A DNA stretch of 64,000 nucleotides from a virus: positions 35,006 through 99,005 of the IMG/VR virus record IMGVR_UViG_3300007540_000013; one strand, 5' to 3'. The notes under the pieces were generated by a model, which saw only the letters and a program-made list of their open reading frames with translations, made no database searches and was not told the DNA's origin. Positions 1 through 64,000 of the stretch are shown one piece after another (positions within the stretch are counted from its first letter, which is position 1; each line of letters opens with the position of its first letter). The position numbers were made by a program, and so were the translations under genes.

Positions 1-13
1 CGTATTGATTTAG

Positions 14-26
14 TTCTTATATTTAC
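14..26 (+). promoter_or_regulatory. Host-type promoter, -7 element
   Basis: TTCTTATATTTAC, identical to the -7 region of the next promoter. The matching TTG would fall just before the window start. It lies 22 bases upstream of the first gene. Confidence 0.75.
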
Positions 27-48
27 ATTGTAATAAAAAATAAAGGTT

Positions 49-330
49 ATGTTAGTAGATCACACATCATTCAGTCGTAAAGACGCACAAGCAGTACAAA
101 TGTTATTAAGCGTATACGCAGAACACTTCGCTGGAGAGTATTTTCATATTGCAAAGAACGAACGTTCCGGAAATGTATATATGAGTTTCGATCATACAGC
201 GGTATGTCCATTTGTAACTTCGGATGGGGAGCTGTTTTTTGAAGTGTTCAATTTCGAAACAAATGAAACGTTTGAAACAGATTCGATTAAAGAAGCAGAA
301 TATGCTAATGAAAATATTTTTACAGCATAA
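49..330 (+). CDS. Small early protein of unknown function
   Basis: Encodes 93 residues that I do not recognise. There is no signal peptide or membrane segment; the sequence is mixed, with an acidic C-terminal half rich in Phe and Glu. The ATG follows the A-rich leader ending AAAGGTT that is shared by most genes in the first 3.7 kb, which fixes the start. It is the first gene of a series of single-gene transcription units, each with its own promoter, so it is probably an early accessory protein. No function is proposed. Confidence 0.75.
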   Translation: MLVDHTSFSRKDAQAVQMLLSVYAEHFAGEYFHIAKNERSGNVYMSFDHTAVCPFVTSDGELFFEVFNFETNETFETDSIKEAEYANENIFTA

Positions 331-331
331 G

Positions 332-363
332 TTGGTTACTAAGTATTTAGTTCTTATATTTAC
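332..363 (+). promoter_or_regulatory. Host-type promoter (TTG-N20-TATATTTA)
   Basis: TTG at 332-334, then exactly 20 bases, then TATATTTAC at 355-363 inside TTCTTATATTTAC. This matches the Bacteroidota -33/-7 promoter (TTG ... TAnnTTTG). It serves the gene at 386. Confidence 0.8.
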
Positions 364-385
364 ATTGTAATAAAAAATAAAGGTT

Positions 386-589
386 ATGTTAGTTAGATGT
401 GTTAAGGGTTTTAAGTTAGATGGCGGTTCATTAGGTATTCTCAGAGGAGAGGTATTTAAGCAAATGGATTTTGGAGATGATATTGATGGTTGTGATTTTG
501 AAGCAACAGATTTATCTCGCTTTCCTGGATCAGTTATTTTCTTTCCGGAAGATGTATTGGTAGAATATTTTGAAATAGTCAGCGAATAA
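386..589 (+). CDS. Small early protein of unknown function
   Basis: Encodes 67 residues with no recognised family. It begins with a short basic segment (MLVRCVKGFK) and becomes strongly acidic toward the C-terminus. The pattern of short alternating hydrophobic stretches suggests a small beta-rich fold, which is only an inference. Start choice is supported by the conserved leader ending AAAGGTT directly before ATG and by its own host-type promoter. Its stop lies next to the -33 element of the following promoter. Confidence 0.7.
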   Translation: MLVRCVKGFKLDGGSLGILRGEVFKQMDFGDDIDGCDFEATDLSRFPGSVIFFPEDVLVEYFEIVSE

Positions 590-590
590 G

Positions 591-622
591 TTGGCTATTC
601 AAGATTTTATTCTTATATTTAC
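591..622 (+). promoter_or_regulatory. Host-type promoter (TTG-N20-TATATTTA)
   Basis: TTG at 591-593 and TATATTTAC at 614-622 with 20 bases between. It drives the small gene at 646. Confidence 0.8.
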
Positions 623-645
623 ATTGTAATAAAAAGATAAGGGTT

Positions 646-810
646 ATGAATAATTTGTACAGCTTAGATTGTGTTTTCTACAGAGAGAGTTTTGGATCGA
701 TTAATGAATTGATCGATGATGTTGTGTCTTCCGGAATGGATCCTAATTATGAAATTACCAAGAATGGTGTAAAGACAGGTGAATGTATTATTGATTTAAT
801 TCAATTTTAA
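646..810 (+). CDS. Small early protein of unknown function (54 aa)
   Basis: A short reading frame starting MNNLYSLDCVFYRESFG and ending DLIQF. It has the same promoter, spacing and leader (GGGTTATG variant) as its neighbours, which is the main reason for calling it a gene. It is acidic with no membrane segment, and I recognise no family. Confidence 0.65.
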   Translation: MNNLYSLDCVFYRESFGSINELIDDVVSSGMDPNYEITKNGVKTGECIIDLIQF

Positions 811-811
811 G

Positions 812-843
812 TTGGATCGTATTGATCTAGTTCGTATATTTAC
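812..843 (+). promoter_or_regulatory. Host-type promoter (TTG-N20-TATATTTA)
   Basis: TTG at 812-814, 20-base spacer, TATATTTAC from 835. TTCGTATATTTAC is the other common form of the -7 region in this genome. Confidence 0.8.
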
Positions 844-865
844 ATTGTAATAAAAAATAAAGGTT

Positions 866-1207
866 ATGGTAAAGGTTTTGAAAGCTGAAGAAGCGAGAAT
901 TAACGGAACGTATTTGGTGGGATATCTAGAAGATGTCAATTTCATGGACCTGGTAACGGGTTTAGGTGAACCTACTTTTGATGATCCTTCCGGAGATGAT
1001 AAGGTTCAAGTTGAATGGGTTTGTAAATTCAATGGTAAAATATTTACGATTTACGATTGGAAAACTTATGATCGTGAATTTACTGAGCATAGTTTGACGA
1101 AATTCAATGTCGGAGGTAAGGATGTTTCCGGTTTGGAAGTTCAGGAATTTATCGAATTTGTCAAAGGGCAGATTGAGTACGCATACGATAATTTTGATTT
1201 AGCATGA
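866..1207 (+). CDS. Conserved-looking early protein of unknown function
   Basis: Encodes 113 residues. A central stretch (about residues 38-80) reads as an antiparallel beta region with a DDKVQVEW segment followed by aromatic and charged residues (FTIYDWKTYDREF). This has the look of small proteins found in many large phages, but I cannot name the family. It has its own host-type promoter and leader. Its stop overlaps the start of the 50-residue gene at 1204 (ATGA), so the two are probably translated together. Confidence 0.7.
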   Translation: MVKVLKAEEARINGTYLVGYLEDVNFMDLVTGLGEPTFDDPSGDDKVQVEWVCKFNGKIFTIYDWKTYDREFTEHSLTKFNVGGKDVSGLEVQEFIEFVKGQIEYAYDNFDLA

Positions 1208-1356
1208 TATATAAAGTAAAATTACTAGGCAAAGTTCTAGCTCAGTTCAAGGATGACTTTGAACGGGCTAGGGATTATGCCGATAGGTTTCCGGCAAAGG
1301 ATAATGTCGAGGTCTATGAGAATCAGAATTTAGTTTTCATAAAGTTTAACAAATAG
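1204..1356 (+). CDS. Small early protein of unknown function (50 aa)
   Basis: Starts MIYKVKLLGKVLAQF and ends VFIKFNK. The ATG overlaps the TGA of the upstream gene, indicating translational coupling. It is basic at both ends, with a central region rich in Asp and Arg. It has no promoter of its own and belongs to the transcription unit from 812. Function unknown. Confidence 0.6.
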   Translation: MIYKVKLLGKVLAQFKDDFERARDYADRFPAKDNVEVYENQNLVFIKFNK

Positions 1357-1388
1357 TTGCTTAACCGAATATTAGTTCGTATATTTAC
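1357..1388 (+). promoter_or_regulatory. Host-type promoter (TTG-N20-TATATTTA)
   Basis: TTG at 1357-1359 starts right after the upstream stop codon. TATATTTAC begins at 1380 after 20 bases. It drives the 274-residue gene at 1416. Confidence 0.8.
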
Positions 1389-1415
1389 GAAGTAATAAAC
1401 AAACAAATAAAGGTT

Positions 1416-2240
1416 ATGAAAAAAGAAATGGAATTAGAATTGCAGCTTCAAGAAGCTCAGACCGCTTACGGAATGTTATTCGATCAGAAAGTAAGTGCTC
1501 GTACGACTGTTATCGCTAATGCATTTAGTGAATTTATTGCTCCGGAAAATACTCGTTTGAGTGCTCGTGAGAAGAGTGTTGAATTTGATCTTATGGAAGA
1601 TCGCTACGCTAATACTTTGGCTCGTCTAGAGATTAGAGATGCTTACGATGATGATTACCGCAAGACGGGGTACGAAGGTGCTTACCGATTCAATAGCGGA
1701 GGTGATAAGGAGATCAAGTTCCTTCCGGCAATGGCTGAGTTCATCAAGATTGCTTCTGATAAGGTTGATAAGATATGTAAATTGTTTGTTGATATCGATC
1801 AGTCTTTTGGTCCTAAGATGCTAGAAGCTAGAAAGGTACGTGATGGTATTCAGAGTGAATTGAATGAGATCGATTACGCTCGTCAGCAAGCTAAGAAGGA
1901 TGCTATCTTAGATCTTATGAAGTCGGAAGAAGGATTTGTACCTCTATCTGCTAAACCTAATAAGGAGTACGGATGGAATCAGACTACGAGTCTTCAGATG
2001 AAGTTCAACTGGGAAGTTAGAAGCCCAGCTCTTATCAAAGTTATAGGTCAGTCTGCTTCCGGAAAGAGTGTTAAGGTTCTAGTTAGTATCAATCGTTACG
2101 ATAATAGTATGTTTACTTACGAGCCAGAGACTATTCGAATGGAGAATCTTCAGAGCTTTATCAACCGAGAGGTTAACTTCAGAGATCGAGTTGAATCAGA
2201 GTTAGAGGGATTCGAGATCGTACAAGGGTTGTTACTCTAA
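1416..2240 (+). CDS. Coiled-coil early protein of unknown function
   Basis: Encodes 274 residues. The N-terminal two thirds are strongly helical and charged, with heptad-like stretches at about residues 1-20 and 125-170, suggesting a coiled coil or helical bundle. The last third (about 195-274) looks like a mixed alpha/beta domain. It has no membrane segment and no catalytic motif that I can recognise. It is the largest protein of the early cluster, has its own host-type promoter, and is followed by a run of three hairpins, so it forms a closed transcription unit. Confidence 0.7.
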   Translation: MKKEMELELQLQEAQTAYGMLFDQKVSARTTVIANAFSEFIAPENTRLSAREKSVEFDLMEDRYANTLARLEIRDAYDDDYRKTGYEGAYRFNSGGDKEIKFLPAMAEFIKIASDKVDKICKLFVDIDQSFGPKMLEARKVRDGIQSELNEIDYARQQAKKDAILDLMKSEEGFVPLSAKPNKEYGWNQTTSLQMKFNWEVRSPALIKVIGQSASGKSVKVLVSINRYDNSMFTYEPETIRMENLQSFINREVNFRDRVESELEGFEIVQGLLL

Positions 2241-2265
2241 GAGATAGAATATAGAAATGCCTTAG

Positions 2266-2285
2266 GCCGCCTTAGTGCGGCTTTT
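2266..2285 (+). terminator. Rho-independent terminator
   Basis: GCCGC, loop CTTAGT, GCGGC, then TTTT; 26 bases after the stop of the gene at 1416. Confidence 0.75.
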
Positions 2286-2288
2286 GGT

Positions 2289-2346
2289 GGTGCCGGAGGT
2301 CGCAGTCGACCTGATTCTTGGTCCTCCCTCTGGCGCCTTTATTTTT
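2289..2346 (+). terminator. Branched hairpin, second terminator or structured RNA
   Basis: GGTGCC (2289-2294) pairs with GGCGCC (2332-2337). GGAGG (2295-2299) pairs with CCTCC (2323-2327), competing with an inner hairpin GGTCG-CAGT-CGACC (2298-2311). The structure is followed by TTTATTTTTA. It is unusually elaborate for a simple terminator. Confidence 0.5.
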
Positions 2347-2361
2347 ATTACCGAAGGAAGA

Positions 2362-2383
2362 GCTGGCTTATGCCGGCTTTTCT
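2362..2383 (+). terminator. Rho-independent terminator
   Basis: GCTGGC, loop TTAT, GCCGGC, then TTTTCT. It is the third hairpin in 120 bases, just before the promoter at 2394. Confidence 0.6.
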
Positions 2384-2393
2384 GGGTTAAGAG

Positions 2394-2425
2394 TTGCTAG
2401 TCTGAATTATATTTCGTATATTTAC
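2394..2425 (+). promoter_or_regulatory. Host-type promoter (TTG-N20-TATATTTA)
   Basis: TTG at 2394-2396, 20 bases, TATATTTAC from 2417. It serves the two small genes at 2448 and 2598. Confidence 0.8.
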
Positions 2426-2447
2426 GTAGTAATAAAAAGAAAGAGAT

Positions 2448-2585
2448 ATGTTTAAGTTAACGCAGTACAGAAGATTAGAGATGGATAGTTTGTTTAAAGG
2501 CTATGCAAATGGATTTATCACTGATGATGAATTAGATTTCATGCTCGATATTACACTTGGTGAGGTAAGTAATGTTCAATTTTAA
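2448..2585 (+). CDS. Small early protein of unknown function (45 aa)
   Basis: Starts MFKLTQYRRLEMDSLFKGY and ends VSNVQF. It is helical in character with an acidic centre. Supported by a perfect promoter and a leader with ATG in the expected place (AGAGATATG). No family recognised. The next small gene follows 12 bases later in the same unit. Confidence 0.6.
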   Translation: MFKLTQYRRLEMDSLFKGYANGFITDDELDFMLDITLGEVSNVQF

Positions 2586-2597
2586 GGAATAAGAGTT

Positions 2598-2759
2598 ATG
2601 AAGTTAGTTAGAGAATTTACTTGTACACTTACTGGGGATGAATGTGTAGTTGTCCTGAATGCTTTTAATCAGGAGGTCTGTCTTCTTAAGTCAGAGTACT
2701 TAGAGATAAAGTCTAATGTTGCTCATGATAAGCGAGAGCTTGAAATGGAAATAGGTTAA
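2598..2759 (+). CDS. Small early protein of unknown function (53 aa)
   Basis: Starts MKLVREFTCTLTGDECVVVL and ends ELEMEIG. The first half looks beta-stranded and has three cysteines, the second half helical. The leader AAGAGTTATG resembles its neighbours' but there is no separate promoter, so it is probably co-transcribed with the gene at 2448. Confidence 0.6.
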   Translation: MKLVREFTCTLTGDECVVVLNAFNQEVCLLKSEYLEIKSNVAHDKRELEMEIG

Positions 2760-2777
2760 AATCTTTTTCCGGAATAG

Positions 2778-2809
2778 TTGCCTCCCTGAGGCATAGTTCG
2801 TATATTTAC
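2778..2809 (+). promoter_or_regulatory. Host-type promoter (TTG-N20-TATATTTA)
   Basis: TTG at 2778-2780 and TATATTTAC at 2801. The spacer contains a small palindrome, GCCTCCCTGAGGC. Confidence 0.8.
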
Positions 2810-2831
2810 AGAGTAATAAAAAGAAAAGGTT

Positions 2832-3062
2832 ATGACTTACGAGCAAATTGAAAAGATGAGCAAAGACGATCTAGTCTATGCATTCAAAAGACTAACTGAG
2901 ATCGCAGAAGATGCTTCTAGCCAGTTCAAAGAGATGGAAGCTAAGTACGATACCATAGACGAGGACTACTGCGCTCATAGCCACATCGGTTACTGTGAAG
3001 CAAGCTTTAGCATCCTGCTAGGACGTCTAGAGAGTGTTGTGGATGTGCTAACAAAGAAGTAA
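2832..3062 (+). CDS. Small helical early protein of unknown function
   Basis: Encodes 76 residues, almost entirely predicted helix, with a charged N-terminal half and a region containing two Cys and two His residues (DYCAHSHIGYCEAS, about residues 46-59) that could bind a metal. That is speculation from residue spacing only. It has its own host-type promoter and the AAAGGTTATG leader. No family recognised. Confidence 0.7.
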   Translation: MTYEQIEKMSKDDLVYAFKRLTEIAEDASSQFKEMEAKYDTIDEDYCAHSHIGYCEASFSILLGRLESVVDVLTKK

Positions 3063-3090
3063 CATTCCGGAAAAAAAGTTAGGGAGGTAG

Positions 3091-3122
3091 TTGCCTCCCC
3101 GGCTTTACTTTCGTATATTTAC
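3091..3122 (+). promoter_or_regulatory. Host-type promoter (TTG-N20-TATATTTA)
   Basis: TTG at 3091-3093 and TATATTTAC at 3114. The TTG sits inside an inverted repeat (GGGAGG at 3082-3087, CCTCCC at 3094-3099). Confidence 0.8.
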
Positions 3123-3144
3123 TATGTAATAAAAAATAAAGGTT

Positions 3145-3660
3145 ATGTCAAAGGTTTTAGATTATGTTTACGCTTCAGAAGTAATTAACAACTACAAAGA
3201 GTCTATCAAAGCTCGCAATGAGAAGAACGATTGCTTTGTAAGAGCGGTAGCTAGTGCTTCTGGAAGTTCATACGATGCTGCTCACAGCTATGTTAAGGAT
3301 ACTTTCGGCCGTCAAGAGCGCCAAGGTACAATGTTCGTTGACTCTACTATGCTACAGATAGAAGGTAAGCTCCAAGAGTTCGGTCAAGTAAAGGTTAAGT
3401 TCGAGAAGCTAGAGAAGAAGCTAGTAAGAAATACTTATAAGCTTCATGGTGAACTGATCGATAGAAAGAAGACAGTTAAGTCTTTTATCAAAACGAACCC
3501 TAAAGGTACTTTCATCGTACTAGTAGCTGGTCATGCTTTCACAATCAAAGATGGAGTGCTGGTAGATAATCAAGGTGAGGAGTTCAGACCTACTAGAAAG
3601 GTTCAGAGTGCCTATAAGGTCATAGAGGAGACAATAGATCCTCAGCTTAAACTCTTCTAA
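3145..3660 (+). CDS. Papain-fold cysteine-peptidase-like early protein
   Basis: Encodes 171 residues. Two blocks resemble the active site of papain-fold cysteine peptidases: NDC at 28-30 at the start of a helix (FVRAVASASG), and GHA at 129-131 followed by a strand, a DG turn and VDN at 140-142. Cys30, His130 and Asp141 or Asn142 would form the triad. The middle section is helical and basic. The order Cys, His, Asp/Asn and the spacing fit the fold, but I cannot place it in a named subfamily and peptidase activity is inferred. It is the last gene of the left cluster, with its own promoter and a strong terminator. Confidence 0.65.
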   Translation: MSKVLDYVYASEVINNYKESIKARNEKNDCFVRAVASASGSSYDAAHSYVKDTFGRQERQGTMFVDSTMLQIEGKLQEFGQVKVKFEKLEKKLVRNTYKLHGELIDRKKTVKSFIKTNPKGTFIVLVAGHAFTIKDGVLVDNQGEEFRPTRKVQSAYKVIEETIDPQLKLF

Positions 3661-3678
3661 GATAGAGATATAGAGATA

Positions 3679-3698
3679 GGGCCTTAGGGCCCTTTTCT
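3679..3698 (+). terminator. Rho-independent terminator
   Basis: GGGCC, loop TTAG, GGCCC, then TTTTCT. It closes the left gene cluster. Very similar hairpins end the capsid gene and the fibre-associated gene at 57,765. Confidence 0.85.
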
Positions 3699-3918
3699 TA
3701 TGTATATAGATTGATGGTCTCTGGAGTGCATCTAGATAGCAAGGTGACGTCAAGGTGATAGCACTGTGACAGAAAACTGCCAGTAAATTTCACTAGACGG
3801 TTTTCTCAACGGTTATCTGAGCCATACTAGGTTGCATATTTCTGATGAGATTTTGAATATAGGGGATATATATTGATATATTTAAAGAGAAATTGGTACC
3901 TACTAACTCTTTAGTTAA
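3699..3918. other. Non-coding gap between convergent genes
   Basis: No gene seen. It holds short direct repeats (CAAGGTGA at about 3739 and 3750, a further GTGA at 3766) and a very AT-rich end (3858-3890). It lies between the end of the plus-strand cluster and the end of the minus-strand gene. Confidence 0.4.
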
Positions 3919-4296
3919 TTAATAGTTGATCTTTTCTTTATATCCTGTTTCTACTCTGTTAATCTCTCGACTAAGAGCTTGAGTCTCTAACAGAAGTAAT
4001 CTCTGCTCATCCATAAACTTATTATCCAGTTTATCAATCCTACTATCGATGGTACGGTGTATACCTTCGTAGTGTTTAAGAAAGTCTTCATCGAGTTTGT
4101 TAGTCTCTCTAATGATTCTACTTTCTAAATTGCTTGTCTTATTCAGAACATCCATATAGATATTCTCTTGTTCTCTTTGGAGGTTATCAAGATCCTTTCT
4201 TAGAATTTTGATTGCCATATAATTCACAGACGTACCCGCAACCATCAATAGAATGATGACAGCACATACACCTAAAATAAATGATGTAATTTCCAT
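3919..4296 (-). CDS. Membrane-anchored coiled-coil protein
   Basis: The only gene I accept on the minus strand. It encodes 125 residues: one hydrophobic transmembrane helix at about residues 5-30, then a long charged helical region (about 35-120) with coiled-coil periodicity and no catalytic motif. This layout would place the coiled coil on one face of the host inner membrane. It has its own minus-strand promoter of the same type as the left cluster. Function unknown; holin or anti-host roles would be guesses. Confidence 0.65.
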   Translation of the reverse strand: MEITSFILGVCAVIILLMVAGTSVNYMAIKILRKDLDNLQREQENIYMDVLNKTSNLESRIIRETNKLDEDFLKHYEGIHRTIDSRIDKLDNKFMDEQRLLLLETQALSREINRVETGYKEKINY

Positions 4297-4349
4297 AGTT
4301 TTAATTTTTTAATGTCAAAGAACGTTCGGTACCAAATCCCGTTATTAGT

Positions 4350-4380
4350 TTAATATACGAACTTTTTGAGTAAGAAACAA
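4350..4380 (-). promoter_or_regulatory. Host-type promoter on the minus strand
   Basis: Read on the minus strand: TTG (4380-4378), exactly 20 bases, TATATTAA (4357-4350) inside TTCGTATATTAA, then TAATAA. It drives the minus-strand gene ending at 3919. Confidence 0.75.
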
Positions 4381-4438
4381 GAAAACCTAAGAAAAAAATT
4401 TTGATAGATTTTTCTATATAGGAAAGTATATAGGTATA

Positions 4439-4446
4439 TATTTATA
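4439..4446 (+). promoter_or_regulatory. TATTTATA motif (putative late promoter)
   Basis: First of two copies upstream of the gene at 4480, within an AT-rich run. Confidence 0.45.
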
Positions 4447-4468
4447 TATAGATAATAGAGTTATTCTC

Positions 4469-4476
4469 TATTTATA
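4469..4476 (+). promoter_or_regulatory. TATTTATA motif (putative late promoter)
   Basis: Second copy (CTATTTATAG), only 3 bases before the ATG at 4480. If it is a -10-type element, the start site would be at or inside the gene, so the upstream copy may be the active one. Confidence 0.4.
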
Positions 4477-4479
4477 GTT

Positions 4480-4920
4480 ATGAAGCCATTAGATCCTTCC
4501 TTCTTTGATATGTTTGATTACTCCGATGGAGAGGATCTTGAGAGAGCAGGCATGATTGATTCTCTAAGCGATTACTTAGAGCATCCTTATTTGCTATTCG
4601 GCTCAGTGATACGAGGTGTAGAGAATTTCTATATAGTAAGAGAGATGTATACCCGTACCTATAAGGAGGAATTTGAGAGAGTAGAGGAGAACGTTAAGAG
4701 TAAGTACTTTAATAGATTGTATACGTTCTTAGAAAGATTCGATGAGAGCGATGATGATTTCATAGCCGAAGCCAAGAGATTTGAAGTACCCGAATCATCC
4801 TACGCTCTTATATCTCTACGCTCTTACTTTGAAACTAAAGAGGAGTATGAGAAGTGTGCTAAGATCCAGTCTATATTCACAAAACTTTCTCTAGATGAGA
4901 GTTGCGTATATGATTTTTAA
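4480..4920 (+). CDS. Acidic protein of unknown function
   Basis: Encodes 146 residues, acidic and mostly helical, with many Phe and Tyr residues and no membrane segment. I recognise no family. It is preceded by two TATTTATA motifs rather than a host-type promoter, suggesting late expression. Its 3' end contains the TTG of the next host-type promoter, so the next unit's control region overlaps this coding sequence. Confidence 0.7.
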   Translation: MKPLDPSFFDMFDYSDGEDLERAGMIDSLSDYLEHPYLLFGSVIRGVENFYIVREMYTRTYKEEFERVEENVKSKYFNRLYTFLERFDESDDDFIAEAKRFEVPESSYALISLRSYFETKEEYEKCAKIQSIFTKLSLDESCVYDF

Positions 4921-4932
4921 TTCGTATATTTA
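4902..4932 (+). promoter_or_regulatory. Host-type promoter (TTG-N20-TATATTTA)
   Basis: TTG at 4902-4904 lies inside the upstream coding region. TATATTTA is at 4925-4932 after 20 bases. It drives the genes at 4953 and 5141. Confidence 0.75.
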
Positions 4933-4952
4933 AGTAATTAAATAAAACGGTT

Positions 4953-5144
4953 ATGATTAATGGAATCCTTACTTACATCTTCATTGGTGTTATTTGTAAT
5001 TTTGTATTTGACTTACTAGTCAATCAATTAGAGATAGAAGAGCAGCGCTTTACTATCACCGAGCGCATCGTTACTACGGCTTTATGGCCTATAGCGTTAG
5101 CAGTATTTATATATAATTTTCTTAAAGGATTATTTAAATCATGA
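4953..5144 (+). CDS. Small two-helix membrane protein
   Basis: Encodes 63 residues with two hydrophobic segments at about residues 3-24 and 40-60, separated by a charged acidic loop (LEIEEQRFTITER). It would sit in the inner membrane as a hairpin. Size and topology would suit a class II holin or a small membrane modifier, but no family is recognised and no endolysin is adjacent. Its last codons overlap the start of the next gene (ATGA at 5141). Confidence 0.6.
   Translation: MINGILTYIFIGVICNFVFDLLVNQLEIEEQRFTITERIVTTALWPIALAVFIYNFLKGLFKS
5104..5111 (+). promoter_or_regulatory. TATTTATA motif inside a gene
   Basis: Lies in the 3' part of the gene at 4953, 29 bases before the ATG at 5141. It could add late expression of that gene, or be a chance match. 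Confidence 0.3.
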
Positions 5145-5767
5145 TAAGAGATATAATTACCTTAGAGAAGGCTATTAAGTTAGAATCTGAGTCTCTCTTG
5201 ACTCTATACTACCCCAGTACCTCCTATGATAACCTCCCAGATGTTCTTTCTATAGAGAAATATACTGATAACTTCATCTCTTACGCTAAAGAGCACTCTA
5301 GAAAGCCAATAGACTCTCTCATACACCTTTTATCACCAGAGTACGAGGTAGAGGTTCAAATGCCATTCGATGAGAAGACCGGAACCTTTCATTGGGTACG
5401 GCTCTTTGGTAAGATACAGCAAGTATCCTCTATTGTATCCGAGGAGAAGCACCGTGGGTGGGTCTACCTCTTAACTAACCCTGCTCATCCCGAACTTATC
5501 AAGATCGGTAAAGCTGTTACGCCTTCATCCCGCATCAAAGGCATTAACGGGGCAGGTACCGTAGATGAATGGTCTTTAAGAGCAGCTATGCCTGTCTCGG
5601 AAGACTATACCGTTGAGAATCTCGTACATACACAATTGGCACAATATAGAAGAGACTCTAACCAAGGATCTTCAAGAGAATTTTTTGAAGTTCCGCTATC
5701 GTTAGCAATGAGCACTTTATTAGAAGTATCCGAACCATTTAAAGCAGGAGATCTTGTATTATATTAA
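5141..5767 (+). CDS. T5orf172 / MUG113-type GIY-YIG-like protein
   Basis: Encodes 208 residues. The C-terminal half (about 106-190) matches the T5orf172 domain, a divergent GIY-YIG nuclease relative: GWVYLL (106-111), KIGKA (121-125), Arg131, a helix with VHTQL around His163, and REFFEV (179-184). The N-terminal 100 residues are helical and not recognised. T5orf172 proteins are widespread in phages; DNA cleavage is presumed from the fold but not shown here. It is coupled by overlap to the small membrane protein upstream. Confidence 0.75.
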   Translation: MIRDIITLEKAIKLESESLLTLYYPSTSYDNLPDVLSIEKYTDNFISYAKEHSRKPIDSLIHLLSPEYEVEVQMPFDEKTGTFHWVRLFGKIQQVSSIVSEEKHRGWVYLLTNPAHPELIKIGKAVTPSSRIKGINGAGTVDEWSLRAAMPVSEDYTVENLVHTQLAQYRRDSNQGSSREFFEVPLSLAMSTLLEVSEPFKAGDLVLY

Positions 5768-5936
5768 AATTTGCGTGTCAACTTTTTTCGCGCTCGCGGC
5801 GCGTGGTAAAACTTTTTTATAAAACGCTTGCTTCCCCGAGATATTTTTATTAACTTAAAGGTATATAAGATATTATATAGTATAATATAAATTATATATT
5901 AATATTAATATAAAGAATAATACTTAGTAAAGAAAT
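5768..5936. other. Non-coding gap with a GC-rich hairpin
   Basis: CGCGC-TCGCG-GCGCG (5789-5803) is very GC-rich for this genome and lies between T runs (5783-5788 and 5812-5817), so it could terminate transcription. The rest (5840-5930) is almost pure A/T and includes a weak promoter-like pair (TTG 5828-5830, TAACTTAA at 5851). Confidence 0.4.
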
Positions 5937-6116
5937 ATGAGAAACAAAGAATTATTTCAACAAAAAGTTACTCGTCTTGAATCTATGATGAATAATATAG
6001 GTAGAGCAGTATCTTTAAATGAGCAACAACAAGCTTTCGATGGTATCGAAAGAGCTAAAGTTATGCTCAATGACCTACAAACTATGTTAAACCGAGAATC
6101 AACTACATTTGAGTAA
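5937..6116 (+). CDS. Small helical protein of unknown function (59 aa)
   Basis: Starts MRNKELFQQKVTRLESMMNN and ends NRESTTFE. It looks like a two-helix protein with coiled-coil character. The stop (6114-6116) is separated by one base from the next ATG (6118), indicating coupling with the HD-domain gene. No family recognised. Confidence 0.6.
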   Translation: MRNKELFQQKVTRLESMMNNIGRAVSLNEQQQAFDGIERAKVMLNDLQTMLNRESTTFE

Positions 6117-6117
6117 T

Positions 6118-6852
6118 ATGCTTACTGCTGAACAGATTTTAGAGAATTATAATAAGCATCTTGCTATTATTAACTCATCTATCACCGGTGATCGACGTGA
6201 TTTAGTGCTTTCTATGATAGAAACCGTTGGAGAAACCTATGTTATGTCACCTGCTAGTGGGAAATCGTGGTATCATAATGCTTTTGCCGGTGGTTACGTT
6301 GATCATGTCAATAGAGTCGTTGAAACTGCGGTGAAAATGATGAAATTCTGGGAATCGATGGGTGGAACTATCGATTTTACCCAAGAGGAACTCGTTTTTG
6401 CTGCTCTTTTCCATGATTTAGGTAAAATAGGTGATGGAAACAGTGCTGGATACATTGAACAGACTGATAACTGGCGTAGAGATAAGCTAAATGAGATGTA
6501 CAAACCTAATCCTGAGTTAGATTTCATGATGATCCCTGATAGATCTCTATACATACTCCAGAAGTTCGGTATTCAAGTATCTCACAAAGAGTATTTAGGT
6601 ATCAAACTACACGATGGTGTCTTTGATGACGGGAATAAGCCATACTTCTTTAGTTACAACCCAGACTCTCGTATGAGAACTAACATAGTCAACGTTCTAC
6701 ACATGGCAGACTACATGGCTTCTAAGGTAGAATACGATATGTGGAAGAGAGATGGTGGAAAAACCACTCCATCTACTCAGAAAACTAAATCTTCCACAGG
6801 TAAGACTATTAAATCATCAGAAGGACTTAGTAATTTTATAAAAAATATTTAG
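6118..6852 (+). CDS. HD-domain phosphohydrolase
   Basis: Encodes 244 residues from ATG 6118; an in-frame TTG at 6109 overlapping the upstream gene is less likely. It carries the metal-binding residues of the HD superfamily: His63 in GGYVDHVNRV, the HD pair His99-Asp100 in ALFHDLGKIGD, His165 in KLHDG, and His195/Asp198 in HMAD. HD enzymes hydrolyse nucleotides or cyclic nucleotides with a bound metal; the substrate cannot be told from sequence. The C-terminal 35 residues are Ser/Thr/Lys-rich and probably flexible. It sits before the membrane protein and sigma factor genes with no gap. Confidence 0.8.
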   Translation: MLTAEQILENYNKHLAIINSSITGDRRDLVLSMIETVGETYVMSPASGKSWYHNAFAGGYVDHVNRVVETAVKMMKFWESMGGTIDFTQEELVFAALFHDLGKIGDGNSAGYIEQTDNWRRDKLNEMYKPNPELDFMMIPDRSLYILQKFGIQVSHKEYLGIKLHDGVFDDGNKPYFFSYNPDSRMRTNIVNVLHMADYMASKVEYDMWKRDGGKTTPSTQKTKSSTGKTIKSSEGLSNFIKNI

Positions 6853-6854
6853 AA

Positions 6855-7154
6855 ATGTTGGTTTTATCAATTATTTTAGCTATATTACTGATTATACTTG
6901 GATACTTTACTTGGAATTTACTAAGAAAAGTAGAAAAGTACGAAGATATAGCACAGTATCAACAAAATTATATCGAGAATGTATCCACCGTTATTGGTGA
7001 ATCCTCAAAAAGGTTACGTGAAGTTGATGAAAAAGGAACTTTTGAGTCGGATGACGAAATTGGATTTTTCTTCAAAGGGGTAAAAGAGATACAAAGTATA
7101 CTTGATGAGTTTAACCTTAACGTAACCGATGGGCAGAAAAAAGAGCAAAGCTAA
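6855..7154 (+). CDS. Small membrane-anchored protein conserved in T4-like phages
   Basis: Encodes 99 residues: one transmembrane helix at about residues 3-23, a short coiled segment, then a conserved-looking patch with SSKRLREVDEKGTFESDDEI (about 50-69) followed by an amphipathic helix. From memory, similar single-pass proteins with an 'EKGxFExDDEVG' patch occur in many T4-like marine phages without known function. Its end overlaps the start of the sigma factor gene by 26 bases, so the two are co-expressed. Confidence 0.7.
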   Translation: MLVLSIILAILLIILGYFTWNLLRKVEKYEDIAQYQQNYIENVSTVIGESSKRLREVDEKGTFESDDEIGFFFKGVKEIQSILDEFNLNVTDGQKKEQS

Positions 7155-7833
7155 TTACTTTACCCAAGAAACCGAAGATGCAATCGTAGCTTATAATAAT
7201 TCAAAAGATTTTGAGTTTAGGAATAAGATTTTTAGTGATAGGATTTATTACCCTCTATACAAGCTAGCAGAAAACATAATTCATACTTTTAAATTTTACT
7301 ATACCGATGTAGACGATCTCGAGGATTTAAAACTTGAGGTCGTTTCCCTGTTAGTAGAAGAGAAGTTACATATGTTCGATCCTACTAGAGGAGCAAAAGC
7401 ATACTCGTACTTTGGAACTATTGTTAAGCGTCACTTAATTAATTATAATAATAAGAATTATAAGAGAGTTAAGCAGCAGACAACTATGGATGTATGGGAA
7501 GGAAGTTACGATTTCAACACTCCTGAGATTCACCCCTACGCATTATCTTTAAAACAGGTATTTGATATGTACATCGATGAAATGTATGATAAGTTAGATG
7601 ACCTGTTCACTAAAGATGCTGATAGACAGATAGCAGACGCCGTCTTAACGTTATTTAAAAAACGTTACGACTTAGATATTTTCAAAAAGAAAGCTCTCTA
7701 TATTTACATTCGAGAAATAACCGGTACCGAAACACCGTACCTCACCAGAGTCATAAACGTACTAAAAGAAGAGTTCTATATAATCTACAACGAACTTAAC
7801 GAAAAAGGGTTAATTGACTTAAATAAGTACTGA
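7129..7833 (+). CDS. 55: Late transcription sigma factor, gp55-like
   Basis: Encodes 234 residues. Residues 83-105 (starting FDPTRGAKAYSYFG, then IVKRHLIN) match the conserved sigma-70 family region 2 segment as found in gp55 of T4-like phages, which contacts core polymerase and the late promoter. It lacks the full region 4 of host sigma factors, as expected for gp55. T4 gp55 works with a sliding clamp and co-activator to recognise TATAAATA. Here the likely target is the TATTTATA motif upstream of virion genes, the first copy being 3 bases after this gene. Confidence 0.85.
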   Translation: MGRKKSKANYFTQETEDAIVAYNNSKDFEFRNKIFSDRIYYPLYKLAENIIHTFKFYYTDVDDLEDLKLEVVSLLVEEKLHMFDPTRGAKAYSYFGTIVKRHLINYNNKNYKRVKQQTTMDVWEGSYDFNTPEIHPYALSLKQVFDMYIDEMYDKLDDLFTKDADRQIADAVLTLFKKRYDLDIFKKKALYIYIREITGTETPYLTRVINVLKEEFYIIYNELNEKGLIDLNKY

Positions 7834-7836
7834 TTC

Positions 7837-7844
7837 TATTTATA
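7837..7844 (+). promoter_or_regulatory. TATTTATA motif (putative late promoter)
   Basis: CTATTTATA, 11 bases before the ATG at 7856. It is the first motif of the baseplate gene cluster. Confidence 0.6.
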
Positions 7845-7855
7845 AAAGAAAAGGT

Positions 7856-8206
7856 ATGGGGTTAGATAAAACACTCTTTAAAGAAAAATCTTTTTCCGAC
7901 GTACTAGAAGAGATCTACACTAATTCTAAGAAGAAAGAAAAGCAGATCAATACTCTCATCGGAGAACTTAAACCTCTTATTGAAAACATAGGAGACGCTA
8001 CTCTTGTTGTTCCTATGATTGCTAACTACTTAGAGATAGGTGTTAAGAATGATAAACACTTAATTGATATGCTTGCTGTTGTACAACGTATGGAGAATGC
8101 ATCTAAAAACGGTGATGCAGCAGGATTTGAACTAGGCGCTGATGAGCTTGCTCAAATCTTAGAGCAGATGGAAGAGGAAGCAGAAGAGCCTAAGCAAGGA
8201 GAATAA
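7856..8206 (+). CDS. Conserved-type protein at head of baseplate cluster, function unknown
   Basis: Encodes 116 residues, mostly helical, with a very acidic C-terminus (EQMEEEAEEPKQGE). It begins with a KEKSFSDVLEEIY helix. There is no membrane segment. It is preceded by a TATTTATA motif and joined to the spike gene by a TAATG stop/start overlap, so it is probably a late protein linked to tail assembly, either a chaperone or a small baseplate part. That role is inferred from position only. Confidence 0.65.
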   Translation: MGLDKTLFKEKSFSDVLEEIYTNSKKKEKQINTLIGELKPLIENIGDATLVVPMIANYLEIGVKNDKHLIDMLAVVQRMENASKNGDAAGFELGADELAQILEQMEEEAEEPKQGE

Positions 8207-9318
8207 TGTCAACAGAAACTAGATACGGATCAACAGGTACAGGTAATATATTTGAAGTACCGGCAACTTCAACATCCCAAGGTAGCTTAACTAACAACTG
8301 GGCGCAGGTTACAGGTACCTCTTTTACCGATTCCACATTAGATACTAATGGCGTTCGGTATCGATCTATTGGATCAAGTGTAGGTCGAGAAGATGGTACT
8401 GCTTACCCATTCTACCAGAGTCTAAAAAATGTACCTGTAATTGGAGAAGTTATATTAGTAATTCCCGGACCTAAAGCTGGAGGTGATTCAAGAAGCGCTT
8501 CTGGTGATTATTATTTACCTGCATTAAATATATGGAATAACCCTCAAGCAGGTCGTTCCAGCGCAGGTAACTACCTCCCCGAAATTAAAGATGGCTGGCA
8601 AGAAACAATAGACAACAACCCTCTGTATCCATTCCCAGGAGATGTAATATTAGAAGGCCGAAAAGGACAGAGTATAAGATTATCTGAAAGTTTATCAAAG
8701 ACTCCCTGGCAAGGTGCAAGAGCTGATCTTTCTACTATTGCTATAGTAAGCGGGATCAACACAACAGGTCGTCCTGAAGAATTTGTAGTCGAAGATATAA
8801 ATAGAGATGCGTCTTCTATATACCTTTTACAAGGTCAGAGAATCCCCTTAGAGACTACACATCAATGGAAGCGTGGAGAAATTACAAGTTATGGAACTCA
8901 GACCTTACCTCTAGATGCTAAAAGTTACACAGGTAACCAAGTAGTGCTTAACAGCGGCAGGGTATACCTTAATGCCTCTTCCGAACACGTATTGATATCC
9001 GCTCAACAACATGTAGGGTTATTAGGAGATCAAGTTCATATTGACGGAGTGAATAGTATAAATCTTGCTGCGCCCATCGTATCACTAACAACAGCAGCTA
9101 GAAACCCAGCTGTTAAAGGTAATGAGCTATTATTAGAAATTGAAAATTTATACAGTAGGTTACTAAGCTTAACCGAAACATTATCTGATACTTTAAGCGA
9201 GATTAATAAAAACACTGATACCGCAGAAGAATTAAAAGACTTCCTAATAGGTCGATTAGATAATGATAACCAAAAGCTAGTAGAATCACTACTATCTAAA
9301 ACCGTACTTTTAAGTTAA
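8206..9318 (+). CDS. Baseplate central spike, gp5-like (no lysozyme domain)
   Basis: Encodes 370 residues. An OB-fold-like N-terminal region includes VPVIGEVILVIPGP (about 76-89) and a second beta part PFPGDVILEGRKGQ. Residues about 250-300 form regular short beta strands (SGRVYLNASSEHVLISAQQH) typical of the triple beta-helix of gp5/VgrG spikes, followed by a helical tail. In T4, gp5 has a lysozyme domain between these parts; none is visible here. The spike would form the membrane-piercing tip at the centre of the baseplate. Confidence 0.7.
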   Translation: MSTETRYGSTGTGNIFEVPATSTSQGSLTNNWAQVTGTSFTDSTLDTNGVRYRSIGSSVGREDGTAYPFYQSLKNVPVIGEVILVIPGPKAGGDSRSASGDYYLPALNIWNNPQAGRSSAGNYLPEIKDGWQETIDNNPLYPFPGDVILEGRKGQSIRLSESLSKTPWQGARADLSTIAIVSGINTTGRPEEFVVEDINRDASSIYLLQGQRIPLETTHQWKRGEITSYGTQTLPLDAKSYTGNQVVLNSGRVYLNASSEHVLISAQQHVGLLGDQVHIDGVNSINLAAPIVSLTTAARNPAVKGNELLLEIENLYSRLLSLTETLSDTLSEINKNTDTAEELKDFLIGRLDNDNQKLVESLLSKTVLLS

Positions 9319-9320
9319 CC

Positions 9321-11069
9321 ATGGCAACACTATTAGAAGAATTACAGAAAGTACAGCCCTGTGATGGTAGAAGTTTAATTCAATTAATAACTCAACGCGT
9401 CATCCAAGAGATTACTCGTCTAAAAAGACAGGCGTGTGAAGAGGTAGCAAATACATTCTCAACTTACGGATTAGAGAATATTTACCCCTGTGATTACTTA
9501 ACAGAGGAGTTCTTAGAGAAACTACTAACTACAGAACCTACAGAAGCTATCTCATCTGTATTACTAAGAGCAGGTTACCCTCCTCATCTCCTAAAAGCAT
9601 TTGTACAGGGGTTTGATGAGTTATCTGATGAAGAACTTCAAGAGATGTTAGAGTGGACTCAACCTCGTACCGGTATTCGTATTCATCCTAAAACAAGTAA
9701 ATATTTTAGAACAGAAACAACCACTACTCTTTCTACCAGTATAACAGAACTAGTCGTAACTAGAACTCAACAAGTCACTAGAGATTTAACTCCTACTGAA
9801 CTTGCAAATCTACGAGAAGAACGTAAAACCGAGCAAGCAAAGAAACAGGAATTAGAACTTGAAAAACAAAAGCAGGAATTTTTCGAAACTGTACGTAAAG
9901 AGAGTCCTAGAGCATTAGAGTTAATTTTAGGAGAAGGACCTAGAATAACCCGAGAAGAATACCAAGGTACAGGATTTAGCTCCCTCGCATTAACCCTAGT
10001 ACAGGAAGCTCAGAACAACAAGTACATGTCTGAAGAAGTATTTAATAGTTATGCTAGTTTAAAGAAACCGGTTAATGAAGGAGGGTTTAATCAATCAAGT
10101 AGTTACTGGGGATACGGTACGTATGGTTTTGGAATCGGAGGTGAAATTGAAGAAGTAACCGTAACTGCTTCAGCACTTCCACAAGAAACTCTTACCGTCA
10201 CTGAGACAGAAACATTTACCGAAACTGAAGAAATAGTTACCACAGAAGAGATCACAACAACAACCGTGGTATTATCTGAAAACGAAGTTAAAGAAGTTCG
10301 TGAATTTTATTTAAATCAAGGAATAGGTAACATAGTAAACTTTTTAGCTGAAAGTCTAGGAACTGAAGTAAACAGCCAACTACAATGTCCAACTCCGGAT
10401 ACGACTTCAAGACTAATAACCCGTGTCACTAACCTAGCAAGAGTAGTAAATGACGTTAAACAGACAATCACTACATTACAGCAAATAGTAAATGCTACAT
10501 CTGCAATATTTAACTTATTAAGTAGGATTGTAGATATCTTAAAAAAAGTGATTATCGCTGCTCAACCAGCTATTATCGCTGCAGCTTCAGCGCTATTTAC
10601 AGCTGGTATTGCTGCTATACTCAATAAAATTACAGGAGCTGCTCGAAGTATCATCACTAAGTACGAACCGCAGATTGAGAAATTAGATAAGCAGATTTGT
10701 GCTGCTGCTGGTTCATTAACTTTTGTAGTAGCTAATATAAACGTAGTTGATGCTTTTATTAGAGTTATTGATGAACTATTAAGAAACTGTATACAGGAAC
10801 TATCTAATTCTAATGATGCACTATCAACCGCAGTAGCATCCGCATTAACCCCTATCACAGGGAATCCTCGCGGATCTGGAGATATTGAGTATAGAGGATA
10901 TAAAATTGAAGTAAGAACTAAAGCAAGCGATAATACATTAAAACAACGTTACGCTGTAGGATTAGATTCGAATAATGTAGCAGCTATCGAAGGTCCGTTA
11001 TCATATAGTGCTGACGCAGAAATACTTATCGAAGAATTAAAATATAGAATTGACACATATTTAGGCTAA
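9321..11069 (+). CDS. Large baseplate-cluster protein with hydrophobic segment
   Basis: Encodes 582 residues, not assigned to a family. The N-terminal part (1-130) is helical. A Thr/Glu-rich low-complexity stretch covers about 275-315, followed by helices and a long hydrophobic alanine/isoleucine-rich stretch (about 412-435) that could enter a membrane. The last 60 residues form a compact beta-alpha end containing EYRGYKIEVRT. It lies between the spike and gp25 genes, where T4-like phages keep baseplate hub components. A hub or tape-like role, or membrane insertion during DNA delivery, is speculation. Confidence 0.65.
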   Translation: MATLLEELQKVQPCDGRSLIQLITQRVIQEITRLKRQACEEVANTFSTYGLENIYPCDYLTEEFLEKLLTTEPTEAISSVLLRAGYPPHLLKAFVQGFDELSDEELQEMLEWTQPRTGIRIHPKTSKYFRTETTTTLSTSITELVVTRTQQVTRDLTPTELANLREERKTEQAKKQELELEKQKQEFFETVRKESPRALELILGEGPRITREEYQGTGFSSLALTLVQEAQNNKYMSEEVFNSYASLKKPVNEGGFNQSSSYWGYGTYGFGIGGEIEEVTVTASALPQETLTVTETETFTETEEIVTTEEITTTTVVLSENEVKEVREFYLNQGIGNIVNFLAESLGTEVNSQLQCPTPDTTSRLITRVTNLARVVNDVKQTITTLQQIVNATSAIFNLLSRIVDILKKVIIAAQPAIIAAASALFTAGIAAILNKITGAARSIITKYEPQIEKLDKQICAAAGSLTFVVANINVVDAFIRVIDELLRNCIQELSNSNDALSTAVASALTPITGNPRGSGDIEYRGYKIEVRTKASDNTLKQRYAVGLDSNNVAAIEGPLSYSADAEILIEELKYRIDTYLG

Positions 11070-11072
11070 ATC

Positions 11073-11080
11073 TATTTATA
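11073..11080 (+). promoter_or_regulatory. TATTTATA motif (putative late promoter)
   Basis: CTATTTATA only 3 bases before the ATG at 11,084. A TTG lies 20 bases upstream (11050-11052), so a host-like reading is also possible. Confidence 0.45.
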
Positions 11081-11083
11081 ATT

Positions 11084-11500
11084 ATGAAAGCATCCGATTT
11101 TAAAAAAATTATTAAAGAAGCAGTAAGAGAAGCTATTAGAGAAGAACTCTCTGAAATGCAGCAACCGGTACAAGAGCAAGTTCAAAAACAGCCGCTCAAA
11201 TCTACCGGGAACTCTATCTTAGACGCCCTCAACGAGACTAAAAGTAGTATGACCTCAGAAGACTACAGAAACATTGGAGGAGATTTTAGAGCTGATATGG
11301 CTCAAAGTTTTAATAAAGCAGCATTCACTCCTAAAGGTAGAGCTGTAAAACCAGCCTCTGATGACCCTAGAGCAGTTAAAGCAGCAGTAGCTTCTGCACC
11401 TAAAATAGGTTTAGACTTATCTCAGTTAGGATTTGTGAATAAAGCAGCCGCTATTGTTAACGAGGTAGATAGAAAACAAAAAGAAAAGTTTAACGTATAA
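11084..11500 (+). CDS. Small virion-cluster protein with N-terminal helical tag
   Basis: Encodes 138 residues. The start is an amphipathic charged helix (FKKIIKEAVREAIREELSE, residues 6-24) resembling the N-terminal helices of proteins at 31,443, 31,702, 32,681 and 39,456, and ending in L-S-E, a possible prohead protease site. The rest is low in complexity with Ala/Lys-rich stretches and a short hydrophobic motif (IGLDLSQLGF). It overlaps the gp25 start by TAATG. Function unknown. Confidence 0.65.
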   Translation: MKASDFKKIIKEAVREAIREELSEMQQPVQEQVQKQPLKSTGNSILDALNETKSSMTSEDYRNIGGDFRADMAQSFNKAAFTPKGRAVKPASDDPRAVKAAVASAPKIGLDLSQLGFVNKAAAIVNEVDRKQKEKFNV

Positions 11501-11910
11501 TGGCATATAAGGTTCAAAGAATTAATCCTCTAGACTTACAGCCCAGGAAAGCTGTAGGAGTAGCTTTACCTTTTTCAGGTAGAGCTGTTTTTAATTCTAC
11601 ATATACCTCTAAAGAAGCTGTTAGATCTAATTTAATTAACTTTTTCTTAACAGGAAAGAACGAAAGAGTTTTTAATCTTGATTTTGGCGCTGGACTACGT
11701 AATATGTTATTTGAAGGGATAACTCAAGAAAAAATTGAAGAACTAAAATTAAATATAATAAAGTCTCTAGAACTATATTTCCCACGAGTACAGGTTTCTA
11801 GCTTAAATCTCAAAGCATATCCCGATCAAAACTTAATAAACTTTGAACTTAAGTACTCTGTAGTACAGACAAATATACAAGACGAGATATCAATTAATTT
11901 TGAACAATAA
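11500..11910 (+). CDS. 25: Baseplate wedge protein, gp25-like
   Basis: Encodes 136 residues, the usual length of gp25/GpW-type wedge proteins. The family hallmark is present at about residues 60-75: a helix ending near ERVF, then FGAGLRNMLFE, followed by a helical segment and a final beta hairpin. In T4, gp25 forms part of the baseplate wedge core and helps start sheath polymerisation. It is directly joined to gp6 by a TAATG overlap, the same order as in many contractile tails. Confidence 0.88.
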   Translation: MAYKVQRINPLDLQPRKAVGVALPFSGRAVFNSTYTSKEAVRSNLINFFLTGKNERVFNLDFGAGLRNMLFEGITQEKIEELKLNIIKSLELYFPRVQVSSLNLKAYPDQNLINFELKYSVVQTNIQDEISINFEQ

Positions 11911-13736
11911 TGGCGCAACAGAGAGAAATACAGTATTCAAATAAGACTTTTAGTGATTTCCGTAAACAGTTAATTGATTACGCTAAAAACTATTTCCCTG
12001 ACTCTTATAACGACTTCTCACCAACATCACCCGGTATGATGTTTATGGAGATGGCAGCTTATGTAGGAGATGTACTTTCTTTCTATCAAGATATACAGCT
12101 ACAAGAGACCTTCTTGCAATACGCTCAAGAACCAGGTAACCTTTATAACTTAGCGTATATGATGGGTTACCGTCCAAAAGTTACATCTGCAGCAACTGTA
12201 ATGCTAGACTTATACCAGCAAGTACCATCCAAAAACGCAGGTACAAACGCAGTACCGGATTACGACTACGCTATTACTCTTGATAATAATGCTGTAGTTC
12301 AAAGCACCACTAATCCTGCAGTACAGTTCTTAATTCAAGATAAAGTTAGTTTTAACTACTCCTCATCTTACGATCCTACAACTGTATCAATTTACGAAAC
12401 AGCAGGAGGTAATATTACTAAATTCTTATTAAAAAAGCAAGTAAAAGCAATATCTGGAGAAATAAAAACAGCCACAGAAAATATATCCTCAGTAGAGAGA
12501 TTCAAAACTATAACTATAAACGATACGGATATTATCGGTATATTAGATGTTACTGATGGAGATGGTAATGTTTGGACAGAAGTACCCTACTTAGCTCAAG
12601 ACACTGTTTTTGAAGAAAATACTAATACTGCAACCGACAGCAACTTAGTACCATATTCAGTAACACTCCAAAAAACACCTCGTAGATTTGTAACCAGGTA
12701 TACCTCAACAGGTGCTATTCAATTACAATTTGGTGCAGGTCAAACCGGAGAAGATGACACTGTAATCACACCAGACCCAACTAACGTAGGACTACCATCT
12801 CAAACTATCGGAGTAACTAAGATTGATGTAGCTTACGATCCATCAAACTTTATGTTTACAGGAGCTTACGGTTTAGCACCTAGCTCTGATTTAACTATTA
12901 GGTACATTGTTGGTGGCGGCGTTGCCGCTAACGTACCCTTAGATACTATTACAACAGTAGTATCTTCTACTAAAACTGCAATACAGACCGGATATGAAGA
13001 TACCTTTACAGTTAATAACCCAGAACCTGCTACAGGAGGTAAAGATGGCGACACTGTAGATGAATTAAGACAGAATTCATTAAAATCCTACAACGAACAG
13101 TTAAGAGCAGTTACTGCTCAAGACTATACAGTTAGAGCACAATCACTACCTCCAAGATTTGGATCTGTAGCTAAAGTATTCGTTACTCAAGATCAACTAA
13201 CAAGCACTAAGAGTGTTACTGATAATATTATAGATAGTAACCCATTAGCTATCTCATTGTATATCTTAGCTTATAATCAAGATAAACAATTAAGAACTGC
13301 AACATCAACACTCAAGACAAATCTTAAAAACTACTTATCGCAATATAAACTTTTAACAGATGCTATTAATATTAAAGATGCATTTGTAGTTAATATAGGA
13401 GTGAAGTACGAGATTGTGTTAAGACCCTCAGCTACTGCAAAAGACGTACTTACTAAATGTACTGAAACATTACAAGATTATTTTAATATAACAAAATGGA
13501 GTATTAACGAACCCATTAATATCTCGAAACTCTACACACTACTAGACAGAATTAAAGGCGTACAAACAGTTCAGCATGTTGAATTAGTTAATAAAGCGGG
13601 TGGGAATTATTCTCAATACGGATATGATATCGCAGGAGCAACAAGGAACAACATAGTATATCCTTCTTATGATCCTTGTATATTTGAAATAAAATATCCA
13701 AATACAGATATTGAAGGAAGGATTATAACTTTATAA
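11910..13736 (+). CDS. 6: Baseplate wedge protein, gp6 / GpJ-like
   Basis: Encodes 608 residues, close to T4 gp6 (660). The N-terminal block FSPTSPGMMFMEMAAYVGDVLSFYQDI (split here: FSPTSPGMM, then MEMAAYVGDVLSFYQD) is the signature of GpJ-type wedge proteins. The C-terminal half contains the TVDELRQNSLKSY segment and the repeated alpha/beta domains seen in baseplate J proteins. Dimers of this protein form the ring that holds the baseplate wedges together. It follows gp25 directly. Confidence 0.9.
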   Translation: MAQQREIQYSNKTFSDFRKQLIDYAKNYFPDSYNDFSPTSPGMMFMEMAAYVGDVLSFYQDIQLQETFLQYAQEPGNLYNLAYMMGYRPKVTSAATVMLDLYQQVPSKNAGTNAVPDYDYAITLDNNAVVQSTTNPAVQFLIQDKVSFNYSSSYDPTTVSIYETAGGNITKFLLKKQVKAISGEIKTATENISSVERFKTITINDTDIIGILDVTDGDGNVWTEVPYLAQDTVFEENTNTATDSNLVPYSVTLQKTPRRFVTRYTSTGAIQLQFGAGQTGEDDTVITPDPTNVGLPSQTIGVTKIDVAYDPSNFMFTGAYGLAPSSDLTIRYIVGGGVAANVPLDTITTVVSSTKTAIQTGYEDTFTVNNPEPATGGKDGDTVDELRQNSLKSYNEQLRAVTAQDYTVRAQSLPPRFGSVAKVFVTQDQLTSTKSVTDNIIDSNPLAISLYILAYNQDKQLRTATSTLKTNLKNYLSQYKLLTDAINIKDAFVVNIGVKYEIVLRPSATAKDVLTKCTETLQDYFNITKWSINEPINISKLYTLLDRIKGVQTVQHVELVNKAGGNYSQYGYDIAGATRNNIVYPSYDPCIFEIKYPNTDIEGRIITL

Positions 13737-13748
13737 TAAGAATAAACG

Positions 13749-14870
13749 ATGGCTGTATTTAAAGTATTTGCTGAAAAAGACGCAACAATATATTCACAAC
13801 TACCAATTACTAATACTGGATTAGATGAAATTTTAGAAGTAGCTACGTACTATAAAGGTACTAACGAGTATGTTGCTCGTAGCCTAATTCAATTTGACTC
13901 TACAGAAATCAATAACGTATTAAATAACTACGTATCCTCATCTACTAGAGCTGCAACAGATATGAGCGCATCAATTAGACTCTATCTAGCATCTGCCGAT
14001 GAACTGCCAACCGATTACGTAGTTGAAGGTTACCCGGTATATGTAGGTAGTGGTAATACCTGGAATCAAGGGACAGGACAGTATAACGATGCACCTGTAA
14101 CTACAGATGGAGTAGCATGGTCCCACACTCAATCCTCCGGATCTGGTGTATGGGGAGTAACTACATACGTAACTCAATCATACTCTGGGAGTAACACAGG
14201 CGGTGGTTCTTGGTATACAGGTTCTACAGGGTATACATTTGATTTCACGCAACGTCACACGGTAGCTTCTACGCATGATCTTAATTTAGATATAAGCGAT
14301 GGTGTAAAAGCACAATACGACGGAACAATATCTAACGCAGGATTCTTACTTAAATTAACTAGTAGCTTAGAATTTAAAGAAGATACTCAAGTATTCTTAA
14401 GATATTTCTCTACAGATACTCATACAATATATCCTCCTTGTTTAGAGATTAAATGGGATGATTTTGAAAACAATTCAACGTTAGCCGAGGTATCTGAAAT
14501 TAATCCTGTTATAAAAATAAAAAATAACAGAGGCAGGTTTACTGACGAAGGATTTCAGAAATTTAATTTACATGTTAGACCTAAATACCCTACTAGGACG
14601 TTCTCAACATCATCAGCGTACTTAACAAATCACTACTTACCTACAGCTTCATACTGGGGTATTAGAGATGAGAATACTGAAGAGATGGTAATTGATTTCG
14701 ACACTAAGTTTACAAAAATTAGTAGAGACGCTAACGGAAACCATTTTACAGTACATATGGGAGGATTGCAACCCGAAAGGTATTATAGAGCTCTAATTAA
14801 AACTTCTATTGACGGATCAACAACTGTGTTAGACGAAAATTTAGTTTTTAAAGTAGTGAGAAATGGGTGA
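13749..14870 (+). CDS. Baseplate-associated beta-rich protein (DNRLRE-like)
   Basis: Encodes 373 residues. The N-terminal 220 residues look like a DNRLRE-type beta sandwich: a start with DATIYS, a GLDEIL turn, RSLIQFD near residue 45, and repeated Gly/Ser/Thr-rich loops with WNQGTGQYND. Such domains occur in secreted and phage-surface proteins and often bind ligands or glycans. The C-terminal 140 residues form another beta domain (about 250-373). It lies in the wedge operon, so it is probably an outer baseplate component. The family call is from memory and moderate. Confidence 0.55.
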   Translation: MAVFKVFAEKDATIYSQLPITNTGLDEILEVATYYKGTNEYVARSLIQFDSTEINNVLNNYVSSSTRAATDMSASIRLYLASADELPTDYVVEGYPVYVGSGNTWNQGTGQYNDAPVTTDGVAWSHTQSSGSGVWGVTTYVTQSYSGSNTGGGSWYTGSTGYTFDFTQRHTVASTHDLNLDISDGVKAQYDGTISNAGFLLKLTSSLEFKEDTQVFLRYFSTDTHTIYPPCLEIKWDDFENNSTLAEVSEINPVIKIKNNRGRFTDEGFQKFNLHVRPKYPTRTFSTSSAYLTNHYLPTASYWGIRDENTEEMVIDFDTKFTKISRDANGNHFTVHMGGLQPERYYRALIKTSIDGSTTVLDENLVFKVVRNG

Positions 14871-15222
14871 TAAAGTTGATTTAAAAAACAGTACAGTTAG
14901 GTTATCCGAATTTAATCGAAGGATTGATAACTCATTTAAGTACTTTGCAGAACAGGAAACTTCTGTAGATACTGATACAGTACAGGAATTATTTAGACTA
15001 TACGATAAGTTATTTTTAGAAATACCTTCAACTGGTAATAGTTCCCATGAGACTTTAGTAAGAAGAAGTTCTCAAATTTACAAGATACCAGATGATCCAA
15101 ATATAAGTTTACTTCAAAACGAGATCACTGATTTAAGGAGACAGCTATTAGAAGCAAATGAAACTATAGCTGATCTATCTGATATTAATACGAATATTGC
15201 AGGATTAACAACAAATGGCTAG
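14863..15222 (+). CDS. Small coiled-coil baseplate-cluster protein
   Basis: Encodes 119 residues with a helical N-terminus and a clear coiled coil at about residues 80-108 (LLQNEITDLRRQLLEANETI). Its start overlaps the upstream stop (ATGGGTGA) and its end overlaps the next start (ATGGCTAG), so it is translated in step with the large protein downstream. It may be a trimerising or bridging part of the baseplate. Not recognised. Confidence 0.65.
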   Translation: MGDKVDLKNSTVRLSEFNRRIDNSFKYFAEQETSVDTDTVQELFRLYDKLFLEIPSTGNSSHETLVRRSSQIYKIPDDPNISLLQNEITDLRRQLLEANETIADLSDINTNIAGLTTNG

Positions 15223-18200
15223 CACTACATATTACATTTCAGGTACAGGTGACCAACTGCAGCTAACCGCTGCAGATCAACAAAAAGTGAATACCGTAAA
15301 GTTATCCGCTCAGTTCGACCCATCTCAAGATATTGCTGAAGCTTCTATCTACAATAATCGAGGACAGTTTGTTAACACTACTTTAGTTAATGTCGGATTA
15401 AATACACCTTCTACCTCACAAGACCCGGCTCAATCTAATGAAGATAGAGATTTAACTTCAAGCACTATTTTCATAGATGCAGAACCTCTAATCTTAAGTC
15501 TATCTGATTTTGAAAAAAATGGTGCAACTGCTAAATATTGTTTTTACCGCCCTACCCTTTCTAATTTAGAAGTAGATGAAATCTCTTACGATAGAACAGA
15601 GGTAAAAGTAAAATACATAAGCTTCAGCAGACCTCAAGCACAGATTGATAGATTAATTGAATTAATCAATAACGCTGCATACTACGGTAAAATAGGAATC
15701 AGTCATCCAGAAGGAGCGTATACTCCTATTATTAACGTTATAGATGATGGGGAGTACGTATATTTAAAGCTCTATAGATCCTTACCAGATTTAGTTAATC
15801 TAGGCGATCCTATTAATATAAATCAAGAAGTAGCAGATCCTATTACAGTTACGTTTAACTATACCCCCGATGCGCCTGTAGTTGAACCGTTACCATCGTT
15901 AAGAAGTCCTAATTTTAATATAGATCTTGATGATAGAGCAACAGTAACTACTGAATACCTAGATTATAACACATTATATAGTCTACCTGTAACTAATTCA
16001 TATAATCGAGTATTCTCTGAATTAGAAGGATTAGGAGTAGGTATTAGTGTTGATTATACTAATTACGAAAACTTCGTACACTTCTCTTCTGCAAAAGAGA
16101 GGTTAGCAAATTTCAAATATAAGGTAGATTTATATGATCGATATAGGAACGAACGAGCAGAAGCAGTAGCATTATCCAACGCAACAAATGCAATTACTTC
16201 TAGTAATTTATATTACGATAACTTAATTAAAGGTATTCTAACTAAGTTTGATGGCTACGAAAGGTACCTATTCTATGAAAGCTCAAGCAAGGCATGGCCT
16301 AAAGCTAGTAGTAATTTACCTTATATTAATATCTCGAGCAGCTTACCTGAAGCAGTTACATGGTACGAGAGAGAGTACGCAAGTGCGTCTCTTTACGATG
16401 AACTTAACGAAAGTAACTTAGAATATACTATACCAGAATTTATCCGTCAAGACAGCAATAACGCTCCATATAGCTTATTCCTTAACATGATCGGTCAACA
16501 TTTTGATGAGTTATGGTTATCCGCTAAAGGTATTACAGATCGTTACGATGCTGACAACAGGTTAGATTTCGGTATATCTAAAGACTTAATCGCAAAAACT
16601 TTACAGAGTTTCGGCGTTAAATTGTACTCTTCTAATTTTTCTACTTCTAACCTAACTAATTTATTCTTAGGAGAATGGATGGATACTGGTTCTGAGCAGA
16701 TAAATACTTTTGTTACTGCTTCAAACGATCCTACACCGGATAAAGATATCCTATCTGAAACCTATAAAAGAATCTATCACAACCTTCCATACTTAATTAA
16801 GACTAAAGGTACTGAGAGAGGTTTAAGAGCATTGATTAACTGTTTCGGTATACCTAGCGGATCATTATCAATTGAAGTATTTGGAGGTTTAGAGCGAAAT
16901 GATTCAAGTTACTTTGGGTACGAACAGCCATCCACTACTAAGATAAAATTAGATAACACAGGTTCAATCATACCCGGGGATACTCTATCCCAATATACTT
17001 CTATTATCAAACCATACGAAAAGTATAATCAAGATCTACATGTAGTAGAGGTAGGTTTTACTCCTACTAAGTATATGGACGAGTACATAAAGACTTTATT
17101 CCCAGGTAAATTCATGTTACCTCTAGATTACGCTTTCCCGTACTTGAATCAAGAAGCATACGTAATTGAAGGAGATTTCAATCTAGACGAATACATAGGA
17201 GATCCTAGATATAGAGGACAAAGTAACTATAAGACTATAAAGAACGCTAGCTTACTTCAAGAAGCAAACTCAGTAGTACCCAACTCAGGATCTTACGACG
17301 TCAATGACTTTATAAGGTTAGTTAAGTTTTTCGATAATCAATTATTTAAGATGGTTAAAGATTTTGTACCGGCTAGAGATACAGTATCTGCTGGTATTAT
17401 AATAAAGCCAACTATCTTAGATAGAGCAAAAGTTCCCACACCGGTATTTAGTTTTACTCAACCAGAATATTCAGGATCTATTGATACAGCATTTATCACA
17501 GGATCAGCAGCAGGTATTATCAATCAACATTCTACTGCTTATACCGCAAGTGTATTTACACCATCAGGATCTATAAATAAGATTTATGATGATGAAGCAG
17601 CACAAATAAACGGAGAGTTAGGAGGTACAGTCTTAGATATGTACAGCGGAAGCTTAAACGAAGCTAACGAATTAAAGAAACCTTCTACAATACTGCCAAT
17701 TTACGAAGCATCTGGATCAAACGGTACAGCACCAGTACCTGGGCAGTTTACTTGGCAGTCCGGAACTATAAACAGACAGCAAGGAGGACTCACACTAGCA
17801 GCTGGTTACGGAGTTGCATCTATCTATATTAACGAGGTAGATAGTAATAATGTAGACTTAGAGAATGTTCTAGAAAACCTCACCACTGGAGATGAATTAA
17901 CCTTTACTGTAGATTATAGATATTACGATCTCGATTTTTTTAGCCCTGGTCCAACCGGACCAATCCGCACAAAAACTGTAACTCAGACTGTAGAGAATAT
18001 TTCAAGTAACTCAGCAAATACATGGTATATTACATTTAAGAATAGTAGTATAGGTGCATTAGTAGGTGAAGCACAAGCCGCACAGTATAATGTACATCCG
18101 CTAACTAGAACATCAACCTCAGTAATATTTAGTCCATTTATTAATGTACAGAATATAGACTACCATCCTTACAACGCTACATTAAATAACGCAACTAAGA

Positions 18201-19678
18201 TAAGTAATGCTGCCCACTTACAAGAAGTAGATTACAGCACCGGTACTATCTCTCCCACCAATCTACCTCAGATACTTAATAATGAAGCAGTAACAGCTGA
18301 AGTTAGTGAGTATATACATAACTCCGCCGGTATGGTGAGAGGCAAGTACACAGGTAAGCAACTAACAGCAGCAGAATTAAGCAAGTATACTGACGGAGAT
18401 ATCTCATACGGTAAAACTCCTGTAATTAACTATACGGGTAAGTATTTTGCTTACGCACCAGATCTAGAACGCACTGACCCTCTAGTAGTCGGTAAAACTC
18501 AATATTCAGTAAGGTACTTAATTGATGATAATAGAGAGGTACTAGACCTAACAGCTATTGAAGAAACACGTAAGCATCTTTCTCAAAACTATAGAGAGAA
18601 AGAAGGCGTCTCGGTAAGATTGCAAAATCCCCGTATTACTGCTTTAGGAGCAGGATCTAATTATTATTTAGTAGGTGGGGCAAAAGTATATAAAGCAGGA
18701 AAACGTCCTGAATATATATTAGGAACTGAAATTACTCTAGGAGATTTTGCAACAGGAGATCTTACATTCGAAGGTACATCAATATCAGATTATAGCTTCT
18801 TAGCAACGAAGACCTCTGGTCAACTTGTATTCCCTACATACACAACTATAGTATTTAATAATGAAATATATGACGACGGATCCGATTACAATCCTTCAAC
18901 CGGTATATACACTTTTGGTGAAGATTCAGAAGCTAGAGTTAGCTTTGTTGCAAGTGGTGTTTTAACAAATATCAAATCTCAAGCAGAAAACGCTACTATT
19001 AGAATTATTCAAGATAGAGGAGGTACCGATACTGTTATTAAGTCTGAAACTTTTACAATACCTTCTGCCACCATCTCCCTAAATTCTGGAACTAAAAATT
19101 TCAGTATTCAATCCGGATTGCGTTATTTTGAGAATGGTGATAAGGTTCGAGTAGAAGTACAAGGAGCAGCAGGAATAAATGTAAGTTCAGGATCAGAGTT
19201 CTTTAATATACAAGCACCTCAAGCATCTGCAAACGTTACCGCTTCTAATGTATGGACAACCGGATCTTCTACTGGATTTACTTTAACTAGTTCAGCAGCA
19301 TTAGCAAATCAATACGGCACTAATATACAAGAGCCATTCTCAGGATCCTCTTTCCCTTCTGCTTCTTTATTATTTACTTTAGAAAGAGGAGATGAGTTTA
19401 GATTTGGAGGAAGTGAAGATAATGTGTATGTTGTACTAGAAGCAGAACGTCAAGGTTTAATATACGTAACATTAAACAAACCATTAAATCCTTCCTTAAA
19501 CATTAATCAGTTTACCGTACGTAGGTTTGTAGACGATACCACCTCGTTGATAACTAATCAAAAGAAACTTGCAGGAGATACTTCCCCTGCGTTTATTCTA
19601 CCTGAATACACAGCACCAGATCTCAATGATAACTTAGACGCTATTATAAAAGATCTAGTAGGACGGAATCTTATTTAA
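15215..19678 (+). CDS. Very large baseplate/tail protein with P2 gpI-like region
   Basis: Encodes 1,487 residues. About residues 420-560 resemble the tail protein I type: LFLNMIGQHFDELWL, then SKDLIAKTLQSFG, then YKRIYHNLPYLIKTKGTER with RALINCFGIPSG. The family links wedges to tail fibres. The N-terminus is beta-rich, and the C-terminal 500 residues are repeated beta domains with Gly/Ser/Thr loops. It lies where T4 has gp7/gp8-type peripheral wedge proteins, but I see no clear match to those. It is likely the arm that connects baseplate and fibres. Confidence 0.7.
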   Translation: MASTTYYISGTGDQLQLTAADQQKVNTVKLSAQFDPSQDIAEASIYNNRGQFVNTTLVNVGLNTPSTSQDPAQSNEDRDLTSSTIFIDAEPLILSLSDFEKNGATAKYCFYRPTLSNLEVDEISYDRTEVKVKYISFSRPQAQIDRLIELINNAAYYGKIGISHPEGAYTPIINVIDDGEYVYLKLYRSLPDLVNLGDPININQEVADPITVTFNYTPDAPVVEPLPSLRSPNFNIDLDDRATVTTEYLDYNTLYSLPVTNSYNRVFSELEGLGVGISVDYTNYENFVHFSSAKERLANFKYKVDLYDRYRNERAEAVALSNATNAITSSNLYYDNLIKGILTKFDGYERYLFYESSSKAWPKASSNLPYINISSSLPEAVTWYEREYASASLYDELNESNLEYTIPEFIRQDSNNAPYSLFLNMIGQHFDELWLSAKGITDRYDADNRLDFGISKDLIAKTLQSFGVKLYSSNFSTSNLTNLFLGEWMDTGSEQINTFVTASNDPTPDKDILSETYKRIYHNLPYLIKTKGTERGLRALINCFGIPSGSLSIEVFGGLERNDSSYFGYEQPSTTKIKLDNTGSIIPGDTLSQYTSIIKPYEKYNQDLHVVEVGFTPTKYMDEYIKTLFPGKFMLPLDYAFPYLNQEAYVIEGDFNLDEYIGDPRYRGQSNYKTIKNASLLQEANSVVPNSGSYDVNDFIRLVKFFDNQLFKMVKDFVPARDTVSAGIIIKPTILDRAKVPTPVFSFTQPEYSGSIDTAFITGSAAGIINQHSTAYTASVFTPSGSINKIYDDEAAQINGELGGTVLDMYSGSLNEANELKKPSTILPIYEASGSNGTAPVPGQFTWQSGTINRQQGGLTLAAGYGVASIYINEVDSNNVDLENVLENLTTGDELTFTVDYRYYDLDFFSPGPTGPIRTKTVTQTVENISSNSANTWYITFKNSSIGALVGEAQAAQYNVHPLTRTSTSVIFSPFINVQNIDYHPYNATLNNATKISNAAHLQEVDYSTGTISPTNLPQILNNEAVTAEVSEYIHNSAGMVRGKYTGKQLTAAELSKYTDGDISYGKTPVINYTGKYFAYAPDLERTDPLVVGKTQYSVRYLIDDNREVLDLTAIEETRKHLSQNYREKEGVSVRLQNPRITALGAGSNYYLVGGAKVYKAGKRPEYILGTEITLGDFATGDLTFEGTSISDYSFLATKTSGQLVFPTYTTIVFNNEIYDDGSDYNPSTGIYTFGEDSEARVSFVASGVLTNIKSQAENATIRIIQDRGGTDTVIKSETFTIPSATISLNSGTKNFSIQSGLRYFENGDKVRVEVQGAAGINVSSGSEFFNIQAPQASANVTASNVWTTGSSTGFTLTSSAALANQYGTNIQEPFSGSSFPSASLLFTLERGDEFRFGGSEDNVYVVLEAERQGLIYVTLNKPLNPSLNINQFTVRRFVDDTTSLITNQKKLAGDTSPAFILPEYTAPDLNDNLDAIIKDLVGRNLI

Positions 19679-19683
19679 CTTCA

Positions 19684-19691
19684 TATTTATA
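19684..19691 (+). promoter_or_regulatory. TATTTATA motif (putative late promoter)
   Basis: 20 bases before the ATG at 19,712, just after the stop of the 1,487-residue gene. Confidence 0.55.
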
Positions 19692-19711
19692 CTATATAAA
19701 CTTTACAAACA

Positions 19712-20368
19712 ATGGGATATTTAGACAATTCAGTAGTAACAGTTGATGCTATCTTAACAAAGAAAGGTAGAGAGCTCATGGCTAGAGGAGATGGCTCTTT
19801 CAGAATCACGCAATTTGCATTGTCTGATGATGAAATCGACTATACACTTTACAACACCACTCACCCATCTGGTTCTAATTATTACGGAGAAGCGATTGAA
19901 GGCATGCCTTTATTAGAAGCCTTCCCAGATGAGACTCAAATCATGAAATACAAGCTTGTAACTCTTCCAAGAGGTACAGCAAGACTTCCAATCTTAGATT
20001 TAGGTTACGCTGCTATTACATTGAAGCAAGGAGCATCTTTAGCTATCACTCCACAAACTTTAAATTACTTAGGAGCTAATCAAACTTTTGAAACAAACGG
20101 ATATACTGCAACAATTGCTGATGCAAGAGTATTAAGTACATTTAACGGTACAGGTATTAACACACCTGAAGCTGCTACATTAAACAGCACAACTACATTA
20201 GGTACTAATGTATCTAAGACTGTTATTGGATCTTCGATTACACTTACTGCAACTAACGTTAATACGTTATTCGGATCTAACACATCACTTCAGACTACAG
20301 TAACTGTAGTAGGTAGAGATTCCGGAGCACGTTTAACTATTCCGGTAACTATTAATAAAATAAACTAA
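19712..20368 (+). CDS. Virion protein with Ig-like C-terminal part, function unknown
   Basis: Encodes 218 residues. The first 110 residues include a distinctive TKKGRELMARGDGSF segment and a Pro/Leu-rich beta part. The second half is Thr/Asn-rich with regular strands and ends TIPVTINKIN, consistent with an Ig-like domain. It is preceded by a TATTTATA motif and followed by two related virion genes. I recall this N-terminal pattern from baseplate-region proteins of large marine phages, without a known function. Confidence 0.65.
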   Translation: MGYLDNSVVTVDAILTKKGRELMARGDGSFRITQFALSDDEIDYTLYNTTHPSGSNYYGEAIEGMPLLEAFPDETQIMKYKLVTLPRGTARLPILDLGYAAITLKQGASLAITPQTLNYLGANQTFETNGYTATIADARVLSTFNGTGINTPEAATLNSTTTLGTNVSKTVIGSSITLTATNVNTLFGSNTSLQTTVTVVGRDSGARLTIPVTINKIN

Positions 20369-20374
20369 TAGCAT

Positions 20375-21388
20375 ATGTCTTATAAAAGATTTGAAGCCGA
20401 CGATTTAGTAGTAAGTGCTGAACCAGTTACATCTCCAATATGGAGTACTGGAGTACCTATTTTAACAGAATTTTACACTGGATCAGGGCAAGCTAATGGA
20501 GTAACAGGTAATTACTACCTAAACGTATATCAAACAGGATCTGGTCAATCAACAGCTGCAGTTCAATTTGCCGTTACATACGGCGATATCGAAGGATCAG
20601 GTTCTACTGCTTACAACTCTGCAGTACCAGAAAAAACATACAGTAGAACAATTTACGGTCAGTTAAGAACTCTTATAACAGGTGATGAAAATACGAACTT
20701 AAGGTTTGGTGAATACGAACCTAAAAATGTGTATGGAATTGCTATAGATAGAGATAGATACAGAGAGAGCTTACTACAAGGATCTTTCAACTTACATCTA
20801 TCCAGTAGCTCGCCAAGTATTGGGACCCTACACTTAACAGATAATAGCAAGGATGTTAGTACAGTAACCTATAACGATGCTGGTAGAGTTTTCCAAGTAG
20901 TATCCGGTTCTAATGGATCTTCTTACTCAAGTACTGGGTATACAACTAACTCTGGATCCTACGGTATATTTCTACCTGATGTAGGGTTAATATTATTAAA
21001 CGCAGATGCATTAGATGATAATTCTGGCGAAGGTATTAACTTAGGAACTCAGAGATCTTCAAACACGAATAACGATAATGAAGCTAAACTTTATAACGCA
21101 ATCGTAGGAGCAGCAAATTTCCAATTGAACTACCAGGAGACCATATCTTCGCAGTTTGTATTTACAAGAGTACGTAATAGTGAATTCAACTATTCAACTA
21201 ACCCTTCGTACATTACAGGATCTGGCGACTTACGTATTAATAATTTCATTAACGCTCCACAAACATATATTACAACTGTAGGGATGTATAATGATAATAA
21301 CGAGTTATTAGCTGTAGCTAAATTATCTAAACCTTTATTAAAAGACTTCACTAAAGAAGCGTTAATTCGCATCAAGTTAGACTTCTAA
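20375..21388 (+). CDS. Virion protein, paralogue of the next gene
   Basis: Encodes 337 residues, Gly/Ser/Thr-rich and beta-structured. The last 75 residues align with the end of the gene at 21,392: FVFTRVRNSEFNYSTNPS versus HNFRCKASETQLNYSQNP, then TTVGMYNDNNELLAVAKLSKP versus TTVGLYNDSDELIAIGKMGQP. This suggests a shared C-terminal attachment or closing domain from gene duplication. It is probably a tail or baseplate decoration or short fibre. No named family. Confidence 0.65.
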   Translation: MSYKRFEADDLVVSAEPVTSPIWSTGVPILTEFYTGSGQANGVTGNYYLNVYQTGSGQSTAAVQFAVTYGDIEGSGSTAYNSAVPEKTYSRTIYGQLRTLITGDENTNLRFGEYEPKNVYGIAIDRDRYRESLLQGSFNLHLSSSSPSIGTLHLTDNSKDVSTVTYNDAGRVFQVVSGSNGSSYSSTGYTTNSGSYGIFLPDVGLILLNADALDDNSGEGINLGTQRSSNTNNDNEAKLYNAIVGAANFQLNYQETISSQFVFTRVRNSEFNYSTNPSYITGSGDLRINNFINAPQTYITTVGMYNDNNELLAVAKLSKPLLKDFTKEALIRIKLDF

Positions 21389-21391
21389 TGA

Positions 21392-22588
21392 ATGAGTACT
21401 TATATAAAACTCAACAAGCAAGATACCTACGTAACTACCTATACTGCGCATAAACCATGGGTGCTTACCAACCATTTGACTAGCTCTTATGGTATAAGGA
21501 AATATACTGCGTTATCAAGTTCCGGTATTGTCTCTATGGACAATATAACTCTAACAGAAGACAGTCAAAGCGCTGAACTTCTTTATAGGAGTCTTCACCA
21601 TTTGTATTATTCTGGATTTTCTACCGGAAGTAGTATTTCAAGCTCTGCAGAAAACTATCATCAGACAACTCTATATGATAGTTCTTCCCGTGAGATCTTT
21701 TCAACAGCATCCTTGTATTCTATTCCTACGGATATATACGGACATGGGTTAGTACCTGGAACAATTCATATAAAATCTCAACCTACAGGAAGTTTCTACA
21801 TAGTCGACGACGGAGAAGGTAAACTAAGATCATCAGGATCTTTCGATTACAGTGCAGTAACCTCTTCACAAACTACTACTCATATATCTTCTAGTACTTT
21901 TGACTCAGCACCAAGTAGTACTGAATTAGATATAACACCGGGTATTGCTATCGGTCCATCTTCTGAATGGAACTTAACTAGGATTACCTGGTCAGGGGGT
22001 ACGGGAGACTCCCCAATCACTGAGAATGGGGTAAAAGTAAGTATAGTAACAGATCAAGCATCTTTAGATGTAATTTCTTTTACCAGCGCAACTACTTTAG
22101 AAACTAGTGATCTGAGTATAATTAGATTCCTATCGACTCCAGATAATGTAAATACTTTAAATTTCACTTTCGAATCCTCTAGTTTTACTACCACTAGGCC
22201 TTCAAGCAGTATTGTTGATAATCAAGTTCTAGGTGACGTAATTTATACTCACGGTAATTTAATATTAACTGAAGATAGTACAATCTACCACGTTGAAAAC
22301 CAACCATCCTACTCCTTAGCATTTAAAGGATCTTACTTAGTATACACTCATAATTTTAGATGTAAAGCAAGTGAGACGCAGTTAAACTATTCTCAAAATC
22401 CTACTATAAAATCTGGTAGTTTAGGTGATATTAAAGAGTTTGCAACAGGAAGTTACTTTAGACCTTATGTTACAACAGTAGGATTGTATAATGACTCAGA
22501 CGAACTCATCGCCATAGGAAAGATGGGACAACCCATCCCAAAGTCTAGATACATGGATATGACGTTTGTCGTAAAATTTGACATATAA
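21392..22588 (+). CDS. Virion protein, paralogue of the previous gene
   Basis: Encodes 398 residues, Ser/Thr-rich and beta-structured, with the same C-terminal domain as the gene at 20,375 (about the last 75 residues; key shared blocks NYS-NP and TTVG-YND). The N-terminal 300 residues differ from the paralogue, so the common end carries variable fronts. It ends with a TAATG overlap into the GIY-YIG gene. Probably a tail-surface protein. Confidence 0.65.
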   Translation: MSTYIKLNKQDTYVTTYTAHKPWVLTNHLTSSYGIRKYTALSSSGIVSMDNITLTEDSQSAELLYRSLHHLYYSGFSTGSSISSSAENYHQTTLYDSSSREIFSTASLYSIPTDIYGHGLVPGTIHIKSQPTGSFYIVDDGEGKLRSSGSFDYSAVTSSQTTTHISSSTFDSAPSSTELDITPGIAIGPSSEWNLTRITWSGGTGDSPITENGVKVSIVTDQASLDVISFTSATTLETSDLSIIRFLSTPDNVNTLNFTFESSSFTTTRPSSSIVDNQVLGDVIYTHGNLILTEDSTIYHVENQPSYSLAFKGSYLVYTHNFRCKASETQLNYSQNPTIKSGSLGDIKEFATGSYFRPYVTTVGLYNDSDELIAIGKMGQPIPKSRYMDMTFVVKFDI

Positions 22589-23076
22589 TGACACTCACTC
22601 CAGTATCTTGGAGATTTAGAGATAAACTTATAACTGAAATAGACGATATGCCCGAAGGTACTTTCGGCTTCATTTATAGAGTTACTCATCTCCCGACTAA
22701 GAAAAAGTACATAGGAAAGAAAGTTTTATTCTTTGAACGTAACGTTAAGTTAGGTAAGAGAGAATTAGAAGCTTTAAAAGAAGAGAGAAAAGCTGCCGGC
22801 ATAGGTGGTAGAGTACCTGCTAAAAAGAAAGTAGTTAAGGAATCTGATTGGAAAGAATACTACGGTTCACAAGAAGAAATCAAGAAACTAGCTAGATCTT
22901 CTAAACCAGAAGATTGGACTAGAGAGATATTAGATTTCGTTCCAACAAAAAAATTGTTGACTTATTACGAAATAAAGCATATCTTTATTAATGATGCTTT
23001 AGAAGATCCCGACTTTCTAAATGATAACATCTTAGGTAAGTTCTACCAGAAAGACTTTATCAAAGTTGGTTCTTAG
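22588..23076 (+). CDS. GIY-YIG family endonuclease-like protein
   Basis: Encodes 162 residues. GIY-YIG signature elements are in order: GFIYRV (27-32), KYIGKK (40-45), a basic insert, YYGS (91-94), and a conserved Glu at 128 in LLTYYEIKHIF. These are the hallmarks of Seg-type and related phage endonucleases that make strand breaks in DNA. Its position between virion genes and replication genes, with its start overlapping the upstream stop, fits a mobile or formerly mobile homing-type nuclease, although conserved phage GIY-YIG proteins with other roles exist. Confidence 0.75.
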   Translation: MTLTPVSWRFRDKLITEIDDMPEGTFGFIYRVTHLPTKKKYIGKKVLFFERNVKLGKRELEALKEERKAAGIGGRVPAKKKVVKESDWKEYYGSQEEIKKLARSSKPEDWTREILDFVPTKKLLTYYEIKHIFINDALEDPDFLNDNILGKFYQKDFIKVGS

Positions 23077-23096
23077 TATATAATTTCTTATATTAA
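23066..23096 (+). promoter_or_regulatory. Host-type promoter (TTG-N20-TATATTAA)
   Basis: TTG at 23066-23068 in the end of the GIY-YIG gene, 20 bases, TATATTAA from 23089, then GGTAATAA as in the left cluster. It gives the primase gene its own, probably early, transcription. Confidence 0.7.
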
Positions 23097-23119
23097 GGTA
23101 ATAACTAGTTATACTCTCT

Positions 23120-24046
23120 ATGGAGAACGGATTACTGCTAAACGCAGTTGAAGGAGTTTTAGGCAAAAGTCATAAACGAGCAAGAGACAATTACGCGTTT
23201 CATTGCCCGTTCTGTAATCACCGTAAACCTAAGTTAGAAGTTAAGATGACTTCTGATGAAAAAGGACACAACCCATGGGAATGCTGGGTATGTAATACTC
23301 GAGGACGTACTATAAAGTCTCTTCTCCGTCAGATGAAGATTGGCAAGGAAGAAGCTATTGAAGTTCTTAAGTACGTTAAGAAAGGTGATAAGATTACCTA
23401 CCACGACTTAGAGGTAGTTGAATTACCGAAAGAATTCCAACCGTTACACTTAGCCTCTACTACTTCCATTATTGCTAATAAGATCAGAAAGTATCTCTAT
23501 AGAAGAGGGTTGACTGATAATGATTTTATTAAGTATAATATCGGCTACTGTATGACCGGTGAATACGGAGGTAGAATTATCATTCCATCGTATAATGAAA
23601 ATAATCAATTAAACTTTTTTGTAGGTAGAACGTTTGAAGATGCTTTTATGAAGTATAAGAATCCGTCTGCCTCTAAAGATATAGTCGTATTTGAAAATAT
23701 GATTAATTGGAATCAGCCAATCGTACTCGTTGAAGGAGTGTTCGATGCTATGGCTGTTAAGCGTAATGCTGTTCCAATCTTGGGTAAAACTTTATCTAAG
23801 AGCTTAATGAAGAAATTAGTTTCTAGTAAGGTTCAAGACATTTATATAGCATTAGATAAGGATGCATTAAAGAAAGCGCTAAGCTATTCTGAGCAGTTCT
23901 TATCAATGGGTAAACGTGTCTTCTTAGTAGATATGGTAGACAAAGATCCTAGCGAGATGGGTTTCTCTAATTTTACTCATCACGTCCAATCCGCTCAAGA
24001 GCTAACCTTCAGCGACCTCTTGAAGCACAAACTACAACTAGCATGA
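23120..24046 (+). CDS. 61: DNA primase, gp61 / DnaG type
   Basis: Encodes 308 residues, close to T4 gp61 (342). A zinc-binding module comprises His28, Cys29, Cys32, Cys55 and Cys58 (CPFC and CWVC). The Toprim catalytic core has LVEGVFDAMAVK with Glu205 and Asp209, and ALDKDA with Asp246 and Asp248. The protein makes RNA primers for lagging-strand synthesis with a partner helicase, which is not seen in this window. It has its own host-type promoter and overlaps the nuclease gene downstream (ATGA). Confidence 0.88.
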   Translation: MENGLLLNAVEGVLGKSHKRARDNYAFHCPFCNHRKPKLEVKMTSDEKGHNPWECWVCNTRGRTIKSLLRQMKIGKEEAIEVLKYVKKGDKITYHDLEVVELPKEFQPLHLASTTSIIANKIRKYLYRRGLTDNDFIKYNIGYCMTGEYGGRIIIPSYNENNQLNFFVGRTFEDAFMKYKNPSASKDIVVFENMINWNQPIVLVEGVFDAMAVKRNAVPILGKTLSKSLMKKLVSSKVQDIYIALDKDALKKALSYSEQFLSMGKRVFLVDMVDKDPSEMGFSNFTHHVQSAQELTFSDLLKHKLQLA

Positions 24047-24825
24047 TATATAAAGGTGCTAATGTTCTGAATGAGCATAAGAAGAAGAAGTTAATGTATG
24101 ATGGTCAATTAGAACAGATTACGTTCTTAGACCGTCGAGTTTACAAAAAGGAAGAAGGAGTTTACTACCCTTCTGTTACTACCGTTTTACAGTATATGCC
24201 TAAGAATAAGTTCTTCGATAACTGGTTAAAAGACGTCGGACATAATGCTGATCTTATTATGAGAAAAGCAGCAAACGAAGGTAATGCAGTCCATGAAGCA
24301 GTAGAAGATTTGATTGCAGGTAAAGAGATTACTTGGATGGATGATTTTGGTAATGCAAAATATAACCTTGTAGTATGGAATATGATCTTGAAAGCAGCAG
24401 AGTTTTTCAAGAAGCATAAACCAACTGTAATTGCAGCAGAAGAATTTACATTCTCAGATAAGTTTAAATATGCAGGGACTGCTGATTTAATTGTAGAGAT
24501 GGACGGCGAAAGATGGTTACTAGATGTTAAAACTTCGAACAATCTCCACCGTTCCTATGACTTACAGCTAGCAGCATATGCTAAAGCTTGGGAAGAGATG
24601 TTTGGACAGAAGATTGATAGAACCGGTATTTTATGGTTGAAATCCTCTAAGAGATCTGAATCTAAGAAAGAAGGAGTATACCAAGGAAAAGGTTGGGAGA
24701 TTAAGCAGATTGATAAGATTGATGAGAACTTTGAACTCTTTAAGACTATCTACAGTCTATATAAGCTCGATAACCCGACTACGGAACCTATTTATAATAG
24801 TTATCCAACTAAAGTAAAACTATGA
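24043..24825 (+). CDS. RecB/Cas4-like PD-(D/E)XK exonuclease
   Basis: Encodes 260 residues. The PD-(D/E)XK core is complete: His84 in NAVHEAVEDL, Glu133/134, Asp148 in GTADLIVEMDG, Asp161 and Lys163 in LLDVKTS, and Gln175/Tyr179 in YDLQLAAYAKAW (the QxxxY motif of RecB-like nucleases). There are no Cas4 iron-sulfur cysteines. It probably degrades DNA in recombination or host-genome breakdown. It overlaps the primase upstream and the P-loop gene downstream, forming one translational run. Confidence 0.82.
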   Translation: MIYKGANVLNEHKKKKLMYDGQLEQITFLDRRVYKKEEGVYYPSVTTVLQYMPKNKFFDNWLKDVGHNADLIMRKAANEGNAVHEAVEDLIAGKEITWMDDFGNAKYNLVVWNMILKAAEFFKKHKPTVIAAEEFTFSDKFKYAGTADLIVEMDGERWLLDVKTSNNLHRSYDLQLAAYAKAWEEMFGQKIDRTGILWLKSSKRSESKKEGVYQGKGWEIKQIDKIDENFELFKTIYSLYKLDNPTTEPIYNSYPTKVKL

Positions 24826-25658
24826 AACTAGCTGAAGCTCTTCTTTACGAAGCTCCTGAAAGCGCAAAAGCCATTATTATGGCCGGCGCTGCTGGTGCTG
24901 GTAAAACGTATCTTGCTAAGTCTGCTGTTATTCCAAACGCTCCCGGATTTAAGTACATGAATCCAGACACTTACATTGAACGTGAACAAGAGCCGATGAA
25001 CCTAACTCAAGCTTCTGCCCAGGTTGATAATAAAGATGTTCCCGCTGCAGTAGACAGCGCTGAAAACTTTATCTGGGATACTACAGCATCTAGTGCCGCT
25101 AAGATGGTAGGCGGGTTGTTCCGTAAGAAACAAGTACCGGGATTACTTAATAATGAGACTTATGATTTCATGATGATAATGGTGTATGCTGACCCGATGG
25201 TATCTTTCTTAAGAAACTTCCAAAGAGAAAGAAGAGTACCTAAGGTAGCAGTTTTATCTACTTGGAATAAAGTTTACGGTAATATTGGAGCATACAGTTC
25301 AAAATTAGGTAATAACTTTATGATGTATCAAGCACCTGTTCAAGATGCTGAAATCAAAAAAGAAGTAGAAGCTTTCGAAGCTGCTCATAAAGCAGGTAAG
25401 TTAGAAGAGTACTTCACAAACCTACTAGAAAAAGGTGGAGATAAATTCTCATCAAGTTTTAAGAGTGAAGTTCCTGACGAAGAACTATCACCAGAAGAAC
25501 TAGAAAAAAGACAGAAGAGTAGAGCTAAAACCCAAGAGCTATTTGAAGCTCAGATTAGAGAGTTAGCTAAACAATTCGGAGCAGTGAAAGGAGAGGTTGA
25601 CAAGTATCTAAAATCTGAAGAAGAGATTGCTTCAAGAGTTAAACAGTTTGCAGGGTAA
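24822..25658 (+). CDS. P-loop kinase / zeta-toxin-like protein
   Basis: Encodes 278 residues. A Walker A motif, GAAGAGKT, lies at 22-29 after a hydrophobic strand (AIIMA). The downstream part resembles the zeta-toxin/chloramphenicol-phosphotransferase kinase group in size and order, with acidic strand ends such as NPDTYI. The C-terminal third is a long charged helix. The N-terminus MKLAEALLYE ends in L-Y-E, a possible prohead protease site also seen in neighbours. The substrate is unknown. Confidence 0.65.
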   Translation: MKLAEALLYEAPESAKAIIMAGAAGAGKTYLAKSAVIPNAPGFKYMNPDTYIEREQEPMNLTQASAQVDNKDVPAAVDSAENFIWDTTASSAAKMVGGLFRKKQVPGLLNNETYDFMMIMVYADPMVSFLRNFQRERRVPKVAVLSTWNKVYGNIGAYSSKLGNNFMMYQAPVQDAEIKKEVEAFEAAHKAGKLEEYFTNLLEKGGDKFSSSFKSEVPDEELSPEELEKRQKSRAKTQELFEAQIRELAKQFGAVKGEVDKYLKSEEEIASRVKQFAG

Positions 25659-27832
25659 TGAAAGTAGGAGTAATAGGAGGAGGATTTAAACCACCACACA
25701 AAGGTCATTACGAGTTAGCAAAACAAGCTTTAGCTCAAGTACCTGATTTAGATAAGATGATTATTTATGTCGGTAAGAACGTTAGAGACGGTATTGATCA
25801 ATCTCAATCTGTAGCTATCTGGAATCTATATAAAGATAGCTTAGGTAGCAATGTAGAGATTGTACCTGCTTCAAAAGCACCAATTGGACATATTTACTCC
25901 TATGCTTCAAATAACCCAGAAGATGAAGTACACTGGTTCTTAGGAGCCAGAGATGAAGAGGATAGAGCTGATATCGCTGATAGAACTTCTTACTTAGAGA
26001 AGAATAGAGAAAAGTATCCTAACTTAAATGTAGAAGTTGTTGAATCAACAGGTACAGATGTAAGCGGTACTGCAGCAAGAAAAGCATTAAGAGCAGGAGA
26101 CAAAGAATCGTTCTTTGATTTTATTCCTGATGTAGTAGATAAAGATAAAGTATACGATATTGTGAAGACACCAGAAACTAAAATGGCAGATGCTATCGAT
26201 GAGTTATTTGCTAACTTCATGTATGAAGAACAAGGAGAGGTAGAAGAAATAACAAAAGGATCTCCTGTAGCACCTATTGCAGTACTGCCTTCAGAACAAA
26301 GACAGAAGCTTCAAAACTATACAAAGATCTTACAAGACGCTCTACCGGATGAATTCGATGTAGAGTATAGACAAGATCATATTAGAGTATCGGTACCTTA
26401 TTTTGATAAAAATAAAAATCATCAAGACGACTGGACTCCTCATCAAACTCAATTACCAGAAGAGGTAGCAGAAGAGACTATCGGGCAATTTAATTTTGCC
26501 CCTTATATTGCTTCAATCTTAGAATACTGTATGACTAAAGGAATGAAAGTTACTCCTATTCCAGAGGTTAAGATTAGACGCGATGAAGAGAACGCTGCTA
26601 ACTTATTCGGTAAAACAGGTTACTACCAACCAGATACTCAAGAGATCGTTTTGTATGTAACCGGACGTCATCCTAAGGATGTATTGAGGAGCTTCTGTCA
26701 CGAACTTATTCATCACATGCAAAACCTAGAAGGTAGAGCTTTAACTTTCTACACAACTGATGTTCATGCTGATGAAAACCTAAAAGAGATTGAGCAAGAA
26801 GCTCACGCTAAAGGTAGCTTTTTATTTAGAGATTGGGAGAACTCAAACAAAGAACAGGCACCTATTGATGAATCTAATATTGTAGAATCTTTATCTAGAA
26901 CACAGAAAGAAGATTTAATAAGACAGGTAATTCGCTTGCAGAGAGATTACGGTGATAATATTGAAAAGATTGCAGCAAGACTAAAACTACCAGCCAGCCT
27001 CAGTAATAAGTTAAGAGCAACCGGAGTAGAGTTCGGTAAAAGATTTGTAGAAGCAGTTTTAGAAGAACAAAAAAAAAGTCTAGAGGAAGGTACTAAGTAC
27101 CGTTCTATCGTTGTAGATGTTAGAAAAGCAGTTAACGATGCTTTAAATACTCTTATTAAAGGAGAAAAGCTAGGAGGTTACAACTTACCGGTTAAGAGAG
27201 AGCCTACTGAAGAACATAGAGAATTAGCTAAGCAATACGGGTTTACTCCTCTAGGTCTTATGTTAAACGCTGAATATCAATCTGCATATTTGGGTACATT
27301 TAAAAGTAAGAGTGAAAAAGGAACACCAACAGAAGTAGGAGTATCGTTAAAGTTTGCCTTATCAGATGAAGTAGAAAAAGGAAAATACCACATAGACGGT
27401 GAAGCATCAAGTGATGAAGCTGAATTAGACATTATATTAGCATTTAACCCAGAAGACGGGACTAATATGCTACAGCAAATACAGCCTACGTTAACCGATC
27501 TCATTCGTCACGAGACTGAACATCTAACTCAATCCGGAGAACAGGTTAAGCCTGATAAATGGATGAGAGGTGATCAAGCTAGAAGACAGAAGATCAGGCA
27601 AAACCCAGAATTGTATTATAAGTATTTCTTACTACCTAAAGAAATAGATGCTAACATTCAAGGTTTATATGCTAAGTCTAAATACGAAAAGAATAGTTTT
27701 CAGGATACTGTAGATGCTTACTTAACAGATTTAGTAGGCGATGGGGTTATTACTCAAGCCAACAGTAAGCAGATTTACAATAAATGGAAAACTAGAGCAG
27801 CAGAAATAGGAGGAATCCCAGAGTTAAAATAA
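25658..27832 (+). CDS. Fusion: nucleotidyltransferase + two HExxH metallopeptidase-like domains
   Basis: Encodes 724 residues in three parts. Residues 1-170 form a nucleotidyltransferase of the NMNAT/cytidylyltransferase type: GVIGGGFKPPHKGHYELA with the HxGH motif at 14-17, and the second motif VSGTAARKAL at 135-144. Residues about 280-400 hold a zinc-peptidase-like HELIHH (348-353) with acidic EIEQEAHAKGS downstream (Glu378/Glu381 as possible third ligands). Residues about 480-724 hold a second HExxH, HETEH (618-622), with KEIDANIQGLY downstream. Residues about 410-475 are a linker. It starts inside the TAATG stop of the kinase gene. The substrates of all three parts are unknown. Confidence 0.7.
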   Translation: MKVGVIGGGFKPPHKGHYELAKQALAQVPDLDKMIIYVGKNVRDGIDQSQSVAIWNLYKDSLGSNVEIVPASKAPIGHIYSYASNNPEDEVHWFLGARDEEDRADIADRTSYLEKNREKYPNLNVEVVESTGTDVSGTAARKALRAGDKESFFDFIPDVVDKDKVYDIVKTPETKMADAIDELFANFMYEEQGEVEEITKGSPVAPIAVLPSEQRQKLQNYTKILQDALPDEFDVEYRQDHIRVSVPYFDKNKNHQDDWTPHQTQLPEEVAEETIGQFNFAPYIASILEYCMTKGMKVTPIPEVKIRRDEENAANLFGKTGYYQPDTQEIVLYVTGRHPKDVLRSFCHELIHHMQNLEGRALTFYTTDVHADENLKEIEQEAHAKGSFLFRDWENSNKEQAPIDESNIVESLSRTQKEDLIRQVIRLQRDYGDNIEKIAARLKLPASLSNKLRATGVEFGKRFVEAVLEEQKKSLEEGTKYRSIVVDVRKAVNDALNTLIKGEKLGGYNLPVKREPTEEHRELAKQYGFTPLGLMLNAEYQSAYLGTFKSKSEKGTPTEVGVSLKFALSDEVEKGKYHIDGEASSDEAELDIILAFNPEDGTNMLQQIQPTLTDLIRHETEHLTQSGEQVKPDKWMRGDQARRQKIRQNPELYYKYFLLPKEIDANIQGLYAKSKYEKNSFQDTVDAYLTDLVGDGVITQANSKQIYNKWKTRAAEIGGIPELK

Positions 27833-27833
27833 A

Positions 27834-29126
27834 ATGCAGAAAAGTTTATTAGATTTATTTGAAGTTACTAAAGAGGATATGAATCCTGAATTAAAGAAGT
27901 ACCGTCTATATTGCGACATGGACGGAGTACTTTGTGACTTTAAGTATCGTTTCGAATACCTATTTGGTAAAGGTCCTAGAGAGATTGAAGCTGAGAAAGG
28001 AGCACCATACTTCTGGGGAATGATTAGAAGAGTGGGAGCTAAATTCTGGTCAGGTATGCCTTGGACTCCTTCAGGCCGTCAATTATGGTCTGCTATCAAA
28101 GGATATGAGACTAAACTACTTACTGCACCTCCTCGAGCTTACAGAGACTTCAGTAACTTTGACGAATCAGCAGTTCAAGGAAAAACAGAATGGGCACAAC
28201 GTAACTTAGGGTTAAGTGCTAGTGACGTTTTATTTAAAAGATCAAAAGATAAGCAAGAAATTGCAACTAAGGATATATCAGAAGGATTTATTCCTATCTT
28301 GATAGATGATAGAATAGATAATATTAACAACTGGAAAGCAGCAGGAGGTATCGGTATACATCATCCGGAGAACACATCTGATATTTCTCCAGTTTTAGAA
28401 AGATTAAGAAAGTTATACAAAGAAGATCCTGCAGACGATACTGAGAAAGAAGTAATTAAAGAGCAGGTAGAGAAAATAAAATTTAAGCAATCTACTTTAA
28501 ACTACAGTACCGTATCTTTAGAACCTTATATTGATAAGGAGACAATGGAAGAGCATTACGGAAGACACTTTAAAGGATATACTGATAAACTCAACGCAGA
28601 ACTAAAAGAGAAAAATATCATCATTGAAGCTGAAGATCAGATTGAAGCTATTCAAAAGATTTTAAGTAAGTACTCTAGTAACGATAAGATTAGAAATAAC
28701 GGCGGCGGATTTTACAACCACGTACTCTACTTTGATAATATGACTCCTACTTACAAAGCACCTTCAGCAAAGTTTAGGAGGTTATTAGAAGAGCATTTCG
28801 ACTCTTTCTCTGAATTCAAACAGCAATTTAAAGACGCTGGATTGAAGCAGTTTGGCTCCGGATGGGTATTCTTAGTAGAAAAAAGAAATAAGTTAATTAT
28901 TGAATCTTACGCTAATCAAGATAATCCTTATTTGGATAATCGATTTAAAGGTACTATCTTATTAGCAATGGATGTATGGGAACACTCATACTATTTAAAA
29001 CACAGATCTAGAAGAGAAGGTTACATCAACGACTTCCTTAGAGTAGTTGATTATAGCGTTGCTGAAAAAAGATCTAAACTGTTACAAAAAAGAGATGAGC
29101 GAAAGTCAACTGAAGAAGGAATTTGA
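27834..29126 (+). CDS. Fusion: HAD-type 5'(3')-nucleotidase + Fe/Mn superoxide dismutase
   Basis: Encodes 430 residues. Residues about 22-195 are a HAD phosphatase of the deoxyribonucleotidase type: YCDMDGVLCDF with Asp28 and Asp30, and a late acidic motif ILIDDR (155-160). Residues about 228-415 match Fe/Mn superoxide dismutase, with the metal ligands His241 (EEHYGRHF), His296 (FYNHVLYF), Asp380 and His384 (DVWEHSYY), the second-shell Tyr249 and the GSGW turn (341-344). All ligands are intact, so dismutation of superoxide is plausible. The N-terminus MQKSLLDLFE ends in L-F-E, a possible protease-cleavage tag. It overlaps the zinc-ribbon gene downstream. Confidence 0.85.
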   Translation: MQKSLLDLFEVTKEDMNPELKKYRLYCDMDGVLCDFKYRFEYLFGKGPREIEAEKGAPYFWGMIRRVGAKFWSGMPWTPSGRQLWSAIKGYETKLLTAPPRAYRDFSNFDESAVQGKTEWAQRNLGLSASDVLFKRSKDKQEIATKDISEGFIPILIDDRIDNINNWKAAGGIGIHHPENTSDISPVLERLRKLYKEDPADDTEKEVIKEQVEKIKFKQSTLNYSTVSLEPYIDKETMEEHYGRHFKGYTDKLNAELKEKNIIIEAEDQIEAIQKILSKYSSNDKIRNNGGGFYNHVLYFDNMTPTYKAPSAKFRRLLEEHFDSFSEFKQQFKDAGLKQFGSGWVFLVEKRNKLIIESYANQDNPYLDNRFKGTILLAMDVWEHSYYLKHRSRREGYINDFLRVVDYSVAEKRSKLLQKRDERKSTEEGI

Positions 29127-29670
29127 TTCAAAAGCAGTCAATCGAGTTAGAAACTTAGTTAAGAAGGATTTCACCAGCCGAACCACAATCGGAACAGGTT
29201 ACTCTAAGAAGAGAGAGAAGCATAGCGAAGGTGCCATCTGGGAAGAAGATGGTAGAACCTGGACTATTAAAAACGGTGTTAAACAAAATATAACTAAGCT
29301 AGACTCCGCAAAAAAAACTCAACAAATACCTCTTACCTGCCCTAAGTGTAGAGGATCCATGAAACATCACCTAGCTAAGAAGATGTATAAAATTCACGGT
29401 TTTTGTTTCGACTGTACCATTGAAATGGAGGCAGACTTGCGAAAAGCTGGATTATACGAGAAGTATGAGAAGACTATGATGAGAGGTAATATGGAAGCTT
29501 GGGCTGATGGATTAGAACAATGGGTACAAGACACCCTTACAGAGTCTATGACTTATGTAACTGAGGAAGGCGACGTAGAAGACTGGAAAAACAATACTCA
29601 GAAGCAAAAACAAGAACTGCTTACCGGTATGAATGAGTACCTTAAGCACCTTAAGAAGCATATGGAGTAA
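29095..29670 (+). CDS. Zinc-ribbon protein of unknown function
   Basis: Encodes 191 residues from ATG 29,095; an upstream in-frame ATG at 29,047 would overlap the previous gene by 80 bases and is less likely. A four-cysteine ribbon is formed by CPKC (82-85) and CFDC (104-107). Before it lies a basic region with GAIWEEDGRTWTIKNG, a pattern I recall from T4-like phage proteins without known function. The C-terminal part is helical and charged. It may bind nucleic acid, by inference from the ribbon and basic patch. Confidence 0.7.
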   Translation: MSESQLKKEFDSKAVNRVRNLVKKDFTSRTTIGTGYSKKREKHSEGAIWEEDGRTWTIKNGVKQNITKLDSAKKTQQIPLTCPKCRGSMKHHLAKKMYKIHGFCFDCTIEMEADLRKAGLYEKYEKTMMRGNMEAWADGLEQWVQDTLTESMTYVTEEGDVEDWKNNTQKQKQELLTGMNEYLKHLKKHME

Positions 29671-29671
29671 C

Positions 29672-29679
29672 TATTTATA
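29672..29679 (+). promoter_or_regulatory. TATTTATA motif (putative late promoter)
   Basis: CTATTTATA beginning just after the stop of the zinc-ribbon gene and 12 bases before the ATG at 29,692. Confidence 0.6.
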
Positions 29680-29691
29680 AAGAAATTCTCT

Positions 29692-30876
29692 ATGCTTTTA
29701 ACAGAATCTAAACTAACAGAAGTATTAACGGAAGGATTGAAGTACCATCTTGATACTAGAACCCCGTTATATGAAAATGTATACCGCCCAGGTTCAGAAG
29801 CATACTTCTCTACTATTAAACAAGCACGTCATTTAATGAATAAAGGCATCCTTACGGAATTATGTTTGGAGGATACAGAACTTTTATTCGAAACTGAGGT
29901 AGGAGAGTATGGAGAGTTTGAAGGTAAGAGAGTACCTCTAGATTTTCCGATGATCACCGAAGCAGTAGTTGTCACTGAACCTCAAACCACAGAATATACT
30001 CAAGCATGGAATACTGCTAAACAAGATGAGTTTATTAGGGGTATCGTTGAAAAAGAAGCTAGAAAGAAAAATATGGAGCCATATAACGCATGGTTAGACA
30101 TGGCTAGCAAAGGTAAAGCAGCAGGCGGAGCTGCATACACAGTAGGAGCTGCATCAATATCACAGTACTTATCAGAAGAAGATATGAACCCAGACGCTGA
30201 CGTTTCTAAAGTAATGCCTATCTTAGCAGAGTTTATGTTAGAAGGTAATAAGAAATACGTTATTTTAGCCGGTCAAGATACTTTTAGAGAGATTCAAACT
30301 GAAAACATAGATGTATGGGTAGTAGATTTAACCATCTATCAGGAAGATTCTAAAGAAACTATTGCAGAAGCTCTTAGTGAATATGTTGATTACGAACCTA
30401 AATATTTTGCTACTTGGTTTAGAGTATTAAAAGATATTGTGAGTAAGACTGAAGAGGATGTACACTATTACATGAAAGACCTATCAGCACCAGCTCACAA
30501 AGCTGCCAAGTACTTTTTAAACTTTTTTGAGAAAAACCCAGGTGTTCGAGAAAAGCTTCGTAATAGCATGGGAATGACTGAAGCAAAATATAAAGGTAAA
30601 GAGGTTAAGCTCAACAAGCCAATGAGAAGCTCTGGTCCTAAAAAGTACAAAGTATACACTAAGAACGATAAAGGAAACGTTGTAGTAGTAAACTTTGGAG
30701 ATGCTAAAGGAGGATTAACAGCTAAGATCAATAACGCTAAAGCTCGCAAAGCATTCTCAGACCGTCACAACTGCCCAGCTAAAAAAGATAAAACTAAAGC
30801 AGGATACTGGTCTTGCCGATTACCAAGATATGCAAGTTTACTCGGACTTAAATCAAGCTTTGGAGGGTACTGGTAG
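29692..30876 (+). CDS. Multi-domain phage protein, possible virion component
   Basis: Encodes 394 residues. The N-terminus has LTEVLTE followed by a conserved-looking domain with a YENVYRPGSEAYF segment and ending VPLDFPM (about 15-105). A middle helical region follows. The last 90 residues form a basic domain with KPMRSSGPKKYKVY, VVVNFGDAKG and RHNC...YWSCRLPRYA, a small cysteine-containing module I recall at the ends of many T4-like phage proteins. LTE at residues 12-14 would suit prohead protease cleavage. It is preceded by a TATTTATA motif. Function unknown. Confidence 0.65.
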   Translation: MLLTESKLTEVLTEGLKYHLDTRTPLYENVYRPGSEAYFSTIKQARHLMNKGILTELCLEDTELLFETEVGEYGEFEGKRVPLDFPMITEAVVVTEPQTTEYTQAWNTAKQDEFIRGIVEKEARKKNMEPYNAWLDMASKGKAAGGAAYTVGAASISQYLSEEDMNPDADVSKVMPILAEFMLEGNKKYVILAGQDTFREIQTENIDVWVVDLTIYQEDSKETIAEALSEYVDYEPKYFATWFRVLKDIVSKTEEDVHYYMKDLSAPAHKAAKYFLNFFEKNPGVREKLRNSMGMTEAKYKGKEVKLNKPMRSSGPKKYKVYTKNDKGNVVVVNFGDAKGGLTAKINNAKARKAFSDRHNCPAKKDKTKAGYWSCRLPRYASLLGLKSSFGGYW

Positions 30877-31171
30877 ACCTTACCGGAATCTTTCGGTAAC
30901 TAAGGACTGTATAATAAGGAGCTTTTCTTCCGATGTAGATCCTGAAGAGCTTAAATGGCATCAGGATGATGAAGATAGATGGATAACAGTCTTAGAATGT
31001 GGTAAAGACTGGGGCTTTCAATACGACAATGAGTTACCTCATCGTTTAGAGCCTGGAGATATGCTATTTATAGAAAGGCACGAATGGCACCGAGTTATTA
31101 AAGGAGAAGGTGACTTGGTGATAAAAATAAATTTAGATGACGAAGGATTCTTTCAACAAGAAAAAAACTAA
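30830..31171 (+). CDS. Cupin-fold protein
   Basis: Encodes 113 residues. The pattern fits a single cupin barrel: KWHQDDEDR (His44), a glycine-bearing strand, PHRLEPGDM (Gly76-Asp77), and ERHEWHRVI (His84/His87). His44, an adjacent acidic residue and His87 could hold a metal. The start lies 47 bases inside the upstream gene in another frame, which is unusual but gives the full fold. Binding partner unknown; cupins include sensors and dioxygenases. Confidence 0.6.
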   Translation: MQVYSDLNQALEGTGRPYRNLSVTKDCIIRSFSSDVDPEELKWHQDDEDRWITVLECGKDWGFQYDNELPHRLEPGDMLFIERHEWHRVIKGEGDLVIKINLDDEGFFQQEKN

Positions 31172-31349
31172 GAGCGATATATACGCTTTTATGCGAGAGC
31201 TTATCGAAGAAGTTCTTGCTGAAGAGAAGCCTGGATTATGGGCTAATATTAGAGCTAAAAGAGCTAGAGGTGAAAAACCAGCTCACAAAAACTCTAAAGC
31301 TCATAAAGATGCTGTTAAAGCAGGAAAAGAGATCAATAAAAATAGCTGA
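31137..31349 (+). CDS. Small basic protein with EVLAE tag
   Basis: Encodes 70 residues from ATG 31,137 (35-base overlap with the cupin gene); ATG 31,191 would give 52 residues starting MRELIEEVLAE. Either way the helix ending in VLAE precedes a very basic part, GLWANIRAKRARGEKPAHK, a motif I recall as a recurrent small module in large phages. This is the clearest 'tag plus cargo' arrangement: short helix, L-A-E, then a basic, probably nucleic-acid-binding segment. Confidence 0.6.
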   Translation: MTKDSFNKKKTKSDIYAFMRELIEEVLAEEKPGLWANIRAKRARGEKPAHKNSKAHKDAVKAGKEINKNS

Positions 31350-31426
31350 TGAAATTTCCTACTCCGTTTTTACCGAAGAAGAACTACGTCAGGGGATGTA
31401 GGAAATCAAATATAATGTTTTTGTAG
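31349..31426 (+). CDS. Possible micro-gene (25 aa)
   Basis: ATG shares its A with the TGA stop of the upstream gene. Reads MKFPTPFLPKKNYVRGCRKS and five more residues before TAG. It is supported only by the stop/start overlap, a common pattern in this genome. It could be chance. Confidence 0.2.
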   Translation: MKFPTPFLPKKNYVRGCRKSNIMFL

Positions 31427-31442
31427 TTTCCATTATACAGCT

Positions 31443-31673
31443 ATGACTAGAGAAAGACTAACAGAGATTATTAAAGAGGTACTTGCAGAGATGCAAGAAG
31501 CTAAAGATGTTCATAAAGCAATGAACCCAGGCATCTTATCTAAAGACTCTAGTTTAAAAGGAGAAGATGGTAAGATCAAGATATCAAAAGTAAGACAGAA
31601 ACTAAGTAGCATGAAAGACAAAGGTAGTACCAAAGCTAAGGCTTTGCGTAGATTTATTAACTACCACGATTAA
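31443..31673 (+). CDS. Small basic protein with EVLAE tag
   Basis: Encodes 76 residues. The first 16 residues (MTRERLTEIIKEVLAE) form the shared helical tag ending in L-A-E. The remainder is Lys/Ser-rich and basic (for example KISKVRQKLSSMKDKGSTKA) with no hydrophobic core segment, suggesting a nucleic-acid-binding or flexible protein. It sits between similar tagged genes. If the tag is cut, about 60 residues of basic protein would remain. Confidence 0.65.
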   Translation: MTRERLTEIIKEVLAEMQEAKDVHKAMNPGILSKDSSLKGEDGKIKISKVRQKLSSMKDKGSTKAKALRRFINYHD

Positions 31674-31678
31674 TCGCT

Positions 31679-31686
31679 ATTTATAA
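31679..31686 (+). promoter_or_regulatory. TATTTATA motif (putative late promoter)
   Basis: CTATTTATA, 15 bases before the ATG at 31,702 and directly after the stop of the tagged gene upstream. Confidence 0.6.
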
Positions 31687-31701
31687 AGAAACAATATAAT
31701 C

Positions 31702-32679
31702 ATGGCCGTATCTTTCAATAAAGAAGTCATTTCAGAAGCTATTCAAGAAGTATTAGCAGAGAAAACTATTATTGCATCAAAAGCAAAAAAGATGCAACAG
31801 CAGCAAGACGTCGCTAAAGACCCAAGTATCCCGTCATCTGTTAAACCAGCAGTTAAAAAGGCTTTAGATCAGGCTACAGACGGTGAAGAGATCGAAGTTC
31901 CAACAAATGAAACACTCTCAGTAGGTCATGTTGATGATGAACCCGGTATGTTAAAACAGTTTGCTTTTGATACCGCTGAGTATGCTGCTAAACTTTATAA
32001 GTTACTTCATCACTACGAACAAATGGAAGATCATGTAGATTTTCCTAACTGGTGGCAACACAAGGTAATGATGGCTAGAGAGTATATGTCCAAAGCTACT
32101 CATTACTTAGAATTTGAAGCTATGAAGCCACACATTGATGCAGCAGTAGACGGACACTCTGAAGAAGATTTAGACGAAGCTAGAGATTATCAAGCACTAG
32201 TTGGAAAAGAGGTTATGTTCGGCAGTAGACTAGCCGCAGTAGTAGGAGAAGAAGGAGATTACATTAGATTAAAATTTGAAGACGGAAAAGAGAATTTAGT
32301 TACTAAGAAAGACTTCGAAAACAAACAACCTGGCGTAAACGAAGAAGAAGAGATTGATGATTCAAAATTCTCTAAGAAGGATGCTAAGAAAGAAAAAGGC
32401 TTTGTAGCACAATCATCAGCAGATCAAGCAAAAGCAGCTTTTAAGAAAAAATTAGATCCTGTTCTTGCTGCATTAGAGAAGAAAGGTGTTATTTCAAGAG
32501 TAGACGGTAAGAGAAAAATTAACGATGTGGATGCTTATAAAAAAGCAATCGCAGCAATTAGCGAAGTATTAGCTGAAAATAAAGCTACTTGTTGTGGTAA
32601 GTGTGGTAGAACACACGTCAAAGGTACTGAATGCAAAAAACCTTTTTTAACAGGACAAGATCACTGTAGAGTAAGATAA
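31702..32679 (+). CDS. Tagged phage protein with C-terminal cysteine cluster
   Basis: Encodes 325 residues. The N-terminal tag is MAVSFNKEVISEAIQEVLAE. A helical domain (about 72-150) has FAFDTAEYAAKLYKLLHHYE and a PNWWQHK patch, of a kind I recall from T4-like phages. A small beta domain (about 165-210) and a charged linker follow. A second EVLAE lies near residue 292, just before CCGKCGRTHVKGTECKKP, a Cys/His cluster that probably binds zinc. Cleavage at both LAE sites would free the middle from the tag and from the zinc module. Confidence 0.65.
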   Translation: MAVSFNKEVISEAIQEVLAEKTIIASKAKKMQQQQDVAKDPSIPSSVKPAVKKALDQATDGEEIEVPTNETLSVGHVDDEPGMLKQFAFDTAEYAAKLYKLLHHYEQMEDHVDFPNWWQHKVMMAREYMSKATHYLEFEAMKPHIDAAVDGHSEEDLDEARDYQALVGKEVMFGSRLAAVVGEEGDYIRLKFEDGKENLVTKKDFENKQPGVNEEEEIDDSKFSKKDAKKEKGFVAQSSADQAKAAFKKKLDPVLAALEKKGVISRVDGKRKINDVDAYKKAIAAISEVLAENKATCCGKCGRTHVKGTECKKPFLTGQDHCRVR

Positions 32680-32680
32680 G

Positions 32681-33295
32681 ATGAATAAGCAAGAGTTAAA
32701 AGATATTATCGAAGAAGCTTACTACGAAGTATTAGCAACAGGCTTACTCTTTGAAGCTGAAGGCGATGAAGAGGTACCGGAAGAAACTCCTGATACTGAA
32801 TTTGCTGATACTGAAGAAGTAGAAGCAGCAGAAGACGAAGTTACTGATCCAACCCCGGAGATCTTAGCTAAGTTTCCAACATTAAAGAAGACCTTAGTGC
32901 ATTTAATGACTCCTGAATTCGAAGAGTTTGTGGAAAAGATTGGATGGATGTCTCCTAAACCATCTACATTTAAAGTAGAGTTTAAAAACGGCCAAGACTT
33001 CCAATTAAAGTGGATGGGTAAAGGCTTTCAAGCTACTGTAGAAGGTAAACGTTACTACTTAACAAACGTATCAGAATACCAACAATGTTTAGATAAGATC
33101 GGACATATGTTAGCATCAGGACCTATAACAGATCAATTTGCCGATGATACTTCTGGAGAAGATGTATTTGGTGCCGAAGGTGGCGGAGGAGAGTTTCCTG
33201 GAGCAGAAGCAGGTACAGATGTAGGAGCTGATACTGGAGCAGAAACCCCAGCAGCAAGCGGCGAAGAAGATGTATTCGCAGGCGTAGAGTCATAA
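32681..33295 (+). CDS. Acidic phage protein with tag-like N-terminal helix
   Basis: Encodes 204 residues. It starts with MNKQELKDIIEEAYYEVLAT, the tag helix with T instead of E; the next L-x-E is LFE at residues 23-25. An acidic linker follows, then a folded part (about 65-150) with LKKTLVHLMTPEFEEFV and KNGQDFQLKWMGKGF, then a Gly/Ala/Glu-rich acidic tail. One base separates it from the upstream stop. Acidic tails are common among head-core and internal proteins; the role is not known. Confidence 0.65.
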   Translation: MNKQELKDIIEEAYYEVLATGLLFEAEGDEEVPEETPDTEFADTEEVEAAEDEVTDPTPEILAKFPTLKKTLVHLMTPEFEEFVEKIGWMSPKPSTFKVEFKNGQDFQLKWMGKGFQATVEGKRYYLTNVSEYQQCLDKIGHMLASGPITDQFADDTSGEDVFGAEGGGGEFPGAEAGTDVGADTGAETPAASGEEDVFAGVES

Positions 33296-33298
33296 CAA

Positions 33299-34498
33299 AT
33301 GGATATACTAGATAAACTCATACAAGAGTGGTCATGGAGAACAGAAAAAGGTTATCCTGATCTCACTAACGAAGATGATCTTAAAATCTTAAGAGAAGTT
33401 TTCGGTATAGATCTAACTGAAGCTTATACCGAATTCCCTACCTCTGTTGAACAGATAAGCAATCCCAAGGTAGCAGAACTATTTAAAATAGTAAAATCCT
33501 TCCCTGGATTAAAGATAGAAGATCCAATAGCACTGGATCCTGTTAAGAAAAATAGCCCTAAAATAACAAGAGCCTTAAAGAATAATAGAGACTTTATAGA
33601 GCATCTAGAAAACGAGCTAGGGATTGAAATAGAGGATCCTAACGAACTTATCAGATGGAACGGTCTTTCCATTAGTTTTGGAGAAGGTTCAAGAGGTGGT
33701 AGAGGCGTTAACAGCAAAGGTTTAAAGTTTGAGGAAGAGATTGCTCAAGACTTAAACAACTATAAAGCAGGAACTGAAGAATACATACATTCTGAACTTA
33801 CTAAATCAATCATAAGAGAATTCTCACTAACTCCTACTAACTTCAGTGTTAAGAGTGAAGGCGGAGAAAATAAGAGAAGGCCCTTAGAGTTTACAGAGAA
33901 AGGTCCGATCGTAGGATTCGCAGAAGAGAATTTAGCTGCAACACTTACTGACTTAACGATTCTCAAAGGATCAGAAACAATATACCTTTCTCTAAAATTC
34001 GGAGGAACTCTAACATTCTTTAACTCCGGAGTTGCTGTGACTGTTTTCCCAAAAGATGATTTCTCCGATGGTAAGATAGACACTCCGAACGGCGTATCCC
34101 TTTTAGATACTTTTGGTATCGACAATGAACTATTTTGTAGAGTATTTAATGAATACAAAGAAGATGGATCCGGTCCTGACTTTTCACAATACCATAAAGT
34201 TACTACTGACTACGACAAAGAGAAACTATTCAGATTAGTAGAAAGCGGTATAGGTACAGGTTACTATATGCTAAAAGGAGGTAGAACGACTGAATTTTTC
34301 TTCGTAGGAGACGAATATAATAAAGCAGCATCACAGCCTACTTCCGGTATAGAAATACAGTATGGAGGTAAAACAGGTAAAGGTAAGAGAATAGATATTG
34401 TATTTGAATCTGAAAAATATAAATTCAAAATCAATATTCGAAACAAACAAGGAAAGCTGTACCCATCACATATTATGTGTGATTACAGGAAAAAATAA
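33299..34498 (+). CDS. Possible PD-(D/E)XK-type nuclease, phage protein
   Basis: Encodes 399 residues. The N-terminus MDILDKLIQEWSWRTEKGYP (with I-Q-E at 8-10) resembles the front end of proteins found in several large phages. Residues 141-150 (GLKFEEEIAQ) could be the first helix, and Asp218 in TDLT followed by YLSLKFG (229-235, Ser231-x-Lys233) could be the core of a restriction-endonuclease fold. The Gly-rich loop before it (124-140) and the C-terminal 70 basic residues are unassigned. The nuclease call rests on motif shape only. Confidence 0.5.
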   Translation: MDILDKLIQEWSWRTEKGYPDLTNEDDLKILREVFGIDLTEAYTEFPTSVEQISNPKVAELFKIVKSFPGLKIEDPIALDPVKKNSPKITRALKNNRDFIEHLENELGIEIEDPNELIRWNGLSISFGEGSRGGRGVNSKGLKFEEEIAQDLNNYKAGTEEYIHSELTKSIIREFSLTPTNFSVKSEGGENKRRPLEFTEKGPIVGFAEENLAATLTDLTILKGSETIYLSLKFGGTLTFFNSGVAVTVFPKDDFSDGKIDTPNGVSLLDTFGIDNELFCRVFNEYKEDGSGPDFSQYHKVTTDYDKEKLFRLVESGIGTGYYMLKGGRTTEFFFVGDEYNKAASQPTSGIEIQYGGKTGKGKRIDIVFESEKYKFKINIRNKQGKLYPSHIMCDYRKK

Positions 34499-34506
34499 AA
34501 GGTATA

Positions 34507-34514
34507 TATTTATA
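34507..34514 (+). promoter_or_regulatory. TATTTATA motif (putative late promoter)
   Basis: Within TATATATTTATATATAATG; 4 bases before the ATG at 34,519. It may instead serve the terminase/portal transcripts. Confidence 0.5.
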
Positions 34515-34518
34515 TATA

Positions 34519-35094
34519 ATGAGAGGTTTTAAATTCGAACATATTGTAATCTTAATATTAGGGGTATGTCTCTTATGGCTAACACAATGCCGTAGAACAA
34601 AACCTATTACAGAAGAGATTGTAAAAACAGAGGTTGTAACTAAATGGGATACCGTAGAAGTTGCTAAGACTGAATACATTCCTAAGATCGTAGAAAGGTT
34701 AGTAGTAAATATAGACACCTTTTCAATACCTATCGACACAGTTTCAGTACTAAAGGACTATTATGCAAAATACTTCTATACTGATACTATTCAGATAGAT
34801 ACATTAGGTTCTATAGTGATAAATGATACTATCACTCGTAACTTAATCTCAATGAGAGATGTACAATCCAACATTTTCATCCCAACAACTACAATTACTA
34901 ATACTGTTTACCTCAACAGGAGGGAATTTTACGGCGGTATTTCGTTAACTGGACAACCTACTCAATTAGATTTTATCAACGGAGAGTTACTATACAAAGG
35001 TAAGAAGAGAAACGCTTACGGTATAGGGGTAGGTATCAATCAAGAGCTTGTACCTATCTATACTTTCAAAGTATTTTGGAAGATAGGTAAATGA
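34519..35094 (+). CDS. Lipoprotein, possible single-protein spanin
   Basis: Encodes 191 residues. The start has a basic N-terminus, a hydrophobic stretch (about 9-21) and a lipobox LTQC (21-24), so Cys24 would be lipidated and the protein carried to the outer membrane. The central part has repeated T/V-rich strands (for example TKWDTVEVAKTEYIPKIVER). The C-terminus is beta-rich with GGISLTG and YGIGVGIN, like strands of an outer-membrane barrel fragment. Lysis-type lipoproteins often precede terminase genes, but no partner or endolysin is seen. Confidence 0.6.
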   Translation: MRGFKFEHIVILILGVCLLWLTQCRRTKPITEEIVKTEVVTKWDTVEVAKTEYIPKIVERLVVNIDTFSIPIDTVSVLKDYYAKYFYTDTIQIDTLGSIVINDTITRNLISMRDVQSNIFIPTTTITNTVYLNRREFYGGISLTGQPTQLDFINGELLYKGKKRNAYGIGVGINQELVPIYTFKVFWKIGK

Positions 35095-36662
35095 GCCAGC
35101 ACGACGTAAAAAAAATAGTAATACAAGAATACGCTAAGTGTGCAAAGGATCCTGCATATTTTATGCGCAAGTATTGCTACATTCAACATCCTCAGAGAGG
35201 ACGTATCTTATTTAACTTATATCCTTTCCAAGATAAGGTATTACACTTATTTAAAGATCATCAATACTTAATTACTCTTAAATCAAGACAGCTAGGTATA
35301 TCTACTTTAGCAGCTGGATACAGTTTATGGTTGATGATCTTCCACAAAGATAAGAACGTACTCGCATTAGCAACTACTCAAGCTACAGCTAGGAACCTTG
35401 TAACTAAAGTACAATTTATGTACGAACAGTTACCAAGCTGGTTACAGTTAAAGGCAGTAGAAAAGAACAAACTATCGTTAAGATTAAAAAACGGCTCAAG
35501 AATATCAGCCAAATCATCTAACTCAGATGCTGCTCGTTCAGAAGCTGTATCTTTACTTATAATAGATGAAGCTGCATTTATCGACAACATAGACGAAACC
35601 TTCGCATCAGCACAACAGACCCTTGCAACAGGTGGTCAGTGTATGGCTCTATCAACTCCCAACGGAATCGGTAACTGGTTTCATCAGACCTGGGAAAAAG
35701 CCGAAACTGGTGAGAATAGTTTTATCCCGATCAGACTACCGTGGACTGTTCACCCTGAAAGAAATCAAATGTGGAGAGATCTACAAGATGCTGACCTAGG
35801 TCCTAGGATGGCTGCTCAAGAGTGTGACTGTGATTTTCTATCTTCCGGTGATACGGTATTTGAACCTGAAGACTTAATCTTCTACGAAACAACAGCTCAA
35901 AACGATCCTGTTGAAAAACGAGGAGTAAGTGGAGACTACTGGATATGGGAATACCCAGATTACACCAAATCGTATATGGTAGTCGCCGATGTCGCTAGAG
36001 GAGACGGACAAGATTTCTCCGCATTTCATGTATTCGATATTGAATCAGCATCACAAGTTGCTGAATTTAAGAGCAAGGTACCTCCTAAAGAATACGGTAA
36101 CTTACTGGTAGGAGTAGCAACAGAGTACAATAACGCACTACTAGTTGTAGAAAATGCAAATATCGGATGGTCTACTATTGAACAGATTATCGAAAGAGAT
36201 TATCAGAACTTCTACTACTCCTCTAAATCGGATCAAGATACAGTAGAGACGTATATGAATAAAATGGAGAGAGGAAACCTTACTCCCGGTTTTACGATGT
36301 CTATGAGAACCAGGCCACTAGTCATTGCTAAGATGATGGACTATGTTAGAGAAAGATCTGTGACTATAAAATCTCAACGTCTATTAAAAGAGATGAGAGT
36401 ATTTGTATGGAAGAACGGTAAAGCTCAAGCACAGACTAACTACAATGATGACTTGGTAATGGCTTTTGCAACAGGACTTTACGTTAGAGATACAGCACTA
36501 AGACTAAGACAACAAGGTATGGACCTCTCCAGAGCTAGTCTATCAGCTATGTCAAATTTAAATCAAAGACAAGGAGCTGCATATTCAGTTGGTAATATGC
36601 AAAATAATCCTTATATTATGAAAACCCCTAATGGAGAAGAGGACGTATCCTGGTTACTTTAG
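35091..36662 (+). CDS. terL: Terminase large subunit, gp17-like
   Basis: Encodes 523 residues. The ATPase part has the Walker A-like SRQLGIST (65-72), Walker B LLIIDE (155-160) and coupling motif STPNG (188-192). The nuclease part begins near VVADVARGDGQDFSAF with its first Asp, continues with VVENANIGW, and ends with the acidic NDDLVMAFATGL segment, all typical of RNase H-like terminase nucleases. The enzyme pumps DNA into proheads at the portal and cuts concatemers. It overlaps the lipoprotein gene by ATGA. No small subunit was recognised next to it. Confidence 0.92.
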   Translation: MSQHDVKKIVIQEYAKCAKDPAYFMRKYCYIQHPQRGRILFNLYPFQDKVLHLFKDHQYLITLKSRQLGISTLAAGYSLWLMIFHKDKNVLALATTQATARNLVTKVQFMYEQLPSWLQLKAVEKNKLSLRLKNGSRISAKSSNSDAARSEAVSLLIIDEAAFIDNIDETFASAQQTLATGGQCMALSTPNGIGNWFHQTWEKAETGENSFIPIRLPWTVHPERNQMWRDLQDADLGPRMAAQECDCDFLSSGDTVFEPEDLIFYETTAQNDPVEKRGVSGDYWIWEYPDYTKSYMVVADVARGDGQDFSAFHVFDIESASQVAEFKSKVPPKEYGNLLVGVATEYNNALLVVENANIGWSTIEQIIERDYQNFYYSSKSDQDTVETYMNKMERGNLTPGFTMSMRTRPLVIAKMMDYVRERSVTIKSQRLLKEMRVFVWKNGKAQAQTNYNDDLVMAFATGLYVRDTALRLRQQGMDLSRASLSAMSNLNQRQGAAYSVGNMQNNPYIMKTPNGEEDVSWLL

Positions 36663-36668
36663 TGGGCC

Positions 36669-36676
36669 TATTTATA
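36669..36676 (+). promoter_or_regulatory. TATTTATA motif (putative late promoter)
   Basis: CTATTTATA, 16 bases before the portal ATG at 36,693. Confidence 0.6.
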
Positions 36677-36692
36677 ATTAAACTATTTTTAC

Positions 36693-38573
36693 ATGGCTGA
36701 TACTTCCTTATTTGGTAGATTACAGAGATTATTTTCTACCGACGTAGTAATTCGAAACGTCGGCGGAAATCAGCTAAAGGTAGCTGACGTTAATCATATT
36801 CAGAGTACAGGTAGATACGAAACCAACTCTCTGGTAGATAGATTCTCAAGACTATACCTATATAATAATAAGAATATATTTAATCCTAACCTGAATTATC
36901 AGACGTTAAGGATTCAATTATACTCTGATTACGAAGCAATGGATACAGATCCTATTATAGCTTCAGCACTAGACATCTTAGCCGACGAATCATGTCTAAA
37001 GAATGATATGGGGGATATACTTACTATCAAATCTTCTGACGAAAACGTTAAAAAGATCCTTCATAACTTATTTTACGATGTATTAAACCTTGAGTTTAAC
37101 TTATGGTCATGGACTCGTAATATGTGTAAGTACGGTGACTTCTTCTTGAAGTTAGAAGTAGCAGAGGAGTTCGGTGTATACAACGTACTACCGTACACAG
37201 TATATAGTATGGTAAGACATGAGAGTCAAGATCCCGACGAACCGGCTAAGGTGCAGTTTACCATCGACCCAGACGGTATCGCTTCATCAGCAGATCCAAA
37301 CTACCTACCAAGACATAAAGATAAAGTTATTAAATTAGATAACTACGAAGTTGCACACTTCAGGTTATTATCAGATACAAACTACCTACCCTACGGACGT
37401 TCTTATTTAGAGCCTGCTAGAAAGATTTTTAAGCAGTTGACTTTGATGGAAGATGCGATGTTGATTCACCGTATCATGAGAGCTCCTGAGAAGAGAGTAT
37501 TCTATGTTAACGTAGGACAGATCCCACCTAATGAAGTTGAGCAGTTTATGCAAAAAACTATCAACGGGATGAAGAAGACTCCTTATATTGATCAAGAAAC
37601 AGGTCAATATAACTTGAAGTTCAACATGCAGAACATGATGGAGGACTTTTTTATCCCAGTTAGAGGTGGAGATGCTACAACAAGAATCGATACAACTAAA
37701 GGATTAGATTACGACGGCACCAATGACGTTGAGTACTTAAGAGATAAAATGTTTGCTGCATTAAAGGTACCTAAAGCATACTTCGGTTACGAAGGTGACT
37801 TACAAGGTAAAGCTACTTTAGCAGCAGAAGATATTAGATTCGCAAGAACTATCGAACGTATTCAGAGAATCGTCGAATCTGAATTGACTAAGATTGCTTT
37901 AGTACACTTGTACGTTCAAGGGTACAAAGGAGAAGGATTAACAAACTTTGAACTTAAACTTACTACTCCATCTGTTATATACGAACAAGAAAAGGTTGCT
38001 CTATTAAAAGAGAAAATGGACCTAGCTTCACAGATGGTAGAGAGTAAAATGTTCTCTACAGATTATATTTACGAAAACATCTTTAACTTATCTGAAGACC
38101 AGTTTAATGAACAAAGAGACTTAGTTAGAGAGGACAGTAAAAGAGGATTTAGAATCGCTCAGATTGAAAACGAAGGAAACGACCCAGCTAAATCTGGAGT
38201 TACTTACGGTACACCTCACGACCTTGCTTCAATGTACGGTAGAAGAGGAATGGATACACCTAAGATGCCTGTTGGATATGATGAGACAAATCCTGAAGGA
38301 AGACCTCAGATTCACGCCTCTACTTACGGTACTCAAGACAGTCCATTCGGTAGAGATAGACTAGGTACTCATGACATGCACGGCGGCTACGATAATGAAG
38401 AAGACGGTGAAATTACAGTTACCGAAGAATCACAAGTTGACAATTACAATACTAAGTCAGTGTTCTACCAAAACAGGAATCTTTTCGAACCAAAGAAGAA
38501 ATTAATCTTTGAAGAAAAGAAAGAAGAAGAGTCTGGACTGCTTGATGAAAGCAATATTAAAGATTTAGGGTAG
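36693..38573 (+). CDS. 20: Portal protein, gp20-like
   Basis: Encodes 626 residues; T4 gp20 has 524. Hallmarks include the N-terminal YEAMDTDPIIASALDILADE segment, the LEPARKIFKQLTLMEDAMLIHRI block, the RAPEKRVFYVNVG strand, and a later helix with KVPKAYFGYEGDLQGKATLA. The C-terminal 120 residues are Gly/Asp-rich and acidic, an extension compared with T4. Twelve copies form the ring through which DNA enters and leaves the head. The neighbouring protease, scaffold and capsid genes complete the prohead module. Confidence 0.92.
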   Translation: MADTSLFGRLQRLFSTDVVIRNVGGNQLKVADVNHIQSTGRYETNSLVDRFSRLYLYNNKNIFNPNLNYQTLRIQLYSDYEAMDTDPIIASALDILADESCLKNDMGDILTIKSSDENVKKILHNLFYDVLNLEFNLWSWTRNMCKYGDFFLKLEVAEEFGVYNVLPYTVYSMVRHESQDPDEPAKVQFTIDPDGIASSADPNYLPRHKDKVIKLDNYEVAHFRLLSDTNYLPYGRSYLEPARKIFKQLTLMEDAMLIHRIMRAPEKRVFYVNVGQIPPNEVEQFMQKTINGMKKTPYIDQETGQYNLKFNMQNMMEDFFIPVRGGDATTRIDTTKGLDYDGTNDVEYLRDKMFAALKVPKAYFGYEGDLQGKATLAAEDIRFARTIERIQRIVESELTKIALVHLYVQGYKGEGLTNFELKLTTPSVIYEQEKVALLKEKMDLASQMVESKMFSTDYIYENIFNLSEDQFNEQRDLVREDSKRGFRIAQIENEGNDPAKSGVTYGTPHDLASMYGRRGMDTPKMPVGYDETNPEGRPQIHASTYGTQDSPFGRDRLGTHDMHGGYDNEEDGEITVTEESQVDNYNTKSVFYQNRNLFEPKKKLIFEEKKEEESGLLDESNIKDLG

Positions 38574-38580
38574 TAGCATA

Positions 38581-38588
38581 TATTTATA
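38581..38588 (+). promoter_or_regulatory. TATTTATA motif (putative late promoter)
   Basis: 19 bases before the ATG at 38,608, directly after the portal stop. Confidence 0.6.
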
Positions 38589-38607
38589 TTAGTAGAATAG
38601 TATACTC

Positions 38608-39459
38608 ATGAGAATTAAACATTCAAAGTACAAGAATACTGGATTAATCTTTGAACTGTTAGTAAAGCAGATCGCAGCAGATACCCTATCCCGTCAAGAC
38701 TCACCAGCGGTAAAGGTGTTGAAGAAGTTCTATACCGGTAAATCATCATTAGTTAGAGAATTCAGACTCTACGAATATATCCTAAAAAATAAAGGAGTAT
38801 CCCAAATGAAAGGAGAGACTATTCTCTCTACTATCACCGAGGTATCTCTTAAGATTGATAGAACTGCTATTAAAAAGCAGAAGTATGAACTCATCGCAGA
38901 GATTAAGAATAGTTACGATCTAGATGAGTTCTTCTCTATGAAGGTAAGAGATTATAAGCCATTAGCAGCTCTATACTGTTTAATGGAAGCTCAAAACACC
39001 GATCTAGTAGATCCTCAATTCATCATAGATAATAAGACTACCTTATTAGAGCATTTAACTGATGCTAAGCAAGATGAAGCTGATGTTAAAGGTGCTTTAG
39101 TAGAAGAGTACTCTAAGTATGATAAGGACTTAAGATTACTTACATATAAGATCCTATTAGAGAAATTCAACGGAGCTTATGATAACTTACTACCAGAGCA
39201 AAAAACAATCCTAAGAGAGTTTATAAACGCTTCAGAATCTCAAGTAAAACTTAGAACACTTATTAACGAGGAGTTAGGAAAGATCTCAACTGCTGTTAAT
39301 GAGTTAAAGGAAAAAGTATCTGATGATATCGCTAAGATTAAGTTAGATGAAGTAGCTAAGACTATCACTCCTATCTCAAATAAGACTAAGGTAGTTGATA
39401 ACCATATTATTAACTTGTTACAGTACTACGAATTAGTAGACGAGCTAAGAAACTTATGA
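38608..39459 (+). CDS. Helical head-module protein of unknown function
   Basis: Encodes 283 residues, almost wholly helical, with a long C-terminal coiled coil (about 215-260). The start, MRIKHSKYKNTGLIFELLVK, is basic. Proteins of this kind appear between portal and protease genes in several T4-like marine phages, as I recall, without known function; a prohead core or portal-assembly part is a reasonable guess from position. Its stop overlaps the next start (ATGA). Confidence 0.65.
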   Translation: MRIKHSKYKNTGLIFELLVKQIAADTLSRQDSPAVKVLKKFYTGKSSLVREFRLYEYILKNKGVSQMKGETILSTITEVSLKIDRTAIKKQKYELIAEIKNSYDLDEFFSMKVRDYKPLAALYCLMEAQNTDLVDPQFIIDNKTTLLEHLTDAKQDEADVKGALVEEYSKYDKDLRLLTYKILLEKFNGAYDNLLPEQKTILREFINASESQVKLRTLINEELGKISTAVNELKEKVSDDIAKIKLDEVAKTITPISNKTKVVDNHIINLLQYYELVDELRNL

Positions 39460-39695
39460 AAGAGGAGTTAGCAGAGATTCTAAGAGAGTACATTATAGAG
39501 GTTCTCGCTGAAACTAGTGCAACAGGTACTGGAGCGAGTTTTACCCCCGGCACTGGTGCTCAATACGCCACACCAGCAGCTTTTTCAAAAGACGGAAGAG
39601 ATAATAGAGCAGTCCAATTCTTAAAGAAAATGGGCTTTAAAAAAGTAGAACGACCAAACAGACCATCAAGCACTAAATTAGTAGACTACAGATGA
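39456..39695 (+). CDS. Small tagged protein resembling the capsid N-terminus
   Basis: Encodes 79 residues. Residues 1-19 form the tag helix ending EYIIEVLAE. Residues 20-39 (TSATGTGASFTPGTGAQYAT) align with residues 61-80 of the capsid protein, 11 of 20 identical by eye, each directly after a possible protease site (LAE here, IKE there). The remaining 40 residues are basic (RPNRPSSTKLVDYR at the end). It is coupled by ATGA overlaps to genes on both sides. It may be an internal or capsid-binding protein trimmed by the prohead protease. Confidence 0.7.
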   Translation: MKEELAEILREYIIEVLAETSATGTGASFTPGTGAQYATPAAFSKDGRDNRAVQFLKKMGFKKVERPNRPSSTKLVDYR

Positions 39696-40801
39696 GAACA
39701 TTACAAGAAAAATATAACGCAGTATTAGAAGGAAACTTTTCTAAGACTCAATTCAGAAGAGATGCAGCTATTGAGGTGCCTCAATTTGTATCTACTGTAA
39801 ATAGCTTTGACGATACGGTAGCTATCCTTAAGAACAAAGGAGCTATTACTGAAGCTAAAGCACAAGAGCCTAAATACTCAACAGCATCTCCTGAAGATAC
39901 TATTGCTCCTGATGTACTGGATACAGGTATCAAGTTTGAACTTGATAAGAAGTACGGTACGTTAGACGTTACTCCTGAGCAATACGCTAAGTGTAGAGAA
40001 ATGGCTATTAAGAACCTAGCTAAAGACGTTTTATATTACGTTAAGCAAGATAGCGAGCAATTAGAAGCTCCGGGAGAGAAAATGGAGAAAGTTACTTTAA
40101 AAGAAGTAAAAGTAAAAGTAGCTATTCCTGGTCAAGACGAGTTTGAAGCAGAAGAAGGTAAAAACTATTCAGAAGAAGAAGCTGATAAGTATATTGCAAA
40201 TGCTAAAAAATCTGGAGCTACTCCAATGAATACTACGTTTACAAAAGTAAACGAAGAAGAAGTTGAAGAAGCTATTCAGAATATCGAAAACGACGAATAC
40301 ACTGTAAAGAGAATCGCTAAGCTAACCAATCAATTACTTCAAGATGCAGATCCTAGAGATGAAGTAGCTAAAGCATATGCTATCTCAGTTAAGAATGATT
40401 TAGAATCTGGAGATGCTTCAAGATTAAAAAGATATAAAGACCTTTTATCTATAGACGATCTTAAAGCTGATATGGAGCATTACTTATCTCACGATGTAGA
40501 TCAGTTAGACGAAGGTGAAGTTGTAGATTTACCGATGACTGCAGCAGGTTATAGTAGAGGCGAGACTTACGATACTGAAAAGTACGGTAAGGTAAAGATC
40601 ATCGATCAGTTAGACGGTGATGATATCCCAGCAGCTTACGGAAGATTTAGAGTTGAGAAGATCAACGAAGAGGATAAAGATAAGCCATCTTTCTACGATT
40701 ACCCAGAAAACAAACATCTCGACGACAGAGACCCAGAAGAAAAAAGAAAAGCTCTCAAAGAGATGTTTAAAAAGATTATCGTTAACCTTATAAACGAATA
40801 A
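39692..40801 (+). CDS. Head-module protein, possible prohead core component
   Basis: Encodes 369 residues, acidic and mostly helical. It starts MRTLQEKYNAVLEGNFSKTQ, with an N-terminal domain (to about residue 45) ending DDTVAILKNKG that I recall from other T4-like phages. The middle is Lys/Glu-rich with several L-x-E or I-x-E sites, and the end is the basic amphipathic FKKIIVNLINE. Its location just before the protease and scaffold genes and its composition suit a prohead core protein. No defined function. Confidence 0.65.
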   Translation: MRTLQEKYNAVLEGNFSKTQFRRDAAIEVPQFVSTVNSFDDTVAILKNKGAITEAKAQEPKYSTASPEDTIAPDVLDTGIKFELDKKYGTLDVTPEQYAKCREMAIKNLAKDVLYYVKQDSEQLEAPGEKMEKVTLKEVKVKVAIPGQDEFEAEEGKNYSEEEADKYIANAKKSGATPMNTTFTKVNEEEVEEAIQNIENDEYTVKRIAKLTNQLLQDADPRDEVAKAYAISVKNDLESGDASRLKRYKDLLSIDDLKADMEHYLSHDVDQLDEGEVVDLPMTAAGYSRGETYDTEKYGKVKIIDQLDGDDIPAAYGRFRVEKINEEDKDKPSFYDYPENKHLDDRDPEEKRKALKEMFKKIIVNLINE

Positions 40802-40803
40802 TT

Positions 40804-41382
40804 ATGAGCAACGTATTAGTAGAATATACTCCATTTAGGCCTACGATCACTGAATCGAAGACTAAGCCTGGTGTATTCGAAGTTACCGGTGTAATGCAAA
40901 GAGCTGGTGCTAAGAATCAAAACGGTAGAGTATACGACAAACAAGTTCTTTTAAGGGAAGTTAATAACTACATGGAAAACTTTGTTAAGCTAGGTAACGC
41001 CTACGGTGAATTAGATCACCCAGAGTCTGCTATCGTTTCTCTTAAAAATGCCTCTCACGTAGTTAAAGACTTGTGGTGGGACGGTGATGATCTTTGCGGC
41101 AGAGTAGAATTACTAAATACCCCTTCAGGTAATATTGTTAAAGAGATTATTAGAGGAGGTCACACAATCGGTATTTCATCCAGAGGTACAGGTTCAGTTA
41201 AACCTACTAATGAAGGTCATTTAGAAGTACAGGATGATTTTGAATTAGTATGCTGGGATTTCGTATCTAATCCATCTACACATGGAGCATTTATGAATCC
41301 AATATCATTAAATGAGAATACTGCCAAGCAAGGTAGGTATGACAAGTTACACAACATCTTAGGAGATATCCTAAGAGCTTAA
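40804..41382 (+). CDS. 21: Prohead core protease, gp21-like
   Basis: Encodes 192 residues (T4 gp21: 212). The serine-protease signatures of this family are present: GELDHPES with His72, and GISSRGTGSV with Ser125 or Ser126 as nucleophile. Acidic residues at 144-145 and 152 (VQDDFELVCWD) are candidates for the third position. In T4 this enzyme matures the prohead by cutting after (I/L)-x-E, destroying the scaffold and trimming capsid and internal proteins. Its presence makes the many L-x-E ends in this window meaningful. Confidence 0.9.
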   Translation: MSNVLVEYTPFRPTITESKTKPGVFEVTGVMQRAGAKNQNGRVYDKQVLLREVNNYMENFVKLGNAYGELDHPESAIVSLKNASHVVKDLWWDGDDLCGRVELLNTPSGNIVKEIIRGGHTIGISSRGTGSVKPTNEGHLEVQDDFELVCWDFVSNPSTHGAFMNPISLNENTAKQGRYDKLHNILGDILRA

Positions 41383-41396
41383 TTAAATTTAGTTTT

Positions 41397-41567
41397 ATGA
41401 ACACACAAGAATTATTTGAACAGATTGAAAATCTTTACGAAGATTTTAAAGCCGGTCACGAAGGATCAACTAAAGCTGCACACGGTAGAGCAAGAAAAGC
41501 TTTAGGAGAGATTAAAAAACTCGTTACCGAATACAGAAAAATATCTGTAGCTGAAGATAAAGCATAA
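41397..41567 (+). CDS. Histone H1-like (Hc1) DNA-binding protein
   Basis: Encodes 56 residues, starting MNTQELFEQIENLYEDFKAG, with a central KAAHGRARKALGEIKKL and ending EYRKISVAEDKA. Layout and key residues (acidic first helix, G-K/A-A-xRARKA turn, second basic helix ending YRKxS) match the small Hc1 proteins common in Bacteroidota. These bind DNA and compact the nucleoid. It lies between protease and scaffold genes, where T4-like phages place head-internal genes, so a role in packaged or incoming DNA is possible. It ends before a strong terminator. Confidence 0.72.
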   Translation: MNTQELFEQIENLYEDFKAGHEGSTKAAHGRARKALGEIKKLVTEYRKISVAEDKA

Positions 41568-41612
41568 GCAGTAATGCTTTAAAAGCGCCTGCTACCTTAG
41601 GCAACAATAGAG

Positions 41613-41646
41613 AACCCGTAGACAAGAAAGTTTACGGGTTTTTTAT
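41613..41646 (+). terminator. Rho-independent terminator
   Basis: AACCCGTA (41613-41620) pairs with TACGGGTT (41633-41640), followed by TTTT. It separates the protease/Hc1 unit from the scaffold/capsid unit. Confidence 0.85.
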
Positions 41647-41655
41647 TTCTATATG

Positions 41656-41663
41656 TATTTATA
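41656..41663 (+). promoter_or_regulatory. TATTTATA motif (putative late promoter for scaffold/capsid)
   Basis: First motif after the terminator and 89 bases upstream of the scaffold ATG, so the scaffold/capsid mRNA would have a long leader, unlike other late genes here. Confidence 0.55.
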
Positions 41664-41670
41664 TATGAAT

Positions 41671-41732
41671 ATATCGTTCGATACGATATTCTATCTAAAA
41701 AAATACTATTACGTCATTAATCAATAGACGTA
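41671..41732 (+). promoter_or_regulatory. Two inverted repeats in the scaffold/capsid leader
   Basis: ATATCGT (41671-41677) pairs with ACGATAT (41683-41689), loop TCGAT. TACGTC (41710-41715) pairs with GACGTA (41727-41732). Both are perfect. They could be mRNA 5' hairpins or protein-binding sites. Confidence 0.5.
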
Positions 41733-41752
41733 CAGAATTACAAGTTAACATT

Positions 41753-42943
41753 ATGGCTAACAAAGATTTATTCAAGCAAGCAATTGCTGATGCAAAATCT
41801 ATCCGTGAAGCTGCTATCGCTAACGCTAAAGCTGCTTTAGAAGAGTCTATTACTCCTGAGTTGAAAGAACTTTTAGCTCAACGTCTCCAGGAAATGGAAG
41901 AAGAGGTTGAGGAAGAGGTAATCGCTGAAGAGGAAGTTTCTGTTGAAGAAATTATCGAAGAGACTATTGAAGAAGCAGAAGAAGTAATTGACGAAGCTGA
42001 CGAAGAGGAAGCAGAGGATGATTCAGAAGAATCTGAAGACGAAGCTGACGAGGAAGAAGATGCAGAAGGTGAAGAGCCTGCTGGTGATGATGAGATCGCA
42101 GACAGTGATATGACTGTAGATGATCTTAAAGACATGATCCGTGACATTTTATCTCAAGAAATGGGAGACCAAGAAGAGGAAGGTGCTATGGAGGATGACA
42201 TGGAAGCTGACATGGAAGCAGATGATATGGCTGGTGCCGATATGACTGCTGCTGACGATGAGGAAATCAACTTAGAAGAGTTGATGGCTGAATTAGCTGA
42301 CATGGCAAAAGAAGAAGTAATCGCTGAAGAAAATCATATGGAAGAAGAAGATCATATGGAAGAAGGAGATTACGGAATGGAAGAAGAAACGATGGATGAA
42401 GGATTCATGGATATGATGAAAAAGATCTACAACGATCCTGAAGTTCTAGGTAAAGTTATCACTGTTGATGGTAAGAAAATGTCTTTGAAAGACTTCTTAG
42501 CAATGGCAGGAGGTGCTACTGCTGGCTCTATGGCTGGTGGCGGTCAACCAAGCTCAACTAAAACTCCTGGTTCAGGTGTTGCAGAAGCTGACTTAAACGA
42601 AGCTTTAGAGACTATCGTAACTCTTCAAAAAGAACTCAACGAGACTAACTTGTTGAACGCGAAATTGTTGTACGTTAATAAGGTATTCAAAGCAAACACT
42701 TTAAGTGAAGCTCAAAAAGCAAACGTAATTGCTGCTTTTGATAAAGCTGAAACTGTAAAAGAAGTTAAGTTAGTATTTGAGACCGTTAGTGAAAACGTTC
42801 CTTCTGGTAATAAGAAAGAAGTAGTTAGAGAGGTAAAAGGATTTGCTTCTTCTGCTGTAGGAAAATCTGACAAACCAGAGGTAATTACTGAAGCTAACGC
42901 GGCTGTTTTACGTATGCAAAAACTTGCAGGAATTATTAAATAA
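41753..42943 (+). CDS. 22: Prohead scaffold protein, gp22-like
   Basis: Encodes 396 residues. It is extremely acidic over about residues 40-225 (long Glu/Asp runs with Met and Ala), with a helical N-terminus and a C-terminal helical part: LNEALETIVTLQKELNETN, then NAKLLYVNKVFKANTLSEAQ and a final RMQKLAGIIK. This composition and C-terminal pattern are typical of gp22-type core proteins, which assemble inside the prohead and are degraded by the protease to free space for DNA. It directly precedes the capsid gene, as in T4. Confidence 0.88.
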   Translation: MANKDLFKQAIADAKSIREAAIANAKAALEESITPELKELLAQRLQEMEEEVEEEVIAEEEVSVEEIIEETIEEAEEVIDEADEEEAEDDSEESEDEADEEEDAEGEEPAGDDEIADSDMTVDDLKDMIRDILSQEMGDQEEEGAMEDDMEADMEADDMAGADMTAADDEEINLEELMAELADMAKEEVIAEENHMEEEDHMEEGDYGMEEETMDEGFMDMMKKIYNDPEVLGKVITVDGKKMSLKDFLAMAGGATAGSMAGGGQPSSTKTPGSGVAEADLNEALETIVTLQKELNETNLLNAKLLYVNKVFKANTLSEAQKANVIAAFDKAETVKEVKLVFETVSENVPSGNKKEVVREVKGFASSAVGKSDKPEVITEANAAVLRMQKLAGIIK

Positions 42944-42961
42944 CATTTGAAAAAATTAATC

Positions 42962-44563
42962 ATGGATTTAAACAATCTTTTAAACGAATCAGCACAAGGC
43001 TTTAAGTCTTTACAAGCTGATGCTGCTAGATTGGCTGAAAAGTGGACTGCTACTGGTCTATTAGAAGGTCTTTCAAGTGAGCAAGAAACAAACACTATGG
43101 CTATGATTCTTGAGAATCAAGCTAAAGAATTGATCAAAGAAGCTTCTAGTACTGGTACTGGAGGTTCTTTCTCTGCTGGCCAAGGCGAGCAGTGGGCAGG
43201 CGTAGCTTTGCCATTGGTAAGAAAGGTATTCGCTCAGATCGCTGCTAAAGATTTCGTATCTGTACAGCCTATGAACTTGCCTTCTGGTCTAGTATTCTAT
43301 CTAGACTTTAAGTACGGTACTGCTGCAAACGGTAGAGCCGCTTCAGCTAACATGTACGGTAACGTATCTACAGCTAACGATAAGATGGCTGTTGACGAAG
43401 CTGCATCTGGCGGTCTTTACGGCGCAGGTCAGTTCGGTTACTCTATCAACTCTGCTTCTGTAAACTTAGCTACTGATAACGCTGTATACTCTGCAGGTAC
43501 TTCTGCTTCATTGAACTACCAAGACGGTTTAGCACCTTCTAACTACGGTATCTACACTGTAGATTTCACTGGTTATGAATTTGACACTAAAGGTGTAAGA
43601 GCCTTCAGATTATTATCTGGTTCTGTTGACGTTACTTCTAACCCAGAATTAACTACTGTATCAGGTAACAACGTGAAATTCGTAGTATTAGAATCAGGTG
43701 TTGAAGGCGCTGCTGACATCACTGCAGGTTCTGTTCTTTACCACAAGCAACCAGCTGACAACTCAAGAGGTGACTTCGAAGATGTAAGCGGTATTACTAT
43801 CCCAGAAATCAACGTTGAGTTAGCTTCTGAAGCAATTGTTGCTAAGACTAGAAAGTTAAAAGCACAGTGGACTCCAGAATTCGCACAGGATCTTAACGCT
43901 TACCACAGTGTTGATGCTGAAGCTGAATTGACTTCTATCTTATCTGAGTACATCTCTATGGAGATCGATCTTGAGATCTTAGATATGTTGATTCAAGACG
44001 CAGTAACTACTGAAAGATGGTCTGCTGTATCTAACAAGACTTGGACAGGTACTCCTGCTTCAGGTAACTGGACTACTCCTAGCGTATCTGACGGTGGTTT
44101 CTACAACACTCAAGGTCAGTGGTTCCAGACTCTTGGAACTAAGATCCAGAAAGTGTCTAACAAGATTCACCAAAAAACTCTTAGAGGTGGTGCAAACTTC
44201 ATCGTTTGTTCTCCAGAAGTTGCAACTATCTTGGAAAGCATTCCTGGATACGCTGCTCAAACTGACGGTGACAAAATGGACTTCGCAATGGGTGTACAGA
44301 AAGTAGGTAGCTTGGCTAGCCGCTTTAAAGTATACAAAAACCCTTACATGACTGAAAACGTAATGTTAATGGGTTACAGAGGATCTCAGTTCTTGGAAAC
44401 AGGTGCTGTTTATGCTCCTTACGTTCCATTGATGATGACTCCATTAGTATACGATCCAGCAACCTTCACTCCACGTAAAGGTATCATGACTCGTTACGCT
44501 AAGAAGATGATCCGTCCTGAATTCTACGGTAAGATCTTTATCTCTGACTTAGCTACTATCTAA
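42962..44563 (+). CDS. 23: Major capsid protein, gp23-like
   Basis: Encodes 533 residues from ATG 42,962 (a TTG at 42,947 is in frame but less likely); T4 gp23 has 521. The HK97-type core begins after a probable N-terminal propeptide of 60 residues ending ELIKE, cut before ASSTGTGGSF. The following GVALPLVRKVFAQIAAKDFV and VQPMNLPSGLVFYLDFKYG segments match gp23 well, as do FIVCSPEVATILESIPGY and the C-terminal MTPLVYDPATFTPRKGI. The codons look optimised (many GCT, GGT, AAC), as expected for a highly expressed gene. Confidence 0.95.
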   Translation: MDLNNLLNESAQGFKSLQADAARLAEKWTATGLLEGLSSEQETNTMAMILENQAKELIKEASSTGTGGSFSAGQGEQWAGVALPLVRKVFAQIAAKDFVSVQPMNLPSGLVFYLDFKYGTAANGRAASANMYGNVSTANDKMAVDEAASGGLYGAGQFGYSINSASVNLATDNAVYSAGTSASLNYQDGLAPSNYGIYTVDFTGYEFDTKGVRAFRLLSGSVDVTSNPELTTVSGNNVKFVVLESGVEGAADITAGSVLYHKQPADNSRGDFEDVSGITIPEINVELASEAIVAKTRKLKAQWTPEFAQDLNAYHSVDAEAELTSILSEYISMEIDLEILDMLIQDAVTTERWSAVSNKTWTGTPASGNWTTPSVSDGGFYNTQGQWFQTLGTKIQKVSNKIHQKTLRGGANFIVCSPEVATILESIPGYAAQTDGDKMDFAMGVQKVGSLASRFKVYKNPYMTENVMLMGYRGSQFLETGAVYAPYVPLMMTPLVYDPATFTPRKGIMTRYAKKMIRPEFYGKIFISDLATI

Positions 44564-44592
44564 TCAGAAATCTTACATAGATTTAATTGAGA

Positions 44593-44615
44593 GGGGCCTT
44601 CGGGCCCCTTTCTTT
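44593..44615 (+). terminator. Rho-independent terminator after capsid gene
   Basis: GGGGCC, UUCG-type loop TTCG, GGCCCC, then TTTCTTTTT: a perfect stem with a stable tetraloop. Confidence 0.92.
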
Positions 44616-44621
44616 TTGTAC

Positions 44622-44629
44622 TATTTATA
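44622..44629 (+). promoter_or_regulatory. TATTTATA motif (putative late promoter)
   Basis: CTATTTATA just after the capsid terminator, 22 bases before the PhoH ATG at 44,652. Confidence 0.6.
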
Positions 44630-44651
44630 GTAAACGTAAAAGTTATCCCAT

Positions 44652-45338
44652 ATGACTTCAAACCACCACGAAGACTTGGTCTTCAAGGCGAAAAGGAGAC
44701 CAAAAGGTCCTATCAAATTTAAGCTTCAGCTTAATGACGAGCAGAAAGAAGCAAAAGCATTAATTTTAGACAATCCTATCACGGTATTAAAAGGCATGGC
44801 CGGTAGCGGTAAGACGCTAGTAGCTACTCAAGTTGCTTTAGATCTTTTATTTAGGAAAGAAGTAGATAAGGTAATTATCACACGTCCTACAGTAGCTAAA
44901 GAAGACATAGGATTTCTACCAGGAGATATTAGAGAGAAGATGGATCCATGGCTAGCTCCGATCTACCACAACCTCTTTATGTTGTATAATCAAGAAAAGG
45001 TAGAGAAAGAGATAGAGCTAGGTAATATAGAGATTGTACCATTCGCATTTATGAGAGGTAGAACATTTGTAGATGCTTTTGTTATCGTAGACGAAGCTCA
45101 AAACGTTACTCATACTCAAATGGAGACTGTCTTAGGTAGACTGGGGAAAGGAAGTAAGATGGTAGTATGTGGAGACATGGCTCAGATCGATTTAAAAGAT
45201 AAGAGACAGACAGGTTTTTCTTTCTTATCTAGAATAGAAGAGAACGTGAACGGATTCAAAGTATACGCTCTTCAGCAAAATCACAGACACGAGATAGTCT
45301 CACCAATTTTAGAAGTTTATCAAACGTTTAGGGATTAA
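44652..45338 (+). CDS. phoH: PhoH-like P-loop ATPase
   Basis: Encodes 228 residues. Walker A GMAGSGKT (48-55), Walker B IVDEAQN (145-151), and the downstream GDMAQIDL and QQNHRHEIV segments are typical of PhoH. PhoH proteins are RNA-helicase-like ATPases frequent in marine phages; their role in infection is unresolved (RNA metabolism or phosphate response have been suggested). Here it stands alone between capsid and fibre/neck genes with its own TATTTATA motif, implying late expression. Confidence 0.9.
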   Translation: MTSNHHEDLVFKAKRRPKGPIKFKLQLNDEQKEAKALILDNPITVLKGMAGSGKTLVATQVALDLLFRKEVDKVIITRPTVAKEDIGFLPGDIREKMDPWLAPIYHNLFMLYNQEKVEKEIELGNIEIVPFAFMRGRTFVDAFVIVDEAQNVTHTQMETVLGRLGKGSKMVVCGDMAQIDLKDKRQTGFSFLSRIEENVNGFKVYALQQNHRHEIVSPILEVYQTFRD

Positions 45339-45350
45339 CAGCTGAGTTAC

Positions 45351-45358
45351 TATTTATA
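45351..45358 (+). promoter_or_regulatory. TATTTATA motif (putative late promoter)
   Basis: CTATTTATA, 15 bases before the ATG at 45,374, at the start of the fibre/neck operon. Confidence 0.6.
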
Positions 45359-45373
45359 TAAAAATGTAATTAC

Positions 45374-45775
45374 ATGGCTGCTGGAAGGTACGATTTCACT
45401 ATAGAACAAGGAGCTACAACGAACTTTGAAGTTCAATATCAAGATAGCAACGAAAATCCGATAGATCTAACCGATTATCAAGGTAGAATGCAAATTCGCC
45501 CTTTAGTTGGGTCTTCTACTATACATTTAACTCTGTCTAGTAGTCTAGGAATATGCGGAACAGGAATCAACATGAGTGGATCCAATGGGACAACACCACC
45601 TACTTCCGGTTCAGTAGGCATTTATATCTCTGCAGCAACTTCTTCAATGTTAGATTGGGACGGTAATGCATACTATGACTTAGAAGTATACTCTGGGAGT
45701 AATGATTGTGAATACGTAGTTAGGTTACTCCAAGGCAAAGTGAGATTGAGTAAAGAAATAACCTTAGCAAGATAA
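45374..45775 (+). CDS. Small beta-rich virion protein
   Basis: Encodes 133 residues. The start YDFTIEQGATTNFEVQYQDS, then PIDLTDYQGRMQIR, forms a beta sandwich pattern seen in small phage structural proteins located next to fibre genes. The rest has Gly/Ser/Thr loops with strands SVGIYISAATSS and YYDLEVYSGS. It joins the fibre gene by TAATG overlap. It is probably an adaptor or short fibre part; exact family unknown. Confidence 0.65.
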   Translation: MAAGRYDFTIEQGATTNFEVQYQDSNENPIDLTDYQGRMQIRPLVGSSTIHLTLSSSLGICGTGINMSGSNGTTPPTSGSVGIYISAATSSMLDWDGNAYYDLEVYSGSNDCEYVVRLLQGKVRLSKEITLAR

Positions 45776-48396
45776 TGAAGAGAGTAGTAATACAACCTAA
45801 CACAACGACAGTTAAGGTATACAGCGTAGGATTACAAGGACCTCCAGGTGCAACAGGCGCCACAGGTCCTTCAGGTTCTGGCGGATCCAGTGATTTAGTA
45901 AATTTAAACACATTTACCGGATCTGCTGATACTAGATTAATTAATTTAGAAGCAGTTACCAGTTCTTATTTAACTGAAGTACCTAGCGGAACTGTAAGTA
46001 GTTGTGCTCAGATTGATTATAACTCTATACTGAATACACCAAGTGGGATCGTATCACAGTCAAGTGGTACTGTGGACCTGCCAGGTACAAAAATACAATA
46101 TTCTAATGTTTATTCAAACATCGAAGATCTTCCAGCAGCAAGTAGTTACCACGGAATGTTTGCCCACGTTCACGGAACTGGTAAAGCATACTACGCACAT
46201 GGTGGTAATTGGATTGAATTAGCAAACGCAAGTAGCAATATATCATCATCTGCTCAAATTGAAGCAGTAATTACTGATACATATATTTCTGCATCCGCCG
46301 CCGCAAGCGGCTTTAGCTCTGTAGGCGGTGGCTCTACTGATATATCTGCTTTAAACACATTTACCGGATCTGCTAGTAGCAGGTTAGATGACTTAGAGGC
46401 AGCAACCGGTTCTTACTTAACTGAAGTACCTAGCGGAACTGTAAGTAGTTCTGCTCAGATTGAAGTAGTAATTACTGATACCTATATTTCTGCATCCGCA
46501 GCAGCAAGTGGGTTTGGATCAGGAGGCGGTGGCTCTACCGACATTTCCGACTTAAATACTTTTACTGGATCTGCTAGTAGCAGGTTAGATGACTTAGAAG
46601 CAGCTACCAGTTCTTTCTTAACAAGTTCAGATACAGGCTCTCTATTAGTTACTGCGTCTGTAGTAAGTAACGTTATTACTTTAGAAAAAGCAGATGGAAC
46701 TTCTTTCGACCTTACAGTAGAGACTGGTTCCGGAGGAGGTGATGCGAGCAATTCAAACCGCAGCGGAGCTTTGTTTGATAATATTCCTGTAAATGAGTTA
46801 ATAAACGATACATGGACATTTAATACTACTAATAGAAAAATTTTACCAAACACATCAGGTAAATTCACTACAGCAACAAATCAAATTACTATTGCTGCCT
46901 CTTCTTCTGCAAATAATTTCTATTATACTGAATTATCAGCTTCAAAAGCAGGAGATGGGCTTGTTATCTCGGATAATGTTGATAAGATGAGATATACTAT
47001 TAATTCTTTTTCAATACTTAGTAATACTTTTGAAAATTTCACTACTACTAGTTTAGCCCCATATTACCCACCCAGCCAATTGCAAAGCGGTGTTTTCCCC
47101 AGTATAGTAGATTTATCAGATATTGAAAAAGTACTAGTGATTACAGGCTCAAGCCCGTCAACTGCTTATACAGTAGTGCATTATACTTCATCTAATCCCG
47201 TAGACCCTGCTGAAGTTGTAAATTCTAATTATGGTTTGGGTATATTTGGGTTTACTACTCACGTATCTGGAGGATATTTCGCTGCTGGTTCAAGTGGTGG
47301 AGGTAAAATGAAGCTAAGAAATAGTCTTGGAACTTCTGTTGATGATTTTTATTCTAGTGCCACATTTGTACAACCGATGGCCGTAGGATTCTCGGGTTCT
47401 GGTGATTACTTATTATTCTCTAGTAAATTTAATAGTTCTCCTAACGCAAATTCCTTTATTACTATAATGGATACAGCATCTGACCCATCTCAGTTCGGTA
47501 ATGCTTACGTATCTGAATGGAACGGTTATAGTGGGATGACTTATGGTCCTAATAATTATGCTATGAGAAATAGTTTAGATGCTATTTGGGATCAATCAAC
47601 AAAATGTTTCTACCACCTACTTTGGTCAGGTGACCGAACTCATGCAAGTATGTCCATAGCTGAGGTTACATCTTCATTTTCTAACCCTAATGGTGATGCA
47701 CCCTTTAAAACTTCCACTGTACGATTCTCAGACCCAGGCCATGGAGAAAATGGTGACCCATGGCAAGGAAAAACTATGGCTGGTTCTTTAAATAAGAAAC
47801 TCTGGGTATATAACAGAGGAGACGAAGGAAGAAGTTATACTTCTTCTATTATAGAATTTGACTATAGTAGTGGTATGTCTACTGGAGTGTATTCTGAGGT
47901 AATTAGTTTATCACAAACTAGTGCTGGAGAGTCAACCTGGGGGTATCCTAATGGTGCTGTTGTTTCAAATTATGTATGGGCAGTTGGTGGGTTAATGTAT
48001 TCTCCTACTAATAATGTGTTAATTGTAGGGGCTTATAATAAAACTGCAGATGCATCTGTAACTTATGTATATGATGCAAGTAGTTACATTCTACTTCAAA
48101 CTATAAATGATGTAATGTTAACTGGTAACAGTACTATGACTGAAACCGGTACTATTATAACTTATGATATAGATGGATTTGTAAAAGTACTTACTCCATC
48201 ATCAGGGGATAGTGAAAAATTTGTATATAATGTTTCATATTATAATAATGACCCTTCTATAGAAATTGACGCTACTAGTGGAGATGTAATATATACTAAG
48301 CTACAACTAAAAGACCCAGTAGCGACATCACCAAATGGTAATAAATGGAGATTAACAATAGATAATAACGGAGTAGTAACAGGCTCAGCAATATAA
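45775..48396 (+). CDS. Tail fibre / receptor-binding protein (chimeric)
   Basis: Encodes 873 residues. Order: an N-terminal beta segment, a short collagen-like GPPGATGATGPSG (about 22-34), three related modules containing NTFTGSA...RL-(D/N)LEA (about 45-300; the second and third repeat at 201-base spacing), a linker ending VETGSGGG, and a long C-terminal domain (about 330-873) without repeats. The last part uses T-ending codons more freely than the neighbours and has Trp/Tyr-rich strands such as HHLLWSGD-like loops (seen as YHLLWSGDRTHA), which suits a separately acquired receptor-binding or enzyme domain. It lies between PhoH and neck genes. Confidence 0.75.
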   Translation: MKRVVIQPNTTTVKVYSVGLQGPPGATGATGPSGSGGSSDLVNLNTFTGSADTRLINLEAVTSSYLTEVPSGTVSSCAQIDYNSILNTPSGIVSQSSGTVDLPGTKIQYSNVYSNIEDLPAASSYHGMFAHVHGTGKAYYAHGGNWIELANASSNISSSAQIEAVITDTYISASAAASGFSSVGGGSTDISALNTFTGSASSRLDDLEAATGSYLTEVPSGTVSSSAQIEVVITDTYISASAAASGFGSGGGGSTDISDLNTFTGSASSRLDDLEAATSSFLTSSDTGSLLVTASVVSNVITLEKADGTSFDLTVETGSGGGDASNSNRSGALFDNIPVNELINDTWTFNTTNRKILPNTSGKFTTATNQITIAASSSANNFYYTELSASKAGDGLVISDNVDKMRYTINSFSILSNTFENFTTTSLAPYYPPSQLQSGVFPSIVDLSDIEKVLVITGSSPSTAYTVVHYTSSNPVDPAEVVNSNYGLGIFGFTTHVSGGYFAAGSSGGGKMKLRNSLGTSVDDFYSSATFVQPMAVGFSGSGDYLLFSSKFNSSPNANSFITIMDTASDPSQFGNAYVSEWNGYSGMTYGPNNYAMRNSLDAIWDQSTKCFYHLLWSGDRTHASMSIAEVTSSFSNPNGDAPFKTSTVRFSDPGHGENGDPWQGKTMAGSLNKKLWVYNRGDEGRSYTSSIIEFDYSSGMSTGVYSEVISLSQTSAGESTWGYPNGAVVSNYVWAVGGLMYSPTNNVLIVGAYNKTADASVTYVYDASSYILLQTINDVMLTGNSTMTETGTIITYDIDGFVKVLTPSSGDSEKFVYNVSYYNNDPSIEIDATSGDVIYTKLQLKDPVATSPNGNKWRLTIDNNGVVTGSAI
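46270..46610 (+). repeat. 201-base direct repeat inside fibre gene
   Basis: The stretch beginning ATTACTGATA at 46,270 recurs at 46,471 with few changes, encoding ITDTYISASAAASGF followed by a Gly-rich linker and the FTGSASSRLDDLEAAT module. An earlier, more diverged copy of that module lies near 45,900. Confidence 0.75.
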
Positions 48397-48407
48397 AATA
48401 AAGTACT

Positions 48408-49550
48408 ATGGCAGATATAACAATTTGGGAAGGAGCTAGTACGTTTGATATAGGACAGACGCCGTTTGGATTCTACGACGGCGACTTCGACTTTCAAGCT
48501 GATGCTGATAAAGTAGCAACTTTCTGTGCTCAAAGACTTGGATATCCATTGATGGATGTTGAACTCCAATCAGGATCTTTCTATGCTTGTTTTGAAGAAG
48601 CGGTTACTACCTACGGTAACGAAGTATTCCAGTATAAGATTAGAGAGAACTATCTCTCTATGGAAGGAGATTCTTCTTTATCGAGTTATAATAGTAAATT
48701 GATTGAAGGTAGTTTAGGTAGAACTATTCAGATTACTAAAAACTACGGTACTGAAGCAGGTGTTGGAGGAAACGTGACAAAGTACACCGGCTCTCTAACT
48801 GTAACAGGTAACGTACAGAACTACGATTTAGATGCTTGGGCAGCAGATCAAGGAATCGAAGGAGGTATAGAAATCAGAAAAATCTTCTACGAATCCCCAC
48901 CTGCAATCTTACGTTACTTTGACCCTTATGCAGGGACAGGTACTGGTATTCAATCGTTAATGGATGCTTTTGACTTCGGTTCATACTCACCAGGTGTTAA
49001 CTTCTTATTAATGCCTGCTTCATATGATATGTTAAAAGTTCAAGCTATTGAATTTAACGATCAGATTAGAAGATCAGCCTATTCATTTGAAGTTGTTAAT
49101 AATCAGTTGAAATTATTCCCAATTCCTAGACAAACGGGTCTTATTTACTTCGAATATTACAAGGTAACTGAAAAAAACGCCGCCGTATATAACTCAGGAT
49201 CTAACTTAATCACTAACGTTGGAGAGGTACCTTATGAAAACATAGAGTATACTACAATCAACTCAATAGGAAGACAGTGGATTTATAGATACTCTTTAGC
49301 ATTAACTAAAGAACTTTTAGGTTACATTAGAGGAAAGTATCAACAAATCCCAGTACCGGGGTCTAATACAGCTCTTAACCAAGCAGACTTACTTACAGAT
49401 GCCAGAACTGAAAAAATAGCACTGTTAACAGAACTGAGAGAGATGTTAGACCAGACTTCAAGGCAGGCACAGTTAGAAAGAAAAGCAAACGAATCAGATA
49501 ATCTTAAGAGGATTACTACAGAGATTCCAATGACAATATACATAGGATAA
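48408..49550 (+). CDS. Neck protein, gp13-like
   Basis: Encodes 380 residues (T4 gp13: 309). Features consistent with head-tail connector proteins of T4-like phages: an N-terminal helix with KVATFCAQRLGYPLMDVEL, a block FYACFEEAVTTYGNEVFQYKI, then strands and helices including NYDLDAWAADQGI and a closing helix rich in Leu/Glu/Arg. The assignment also rests on its position before the gp14- and gp15-like genes. Neck proteins close the filled head and accept the tail. Confidence 0.65.
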   Translation: MADITIWEGASTFDIGQTPFGFYDGDFDFQADADKVATFCAQRLGYPLMDVELQSGSFYACFEEAVTTYGNEVFQYKIRENYLSMEGDSSLSSYNSKLIEGSLGRTIQITKNYGTEAGVGGNVTKYTGSLTVTGNVQNYDLDAWAADQGIEGGIEIRKIFYESPPAILRYFDPYAGTGTGIQSLMDAFDFGSYSPGVNFLLMPASYDMLKVQAIEFNDQIRRSAYSFEVVNNQLKLFPIPRQTGLIYFEYYKVTEKNAAVYNSGSNLITNVGEVPYENIEYTTINSIGRQWIYRYSLALTKELLGYIRGKYQQIPVPGSNTALNQADLLTDARTEKIALLTELREMLDQTSRQAQLERKANESDNLKRITTEIPMTIYIG

Positions 49551-49864
49551 TGAAGTTACAAGATTTAGTATTAGAGGAGCAGTATAAAATGTTTAAGACA
49601 TTTTTCTATTTCGAATTTGATGAATCGACAATGGATGTATCTACTTTAGCAAATATTGTTAGAGCAGTAGATCTAGTAGCCGTTATTAATAATAAATCAG
49701 ATAAAGAAGATCCTCGCCCAAGAGCATTATTTCAAATTAAAATAGCAACCACCAGACCTCCAAAAGAGTCTTTTGAACAAGTTAAGAACGATTGTATGAC
49801 AAGGATTTCTGAGGTTAAGAAATGCCAGTTCTCTGAAAGACATATTGAAGAGGTAAATTTATAA
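49550..49864 (+). CDS. Small protein of the neck cluster
   Basis: Encodes 104 residues, starting MKLQDLVLEEQYKMFKTFFY. It shows an alpha/beta pattern with a ferredoxin-like order (strand, helix, strand, strand, helix, strand) ending in charged ERHIEEVNL. I recall similar small proteins between neck genes in T4-like marine phages but know no function. It is coupled to gp13-like by a TAATG overlap. Confidence 0.65.
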   Translation: MKLQDLVLEEQYKMFKTFFYFEFDESTMDVSTLANIVRAVDLVAVINNKSDKEDPRPRALFQIKIATTRPPKESFEQVKNDCMTRISEVKKCQFSERHIEEVNL

Positions 49865-49867
49865 GGT

Positions 49868-50356
49868 ATGAGTTTATTCGGTAGCAAAAAAGACTTCGGT
49901 TTACTAACTAAGATGAACCGAGAGCTCCTTCAAGATATTATTGAACAGGAGATAGCCTTCTATAAGCTCGCTATTAACGAAACTCAAGCTAATATTTATG
50001 GAGAATCTTTAGAGAAGACATTTTTCGATGGAGTTATCATGCAATGTCTTATTACTAGAGGTGATCAGGTGTTTACTGTTGATGATTTCGGTCCTGATGT
50101 AGGTCGAGAGTTAACATTTGCATTCTTAAGAGATGACTTTGTTGACTTAGAAATGGTACCTGAAGTAGGAGATATTATAATGCTATCAGATTCTTATTAC
50201 GAGATTGATGCTGTAGTAGAAAATGAATATTTCTTTGGTAAAGATCCTGCATATAATTATGCAAGAAGCGATAAATACGGTAAGAGCATTTCTCTAAGAT
50301 GTGCTACTCACCTAACAAGAATAGACAGACTAAATATAGCTCAGTTTAGACCTTAA
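49868..50356 (+). CDS. Neck protein, gp14-like
   Basis: Encodes 162 residues. NIYGESLEKTFFDGVIMQCLI, then FLRDDFVDLEMVPEVGDIIML and SDSYYEIDAVVENEYFFGKDP (each here shortened: key blocks GESLEK, FLRDDF, GDII, YYEID, FFGKDP) match the pattern of gp14-type neck proteins of cyanophages and relatives as I recall it. It is shorter than T4 gp14 (256). It sits between the gp13-like and gp15-like genes, the usual order. Confidence 0.65.
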   Translation: MSLFGSKKDFGLLTKMNRELLQDIIEQEIAFYKLAINETQANIYGESLEKTFFDGVIMQCLITRGDQVFTVDDFGPDVGRELTFAFLRDDFVDLEMVPEVGDIIMLSDSYYEIDAVVENEYFFGKDPAYNYARSDKYGKSISLRCATHLTRIDRLNIAQFRP

Positions 50357-50362
50357 TAGAAG

Positions 50363-51628
50363 ATGGCAAATAAAAGAAGAAAACCAGTACCGAAGACACA
50401 ATCTCAACTCACTAGAGAGCAGATTGAAGGATACGATGTTACTCGCGGAGTAGTGCCGGCTTCTTCTAAAAATAAGAGAGAGAATCAAATATCATTAAAA
50501 GACGATACAGTAAAACTTCCTACAGTATCTTTAAAAGATATTGATGAAGCTATTTTATTTTATTTTAAAAATATAATTAAACCAACTGTTCAACAGAACG
50601 GTGAATCTATAGACGTACCAATACTATACGGAAACCCAGAAAGATGGTCAGCAGTACAGAAAGACGGGTACTATAGAGATGGAAACGGAAGATTACAGGT
50701 ACCGTTAATTATGTTTAAAAAGAGTAATATTGAGAAAAATAGATCTTTAGGTAACAAATTAGACGGTAATGAAGTAAATAATTTCATGATTTATCGTAAG
50801 CCATACTCAAAAAGAAATATTTATGATAAATTCTCGGTGTTAACTAACAGGAAGCCCCAAGAAGAACTCTACGGAGTAGTTATACCTGATTACGTAACTG
50901 TTACCTATCAGTGTGTTATATTTACTAACTACGTAGAGCAGTGTGATAAGTTAATCGAAGCACTTAATTTTGCCTCAGATTCTTATTGGGGCGACCAAGA
51001 GCGTTATAGATTTAGAGCAATGATCGACTCTTATACTCCAACAATAGAAGTCGCTCAAGGTCAAGATCGTAACGTTAAAGCTACGTTTAATATTAGGTTA
51101 AACGGGTATATTATCACCAATAGTTATAATAGAGATAAAGCAAACTTAAAAAAGTTCTATTCAAAATCCGAAGTTTTGTTTGGATTAGAAACTGAAGTAG
51201 AGACTGTAGATAACGTGCCAATGAGAAGAATTAAACCTAAAGCTGGAGCAAAAGTATCGAATGTTCGATTCTACGATACTGCTTTAACTAGAACAACCAC
51301 AACAACAATAGAATTTGAAGGTATGACAGCTGAAGAAATTACCTACGTATCACTAAGAAATACTGCTGTTGCCGCTTCTGTAAGCGAAACACAAGCTACA
51401 TTTACTGGTGTAACGATTGCAACACCACCAACTGGATTTTCCGCCATCAGTAAAGGCGATTACGAAGTATTTATAAATGGTAGACGTGTGCCTAGCACAC
51501 AATTTGATCTCCCTACTCAATCAGGTAGTGATATTTTAGTAACCGTCGACCTTCCGGCATTCTTTGAAGAAGCAAGCGCCGTCTTCGAATCTGGTGATGA
51601 AGTAATATTAATAGGCAAGTTTAGCTAA
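50363..51628 (+). CDS. 15: Tail completion and sheath stabiliser, gp15-like
   Basis: Encodes 421 residues (T4 gp15: 272). After a basic N-terminus, the core resembles gp15: SIDVPILYGNPERW, then RLQVPLIMFKKSN, then VTYQCVIFTNYVEQCDKLIEA and a closing RDIKI-type strand (FNIRLNGYIITN). T4 gp15 caps the tail tube and sheath and joins the tail to the neck. The C-terminal 140 residues add a beta domain (YVSLRNTAVAASVSE onward) absent from T4. It ends just before the fibre gene at 51,631. Confidence 0.72.
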   Translation: MANKRRKPVPKTQSQLTREQIEGYDVTRGVVPASSKNKRENQISLKDDTVKLPTVSLKDIDEAILFYFKNIIKPTVQQNGESIDVPILYGNPERWSAVQKDGYYRDGNGRLQVPLIMFKKSNIEKNRSLGNKLDGNEVNNFMIYRKPYSKRNIYDKFSVLTNRKPQEELYGVVIPDYVTVTYQCVIFTNYVEQCDKLIEALNFASDSYWGDQERYRFRAMIDSYTPTIEVAQGQDRNVKATFNIRLNGYIITNSYNRDKANLKKFYSKSEVLFGLETEVETVDNVPMRRIKPKAGAKVSNVRFYDTALTRTTTTTIEFEGMTAEEITYVSLRNTAVAASVSETQATFTGVTIATPPTGFSAISKGDYEVFINGRRVPSTQFDLPTQSGSDILVTVDLPAFFEEASAVFESGDEVILIGKFS

Positions 51629-51630
51629 GA

Positions 51631-54600
51631 ATGTCAAGACTAAAACTCAGATCAGTATTCCCCACCGGATCCTTAACAATATCAGGTTCTATCACCGCTA
51701 CTCAGTTTGTTGATAGTGCCGGGAATCCAGTTATTACATCAGCTCAAACTAGCTCTTTCTCCTCAGGCATCAGTACCTTAAGCGCTGAAACAGGATCATA
51801 TTTAGTAACTGGATCTGTTAGCGGAAACGTACTCACTTTTGAGAAGAAAGATGGTACTACTTTTGATCTGACTGTTGATACAGGTTCTGGAGACGTGAGC
51901 GGCGACAGTACTGATATTTCTAGTTTAAACATTTTCACCGGATCTGCAGAATCTAGGTTAGATTCAATAGAATCAGAAACAGGGTCTTATGTAGTTACAG
52001 GTTCAGTAGTCAATAACGTACTGACAATAGAAAAAAGCGACGGTACTTCATTTAACCTTACAGTAGATACTGGTTCCAATGAAGTATACACCGCAGGATT
52101 AGGTATAATTGTATCTGGAAACATAGTAACTTTAGATACAGGTTCAAACCATTTTATAACAGGTGTATCCCAGTCTGCCGCCGCCTCTGGATTTGGAAGT
52201 GCCAACGCAGCATTCGGAGATCCTCCTACAATAGATCAGGATGGCTTTCAAGTCAAGGAGTTTGAAGCTATAGGAACAACAGTAGGTACGTTAACCGTAA
52301 CAGATGTAACACCAGGAGACTCAGCAACATTCGCAACACAAAGCGGTTACTCAGCTGGATTCTTCGGTATAGATTCTGGATCTGGAGTAATAACTAATTT
52401 AGTAAAAACTACTGGAAGTATGAATACTTCTGCAGGTAGCGGTTCAAATTTAGCTCATCCATTTTTAGTAAAAGTAACTGATAGTCAAAATAATATAGTT
52501 AACGGTACTGTCTACATCTACGTTGAGCCAAACACAGCACCTGTATGGAGGCAAACTTCAACAGAAGGAAGCATTGTAACATCGTTTACTCAGTCATTAA
52601 ATGAAAACTCGGTAAGCGGTAGTAATAAAGCTAGAGTGTTTTTTACTGATGCAGAAAGTGATACTATTACTATAAGCACAGGGTCGTTATCTGGAACATT
52701 TACAGACACCTTCTCTCTGACAGTAGAAAGTACATACGTACAGTTAAACCAGATTACTGCATCTCTGGATTTCGAAACAACTCCTACATACGAGTTTGTA
52801 TTAACAGCTAGTGACGAACATTACGAAAATAGCGATGATACTGAATCAATTACTTATTTACCATTCCAAGTAAAGGTAACAGACAACACCGGACCATTAG
52901 TCAACGATCAAACATTAAGCACAATTAATGAAAATTCATCAGATGGAGCATCTGTAGGCAGTATAACTGCATCAGACCCGGAAGGAGATACTATTATATT
53001 CTCTAACTTTAGTTTAGTAAGAGCATATGTTAATGGAGTAGGTACTAATGTTACAGGATCTATGGGCGGTACCGGTTTAAATGATCCAACCGCTAATGCA
53101 TTTACTACTGATATAAACGGAAACGTTACTCGTAGAAACAGTATATACTTAAATGCAGATGTAGCTGATAGGTACGAGTATAGAGTAACAGTAACCGATG
53201 CATTTAATACTACCACGGATACTGGATTAATAACTATTCCTATTGCAGATGATGCTGCTTCTTCTATTACAGACAACTGGACAAATGTATATGTAATTGA
53301 ATCAGCTGTAGATGGTGATTCTTTGTATACTAACTCTGACGGGTTAACCGGTACAGTTGCTCAATGGTCATCAGCAGCATCACAGAGATGGGAAGTCTCA
53401 TCAGATTCAGATTTAATAGAGGTAACAGCGCTAACAGGATCCTCAACTCAACTAAGAGTTAAAAACGACATTAGCGGATCAATTTACTCTTACGACGGTA
53501 CAGACACAATTAATGTCGCTCTGACTGCCTCTGAACATGGATTTGAAACCACTAAGCAGTACGTAGACTTAGCAGTGAATGTCGCTATTAACAACGCTCC
53601 TCAAATGGGACCTACTGACGCGTCCGCTAATCAGAACACCAATGGTGCAAGAAGCGGAAGCCTTTTGACAACTATAACTATTTCAGATCTAGAAAGCGAC
53701 ACTATAGATCACAGCTCATTCACATTTATTAATCCAAGCGGACAGTTAAACGCAGTTAAGAGCGGGGATGATTATTTAGTACAGGCAGTAAACAGCCTAA
53801 GTGCAAGCTTATACCAATTCACTGCAAGTATTAAAGATGAACATAGATTCAGAACAAGAACTCTTGAACATTCTTTTAATATTACTCAAGCAGGAATTGG
53901 AACTTTAGGAGGAGATACTACATCCTATATTATAGAATCTGCTATAAGCGGTGCAGTATTAAGAGATGTAACTGGTTACAACAGCGGTAATCCATCTCAA
54001 CTAACTGTATCATATTCTCCTCAATATAACTCAGCAGCAGTACAGTCATTTACTTCGTCAAATGCAGCAATTGCTGTAGACGATAGTGGTAATTTAACAC
54101 TTAATATAAACCTCAGCGGCTCATTGACAGGTTCAGGAGATACTATATTAAGCGATATAACATTCCAAGACCAATACGGTAACCTAGGAAGCGGATCTCT
54201 AACAGTTAATGTATTTGCAAATCAAGCACCAACCGCCTCATTTACAGATCAAACAGCAAACTTTGAAACAAATCTAGCAATTGCCGGCGCCGCTATGGTA
54301 AGTATGAGTATAGCTGATACAGAATCAGATACACCATTCTCTGCATCCTTAAGTGGATCTGGCATCGCTGATTTAGAGATTGTGTTTGCTAATGCTAACT
54401 CTAGCTCCGCAGCAATTAAGGCTACAGATTCATTAGCTGCAGGTACATATAATTATCACGTAACAGTATTTGATAATTTTGGAAAATCTAGAGTATATAG
54501 TGATAGATCTTTTACTGTTACCCAATCCCCAGATTACGGAAAAGTGTACGTGTATAATGTAGGCTTTAACAACTCTACATACAACACAGCTGTAGGTATT

Positions 54601-55113
54601 CAGAGTGAAGACAGCTCAACACCACCGGTAGCAACACCTTATAGTAATCTTGGATTCGTAGACGCAATTATTAACGATAATAGACTCGGTAGTAGCTCGT
54701 TTGATTACGCTTACGGCTCAACAATAACTGCTACCTTACTAGCATCAGGCAGCGATACCAACGTACACGATGCATTAAGAGGAATGGGCAGTAGCGGTAC
54801 TATTGCACGTAATAGTTCTATTCACACTGTAGTACTGATGCCTAGTGGATCTGATTTAGGAGGATTACCAACATCAGTCACAGATAGTTACGGTGGTAGT
54901 ACAGTAGGAGAATATGTATTAGAGGTAGGTACCGACGGTACTACAATTGATGGTACGAATACGATCGAAGCATCTGAGATAAATCAGTTTGATTTGGCTA
55001 CCGCCCATCTAGGTTACACAACATGGTTTATGGTAGGTGCAAGAAATCAAATAGCTTCGTCTACCAACTTTAACCTAGGCCTGAATCCATCAAGTGGATC
55101 AGGAGGAGCATAA
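51631..55113 (+). CDS. Long tail fibre with cadherin-like repeats
   Basis: Encodes 1,160 residues. The first 190 contain the same fibre module as the gene at 45,775 (FTGSAESRLDSIESETGSY, then a strand pair with TIEKSDGTSFNLTVDTGS). Then several cadherin- or Ig-like repeats follow, marked by LNENS or INENS, D-x-E-x-D-T (for example TDAESDTI, SDPEGDTI, SDLESDTI) and closing strands such as FQVKVTDN. Acidic repeats of this kind bind calcium and form extended rods. The last 180 residues form a distinct tip domain. It is probably a long receptor-binding fibre. Confidence 0.78.
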   Translation: MSRLKLRSVFPTGSLTISGSITATQFVDSAGNPVITSAQTSSFSSGISTLSAETGSYLVTGSVSGNVLTFEKKDGTTFDLTVDTGSGDVSGDSTDISSLNIFTGSAESRLDSIESETGSYVVTGSVVNNVLTIEKSDGTSFNLTVDTGSNEVYTAGLGIIVSGNIVTLDTGSNHFITGVSQSAAASGFGSANAAFGDPPTIDQDGFQVKEFEAIGTTVGTLTVTDVTPGDSATFATQSGYSAGFFGIDSGSGVITNLVKTTGSMNTSAGSGSNLAHPFLVKVTDSQNNIVNGTVYIYVEPNTAPVWRQTSTEGSIVTSFTQSLNENSVSGSNKARVFFTDAESDTITISTGSLSGTFTDTFSLTVESTYVQLNQITASLDFETTPTYEFVLTASDEHYENSDDTESITYLPFQVKVTDNTGPLVNDQTLSTINENSSDGASVGSITASDPEGDTIIFSNFSLVRAYVNGVGTNVTGSMGGTGLNDPTANAFTTDINGNVTRRNSIYLNADVADRYEYRVTVTDAFNTTTDTGLITIPIADDAASSITDNWTNVYVIESAVDGDSLYTNSDGLTGTVAQWSSAASQRWEVSSDSDLIEVTALTGSSTQLRVKNDISGSIYSYDGTDTINVALTASEHGFETTKQYVDLAVNVAINNAPQMGPTDASANQNTNGARSGSLLTTITISDLESDTIDHSSFTFINPSGQLNAVKSGDDYLVQAVNSLSASLYQFTASIKDEHRFRTRTLEHSFNITQAGIGTLGGDTTSYIIESAISGAVLRDVTGYNSGNPSQLTVSYSPQYNSAAVQSFTSSNAAIAVDDSGNLTLNINLSGSLTGSGDTILSDITFQDQYGNLGSGSLTVNVFANQAPTASFTDQTANFETNLAIAGAAMVSMSIADTESDTPFSASLSGSGIADLEIVFANANSSSAAIKATDSLAAGTYNYHVTVFDNFGKSRVYSDRSFTVTQSPDYGKVYVYNVGFNNSTYNTAVGIQSEDSSTPPVATPYSNLGFVDAIINDNRLGSSSFDYAYGSTITATLLASGSDTNVHDALRGMGSSGTIARNSSIHTVVLMPSGSDLGGLPTSVTDSYGGSTVGEYVLEVGTDGTTIDGTNTIEASEINQFDLATAHLGYTTWFMVGARNQIASSTNFNLGLNPSSGSGGA

Positions 55114-55137
55114 TTAATTGAATAAAAGAGAATATAG

Positions 55138-56370
55138 ATGCCATCGTTTAGTTCAAAAGTAGATTTATCAGCAAGCGCAAAGTCATCCAATATAGTATTG
55201 GCTGATGTTGACCTAATTAAAGGTGCGTTTAAGGTATATACATCTTCTGATTTAAGTTCTACAAACGTAAACTACTTTTCAGACGGACAGATTGTGTACG
55301 TATCTGATAGTGGCTCTTTATATAGAGCTAATGTAACGTTAGCAAATCCCGGACTAGGAATATTCTCAGATAGTGTATCTTTTAATAAATTTTCTTTTGA
55401 TAGCGGGTCATTTACTAGTGCATCATTTAACTCAGGTAATTCTACATTAACATTCTTTGGATCTGACTTACCAGGATCTGCACAAATATCCATGTCAGTG
55501 GATCTATCTGATCTATCAGGTGGAGGAAGTACAGATATTTCTGATTTAAACACATTTACTGGATCCGCAGAGACTAGATTAGATGATTTAGAAGCAGCAA
55601 CCGGTTCTTATTTAGTAACAGGTTCTGTTAGTGAAAATATAATTACTTTAGAAAAAGCAGACGGCAGTTCGTTTAGCCTAACTGTAGATACAGGATCCGG
55701 CGGCACCGGAGCAACACAAGATTTACAGTCGGTATTAACAGCAGGAAATAAAGCAAGCGGAGCGGTAATATTAGAAAACGATAACAGCTCTGGAAAATTA
55801 GGTTTATTTCTTCATGCAGATCCATCTTTATCCTATAACTATACTGCTTCTATATCTATACTAAATAACGGCAGTTTAGAAACAGGATTAGGGGGTACAG
55901 TACATGAAAGAATTACACCAAATAGAGGGTCTACTGTTCTTCTTCAATTTACTGCATCCAATTCTGTAGCATTCACAGGTATCGGTAATGAAGAACAGTC
56001 TTACGTTCTAGGTTACGATAGTGTCACTGGTAATGTAACCTACTTTGATACTTCTTCTTTTGGAGGAGGAAGCGGTACTGTGAACACAGGATCAGCTCAC
56101 TTCATCACCGGTGTTTTAAAATCTGGATTATTTAGATTAACAGGATCAGTATATTCTACAGCTAATGATGTAGCAATAACCGGATCCTTAGATGTAAACT
56201 TTACAGAAAGTGATCAAGAATTTAGAATATCCTCCCAGAGTATAACACAGTTTAGTATTAACAATGAAGGAGTAGCAGTCCTAGCTCCACGTAGCGCTGT
56301 TCCAACAGCAGTGTCTGGAGGAATGTATTTCAGTACAGATGGAAATTTCTACTTTGGTATTCAACAGTAA
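55138..56370 (+). CDS. Tail fibre protein
   Basis: Encodes 410 residues. An N-terminal beta domain (1-125) is followed by the shared module STDISDLNTFTGSAETRLDD and TGSYLVTGS...TLEKADGSSFSLTVDTG (about 138-188), then a Gly/Ser-rich region and a C-terminal domain with repeated SGS and TGS strands ending FYFGIQQ. The shared module ties it to the fibres at 45,775 and 51,631. It is probably one subunit of a multi-part fibre. Confidence 0.72.
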   Translation: MPSFSSKVDLSASAKSSNIVLADVDLIKGAFKVYTSSDLSSTNVNYFSDGQIVYVSDSGSLYRANVTLANPGLGIFSDSVSFNKFSFDSGSFTSASFNSGNSTLTFFGSDLPGSAQISMSVDLSDLSGGGSTDISDLNTFTGSAETRLDDLEAATGSYLVTGSVSENIITLEKADGSSFSLTVDTGSGGTGATQDLQSVLTAGNKASGAVILENDNSSGKLGLFLHADPSLSYNYTASISILNNGSLETGLGGTVHERITPNRGSTVLLQFTASNSVAFTGIGNEEQSYVLGYDSVTGNVTYFDTSSFGGGSGTVNTGSAHFITGVLKSGLFRLTGSVYSTANDVAITGSLDVNFTESDQEFRISSQSITQFSINNEGVAVLAPRSAVPTAVSGGMYFSTDGNFYFGIQQ

Positions 56371-56413
56371 CCAATATTTATTAATAACAATTAACCCTTA
56401 AAAATTTGCAATT

Positions 56414-57730
56414 ATGGCAGAATGGAAAAAAGTCATCGTCTCCGGGAGTAATATCTCTCAACTAGCAAACGATGCGAATTATCTGATAGACGGACAAAGT
56501 GGTGCCGTACTAACAGGCTCTTTCTCGGGATCGTTCGCAGGCGATGGTTCCGGGTTAACAGGCGTTGTAGCGCAAAACGCTAACGCTTTAGTAGATGGAA
56601 ACGGTATTGCTAACTTTAGCTATGACGGTTCCGCAAGTGGCGTAGCAGTAGCAGTAGAAGTTTCTGGATCAACGCTGACAGTAACTTCTGCCGGTGTTGC
56701 GGTAGCAGCAGGAGGAATCACAGTTTCTGAATTAGCAGCTGACGCTGTTACAGGGGCTAAGATTGCTGACGATGCAGTAGATAGCGAACACATCGCTGCT
56801 GGTGCTATCGATTTCGAACACTTCGCAGCAGGTTCAGTTAGTGGTAGTGCTATCGCAGATAGTGGTATCCCTAACGCTAAACTTGATAACGCTAGTGTAA
56901 CAGTCGGTACTACAGAAATCGCTTTAGGTGCTTCAGCTACTACAATTGCTGGTTTATCAAGCGTTACTTCTACAGCGTTTGTCGGTGATTTAACCGGTAC
57001 TGCAGATAGCGCTTCTATCGCAGATGCTGTTGCTCCAAACTCAGTTGCTTTAGGTACTGATACTACTGGTAACTACGTTCTGAGTCTAGCAAATGCTACT
57101 AACGGTGGTACTACTATTACTAACGGTGCAACAGAAGGCGGTGCTGCTACTATTGCAGTAAATCTTAATGATCTAGCAGCAGCAGCAGTAGATGTAAGTG
57201 CTGATAGTATCGCTATTGTTGATGCTACTGATGGTTCTACTAAGAAAGAATCAATCGCTGACTTAGTATCAGGTATTGCAGGTACTAACTTATCAGCTAC
57301 TGATGGTCAATTAAGCTTAGGCAGTACGATTACCGGTAACCATGTATTCTCTAATAACATTACTGTTTCTGGTAACTTAACAGTAGAAGGTACTCAAATC
57401 AATGCTAACGTTGCTAACTTAGATGTAGAAGATAGATATATCTTATTGAACTCTGGTTCAGCTACAATTGGCGACTCAGGTATTGTATTTGGTGGATCTA
57501 CTGGTACAGCTCAACAAGGCACAGCACTCGTTTGGGACGCATCTTACAACAGTGATGATGGTCGTTTAGGTGTTGTAGCAGATATGTCCGGTAACGCTAC
57601 TGGCGATCAGACTATCGCTTACCATATTGCTGGTGTTTACGAAGGTACTGCCGTTGACGCTGCAACTGCTCAAGCCGATCACGTCGGTAACATCAGAGTT
57701 GAATCAAGCGACATCTACATCTACGTATAA
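56414..57730 (+). CDS. Tail fibre protein with WKKVI-type N-terminus
   Basis: Encodes 438 residues, very rich in Ala/Gly/Ser/Thr/Asp with regular short strands, typical of trimeric beta-structured fibres. It starts MAEWKKVIVSGSNIS, matching MPNWKKVITSGSDAS of the gene at 58,053, so both probably attach by the same N-terminal peptide. The middle has phage-fibre phrases such as AVTGAKIADDAVDSEHIAAG. A TATTTATT near-match to the late motif lies upstream (56375-56382). GCT and GGT codons are frequent, suggesting strong expression. Confidence 0.75.
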   Translation: MAEWKKVIVSGSNISQLANDANYLIDGQSGAVLTGSFSGSFAGDGSGLTGVVAQNANALVDGNGIANFSYDGSASGVAVAVEVSGSTLTVTSAGVAVAAGGITVSELAADAVTGAKIADDAVDSEHIAAGAIDFEHFAAGSVSGSAIADSGIPNAKLDNASVTVGTTEIALGASATTIAGLSSVTSTAFVGDLTGTADSASIADAVAPNSVALGTDTTGNYVLSLANATNGGTTITNGATEGGAATIAVNLNDLAAAAVDVSADSIAIVDATDGSTKKESIADLVSGIAGTNLSATDGQLSLGSTITGNHVFSNNITVSGNLTVEGTQINANVANLDVEDRYILLNSGSATIGDSGIVFGGSTGTAQQGTALVWDASYNSDDGRLGVVADMSGNATGDQTIAYHIAGVYEGTAVDAATAQADHVGNIRVESSDIYIYV

Positions 57731-57764
57731 CCTTAGATGTTAAAAAGTTTTAAAGAAAAGGACT

Positions 57765-57935
57765 ATGGGACTTGCAAAAAAACCTAAAGTTGTAGAGCAA
57801 AAGCCTAGTAGTAAGTTAACTCAAGGAGAAATTGAGTTTATTTTAACAAAGCTTCGAACCGCAGACTACAAAGGTACTGAGTTCGAAATGTTCTTCAACG
57901 TTTTTAATAAACTTTCGCAAGAATTACAGAAATAA
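57765..57935 (+). CDS. Small protein conserved next to T4-like fibre genes (56 aa)
   Basis: Encodes 56 residues: MGLAKKPKVVEQKPSSKLTQ, then GEIEFILTKLRTADYKGTEF and a final helix ending QELQK. I recall small proteins with 'LTxxEIEFIL.KLRxADYKGxEFE' in many T4-like phages, without known function; a fibre assembly or chaperone part is possible. It is closed by a perfect terminator. Confidence 0.7.
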   Translation: MGLAKKPKVVEQKPSSKLTQGEIEFILTKLRTADYKGTEFEMFFNVFNKLSQELQK

Positions 57936-57940
57936 GATTA

Positions 57941-57960
57941 GGGCCTTCGGGCCCTTTTCT
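57941..57960 (+). terminator. Rho-independent terminator
   Basis: GGGCC, loop TTCG, GGCCC, then TTTTCT. Same design as the capsid terminator. Confidence 0.9.
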
Positions 57961-57973
57961 TTTTCTTTTTATC

Positions 57974-57981
57974 TATTTATA
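57974..57981 (+). promoter_or_regulatory. TATTTATA motif (putative late promoter)
   Basis: CTATTTATA after the terminator; 71 bases of leader before the ATG at 58,053. The leader holds an inverted repeat GTTGG (57994-57998) and CCAAC (58030-58034). Confidence 0.55.
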
Positions 57982-58052
57982 TAAGAATTTACCGTTGGCC
58001 TTTCGAGGAAGTGGGCTTAAATTAAGTAACCAACCGCAGTAACAGTATTATT

Positions 58053-60539
58053 ATGCCAAATTGGAAAAAGGTCATTACCTCAGGTAGTGATGCATCTTTA
58101 ACTTCTATTTACAGCGTCGGACCAATCACAGGTTCCGATTTAAAAATCAACGACTGGGGATCAGTATCAGCTTCTTTAGCATCATTAGACGCATCTACTT
58201 ATAACGACTCAGATGTAACTGACCATATTAGTTCACTAGGCGTTGTATCTGGATCATCTCAGATCACAATTTCAGACACCACTGGATATACTACATTCTC
58301 AAGTTCTATTGCATCAGATATTGCTGCAATTGATTTAAGTGTTACTTTGCAGGACGCTACTGATAACGGCGCTATTAATAGAAGAGCTCCAGAACCAACT
58401 GACTCTCTTGCTGATTGGGCAAGCACCGATGTTAATATTATAATCACAGGTAGTTTAGTAGCAGCAGCACCTGGTTACGAGACTCAGTATGCTCATTTAC
58501 AAGGAAATAGTCTAGATCTAGGAAGATCCGGCTCTACTGATACTTATATACAGTTAAATGGGAATAATGGAGGTTTAAGACTCGGCCCAGATGGGAGTAT
58601 AGTGGATATACATTCTGAGCAAATCTTAAATATACATACAGATAAGAACTTCCTTACACTGTATACCTCAGGAAGTAGTACATCGTATATTCGGAGCTTA
58701 AACGAATACGGCCCAGGCGGCAGCACTCAGTATGCTGGTCAAGTTTTAAAATTAGTTAATTCATACGCCGGCGCAGGATCAAATGCAAACTTTAATCTAA
58801 ATCATCAAGCAAAAGGTCAAATCGGACCAAACGGCGGCACTGCACTTAATTACGAATACTTAACAGTTAAAGGAGCGCAACACACTGTAAATGATGATGT
58901 TGAAGTAAACTTATTTGGGGACGTTATCAAAATGTCAACCACAACCGGTAGTTTTGGAGATAATCCGAGAGTTGAGATCAAACAATTAGGTACTGAAGTT
59001 TTCGGTAACCTCACAATCGACGGTACCGGTATTACAGGAATGGACGGAAGTATTAACGCTTCCGGAGCAATCACAGGTTCCGATTTAAAAATCAACAATT
59101 GGGGTTCAGTCTCCGCATCTCTTGCCTCTATCGAAGCTAGTGGCGCATCACAGACACTTCAAGAAGTAACAGATAACGGTAGTACCACTACAAATAGTAT
59201 TACTGTTGATTCTACAGTCCATGTAGGCCGCGGTGGGGGCTCAGTTACTTCAAACACAGCCGTTGGTAATAATGCACTTGGTTCAAATTCTACTGGTACT
59301 AATAACACTGCTTTTGGTAAAGACTCACTTTCATCTATTACAGATGCACACCAAAACGTTGCATTCGGTGATGGTGCCCTCCGTGATTTAACATTATCAG
59401 GAACTGCTGCAAATACCGCAGTAGGGTATCAAGCTCTTAGAGATAGTACTGGAACATCACAAGCAGTCGCAATAGGTAATCAATCAGCCGTGGGTGCTAC
59501 CGGTGATTATTTCACAGCAGTAGGTTACCAATCACTTGTAAGTGCTACAGGAGATGAAAATACTGCACTTGGTTATAGAGCCTTAAAAGACGCTACAAGT
59601 GCTGATCAAAATACTGCAGTAGGTACAAGAGCACTACAGGATCTTACTACGGGTGATAATAATACTGCAATAGGTAAAGATGCGGGTCTATTAAAAGGCA
59701 ATGGAGGATCAAACCTAACCTCAGCTAATGGTGTATTCTTAGGATACAATACTAAACCAGCAACCCAAACTAGCAGCAATGAAATTGTTATTGGGTATAA
59801 TGCCGTTGGTAATGGCAGTAATACAGTTACTATTGGTAACTCATCAATTACAGATAACTACTTCTCAGGTAATATCTCAGGTTCAGACACCCATATAGAT
59901 GAATGGGGCTCAGTCTCAGCTTCACTATCTAGTTTAAACAATACTATAGTCGAATCTGGATTTGTAGATGTAACCGGAACACCAACCAGCAACCAGTTAG
60001 CTATCTACAGCGATTCAAATACAATAAAGAGTGATACATCATTCAAAGTTATTGAAAATCAGCTAGGTAGAGGATCTACGTATAACCAATGGGACGGAGA
60101 TCAAGTAGATCTAATCTTCGCTCCTGGTATGAAAGCGCACGGTATTGAATTAGGAGATTTAAATCCTGCTTCAACACCATTCACTGCGTCTTTAACTATA
60201 CATACAAATCACGGAGCAACTTCAAACTCTGTAGAAAAGACTGCTCACGGACACCAATATGCTGCGGGTACTCATGTAGTATATACTGCTGCATGTTCTT
60301 CAGTGATGATACATTATAACTTATTAGAAGACAGCGCAGTAAGATCAGGTCAACTAGTGGTTGCAGTATACGGTAACGAAGCAACGCTCGTTGAACATAG
60401 TACATCAGATATAGGAACCGGAGACACTACCGGAGCAAGATTTATTGCTACAGCATCTAGTAATACTCTAACGTTATCTATAGTATCTGCAGCAGGAGGT
60501 TCCGTTAGTTTTAGTGCTGAAAGAATGTATAGTGTATAA
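58053..60539 (+). CDS. Tail fibre with trimeric-autotransporter-like head repeats
   Basis: Encodes 828 residues. N-terminus MPNWKKVITSGSDAS (attachment peptide shared with the gene at 56,414). A motif ITGSDLKIN-(D/N)-WGSVSASLAS occurs near the N-terminus and again near residue 345, with a diverged third copy (SGSDTHIDEWGSVSASLSS) near 610. Between them, about residues 400-600 are short repeats of TAVGYQAL / TALGYRAL / TAIGKDAG type, the left-handed beta roll of YadA-type adhesin heads. The C-terminal 140 residues form a different folded tip. It is probably a trimeric fibre with an adhesin-like stalk. Confidence 0.75.
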   Translation: MPNWKKVITSGSDASLTSIYSVGPITGSDLKINDWGSVSASLASLDASTYNDSDVTDHISSLGVVSGSSQITISDTTGYTTFSSSIASDIAAIDLSVTLQDATDNGAINRRAPEPTDSLADWASTDVNIIITGSLVAAAPGYETQYAHLQGNSLDLGRSGSTDTYIQLNGNNGGLRLGPDGSIVDIHSEQILNIHTDKNFLTLYTSGSSTSYIRSLNEYGPGGSTQYAGQVLKLVNSYAGAGSNANFNLNHQAKGQIGPNGGTALNYEYLTVKGAQHTVNDDVEVNLFGDVIKMSTTTGSFGDNPRVEIKQLGTEVFGNLTIDGTGITGMDGSINASGAITGSDLKINNWGSVSASLASIEASGASQTLQEVTDNGSTTTNSITVDSTVHVGRGGGSVTSNTAVGNNALGSNSTGTNNTAFGKDSLSSITDAHQNVAFGDGALRDLTLSGTAANTAVGYQALRDSTGTSQAVAIGNQSAVGATGDYFTAVGYQSLVSATGDENTALGYRALKDATSADQNTAVGTRALQDLTTGDNNTAIGKDAGLLKGNGGSNLTSANGVFLGYNTKPATQTSSNEIVIGYNAVGNGSNTVTIGNSSITDNYFSGNISGSDTHIDEWGSVSASLSSLNNTIVESGFVDVTGTPTSNQLAIYSDSNTIKSDTSFKVIENQLGRGSTYNQWDGDQVDLIFAPGMKAHGIELGDLNPASTPFTASLTIHTNHGATSNSVEKTAHGHQYAAGTHVVYTAACSSVMIHYNLLEDSAVRSGQLVVAVYGNEATLVEHSTSDIGTGDTTGARFIATASSNTLTLSIVSAAGGSVSFSAERMYSV

Positions 60540-60577
60540 AAGTAATTAGATGTAGTTTATAAGAGATTAGTTTCTTA

Positions 60578-60585
60578 TATTTATA
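60578..60585 (+). promoter_or_regulatory. TATTTATA motif (putative late promoter)
   Basis: Within TTCTTATATTTATATAAAA, which also contains the -7 core of the host-type promoter but no TTG at the right distance; 48 bases before the ATG at 60,634. Confidence 0.5.
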
Positions 60586-60633
60586 TAAAACGAAAACAAT
60601 TAATCCTTTGGATAGGGAAAAAGGATCTAGAAT

Positions 60634-63600
60634 ATGGCTAACGAATTTGTAATTAGGAATGGACTTAAAGTCCAAAGCGGTAGTGTAGACTTAGGGAATG
60701 TATCCTTAAATTTAGGTACTACAGGATCTGCAGCACTACCAGCTGGTAATAAACCAGTCGTATTAACATACGATACTGAAACTAATACAGTAACGTATCA
60801 GTTAGCTGCATCTGGATCTTTAGGGGAGTACGGTAATATAGGTATTCAAGGACCCGGAGGTATACAAGGTATAGCCGGTAACCAGGGTGTACAAGGTACC
60901 CAAGGTATAACATCTACTACACAAGGTACTCAAGGTATTAAAGGTACTCAAGCACCAAAAGGTACTCAAGGTACTGCTGGTGTTCAAGGTCTTGTAGGTA
61001 ACCAAGGAACTACAAATACAACTCAAGGTACTCAAGGAAACAAAGGTGTTCAAGGGCCGAAAGGTGAAAAAGGTATCGCCGGTGTTCAAGGTACCGTAGG
61101 TAACCAAGGAACTACTTCTGAAACACAAGGTACTCAAGGTACTAAAGGTGTTCAAGCACCAAAAGGTACTCAAGGTATCGCCGGTGTTCAAGGTCTTGTA
61201 GGTAATCAAGGTACAACATCAACCACTCAAGGTACTCAAGGTGATACTGGTACTCAAGCACCAAAAGGTAAAATCGGACCTGCTGGTGTTCAAGGTACCA
61301 TAGGTAACCAAGGAACTACTTCTGAAACACAAGGTACCCAAGGTAATAAAGGTGTCCAAGGTCCGAAAGGTAAAATCGGAACTGACGGTGTTCAAGGTCT
61401 TGTAGGTAATCAAGGTACTGCTAATACTACTCAAGGAACCCAAGGCGATACTGGTACTCAAGCACCAAAAGGTACTCAAGGTATCGCCGGTTCCCAAGGT
61501 ACAATAGGTAACCAAGGTACTACTTCTGAAACACAAGGTACCCAAGGTGATACTGGTACTCAAGCACCAAAAGGTACTCAAGGTATCGCCGGTGTTCAAG
61601 GTATTTTAGGTAACCAAGGAACTGCTAATACTACCCAAGGTACCCAAGGTAATAAAGGTGTCCAAGGACCGAAAGGTACTATCGGTATTTCCGGTGTTCA
61701 AGGTAACATAGGTAACCAAGGTACTGCTGATACTACTCAAGGAACCCAAGGTACTAAAGGTACTCAAGGACCGAAAGGTGAAGTAGGACCTGCCGGTGTT
61801 CAAGGTATAGTAGGTAACCAAGGTACTACTTCTGAAACACAAGGTACCCAAGGCGATACTGGTACTCAAGCACCAAAAGGTACTCAAGGTACTGCTGGTG
61901 TTCAAGGTATCATAGGTAACCAAGGAACTGCTAATACAACTCAAGGTACACAAGGTAATAAAGGTGTCCAAGGACCGAAAGGTGAAGTAGGAACTGACGG
62001 TGTTCAAGGTCTTGTAGGTAACCAAGGTACTGCTAATACAACTCAAGGTACTCAAGGTACTAAAGGTGTTCAAGCACCAAAAGGTACTCAAGGTATCGCC
62101 GGTGTTCAAGGTACCATAGGTAACCAAGGAACAACATCCACCACTCAAGGTACTCAAGGTGATACTGGTACTCAAGCACCAAAAGGTACTCAAGGTATAG
62201 ATGGACCGCAAGGTATAGTAGGTTCACAAGGTACTACATCTACTACACAAGGTACTCAAGGTTTACAAGGAACACAAGCACCAAAAGGTACTCAAGGTAC
62301 AGATGGACCGCAAGGTATATTAGGATCTCAAGGTACAACAAGTACTACTCAAGGTACTCAAGGTTTACAAGGTACTCAAGCACCGAAAGGTGAAAAAGGT
62401 ATTGCCGGGCCTCAAGGTATAACCGGTAATCAAGGTACTACATCTACTACTCAAGGAACACAAGGAACACAAGGAACACAAGCACCAAAAGGTACTCAAG
62501 GTACAGATGGACCGCAAGGTATAGTAGGTAATCAAGGTACAACATCCACTACTCAAGGAACACAAGGAACACAAGGAACACAAGCACCAAAAGGTGAAAA
62601 AGGTATTGCCGGGCCTCAAGGTATAGTAGGTTCACAAGGTACAACAAGTACTACACAAGGTACTCAAGGTTTACAAGGTACTCAAGCACCAAAAGGTACT
62701 CAAGGTATTGACGGTCCACAGGGTATATTAGGATCTCAAGGTACTACATCTACTACTCAAGGAACACAAGGAACACAAGGAACACAAGCACCGAAAGGTA
62801 CTCAAGGTACCGCTGGTAGTCAAGGTATATTAGGATCTCAAGGTACTGCATCTTCAACTCAAGGTACACAAGGAACTAAAGGAACACAAGCACCGAAAGG
62901 TACTCAAGGTACTGCTGGTGTTCAAGGTATCATAGGTAATCAAGGAACTGCTAATACTACACAAGGAACACAAGGAACTAAAGGTAGTCAAGGTACGAAA
63001 GGGGAAGTAGGTATTAGCGGTTCCCAAGGTACAATAGGTAACCAAGGTACCAATATAACAACACAAGGGACACAAGGAACTAAAGGATCGCAAGGTACTA
63101 AAGGGACTATCGGTATTTCCGGTTCCCAAGGTACAATAGGTAACCAAGGAACAGCTAATACTACACAAGGAAATCAAGGTACTAAAGGTACTCAAGGTCC
63201 GAAAGGTGAAAAAGGTCTCGCCGGTGTTCAAGGTATCGTAGGTAACCAAGGTACAACATCCACCACTCAAGGTACTCAAGGTACTAAAGGTGTTCAAGCA
63301 CCAAAAGGTATTCAAGGTATCGCCGGTGTTCAAGGTATCGTAGGTAACCAAGGCACTGCTAATACAACTCAAGGTACTCAAGGAAACAAAGGTAGCCAAG
63401 GTACTAAAGGGACTATCGGTATTAGCGGTTCCCAAGGTACAATAGGTAACCAAGGTACAAATATAACAACACAAGGGACACAAGGAACTAAAGGTAGCCA
63501 AGGTACTAAAGGGACTATCGGTATTTCCGGTTCCCAAGGTACAATAGGTAACCAAGGTACCAATATAACAACTCAAGGGACACAAGGAAACAAAGGTGTC

Positions 63601-64000
63601 CAAGGTACTAAAGGGACTATCGGTATTTCCGGTTCCCAAGGTACAATAGGTAACCAAGGTACTGCTAATACAACTCAAGGTACTCAAGGTACTAAAGGTG
63701 CTCAAGGTCCAAAAGGTAAAATCGGAACTGACGGTGTTCAAGGTATAGTAGGTAACCAAGGAACAGCTAATACTACCCAAGGTACACAAGGAAACAAAGG
63801 TGTCCAAGGTCCGAAAGGTGAAAAAGGTATCGCCGGTGTTCAAGGTACAGTAGGTACCCAAGGAACAGCTAATACTACACAAGGAACACAAGGTACTAAA
63901 GGTACTCAAGGACCGAAAGGTAAAAAAGGTATCGCCGGTGTTCAAGGTACAGTAGGTACCCAAGGAACTGCTAATACTACCCAAGGTACACAAGGAAACA
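60634..64000 (+). CDS. Collagen-like tail fibre protein, 3' end outside window
   Basis: An open frame of more than 1,120 residues running off the window. It starts MANEFVIRNGLKVQSGSVDL, a fibre N-terminus. From about residue 70 it is Gly-x-y repeats of an unusual kind (GTQ, GVQ, GNQ, GPK, GEK), in units of 34 residues, each with one break (such as TTNTTQ or TANTTQ) between triplets. Phage collagen-like proteins form trimeric rods that mediate fibre length or host contact. Proline is scarce, so stability must come from charge pairs and Gln/Thr. The very long minus-strand open frames across it are a by-product of the repeat. Confidence 0.85.
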   Translation, partial: MANEFVIRNGLKVQSGSVDLGNVSLNLGTTGSAALPAGNKPVVLTYDTETNTVTYQLAASGSLGEYGNIGIQGPGGIQGIAGNQGVQGTQGITSTTQGTQGIKGTQAPKGTQGTAGVQGLVGNQGTTNTTQGTQGNKGVQGPKGEKGIAGVQGTVGNQGTTSETQGTQGTKGVQAPKGTQGIAGVQGLVGNQGTTSTTQGTQGDTGTQAPKGKIGPAGVQGTIGNQGTTSETQGTQGNKGVQGPKGKIGTDGVQGLVGNQGTANTTQGTQGDTGTQAPKGTQGIAGSQGTIGNQGTTSETQGTQGDTGTQAPKGTQGIAGVQGILGNQGTANTTQGTQGNKGVQGPKGTIGISGVQGNIGNQGTADTTQGTQGTKGTQGPKGEVGPAGVQGIVGNQGTTSETQGTQGDTGTQAPKGTQGTAGVQGIIGNQGTANTTQGTQGNKGVQGPKGEVGTDGVQGLVGNQGTANTTQGTQGTKGVQAPKGTQGIAGVQGTIGNQGTTSTTQGTQGDTGTQAPKGTQGIDGPQGIVGSQGTTSTTQGTQGLQGTQAPKGTQGTDGPQGILGSQGTTSTTQGTQGLQGTQAPKGEKGIAGPQGITGNQGTTSTTQGTQGTQGTQAPKGTQGTDGPQGIVGNQGTTSTTQGTQGTQGTQAPKGEKGIAGPQGIVGSQGTTSTTQGTQGLQGTQAPKGTQGIDGPQGILGSQGTTSTTQGTQGTQGTQAPKGTQGTAGSQGILGSQGTASSTQGTQGTKGTQAPKGTQGTAGVQGIIGNQGTANTTQGTQGTKGSQGTKGEVGISGSQGTIGNQGTNITTQGTQGTKGSQGTKGTIGISGSQGTIGNQGTANTTQGNQGTKGTQGPKGEKGLAGVQGIVGNQGTTSTTQGTQGTKGVQAPKGIQGIAGVQGIVGNQGTANTTQGTQGNKGSQGTKGTIGISGSQGTIGNQGTNITTQGTQGTKGSQGTKGTIGISGSQGTIGNQGTNITTQGTQGNKGVQGTKGTIGISGSQGTIGNQGTANTTQGTQGTKGAQGPKGKIGTDGVQGIVGNQGTANTTQGTQGNKGVQGPKGEKGIAGVQGTVGTQGTANTTQGTQGTKGTQGPKGKKGIAGVQGTVGTQGTANTTQGTQGN
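60979..64000 (+). repeat. 102-base tandem repeat array encoding collagen-like units
   Basis: Units starting GGTGTTCAAGGT occur at 60,979, 61,081, 61,183, 61,285 and, after many copies, at 63,835 and 63,937. The distance 60,979-63,835 is exactly 28 x 102 bases, so no net length change has occurred. Units differ by many synonymous and some coding changes. The array continues past the window. Confidence 0.9.

What the first reader, a model, noticed from the sequence alone, without database searches (positions are those of the whole stretch)
60841..64000. Very long, exactly phased collagen-like repeat with one fixed break per unit
At least 29 units of exactly 102 bases (34 residues) run without net insertion or deletion (28 x 102 between 60,979 and 63,835). 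Each unit has 11 Gly-x-y triplets plus one extra residue in a Thr/Asn/Gln break. Proline, essential to animal collagen, is almost absent; Gln, Thr and Lys dominate. Synonymous differences between units show age, while the fixed length shows strong selection on rod geometry, possibly a bend or register shift every 34 residues.
Basis: seen in the sequence. Interest (0 to 1): 0.68.

Follow-up and report, generated by a model that had tools for sequence, protein, structure and literature searches.

The report
Phased collagen-like phage fibre, cut short
This is a gene for a very long collagen-like fibre of a T4-like phage, an ordinary kind of phage part. It is built here from at least 30 exactly equal 34-residue segments, each with the same kind of break, and at least one other phage fibre follows the same plan.

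Summary
ORF 60634-63999 carries 30 full units of exactly 102 bp (34 aa) plus 12 residues, with no length variant. The ORF is open because the contig (G000, 99,005 bases) ends inside the array, so copy number is a minimum. Two details need correcting. A unit has 10 Gly slots, nine invariant, and a 7-residue +1 interruption, GT[T/A][S/N]TTQ. The tenth slot is Ala in 16 of 30 units, so about half the units have a second break. Proline is 3.2%, low but present in nearly every unit.

Two other contigs (L108/L118 and L117) start inside what is almost certainly the same array. They show its 3' end: more 34-aa units, a short head and a Peptidase_S74 self-cleaving trimerisation chaperone. The gene is therefore a collagen-like tail or appendage fibre, a very common kind in environmental phages.

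Exact phasing is rare but not unique. Among 167 collagen-like ORFs from related or pattern-matched loci, L222 has 15 breaks, 13 spacings of exactly 44 aa, with the same interruption type, GxxNTTQ. A looser form, Gxx[S/N][S/T]xQ, recurs elsewhere.

Verdict: new variant of a known kind. The bend or hinge role is inferred.

The parts
60634..60813 (+). N-terminal non-collagen segment (MANEFVIRNGLKVQSG..., about 60 aa), presumed virion-attachment end
   Evidence: similar short N-termini precede collagen rods in L031 and L173. The virion-attachment role is inferred.
60814..60903 (+). Leading Gly-x-y stretch before the first full unit
60904..63963 (+). 30 tandem 102-bp units (34 aa): G-T-[TA]-[SN]-T-T-Q interruption followed by nine triplet slots, one of them Gly or Ala
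   Evidence: all spacings 34; Pfam Collagen 1.6e-96
63964..63999 (+). First 12 residues of unit 31; the contig ends here, so the gene is truncated by assembly
   Evidence: window ends at base 99005 of 99005. The missing 3' end is seen in L108/L118:1-747 and L117.

Best explanation
The gene encodes the long shaft of a homotrimeric tail or side fibre of a T4-like phage. (1) The N-terminal ~60 residues anchor it to the virion (inferred). (2) The C-terminal S74 intramolecular chaperone, missing from the window but present on contigs carrying the same array, brings three chains together in register, starts triple-helix folding from the C-terminus, and then cuts itself off at a Ser...Lys dyad. The domain and dyad are shown; the activity is inferred from solved relatives. 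(3) The Gly-x-y units fold into a rod of at least ~300 nm, assuming 0.286 nm per residue. (4) Each unit carries a 7-residue interruption that adds one residue to the triplet register, so the Gly phase moves by one per unit and returns every three units. The simplest role is a regularly spaced, locally loosened joint giving a segmented, semi-flexible shaft. About half the units have a second weak point, Gly to Ala (inferred). (5) The array grew by duplication of whole units in register, followed by substitution under purifying selection.
For: Array geometry and selection. Collagen and tail fibre families. T4-like structural context: (major capsid 73% identical to Flavobacterium phage immuto). 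3' end: L108/L118 and L117 start in the array with the same 34-aa units (best unit 91% DNA identity) and end in Peptidase_S74 (4.5e-18). S74 dyad: Ser and Lys five apart, invariant in 32 of 32 homologues, the spacing of T5 pb1 Ser1264/Lys1269 (PMC4690869). The model matches the MyRF ICA domain (7dc3, E 1e-5) although mean pLDDT is only 68.6. Same genome likely: no overlap outside the array, tetranucleotide profile as close as the contig's own other parts, gene order paralleled in L125 and immuto. Interruptions can bend triple helices: PMC9898670.
Against: No structure or biochemistry exists for this protein. The link between the window contig and L108 rests on the array, composition and gene order, not on a spanning read. 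The window's N-terminus has no match in named phages at E 1e-5. That the break is a hinge rather than just a tolerated stutter is untested.
Confidence: 0.8

Rival explanations
1. The exact 34-residue phasing has no structural meaning. It is the footprint of recent in-register unit duplication, with the interruption carried along as a neutral, tolerated stutter.
For: Unit similarity falls with distance (0.785 at lag 1 to about 0.73 at lag 7 and beyond), as expected from local duplication or conversion. Ala/Gly and the next triplet are linked (13 of 16 Ala units carry TQ or IQ, 0 of 14 Gly units), consistent with block duplication.
Against: Third-position identity is only 63%, so the units are not very recent, yet 0 of 30 differ in length. 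Similarly diverged phage collagen arrays gain or lose triplets (L130 9 of 22, L235 5 of 16). The same interruption type is used at fixed phase in an unrelated fibre (L222).
Confidence: 0.35
2. The array length or regularity is an assembly artefact (collapse or expansion of a repeat).
For: All three contigs carrying the array (the window's, L118 and L117) break inside it.
Against: Units differ by about 25 of 102 bases on average and the longest exact internal repeat is 69 bases, so most units can be placed by short reads. Collapse would hide units, not create a uniform period. L118 shows the same 34-aa period independently.
Confidence: 0.07
3. The interruption serves as a binding, modification or cross-linking site displayed at regular intervals, rather than as a mechanical joint.
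For: The element is rich in Ser, Thr and Asn and recurs with a similar pattern in other phage rods (GADNSTQ, GPDNSTQ, GADSTVQ, GVENTTQ).
Against: No known modification motif was tested. Position 4 varies S/N/I/D within the array.
Confidence: 0.15

Closest known systems
Collagen-like side-tail proteins of E. coli O157:H7 prophages (EPclA/EPclB; PMC3368898)
   Same: Collagen-like trimeric phage fibre with a C-terminal trimerisation domain and no hydroxyproline
   Different: They use PfN/PfC domains and a coiled coil and are much shorter; here there is an S74 domain, at least 30 phased units and a Thr/Gln-rich composition.
Phage T5 L-shaped tail fibre pb1 (PMC4690869)
   Same: C-terminal S74/ICA chaperone with Ser...Lys five residues apart; the authors suggest a collagen fold for its thin proximal part
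   Different: The tip is a large beta bullet domain; no phased Gly-x-y array is described in the passages read.
Collagen-like S74 fibres of environmental T4-like phages (for example L125, L130, L138, L173, L182)
   Same: Short N-terminus, long Gly-x-y rod and S74-type end in related phages
   Different: Arrays are irregular or uninterrupted; none of those listed has 30 equal spacings.
L222 fibre (IMGVR_UViG_3300021256_002164)
   Same: 15 breaks of the GxxN[T/I][T/I]Q type, 13 spacings of exactly 44 aa then one of 43, and an S74-like C-terminus
   Different: Different phage, unit length and sequence; two +1 interruptions per unit (GVENTTQ and GLTSSKQ).

Membership tests
Collagen-like protein (Pfam PF01391) | Long run of Gly-x-y triplets above the curated cut-off | tested here: met
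   316.5 bits against a cut-off of 27.2; nine Gly slots invariant in 30/30 units
Collagen-like protein (Pfam PF01391) | Forms a triple helix | not testable with these tools
   Only monomer prediction is on hand; needs circular dichroism or cryo-EM
S74/ICA self-cleaving phage fibre | C-terminal Peptidase_S74 domain | tested here: met
   PF13884 4.5e-18 in L108, on the contig carrying the array's 3' end; absent from the window itself because the contig ends first
S74/ICA self-cleaving phage fibre | Catalytic Ser and Lys five residues apart | tested here: met
   S83 and K88 invariant in 32 of 32 sequences
S74/ICA self-cleaving phage fibre | Autocleavage and trimerisation | not testable with these tools
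   Needs expression
T4-like phage tail fibre | Encoded among T4-like virion genes | tested here: met
   Terminase, portal, major capsid and baseplate PHROGs; tail sheath downstream in L108
T4-like phage tail fibre | Physically part of the virion tail | not testable with these tools
   Needs virion proteomics or electron microscopy

The most novel reading that the evidence does not exclude
Some phages build collagen rods as strings of equal-length segments separated by a recurring 7-residue +1 interruption, G-x-x-[N/S]-[S/T]-x-Q. The spacing is set by selection, so the interruption is a functional joint that tunes rod flexibility or superhelical register, a design principle not described for phage fibres in the papers found here.
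Probability: 0.3. Interest if true: 0.6.

Novelty: new variant of a known kind. Interest (0 to 1): 0.42.

Why it matters
Collagen rods are a widely used building material of environmental phages. This array, with its 44-residue counterpart in L222, gives natural, highly repeated test cases for what a +1 interruption does to a proline-poor triple helix, a question studied mostly in animal collagens and short peptides. It also offers a hydroxyproline-free, segmented rod design.

Tried and rejected
Orthologues in named phages: tblastn with the N-terminus and with the array found none in the phage collection. For the array the low-complexity filter makes this uninformative.

The Ala-Pro-Lys part of the unit, searched as a pattern in viral contigs, gave nothing. 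The break pattern in cellular genomes gave nothing.

A 306-bp higher-order unit (reported by TRF): unit similarity at lag 3 (0.773) is no higher than at lags 1 and 2, so the period reflects 3 x 102, not a triple-unit duplication.

Immuto phages have no collagen gene in the virion block read (L105 absent from the list), so the fibre is an exchangeable module, not a core gene.

Long antisense ORFs over the array are by-products of its codon pattern, not genes.

Full report
What is there. The window is the last 64 kb of a 99,005-base linear virus record. ORF 60634-63999 (1122 aa) has no stop before the contig ends. After a ~60-residue N-terminal segment, Gly-x-y begins at about 60814, and from 60904 to 63963 there are 30 units of exactly 34 residues plus 12 residues of a 31st. 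All 30 spacings of the break element are 34. TRF agrees: 102 bp, 31.0 copies, score 2337.

Anatomy of a unit. Consensus: GT[T/A][S/N]TTQ GTQ GxK GxQ [A/G]PK Gxx Gxx GxQ Gxx GNQ. The first seven residues form an interruption with six residues between glycines instead of two, a net +1 to the triplet register. The remaining 27 residues are nine triplet slots. Nine of the ten Gly slots are Gly in 30/30 units; the tenth is Ala in 16 and Gly in 14. Gln at five positions and one Lys are invariant. Pro is 33 of 1020 residues, only in X. Because 34 mod 3 is 1, the Gly phase cycles 1,2,0 through the array, which probably explains why TRF also sees 306 bp; there is no excess similarity at lag 3.

Age and selection. 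Mean DNA identity between units is 75%, third positions 63%; pS 0.43, pN 0.18, dN/dS about 0.33. Silent changes accumulate at Gly codons while Gly stays fixed, so the coding sequence is under purifying selection. Similarity declines with distance, pointing to local duplication or conversion. Zero of 30 units differ in length, whereas L130 has 9 of 22 and L235 5 of 16 off-length units at 57% and 70% third-position identity. This suggests constraint on length but does not prove it, because the arrays compared are different proteins.

The missing end. A DNA pattern for the break found one viral contig, L108/L118, which begins inside a 34-aa array and ends it: two units, a short head, then Peptidase_S74 and a stop. 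L117 is 99.99% identical over 10.3 kb and also starts in the array. The first L118 unit is 91% identical to window unit 9. The two contigs share nothing outside the array, their tetranucleotide profiles are as close as different parts of the window's own contig, and the gene order (tail fibre region, then sheath) fits immuto and L125. I infer that they are two sides of one assembly gap in one phage species. This link is inferred, not read.

The C-terminal domain. Ser83 and Lys88 of the L118 segment, five apart, are invariant in 32 homologues, matching the catalytic pair of T5 pb1, Ser1264 and Lys1269 (PMC4690869). A monomer model (mean pLDDT 68.6, good only in the C-terminal half) matches the ICA domain of MyRF (E 1e-5) and, weakly, the endosialidase chaperone 3gw6. 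Sequence search also hits phage tail fibres with solved structures (8jov, 6f45).

Genome context. PHROGs give terminase, portal, major capsid and baseplate wedge of T4-like phages; the nearest named relatives are Flavobacterium phages immuto (capsid 73%). The gene just downstream in L108 (328 aa) is widespread, and in 31 of 79 relatives its upstream neighbour is a collagen-like ORF.

How unusual is the phasing? In 167 collagen-like ORFs from fetched loci (some fetched by the break pattern itself), most have few or no breaks. Exact phasing also occurs in L222: 15 breaks, 13 spacings of 44 then one 43, with interruptions GVENTTQ and GLTSSKQ. L216 has 23 breaks in a row at 22 and L225 has runs at 43 and 41, with shorter interruption types. 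In loci not chosen by the break pattern, the +1 class has S or N at position 4 in 21 of 25 distinct cases (background about 0.27, p about 4e-9, not corrected for relatedness). The window's interruption therefore belongs to a recurrent type, and its array is the longest exactly phased run seen here.

Mechanism. The best reading is a trimeric shaft nucleated by the S74 domain at the C-terminus, which then leaves. The rod would be at least 300 nm at 0.286 nm per residue (the rise is general knowledge). The interruptions most likely act as regular loosened joints: a natural interruption in mannan-binding lectin collagen lowers stability and bends the helix (PMC9898670). That step is inference.

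Verdict. Papers found on phage and bacterial collagens (PMC3368898, PMC8968730) mention occasional interruptions; the passages read describe no exactly phased ones, but the library is incomplete, and a census of collagen interruptions cited in PMC9898670 (Bella 2014) was not read.

Noticed in passing
58053-60539 (+): The 828-aa upstream ORF starts MPNWKKVITSGSDA, the same N-terminus that precedes collagen rods in L059, L071, L125, L130 and L182, but here it carries NTAVGNNALG-type repeats that look like a YadA-like beta-roll: exchangeable shafts on a shared anchor.
   Followed up: partly
45775-48396 (+), repeat at 46249-46622: 873-aa tail-fibre-like ORF with a 201-bp (67-aa) tandem repeat of 1.9 copies and a short GLQGPPGATGATGPSG collagen-like stretch.
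   Followed up: no
51631-55113 (+): 1160-aa ORF in the virion gene block with a Cadherin domain hit (PF00028, 4.6e-9).
   Followed up: no
62854-63999 (-): A 381-aa open antisense frame over the array, produced by its codon pattern; a trap for gene callers.
   Followed up: yes
L130:786-6381, L220: A collagen-like S74 fibre with about 25 GADNSTQ/GPDNSTQ interruptions spaced mostly 13 or 16 residues apart.
   Followed up: partly
L108:795-3009: A 328-aa gene followed by a 414-aa gene with weak TPR hits, directly downstream of the fibre; the 328-aa gene has at least 598 relatives in viral contigs and may act on the fibre or the host surface.
   Followed up: partly
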